Shown in pieces: positions 1-11,624 of a DNA stretch of 11,624 bases. Below the pieces are notes generated by a model. It saw only the letters and a program-made list of their open reading frames with translations. It had not been told where the DNA came from and did not search any database. The DNA is from Falciphora oryzae (lineage: Eukaryota > Ascomycota > Sordariomycetes > Magnaporthales > Magnaporthaceae), in contig JNVV01000071.1 in the NCBI GenBank assembly GCA_000733355.1, positions 95,087-106,710 on the forward strand, in the 5' to 3' direction. Each line of letters starts with the position of its first letter. Position 1 is the first letter of the stretch. The position numbers and the translations under genes were made by a program.

Positions 1-468
1 AAAAAAAAAAAGCTTTTGCAGTAGCCGTTTCCAGTACCCGGGCCTGTCAAAAGCCGGGGGAGGGTCCGCTATAAGCCATTTATTTTCTACTGCCTTACTG
101 TCACGGCATGTGGGGGGTCTCCCAGGCGCACGGGCCTGGCAGCTGATTAAATAAGCCCCTCCCAGGCAGATAGAGTGCACGGCACGCACCCAGGCTCGAT
201 TTCTTCCCAATACATCTCTCTTTTGGCCACCTTTTGCAGCCACCCTACCTGCCGTGATACTTAGCCAACCTGCAATATACAAAGTGGGAAAGTGTAACAG
301 CCCGTGTGGGTTGTGCGCTGCCATCCTTGATAAGCTGTGCAGACGGGCGATCCAAGCAGCAGCTTGGATTGAAGACCTTTTGGTTATTGGCTCAGTGGTA
401 TAAGGCCCGCGCCGCTGTGTTGCAGAAAGGGGTTTGTTTTTTCCGCAACGGCACGGGTTATCGTTTTC
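1..468. other. Gene-free stretch left of the solo LTR
   Basis: I see no supportable coding region here. Notable details are a run of A at the left edge, an 8-bp-stem hairpin at about 353-372 (ATCCAAGC, loop AGCA, GCTTGGAT), and TGTAACAGCCC at about 293, which resembles the 5' end of the LTR family further right but is not followed by clear LTR sequence. At 388-398, TGGCTCAGTGG fits the RNA polymerase III A-box consensus, but no convincing B box or tRNA cloverleaf follows. Confidence 0.4.
464..468. repeat. Target site duplication, left copy (TTTTC)
   Basis: TTTTC directly abuts the TGTAACA end of the solo LTR and recurs exactly at 973-977 after the TGTTACA end. Five-base duplications are usual for LTR-retrotransposon integrase. 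Confidence 0.8.
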
Positions 469-972
469 TGTAACACCCGCCGACCCAACGCGCCCGCGGG
501 CGCGATATCAGCCAGCCACGCTCACGCCCTCGCCCGCCAACGGCTTTGGCGATTAGCACCCGCCAACCCAACGCGACCGCAAGCACGATATCCGCCAGCC
601 AATAGGGTGGCGCATGCGACGTGCTGTTTTAGGAGAGTCAGATCCAAGGGGTTGTGACACGCTGGTACAGAGGGATCCCTACATGACACATCTAAACCCC
701 GAAGCGTTGATTCGGGACGGAGCATATCCAGACCCGTACGGGCGCCGCGGGGAAGAAGGCATGCCGACGGCAGGCCGACGGCAGCCGAAGGACTGTGTAT
801 AAGAAGGGCCCGAAGGACCTCCTGTAAAGGGGGTTTGGAGGGCAAGCAATCGTTTTTCTATTTCTTCACCATCATAGATTTGTCGAGCCCCGTACTGTTA
901 AGCCATTGAACCTCTGAGATCCCCTTTCCCTACAGACGTGACCCTCCCCCTAGGAGGCCACAGTCTGTTACA
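469..972 (+). mobile_element. Solo LTR, 504 bp, intact ends and TSD
   Basis: The element begins TGTAACACCC and ends CTGTTACA, giving perfect 7-bp terminal inverted repeats of the TG...CA type. It is flanked on both sides by TTTTC. A TATA-like TATAAG lies at 798-803, followed by GGGTTTGGAGGGCAAGC at about 830-846, and both are conserved in the inverted copy at 1428-1983. Two diverged copies of a roughly 40-bp block (around 477-519 and 559-600, period about 83 bp) lie in the U3-like left part. No gag or pol reading frame lies inside, so this is a solo LTR left by LTR-LTR recombination. The superfamily (Ty1/copia or Ty3/gypsy) cannot be told from an LTR alone. Confidence 0.8.
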
Positions 973-977
973 TTTTC
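973..977. repeat. Target site duplication, right copy (TTTTC)
   Basis: Exact match to 464-468, directly after the terminal TGTTACA of the solo LTR. Confidence 0.8.
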
Positions 978-1035
978 GTACTGGAACTTTCGATAGTACC
1001 AATCGAAATCCCCGTGCCCTGTGCGTGCAGCTATT

Positions 1036-1427
1036 TGTAACACCCCACACCGAACTATAGCTAGCAGCCGTAAAGGACGCCACCGGTGGCCTTAAAGGAG
1101 GGCTCCGGGTGGTAACCGGAGGGGCGCAAACCCTAACGGAGTGCGTGTTATGGCGTGGCGTGCCCTCTCGTGCAGCCTGGCCTCACAGAGGGTACTTGAG
1201 CCTCCAATTGAGCCAAAGTTTCAGCTTTGGCTTAGTCGTCCTTTTGGTAGCAAGTGGGTGGAGGCTCCTACTGCCGAACCGTGACAGTGCGGATTAAAAA
1301 GAGTTTAGCTTTACGACACGCATACCGGTTAGCTTCCGCAAATCCGCCCGGCCCGGTTACGGCGTACCCAAACTCAAAAGGGGACGAAACACATCCGGCC
1401 CCGACGGACGCTACGGAGGAGGAAGCG
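1036..1427 (+). mobile_element. Truncated LTR copy, same family, interrupted
   Basis: It starts TGTAACACCCC, followed by a stretch around 1099-1132 (GGGCTCCGGGTGGTAACC, then AGGGGCGCAAACCCTAACGG) that matches the reverse complement of about 1877-1923 with few mismatches. After an interruption at 1146-1291 the match resumes (GTGCGGATTAAAAAGAGTTT onward) and runs to about 1427, where the reverse-oriented copy begins. The TATA and U5-like parts seen in the other copies are missing, so this is a 5' part only. No target duplication is visible. Confidence 0.65.
1146..1291. mobile_element. 146-bp insertion inside the truncated LTR
   Basis: Compared with the inverted copy, which reads straight through this point, the + copy carries about 146 extra bases. 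They are bordered by AGTGCG at 1140-1145 and again at 1286-1291, as expected for a target duplication. Inside is a hairpin, AGCCAAAG-TTTCAG-CTTTGGCT, near 1210-1231. There is no coding frame, and the termini do not form a clear inverted repeat, so this is either a small non-autonomous element or a simple indel. Confidence 0.4.
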
Positions 1428-1983
1428 TGTAACAGGCTCCGGCCCTCTGTAGCAGGCTACAGCGGTGTCAGGCCTGCAAAAGGGGGGTTTTCTCAAGGAG
1501 ATCTCAAAGGTCCAGGAGTTCAACAGTCGTGTTCGTGCAAGGCTCAACAAGTCTATGGTGATGATGAACAAAAAACAAAAACGATAGCTTGCCCTTTAGA
1601 CTCCCTTCACAGGGGGTCCCTCGGACCCTTTTTATACACTGGCCCCCCGGCCGTCCTTCGGTTGCCGTCGGCAGGCCTCCTCCCCTATGGCGCCCGCCGG
1701 GGCCTGTCTTTTCGGCTGTTGTCGGTATACTTCCTTTGTGGCGTCCGCCCGGGGCTGGATATGGTTTGTCCCCTTTCAGGGCTCGGAGCTTGGATGCGCT
1801 TTGACCGGGCTGGGCGTCCGTACCTGCGGAGGCCAGCCGGCATGCGTGTTATAAAGCCGAACTCTTTTGATCCGCACGTCCCTCAGGGCTTGCGCCCCTC
1901 TGGCCACCACCCGGAGTCCTCCCCTGAGGCTGCCCGTGGCGGTCCCTAGAGCTGCTGATCATGGCTTTGTGCGGGGTGTTACA
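1428..1983 (-). mobile_element. Inverted LTR copy, about 556 bp
   Basis: On the minus strand it starts TGTAACACCCCGC at 1983 and ends GAGCCTGTTACA at 1428. It shares with the solo LTR the TATA region (TATAAA at 1636-1631), the GGGCAAGC block, CATAGACTTGTTGAGCC and the ACCTTTGAGATCTCC block. Relative to the solo LTR it has an extra duplicated block of about 40 bp around 1660-1750 (GGGCGGACGCC and GGCGGGCGCC copies). Flanks AAGCG and AAAAG do not match exactly, so no clean target duplication is visible. Apparent ORFs across it are in non-coding repeat sequence. Confidence 0.7.
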
Positions 1984-2173
1984 AAAAGCAAAATGTTATA
2001 GGACCCACTGGCCCTAATCACCTGATTTGCAGCTTAACGCACCAAATAAAGCCACCATTCTTTTCCATAAATTTGTAGTATTTACCACAATTCACGACAT
2101 TTAGCCTACAGTTGTTAGCCTCCACACGGAAACGCTTAACCGGCTCGCTGTCGCGGACCCGTCCTCGCTTATA

Positions 2174-3085
2174 ATGCCGCGCTGCGATCCCGATTCGGAA
2201 TCCGAGGACAACCCACGCCGCGTCCTCGATACGGATGGCGACTTCACCGTCGTTGACGCCGAGCCGAGCGTCACCTTCAAGCTCCACGACTTCCACCCAA
2301 TGGTGGAAGATGAGAACGGAAACATGATTCCCTTTCCCGGCGTCCTCTCCCTGCGCCCCGTTCCCTCCCCCGCAATCGTCCAGCGTGTTCGGTCGGCGAT
2401 GGGAAACGGCACTAACGGCGTCTGGGTCGGCACCGTCTTCGCTCCAGAGGCCGGTGCATCTCCAGCGTCCATGTTCGCGCCGCGGCACGTCAACACAGCG
2501 ACACCACGCCGAAATGTGACACGTACCGTGCTCCGCCGTCGGTACGTGCCTCGCATCGGCGGGCTTAAAACGATGCTCATGTTTTCCGACGGCTCGTGCC
2601 TTGCCAACGGTGAGGCGGACGCTCGGGCTGGGTGGGCATTTATCTTCAAGCCCGGGTCCGAGGGTGTCGTGAGCGGGGTGCTCGAGCAGAAAGGTCCGGA
2701 CGACGAGTTGCATGGAGCAACGAGCAACCGCGCTGAGCTGCGTGCCATCATCGCGGCGCTCGAGTTCCGCTCGTGGTGGGGTGAAGGTTGGGAGCGCATC
2801 GTGATCGCCACAGACTCGGAGTATGTCGTGCACGGCGCGACGGCGTGGTTGCGGAGCTGGGCAGCGCGCGGCTGGCGCACGTCAGGGGGTTCGCCGGCGC
2901 GCAATCGAGACTTGTGGGAGCGGCTAAGCGAGCGGATGGGAATGTGTGTGGAGGGTGGCTGCGAGGTAAGCTTCTGGCGGGTCCCGAGAGCTTGGAATAC
3001 CGAGGCGGATCGGGCCGCTAAGGCCGCTGCTGAGGATGGCGGAAGCGAGGTGGAATATATCACCCGGAGAGGCATAATTACCTAA
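2174..3085 (+). CDS. RNase H1-like ribonuclease, stand-alone
   Basis: Single-exon protein of 303 residues. The C-terminal half is an RNase H fold, an enzyme that cuts the RNA strand of RNA:DNA hybrids using two metal ions. The usual four acidic residues can be placed: D139 in FSDGSC, E188 in SNRAELRAIIAALE, D214 in IATDSEYVV, and D279 in WNTEADRAAK. The WLRSWAARGWRTSGG stretch between the third and fourth is typical of RNase H1 substrate-handling segments. The first 130 residues are acidic then arginine-rich, with no N-terminal hybrid-binding domain that I recognise. The start ATG at 2174 follows TATA directly. No polymerase or integrase domain is attached, so it is not obviously part of a retrotransposon. 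Such free-standing RNase H-like genes are common in filamentous fungi; the cellular role is unknown. Confidence 0.8.
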   Translation: MPRCDPDSESEDNPRRVLDTDGDFTVVDAEPSVTFKLHDFHPMVEDENGNMIPFPGVLSLRPVPSPAIVQRVRSAMGNGTNGVWVGTVFAPEAGASPASMFAPRHVNTATPRRNVTRTVLRRRYVPRIGGLKTMLMFSDGSCLANGEADARAGWAFIFKPGSEGVVSGVLEQKGPDDELHGATSNRAELRAIIAALEFRSWWGEGWERIVIATDSEYVVHGATAWLRSWAARGWRTSGGSPARNRDLWERLSERMGMCVEGGCEVSFWRVPRAWNTEADRAAKAAAEDGGSEVEYITRRGIIT

Positions 3086-3618
3086 CCCGAGGGCCCAAAG
3101 CCCCACTTGAGTTTTCGATTCATAGTACCAAATTTACAGCGACGCGTTTGACGAAAAAAAAAACGATGCCAATATAACCCTAAGCTAATACAATCGAGAG
3201 CGTTTGGAGGCTGCAAGCTGACTTTCGGTAAAGAGCTTGACCGGGGCACTGGAGGACTTGCCTTCATGTCGACCGTTATGCTCATTTCTTGGATGCAGCG
3301 GCAGGTGTATATAGGTCGTAAGGAATGGGCTGGGCCTGTCAGCATGGCGCAACGCCTGGCGGTCGATCTGCTCGACCAGCAGGGCTCCATCAGCACGCAG
3401 TAGTTGGCTAGAGTGCCAGTTCACCGATTTCCTACTGGTATCAGATAGATGATAATATCACTATCACTCGGCCCTGCTTCCTAACCACCCACATATGCAA
3501 TGGCTTTGGACTTTGCGCCGTAGACAGTTGGATTTCAGCCTGGGAGGTAGGCTTTCCAGGTTTTCAGGCTCTTGTGCGAAAGCATCAGCAAACCCCAGCC
3601 AGGCTTTAAATTCGAAAA
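3086..3618. other. Intergenic stretch with a small open frame
   Basis: No recognisable gene. On the + strand an open frame runs from about 3153 to a TAG at 3401, with a first ATG at 3266 giving 45 residues (MSTVMLISWMQRQVYIG...). Its composition is protein-like, but I recognise no family and it could be a relic. A TATATA-like sequence lies near 3307-3314, and around 3443-3467 there are GATAG, GATAATATC and CTATC motifs that could bind a GATA factor. Confidence 0.3.
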
Positions 3619-3983
3619 TGTTACAACACAGAGGACCAAGCCCTAGTGGCAGAGGTTTTGAACTTAAGGCCCCAGTGTGGCGAAGGTTTTATGCTTGCCA
3701 CCCTAAGGACTGGGACAGAGTTTGGAAGCCCGGTACGGATAGGAATAGCAACAGAGGCGCAAGCAGGAAACTACACTGTCAGAGTCCTTGAAGGGATCAC
3801 CAGAGGGGCTACATAAGAAAGGGAGCTTGCCCAAACAAGGAGGTTTGGAGGGCAAGCGACAGGACCGTGACGACCGTAACTACCGCAACCAATCCTAGTA
3901 CACCACATTATCAATACCGTTGAGTTGGACCTCTGAGATCTCCCCGCGAGAACCCTACATTATAGCCCCAGCGGCGCGTTACA
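3619..3983 (+). mobile_element. Decayed LTR relative of the left-hand family
   Basis: This copy shares with the solo LTR, in the same order, ACATAAGAAAGGG (3811-3823, matching TATAAGAAGGG), GGTTTGGAGGGCAAGC (about 3842-3857) and TTGGACCTCTGAGATC (about 3924-3939). TGTTACAACA at 3619 and GCGCGTTACA at 3974-3983 are plausible eroded ends, and flanks GAAAA and GAGAA could be a diverged target duplication. It is much more diverged than the copies at 469-1983. The end positions are tentative. Confidence 0.45.
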
Positions 3984-4321
3984 GAGAAGTCCTCCCTGCA
4001 GCCAGGCTCTCAGCCTGGGCCTGGGAACTGATTTGGAGTCGAGCACGATGGCCACTGGGAATTCGCCGTCACGAACGAATTTGCCTTATCAAACCTGTGC
4101 AGGGTTCCTCGGTGTACGAGGTCATAGCTGACTAATGGAGGACAGGCGGCGCAGTTCGTAAAAGGTGAATACGTGTCAGGGATGGCCTTTGTGCTGACAC
4201 AGAGCAGTGAACCTGCTCACGCATTCCCGGAGATCAGAGGTGGGTGCTTTCACGCTGTCAAGCAGTGTAGTTACAGCGTAATCTTGGAGCGACGCCCAGG
4301 TCGTCAAGATTGGAACTGCCG
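3984..4321. other. Unassigned sequence between LTR relic and Q-rich relic
   Basis: No recognised gene. A + frame is open from 4128 to a TGA at 4323-4325 (about 65 codons, containing VKGEYVSGMAFVL) but has no start codon at its beginning and no family I recognise. It may be a further fragment of degraded coding sequence leading into the glutamine-rich relic. Confidence 0.25.
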
Positions 4322-4980
4322 ATGAGTGTCGTCAGCAGCCCGGGCATGACTTTTAACGGTGGGGCGTCGCCGCCCTTGCAACAACAGGGGCAGCCGCCCT
4401 ACAACTCACCGCAGGTCCGGGGCTCCAACGGCCCCACCAGCGCGCTGCTGTTGTCGGGATACGCGAGCAACCCTCGACTTTCGGAAACCGCTCAGCAGCA
4501 GCAGCAGCAATGACATCAGTATGTTGCAGGCGGGAATACCAACAACAACCGAAGGAGCGCCCCGACTCGAAGGCACAGCAGCAACAGTGGCTTCGGCTTC
4601 GTCTTCGCCCCTTATCGTCGCAGCCGCAGTCGGGGTCCCCGACGGCGGTGTCTGTACCGACAACTACAGCTACGCCATACGGGCACGGCTGAAGGCAGGT
4701 GTCCTCGACGCCATCGGTCACGGGCTCGACAGTGTCCTACAGCCTGCCTACACCGGCGTACTTTCGGGGGCAACAGCAACAGCAGCCCCAGCAGCCCCAG
4801 CAGCAGCAGCAACAGCAACAAACCATGCCAGCCGTTCCACCGGGATACGTCGCGGCCGTCGCGGTTGGCGGCCCGAGCCAGGTCGGGCATGGGAACTCGG
4901 AGGGATACTTCCCGCTGCAGCCATCGCGTTCGCCGCCGCGAGGTGGCGAGGCGGGGTCGCTACCGAGGCGGCCCAGCTGA
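4322..4980 (+). pseudogene. Frame-broken glutamine-rich coding relic
   Basis: Three protein-like pieces lie in two frames. From ATG 4322, a 63-residue frame (MSVVSSPGMTFNGGASPP...) ends at a TGA right after a CAG/CAA run (about 4495-4513). Coding-like composition then continues in the next frame (about 4510-4692, SSQPQSGSPTAVSVP...), is cut by a TGA at about 4690, and continues in that same frame through 4699-4980 with a glutamine/proline tract (4769-4828) to a TGA at 4978-4980. Such Q/P/S-rich sequence is common in disordered parts of fungal transcription factors, but no DNA-binding domain is present. The break beside the CAG repeat fits replication slippage. TTTTTTTTTCAG at 4981-4992 could be a splice acceptor, so a spliced gene is not excluded. 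Confidence 0.4.
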
Positions 4981-5128
4981 TTTTTTTTTCAGGTCCGGGC
5001 ACGCTTCCTCCTCCATTTTCTTGGATCTTCGTCAGCTATCACTCCAGGTTTTTTTTGGCTTTACTTTGTGTCCAATCTGCCACGGCTCTCTGTTCTCCGG
5101 GATGTGTTTTTTACTTTTATGCCACAGT

Positions 5129-5837
5129 TTACCTAGAGTCCTTGCACGGAACACAGAGCGAGGTTACACTCCAGCGGATGACGCGAAAATCCGTCGGCTG
5201 AAAGAGCAGGGACTTTCTTGGTTCGTCAACTTTTTGTAGGGAGTCGGGCGGAAGCGGCGTATCCAACTGTGCGTCGAGATCCTGGACCAGCTTCCCCGGT
5301 GTTTCCCAGCCTTCTAATGACTGGAGAAACCACTCGAGCGGCGTAGCATAGTGGAGGCCAGCGCCCTGGACCTTGATGGAGGCCTGAAGACTCGTGCTTT
5401 TCTTTATTGTTGAACCGTCTGCGGACTTCCGGATCTCCCTCAGCCCGGTCGAGAAGAGCTCGAGCGCCAGAGAGCATGCCCTCTCGATTTTGCAGCAAAG
5501 CAGTTTGCCTTCCCTACTGTATTCATCTTTGAGCAGCTTGTCAGTTACCAGGGTACCTACTGTCTCGGACTTGACAAAATAGCGTGATCCGGGGGACTGG
5601 GAGAGGGGACTTACTCGGCTGCGCTACACGCTGAACAGCAGCCAAGAGAGCAGCTGTGCTCTTAAGCTGAACCCGAACGGCGCGTATGAACTTGGTGTAG
5701 TCCTCTGCGGGCCGTAATGACTCCATCGTATCCGCAGCACGTCCGGTAGCTGCCTCCTCGAAACGGCCGACAACAGAGAAGATGCGGCGAATATCTCGCG
5801 TCATCGGCCCAAACGCCTGGAAAAGTTCACCCTGCAC
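5129..5837 (-). CDS. Uncharacterised helical protein, two exons, 5' end unresolved
   Basis: Exon 1 (about 5831-5615, minus strand) encodes a helix-rich stretch containing RDIRRIFSVVGRFEEAATG and ending LLAAVQRVAQP. It meets a canonical donor GTAAGT at 5614. An acceptor at 5557 (ACAGTAG) or 5560 (GACAG) restores the frame, for a 58- or 55-nt intron. Exon 2 then stays open to a TAA at 5131-5129 (about 142 codons), with LCCKIERACSLALELFSTGL and HYATPLEWFLQSLEGWE, alternating hydrophobic and charged as in a real helical protein. GTGCAG at 5837-5832 may be a splice acceptor, as an in-frame TGA lies just upstream; otherwise the first ATG is in FGPMTRD. I do not recognise the family. It lies downstream of the CHAT-NLR gene on the same strand. 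The last 35 or so codons overlap a Myb-like fragment on the other strand, so the 3' end may be artefactual. Confidence 0.5.
5143..5239 (+). pseudogene. Myb/SANT-like fragment
   Basis: A short + frame reads RGYTPADDAKIRRLKEQGLSW and stops at TAG 5237-5239 shortly after. Fungal Myb/SANT-like domains commonly have the form [YW]-[ST]-P-E-[ED]-D-x-x-[IL]-x-x-L-[KR]-E-x-G-L-S-W, so the first two helices are recognisable. The third helix is missing or hidden by frame loss. No upstream exon is convincing. This may be the tail end of the decayed region starting at 4322. The fit to the motif is by eye. Confidence 0.35.
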
Positions 5838-6222
5838 AAGGGTGGCTCACATTCTGTCTGTCTATCCTGAATCTGTTCAGGGGTTGGGCTGGAAGGAGGG
5901 AACCCGGCGAAAAGCTGAGGGACGGATCCCGCGGAGTCCAGTTGGATGTGAAATCTCCAATGCTGCAGGTGGCCAGTGGGTTGAAACCGGTGCTTCGATT
6001 CTCTCTGGAATTCTATAAGTCAAAGTGAGTTTGAAGATCGGGTAGCATCCGGAAAACCACTCGTTGGTGTGCCTGGAAGCCGTACCCAGCCAAATGCTTG
6101 GCGGATGGCCGCCGCGGCTGAATTATCCGATTGGCCCAGTAAGATGAAGTGGCATGGAGGGTCAAAGGCGTGCGACGGTCGTTGGTCAACAGCTGAGGAC
6201 CCCTGGCCTGGACAGAACACAG
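5838..6222. other. Intergenic stretch between two minus-strand genes
   Basis: This holds the 3' flank of the CHAT-NLR gene and perhaps the 5' exon of the gene at 5129-5837. The minus frame at 6220-6020 contains a protein-like stretch (CHFILLGQSDNSAAAAIRQ) without a supported start or splice donor. I cannot assign a gene. Confidence 0.3.
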
Positions 6223-9200
6223 CTAGAGCACACCTTGAACCCTGAATTGATGTTGATTTACCAGCCTAGCGCTGCGGTAATGACCCCCCCAGAAAATGGC
6301 TATCCACAATCTCGGGGCGGCGGTTATCTCGTGCCGGAAGAAAAAGACTAGCCACAATTCCGGAGCGACGAAAATGGCTACCCACGGTTCCGGCGACGGC
6401 GCACCCAGCGTTGTGGTTATCGTCTGCCGGAAGAAAATGGCCATCCACACTTCCGGGTGGGCCGGCACTCTGGTCATCAGCTGCTGGAAGAAAATATCTA
6501 TCCACGATTCCTGCGCCAGGGCGCCCAGAATGTCCAACCCGTCCGACCTCGGCACCTGCAGCAGCTGCCTCGCCTCGCTGCGGTGTTCAGCGCCACTCTC
6601 CCTATCCCCGTCGCGCTCACATATCTCGGCTCGCAGCTCGAGCAGCCACGCCTTGTGAAGCCTGTCGTCGTTTCGGTCAAACACCTCCCGTTTCCAGGCG
6701 TCATCAACGATCTTGCGCGCTTGGCCGAGCTGACCGCGATCCATGGCATCGCGGGCCCGCGCGAGGGCCGAGATCAGCTCCTCCCTGAGCCCGAAACCGC
6801 TGATCGCATGCGTGGGGATATCCCTCCACGTCTTATGGCTGGCGTATGACGTACCGCCAGTTATGGCGGCGCTGGCTCTCAAGACGTCCTGGCGCAGCTT
6901 CCACACTTCGTCCGACGTCATTATCCCGGCGTTGGGGCCGGCGAAATCCGCTACCAGCTCTTGACAGCGATCCCAATAGCGAACAGTGGCTGGTGTCGTC
7001 TTTGCCCATATCTCCTGGCGAACTGGTTGCATCTGCTTTAACCGCTGGTGTAGCGCCCCGCCAAGTGCGGCGAACGGCTTGTTCTCCTCCGACATCGGCG
7101 ACCCGACGAACGATTTCCGGATTCCGGCCAAGGCAACACCGTACATGCGGAGCATGAACAGGATCTGCTTCTCCTCGGCGTTGGCTCCCGCCGAGTCGGA
7201 AAGGCGCTTCTCTTGACACAGGATGAAAGCCAGGGCAATTTCCTGAGCAATATGGGCTAGCTGGAACCGGGAAGCCTCGGAGCCCACCCCGCGGTGCAGA
7301 GTCAGCACCACGGGAATGGCCATCAGAGTTTCCAGTGTGATGTTGGGCATGTCCTTCGCCATGTCACTGTGCATGGCGGCGGCCGATACAAAGTTCATAA
7401 ACTCAAACCCGAGCTCCTCGCGGACGCCTTGCCATTCGGGCTCAAAGTACCGGTGCTCGATCGGCCAGGTTCTGGCGCGATAGGTGTAATAGAAGACGAG
7501 AGCTTGCTTGATGTGCACTGTCTTAATGCCTGGACCGTCAAAGTGGTAGAGGGGGGAGGTGCGTAACAGCAGGGGCAGGAGAGGGTGGATGCAATAATAG
7601 TTGGTCTTGGAATGGCCTCGCGGCTCCCGAGGGTCCACCGAGAGGAAATGCGCGGCTTCAAGAGGATCGACGATACGAGCGCACGCCGCGTCGTAGTGGC
7701 CGGACAAGGGTAACTGCTTGACGAAATCGGCGTAGTCCGGGCCATACTTTCCCAGGAAGTCACTCATTTCAGCACCTTTTCTGGTTGACACCTGAGGGTC
7801 GTTGAGCATCTTGGTGAATAACTCTTTGAGTTCAGGGGAGTTTATAAATGAGTCGGGGTTGTTGAAGAGCTCGGCCGCTGCTGACTTCAGCCCGGGAGGC
7901 AGTCTCCGTGAATCAGGCGTCTCCGATCCGTCTTGTTTCATGAGCGCCCTCCACATGGCAATTTGGTCCTCAAGCGTCGAATCACCTGCGAGATCCTTGG
8001 CGACGTGGTCGGAATATGCCGAAACAAAGAGGGGCAGGTCGCTTCGGGGCAGCAGCGCCCAAAAGGGGGCAAGCACCTCGACGGGGACAGCGCACTTGCC
8101 CGCCGGCGGGGTAGCGAGGCTTTGGACAATGCCGAGGAGCTCCGCCACGCAAGGAAGGTCTTCGGTTTGTCCCATCGACATTAGGTGTCGCTGGGCAGCT
8201 TGGCCCTCCATCAACGGCTCGCCGAGGATCAAGAAGATGAGAAACTCTTTTATCGTATTGGCCCTGCTGTGGAGGAACGCGGCGACAACGATAAGGAAGG
8301 CCGCCGGGTTCCCCTCCAAAAGTAATGCAATCTGCTCGAAGCAGTGGAGGTCATCGGAGGATTCGCCCACGGATTTGGCAGCTTGCCCTGTCATGTCCCG
8401 CATCGCTTTTTCCATGCATGTCCAGAGCAGTTGTAGACTGCCGAGCTTGCTGAGCCCCCCGAGAGCTTCACACCTCGGTTCGAAATACCCGCTGAGATTG
8501 TCCCATACCTTGACGGATCTTGTGGCGAAGATGACCTTTGTGCTGCAGCCATCCAACTTGTTCAAGATCTGGGCGACGAAACGGATACAGGACCGCTCCG
8601 CTGACGCTGGCAGATTGTCAAGCATGACGATGCACCGATTCTGCCGCAGGTATCTAACAACTGCATCCGAACCTTGGTACTCTGCAGTCAGAAGAAAGAG
8701 GTTGTGGGCGCCTCGCCAGTAACCCTCCACGCTCCACCTGGGCGTAGCAGCGCGGCAGTCGTGGAGATACACGCCAGTGGCCAGGCCAGTCTCCTGCCAC
8801 CAGGAGCTGAGATGACGAAGAAGAGCTGTCTTTCCGACACCAGGGCGCCCGCAGAGCCACAGCCATTTTTCCGAAGCGAGTAGACGTGTCTCGATTGTGA
8901 GAATATTGCCCTCGCGGCCAACGACGTCGTTGAACGGCGGCCGACGGGCAAACTGCAAACTCCTTCCGATGAAGCGGTATGCGTCGCTGTCCCGAGGGAA
9001 GGCATGGGTGTAGCAAACGGGGATCATGTAGTCGTAGACGGAGACGCTTGTCGCGTAGCGGGAGCTGCGAGCCGGTTTGAGACGGAGAGCCTGGCGCGCC
9101 CAGGCGGCGGCAGCGTCCAAAGCAAGCCCCTTGGTGAGGATGGCATCGTAGAAGATGGACATGAAGATTTCCACGGCGCGAGACACGACGTCCAATGTCA

Positions 9201-10067
9201 TGGCGACGCATTCCTCCACGCCCGCCTTGAGGATGCCGAGCGCAATGCTGTGATCGGCGTCCCGATAGTGGGCCGAGCGACAGGCGTTGAGAACGACGCG
9301 GCGGGCTCGGTGAAGGGCCAACACAGAAGCCAGATCAGACGTCGAGACCCCCCGCCTTTTCAGTCTGTACTTGCCAGCTTTGTCTGTCGTGATGTCGACA
9401 AAAGCGAGGCCTTGCCTGAAATGTGCGTTAGCTTTGGCCTCGGCCAAGGTCTAAAATCATATGTGGGTAGGTACCTGTCGTCATCCATTTTGAGTCCATG
9501 CAGGTCAAAGTGGACAATGTCGTAAAAGCCCACACCCTTTGTCTCTAGTTCTCGATTGAACTCCTCCCAAGTTGGCGGCCGAACAATCTTCAAGTATGTC
9601 GGCGACGTGAGCTGGTCCGAGTGCCTGCGGATCTTGTCGTGGAGAATCTTGGACACGATGCGATGCGGGATATCCTTTCCCTCTTGGGGCCTAGCGGCTA
9701 CGACGAGGATGTTGAATGATGGAGAGTCTGTTTCGGGCCGTTTCCCGTCGGTGGTGGCAGCGGTTGGCGTCCTCACGGGCTTCGGGGCGTGACGGCTGAC
9801 GAAAACGCCGCCTTTGAACGGCTCGTCCCAGAGCTCAGCATCCTCCAGGAGCTCCCACACCACGGGCGCAAAGCCGCACGGCTGCTCTTGGACGGAGAGG
9901 AGCAGCGCTTCTTTGCGTTCTTCTGGTACCACTATCGAGGCCCATTCGATGGAGTTGACAAGTGCCCTGCCCACGTCTTTGAGCGAGTGTTTGACCCTGT
10001 CGGTGTGCTTGGTTTCGAGAGGGCACAGCACCGCGAAGTCCTCCAGATACCAGTGCATCTCATCCAT
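6223..10067 (-). CDS. CHAT protease - STAND (NLR-like) ATPase with C-terminal W-FF repeats
   Basis: Two exons joined across an intron at 9474-9416; counting from ATG 10067 the protein has about 1261 residues. Residues 110-330 form a CHAT domain, a caspase-like cysteine protease: VHFDLHG supplies the catalytic His (about 190) and VVLNACRSA the Cys (about 243). A P-loop ATPase follows: GRPGVGKTALL (Lys about 393), Walker B CIVMLD (Asp about 464) and a sensor-like FATRS (Arg about 497). A helical arm contains IHPLLPLLLR. TPR-like helices lie at about 1070-1140, and five W-FF repeats end the protein. The order protease, STAND switch, sensor matches NLR-like proteins that oligomerise on ligand binding and activate the effector. 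It is transcribed away from the gasdermin-like gene. An open segment with its own ATG (10226) precedes this start in the same frame but is separated by a TGA, so the allele may be truncated or inactive. Confidence 0.85.
6290..6512 (-). repeat. Five in-frame W-x-x-[IVF]-F repeats at the NLR C-terminus
   Basis: Five DNA repeats with core TGGATAGCCATTTTCTTCC (minus strand) have their Trp codons at 6504-6502, 6447-6445, 6384-6382, 6354-6352 and 6306-6304. They encode SWIDIFF, VWMAIFF, PWVAIFV, LWLVFFF and LWIAIFW, usually preceded by P-E and often followed by R-[QH]-x-x-I-T. Spacings are 19, 21, 10 and 16 codons, all multiples of three, so expansion and loss have respected the frame. I recognise no named repeat family. 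Confidence 0.75.
9416..9474 (-). other. Spliceosomal intron, 59 nt, in the CHAT domain
   Basis: The minus-strand donor GTACCT at 9474 and acceptor ATTTCAG ending at 9416 bracket 59 nt, with a branch-site consensus GCTAAC at 9432-9427. Splicing joins an AG left from exon 1 to G of exon 2, making an Arg codon and putting the catalytic-His half of the CHAT domain in frame with the catalytic-Cys half. Unspliced reading would stop exon 1 at about 9360, inside the domain. Confidence 0.9.
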
Positions 10068-10226
10068 CAGCTCCAACGGGGTCGAGGGAATCTCAAATCA
10101 CTGCTGTCGGGACCCGTGTTTCGCAGTGTGGTTCGTGACTGAGAAGATGCGGTTGCGAGGCTTGCCATCTGCTGCTGACGGACCGGCCTCCTCCCGGCCA
10201 AGTTCCACGATGGAGACGACAGGCAT
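10068..10226 (-). pseudogene. Probable original N-terminus of the CHAT-NLR, cut off by an in-frame TGA
   Basis: ATG at 10226 in a good context (GCCATGCC) opens 42 codons (MPVVSIVELG...) in exactly the frame of the CHAT-NLR, then TGA at 10100-10098, then open again (FEIPSTPLELMDEM...) into the main frame. The region after the TGA already reads like the start of the conserved WYLEDF segment, so conserved sequence seems to lie upstream of ATG 10067. No GT-AG intron I can see removes the TGA with a normal acceptor; only a weak GAG acceptor would. It is a nonsense mutation, a sequencing error, or 5' UTR before a downstream start. Confidence 0.5.
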
Positions 10227-10706
10227 GGCGATCCGGCGGAACTGCGCTCGCCGATCATGTGCTCAAAGAAAACGCTGTCGGGAGCTGAACGGTCTGAGAC
10301 ACCGAGCCGAACGGTCTGTCAGGACGGAACTTCTGTTGAACTTCAAATTGGGGGGGGTTCAATCTTGTTGTTGTCTGTGTTCTGGAAGCGAGAGTTCCCG
10401 AGAGGCGCCCCCGAGCCCTGAACTCTGGTGGCCCAGAGCGGCTGGGTGGGAGCCGGGGTTCCAGGTTCCCCTCAGCTCCCAGACCGCTGCGCCATCCGCG
10501 CGAGCCACCGAAAGCGCTCGCACGGGGAGCCAGATTCAACCTTCACTTTTTTCAGCTGCGGTGTCCTAACCAGAGTTGGAACGGCGCCGACCTGCTTTTG
10601 GCGCTGAGCCACACGGAATAACCCGCTATGACCTGAGCCTTTTCCTGCACTCCGACCAACGCCACTTGAACACACAAGTATCCCCCGAACAGCAGTGACA
10701 CACAAG
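10227..10706. promoter_or_regulatory. Divergent promoter region shared by CHAT-NLR and gasdermin-like gene
   Basis: The 480 bp between the two start regions must carry both promoters if the pair is divergently expressed. It contains a direct repeat GAACGGTCTG at 10287-10296 and 10309-10318 (22-bp period), a G run at 10351-10357, and on the minus strand a perfect A-box-like TGGCGCAGCGG (10494-10484). There is no clear TATA box. Apparent ORFs here have no coding character. Which of these elements, if any, controls expression is unknown. Confidence 0.45.
10287..10318 (+). promoter_or_regulatory. Direct repeat GAACGGTCTG x2, about two helical turns apart
   Basis: Two exact 10-bp copies start 22 bp apart in the divergent promoter, so they would lie on the same face of the DNA, as paired protein-binding sites often do. 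No factor is known to me for this motif. Confidence 0.3.
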
Positions 10707-11615
10707 ATGGGAGATCCGCCGCCGTATTACATCCTCGATCCGCGACGTCTGCTTTCCGCGTCCGCAACGGCAGACTGGCTCGGCCGCATCATCATCGACT
10801 TCCGGGATCCCCTCGCCGATTTCACCCCGGACAAACCCCAGCGTTTCACGGATGGCCTGGTCGTCGAGATGGGCGCCAAAGACGTCCAGGCCCAAATTTC
10901 CCGCAGTCAGAATGCCTCCGTGAGCAGCGCTTTGACAGAGATCGTGTCGGTAGCAAACGGAGGCGGCCGGTTGGCAGGATTCAACTTCCAGACGGGGAAC
11001 ATGAGGATTGTGCGTCTAAGCAAGCATCGCGACGTCTTCCAGACCATGCGCGAGGATGCTGAGGTCCGAGAGTACCTCTCCCGCGCCTTGCGACCCGGCG
11101 GCCCCGTCGCCTACATGGTTGTCGGCCTGCTCGTGTGGACCGACGCCTCGCTTTCCGTCAAACAGGAACGTTCGCGCCAGCATGGAGTTGAAGTCCAGGT
11201 CCCCGCGCTGGCCGTCGGATGCGCCACGGCCGGAATACCACTACCCTTGGAGATCGGCGATCCCGCCACCGCCGCGTCGTCGAGCAACACCAGGCAGACG
11301 CACCTTGCCATGTCCGTTCCCGGCAGCTACATCTTTGCCGTCGAATACAAAGCCATCCGTCGCAGGGCGTACGCCATTTGGCCCAACTCCAAAGCCGACT
11401 GGGATGGAAGGGGCCCTCGGGGAGGAGGTGACCAGAGTTTCAACACACACGAGGATCTTGCTGGGACCGAAGGGGACATGGATGGGGAAAGCCAGCAAAA
11501 TGATTTGGTGCTGGACATGGACGGCGACAGCTGCGTCTGGTATGATACAGTCAACGGTCTGGACGTGGAGGAGCTTGAGCTGCAGAGCATGATTCTTGCT
11601 GTTGAGAAGTCGTAG
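10707..11615 (+). CDS. Gasdermin-like pore-forming protein (fungal RCD-1/HET-Q1 type)
   Basis: Single exon, 302 residues from ATG 10707 (context CACAAGATGG); upstream in-frame codons have no ATG. Gasdermins insert an N-terminal beta-rich domain into membranes and form pores that kill the cell. Signs here: short beta-strand and helix pattern in residues 7-110, then a segment PVAYMVVGLLVWTDASLSV at about 133-151 followed by GSYIFAVEYKAIRRR at 206-220. Spacing and pattern correspond to the conserved late strands of gasdermin N-domains (a VVT-type strand, then a FRV-type strand). Residues 225-302 form a Gly/Asp/Glu-rich, mostly acidic tail. In fungal gasdermins a short C-terminal piece is removed by a protease to activate the protein. 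The divergent CHAT protease gene fits that role. Assignment rests on pattern and context, not on a search. No signal peptide or transmembrane helix is evident. Confidence 0.65.
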   Translation: MGDPPPYYILDPRRLLSASATADWLGRIIIDFRDPLADFTPDKPQRFTDGLVVEMGAKDVQAQISRSQNASVSSALTEIVSVANGGGRLAGFNFQTGNMRIVRLSKHRDVFQTMREDAEVREYLSRALRPGGPVAYMVVGLLVWTDASLSVKQERSRQHGVEVQVPALAVGCATAGIPLPLEIGDPATAASSSNTRQTHLAMSVPGSYIFAVEYKAIRRRAYAIWPNSKADWDGRGPRGGGDQSFNTHEDLAGTEGDMDGESQQNDLVLDMDGDSCVWYDTVNGLDVEELELQSMILAVEKS

Positions 11616-11624
11616 GCGATGTGC

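Follow-up and report, generated by a model that had tools for sequence, protein, structure and literature searches.

A divergent fungal gasdermin-like gene beside a CHAT-NLR gene in Falciphora oryzae, a probable two-gene cell-death unit

Two-gene clusters joining a fungal gasdermin to a CHAT protease were reportedly described by Clave et al. in 2022. NLRs carrying an N-terminal CHAT domain have been reported beside gasdermin genes in relevant sections of several papers (PMC10197012, PMC12881547, PMC9815663, PMC10989679). According to the portions concerned, a CHAT protease of P. anserina that bears TPR has been demonstrated to activate a gasdermin (PMC12881547), and the role of the NLR-fused CHAT as a gasdermin activator is argued in the review sections from gene neighborhood. 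HET-Q1 is described, in an excerpt of the same literature, as losing 40 C-terminal residues (PMC10989679).

The locus considered here lies in a window of 11,624 nucleotides from Falciphora oryzae (G000:C71:95087-106710; genome of 50.2 Mb in 123 contigs), in which a gasdermin-like gene on the forward strand and a CHAT-NLR gene on the reverse strand are arranged divergently (Table 1). The gasdermin-like open reading frame opens with the ATG at 10707 and closes with the stop codon at 11613-11615 (+), encoding 302 codons. Measured to this ATG, the intergenic distance is ~480 bases from the upstream ATG of the NLR frame or ~640 bases if the NLR starts instead at the first ATG that follows an in-frame TGA, and the original prediction of a 302-residue protein some 0.5 kb away on the opposite strand thus held. 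The CHAT match lies 1.2 kb from the gasdermin-like gene, placing a protease gene within 10 kb. Elsewhere in the window, an RNase H domain protein is encoded at 2174-3085 (+; 303 codons; Pfam E 4e-20), and three short frames in positions 1-6222 gave no Pfam match. Some 6-8 kb beyond the window sits a further NLR with NACHT and similar ankyrin repeats (L005:6300-8376, -).

Table 1. Positions of the features discussed; entries without a contig label are numbered from the first letter of the window
Feature	Position	Strand	Basis or remark
Fungal gasdermin-like gene	10707..11615	+	single exon, 302 aa; homologues and predicted fold
Pore-forming (gasdermin N) domain, ~residues 1-240	10707..11426	+	fold and profile match
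Variable acidic linker, residues 246-274	11442..11528	+	putative cleavage region; identity 0.36
Conserved C-terminal tail, residues 275-302	11529..11612	+	putative inhibitory piece; identity 0.74
CHAT-NLR gene, open part	6223..10076	-	ORFs and Pfam; 5' end uncertain
59-bp GT..AG intron, GTACCT...TTTCAG	9416..9474	-	joins two ORFs; inside CHAT domain
Catalytic His codon of CHAT, HFDLHG	9498..9500	-	alignment; position counted by hand
Catalytic Cys codon of CHAT, NACRS (LNACRS)	9280..9282	-	alignment; position counted by hand
P-loop of STAND NTPase, GRPGVGKT	8828..8850	-	Pfam; position counted by hand
About five degenerate repeats, NLR C-terminus	6290..6512	-	spacings 57/63/30/48
Gasdermin/C14/CHAT cassette	C53:151865-159898		order kept
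Gasdermin/C14/CHAT cassette	C78:68112-77815		order kept
Gasdermin/C14/CHAT cassette	C9:287530-292699		order kept
Gasdermin/C14/CHAT cassette	C59:170566-183572		order kept
Gasdermin/C14/CHAT cassette	C9:1110584-1115129		order changed

Seven homologues of the 302-residue protein were found at 58-79% identity, six of them covering 99-100% of its length; the named homologues are fungal (Cercophora, Gaeumannomyces, Fusarium, Penicillium). Single-sequence searches retrieved no gasdermin from Pfam (best match SNAPC5, E 0.023) or the PDB (best match a photosystem subunit, E 0.047), and neither NCBIfam nor PADLOC, the bGSDM model of the latter included, matched the protein. The family members L008 and P0012, each searched singly in the PDB, likewise returned no gasdermin. 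A profile of the eight closest sequences missed HET-Q1 in the PDB, its sole match being an envelope protein at E 1.6, and a first fold built on eight close sequences was discarded as unusable (pLDDT 36.5). With a wider profile, HET-Q1 became the best PDB sequence match, at a marginal E of 0.026-0.029, and hhalign linked the protein at 98.1% to three paralogs, of which two themselves match RCD-1/HET-Q1; through this profile and these paralogs, the window protein appears continuous in sequence with HET-Q1 and RCD-1.

The predicted structure is gasdermin-like, showing the gasdermin N-domain fold with RCD-1 as the best fold match, at a mean pLDDT of 50 and a pTM of 0.53, with 79 of 302 residues at ≥70. 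The best fold match covers residues 4-279 and the profile match positions 6-227 of the alignment. A model unlike the gasdermin N-domain had been named beforehand as one of two outcomes that would count against the proposed module; the model came out gasdermin-like, RCD-1 foremost. As part of a two-gene unit that we regard as probable, the protein is taken to be a fungal gasdermin, one that would form pores and kill. A separate 556-residue protein, P0016, combines a nucleoside phosphorylase domain (PF01048) with a gasdermin-like second half.

The pore domain is followed by a C-terminal extension made up of a variable linker and a conserved end. In a comparison of seven of the eight close sequences, residues 1-245 show a pairwise identity of 0.53-0.76, which drops to 0.36 over residues 246-274 and climbs again to 0.74 over residues 275-302 (P0004, whose C-terminus departs from the others, was left out of this count). 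Residues 241-302 of the window gasdermin carry a net charge of -16, in agreement with the acidic tail originally noted. This is the pattern that a protease-released inhibitory tail should display; residues 246-274 are the likely cleavage region and residues 275-302 the likely inhibitory piece.

The NLR is encoded by two reverse-strand frames, 10076-9360 and 9447-6223, whose spliced product is open over 1,264 residues. Splicing raises the Pfam score for CHAT from 33.8 bits in the exon 2 frame alone to 43.4 bits (E 3.9e-11; cut-off 24) in the first 539 residues of the product. The same 539 residues contain a P-loop NTPase, for which the best Pfam match is NACHT at a score below the cut-off (E 5.1e-5; 23.6 bits versus 26.7), as is that of NB-ARC (E 2.8e-4; 20.7 bits versus 23.5). 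Of the 14 other CHAT places in the genome, eight were taken into an alignment, and in all eight the dyad residues line up with the catalytic His and Cys of the window NLR. Pfam and the dyad alignment thereby bear out the predicted fusion of a CHAT domain with His and Cys motifs to a P-loop ATPase.

The two ends of the NLR are less regular. The ATG at 10226 opens the frame upstream, and an in-frame TGA at 10098-10100 (-) stands before the CHAT domain; among the introns tried, the sole one removing this codon needs a GAG acceptor, so that CHAT may lack its first strand, or the gene may be damaged. Toward the other end, Pfam assigns no family at E 0.1, WD40, ANK and TPR included, to the 407 residues that 7446-6226 encodes. 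The anticipated C-terminal repeat does exist, with five anchors at spacings of 57, 63, 30 and 48, each divisible by 3, and is absent from TRF output at score 40. A dispersed repeat was considered and rejected, as searching the genome at the DNA level located the sequence at this one place and none elsewhere.

Searches of the genome identified at least 15 CHAT, 11 C14 and 63 S8 matches; all of the C14 matches score above the Pfam cut-off, and on both C4 and C16 two of them lie side by side. A lack of co-occurrence in related genomes was the other outcome named beforehand as counting against the module; within this genome, the gasdermin family does associate with CHAT genes. Of ten gasdermin-like places, seven have a CHAT match within 10 kb and six a C14 match, compared with means of 0.06 (CHAT) and 0.05 (C14) and a maximum of 2 in 20,000 random placements, which ignored contig borders, drew on match lists that are lower bounds, and are to be read knowing that two C9 gasdermin places share one CHAT. 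The ten include C35 (E 0.018), C59 and C9:1112229, though these are weak or damaged, the latter two having matches broken over frames or stops. Left out were C17:571168 and C17:82159, both beside S8 genes, and C79:80157, which was rejected as a gasdermin upon revealing only a long repetitive frame and no gasdermin-like one. Both CHAT and C14 are absent within 10 kb at C61 and C35, and the CHAT match on C59 is 11.7 kb away. As a control, none of 24 HET-domain matches lay within 10 kb of CHAT (nearest 11.6 kb), the 24 being those, out of 151, among the matches listed on CHAT-bearing contigs.

A second divergent pair occurs on C13, where a gasdermin-like frame (-) adjoins the CHAT/P-loop protein L048 (+); this CHAT is the sole other genome match of the window NLR exon 2 at E 0.001 (36% identity). 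Neither the contig of the window nor C13 has a C14 match. On the searched part of C71, the contig of the window, there is also no S8 match among the at least 63 in the genome, and the visible neighbor is CHAT. Three more gasdermin genes, L045, L046 and L050 (on C17 and C58), adjoin S8 subtilase matches, and both of the two searched in the PDB match RCD-1 or HET-Q1. Broken-looking gasdermin-like copies, with frame changes, stops or truncation, are present at C59:170566-171402, C9:1111941-1112717 and C35:93079-93639, as if the family turns over.

A recurrent arrangement was observed on C53, C78, C9:287530 and C59, where the gasdermin-like gene and a C14 caspase gene converge, their matches 1.3-1.6 kb apart, and a CHAT gene comes next at 4-12 kb; at C9:1112229, C14 follows the gasdermin-like gene as elsewhere, with CHAT on the other side. 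C14 is nearer than CHAT at C53, C78 and C9:287530, that is, at three of the seven CHAT-linked places. Pfam was applied to two of the cassette CHAT proteins: it identified TPR as well in the one from C78 and named CHAT alone in the one from C53. A literature search covering mostly titles and the beginnings of abstracts returned no report of a gasdermin/C14/CHAT cassette, which is not proof of absence. It is possible, if rather doubtful, that the window gasdermin belongs to a cysteine-protease-run branch apart from an S8-run one, its receptors spanning a single-protein CHAT-NLR, as in the window and on C13, at one extreme and the repeated gasdermin/C14/CHAT cassettes (C53, C78, C9 and perhaps C59) at the other. 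If so, the CHAT protein of a cassette might activate a caspase, which in turn would cleave the gasdermin; this would parallel in fungi the animal relay from receptor to caspase to gasdermin.

The pair in the window is probably a two-gene regulated cell-death unit, a reading that the original prediction proposed and that the gasdermin-like fold and the co-location with CHAT in the genome support. Weighing against it are the low confidence of the model and the marginal PDB E-values, the family places that lack a nearby CHAT or have C14 closer, the in-frame TGA, and an NLR C-terminus in which Pfam names no sensor repeat. The NLR would be an intracellular receptor in which an N-terminal CHAT cysteine protease and a P-loop STAND NTPase precede a lengthy C-terminal region that presumably acts as the sensor, and the short acidic tail of the gasdermin would keep it in check. 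By analogy with HET-Q1/HET-Q2 and the reported CHAT case, upon a signal, for which non-self fusion, infection and damage are candidates, the NLR would oligomerize and its CHAT domain become active; cleavage within the variable acidic linker would then remove the tail, and the freed N-domain could assemble pores in the plasma membrane, killing the cell.

Two rival readings concern the activator. The gasdermin could be real and the CHAT-NLR either a decaying gene or one with no part in its activation, with a different protease acting on it and the neighborhood being a mere cluster of cell-death genes; the in-frame TGA and the poor intron choice favor this, a C14 caspase is the nearest protease at several places of the family, an ankyrin-bearing NACHT NLR lies further along the contig, and another protease gene could sit just beyond the gasdermin or ahead of the window, outside the searched part. 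We consider this unlikely, given that the remaining 1,264 codons stay open across one clean intron with the dyad and P-loop kept, and that C13 holds a second divergent gasdermin/CHAT pair. Still less probable, to the point of being remote, is action without cleavage by the pairing of allelic variants, with the CHAT-NLR as a separate receptor. RCD-1, the nearest solved fold, is indeed described as cleavage-independent in the relevant portion of PMC12881547, but the window protein continues into an acidic extension of 60 residues whose terminal part is conserved, and its family lies beside proteases in the genome.

Gasdermin/CHAT-NLR neighbors are already in reviews, so the pair is of a kind already described in fungi, and calling the partner set uncharacterised was an overstatement. 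The additions made here are a gasdermin branch so divergent that standard searches miss it, the linker/tail pattern, an in-genome replicate and the C14 cassette. With the NLR-fused form argued in the review sections from gene neighborhood, this pair, whose dyad is intact and whose linker and tail are clearly set apart, lends itself to a direct test; the locus also illustrates that fungal gasdermins can escape single-sequence and family searches. Like the gasdermin/CHAT clusters described in the review sections, it places the two genes no more than 10 kb apart; it differs in a gasdermin branch missed by single-sequence searches and in an NLR whose C-terminal region, with its short repeats, has no family name. 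Bacterial gasdermins are far in sequence, the PADLOC bGSDM model matching one S8-linked paralog tested (E 7.6e-4) and not the window protein. RCD-1 of Neurospora crassa is described, in part of PMC12881547, as working by allelic pairing without cleavage, whereas the window protein ends in an acidic tail whose terminus is conserved, and its gene lies next to that of a protease. The resemblance to HET-Q1/HET-Q2 of Podospora anserina lies in a short C-terminal gasdermin piece cut off by a partner protease, as the excerpted account has it, although HET-Q2 is a small S8 subtilase and the visible partner in the window is a CHAT-NLR. Sensor, protease and pore would together make the pair a compact two-gene fungal version of the animal inflammasome route.
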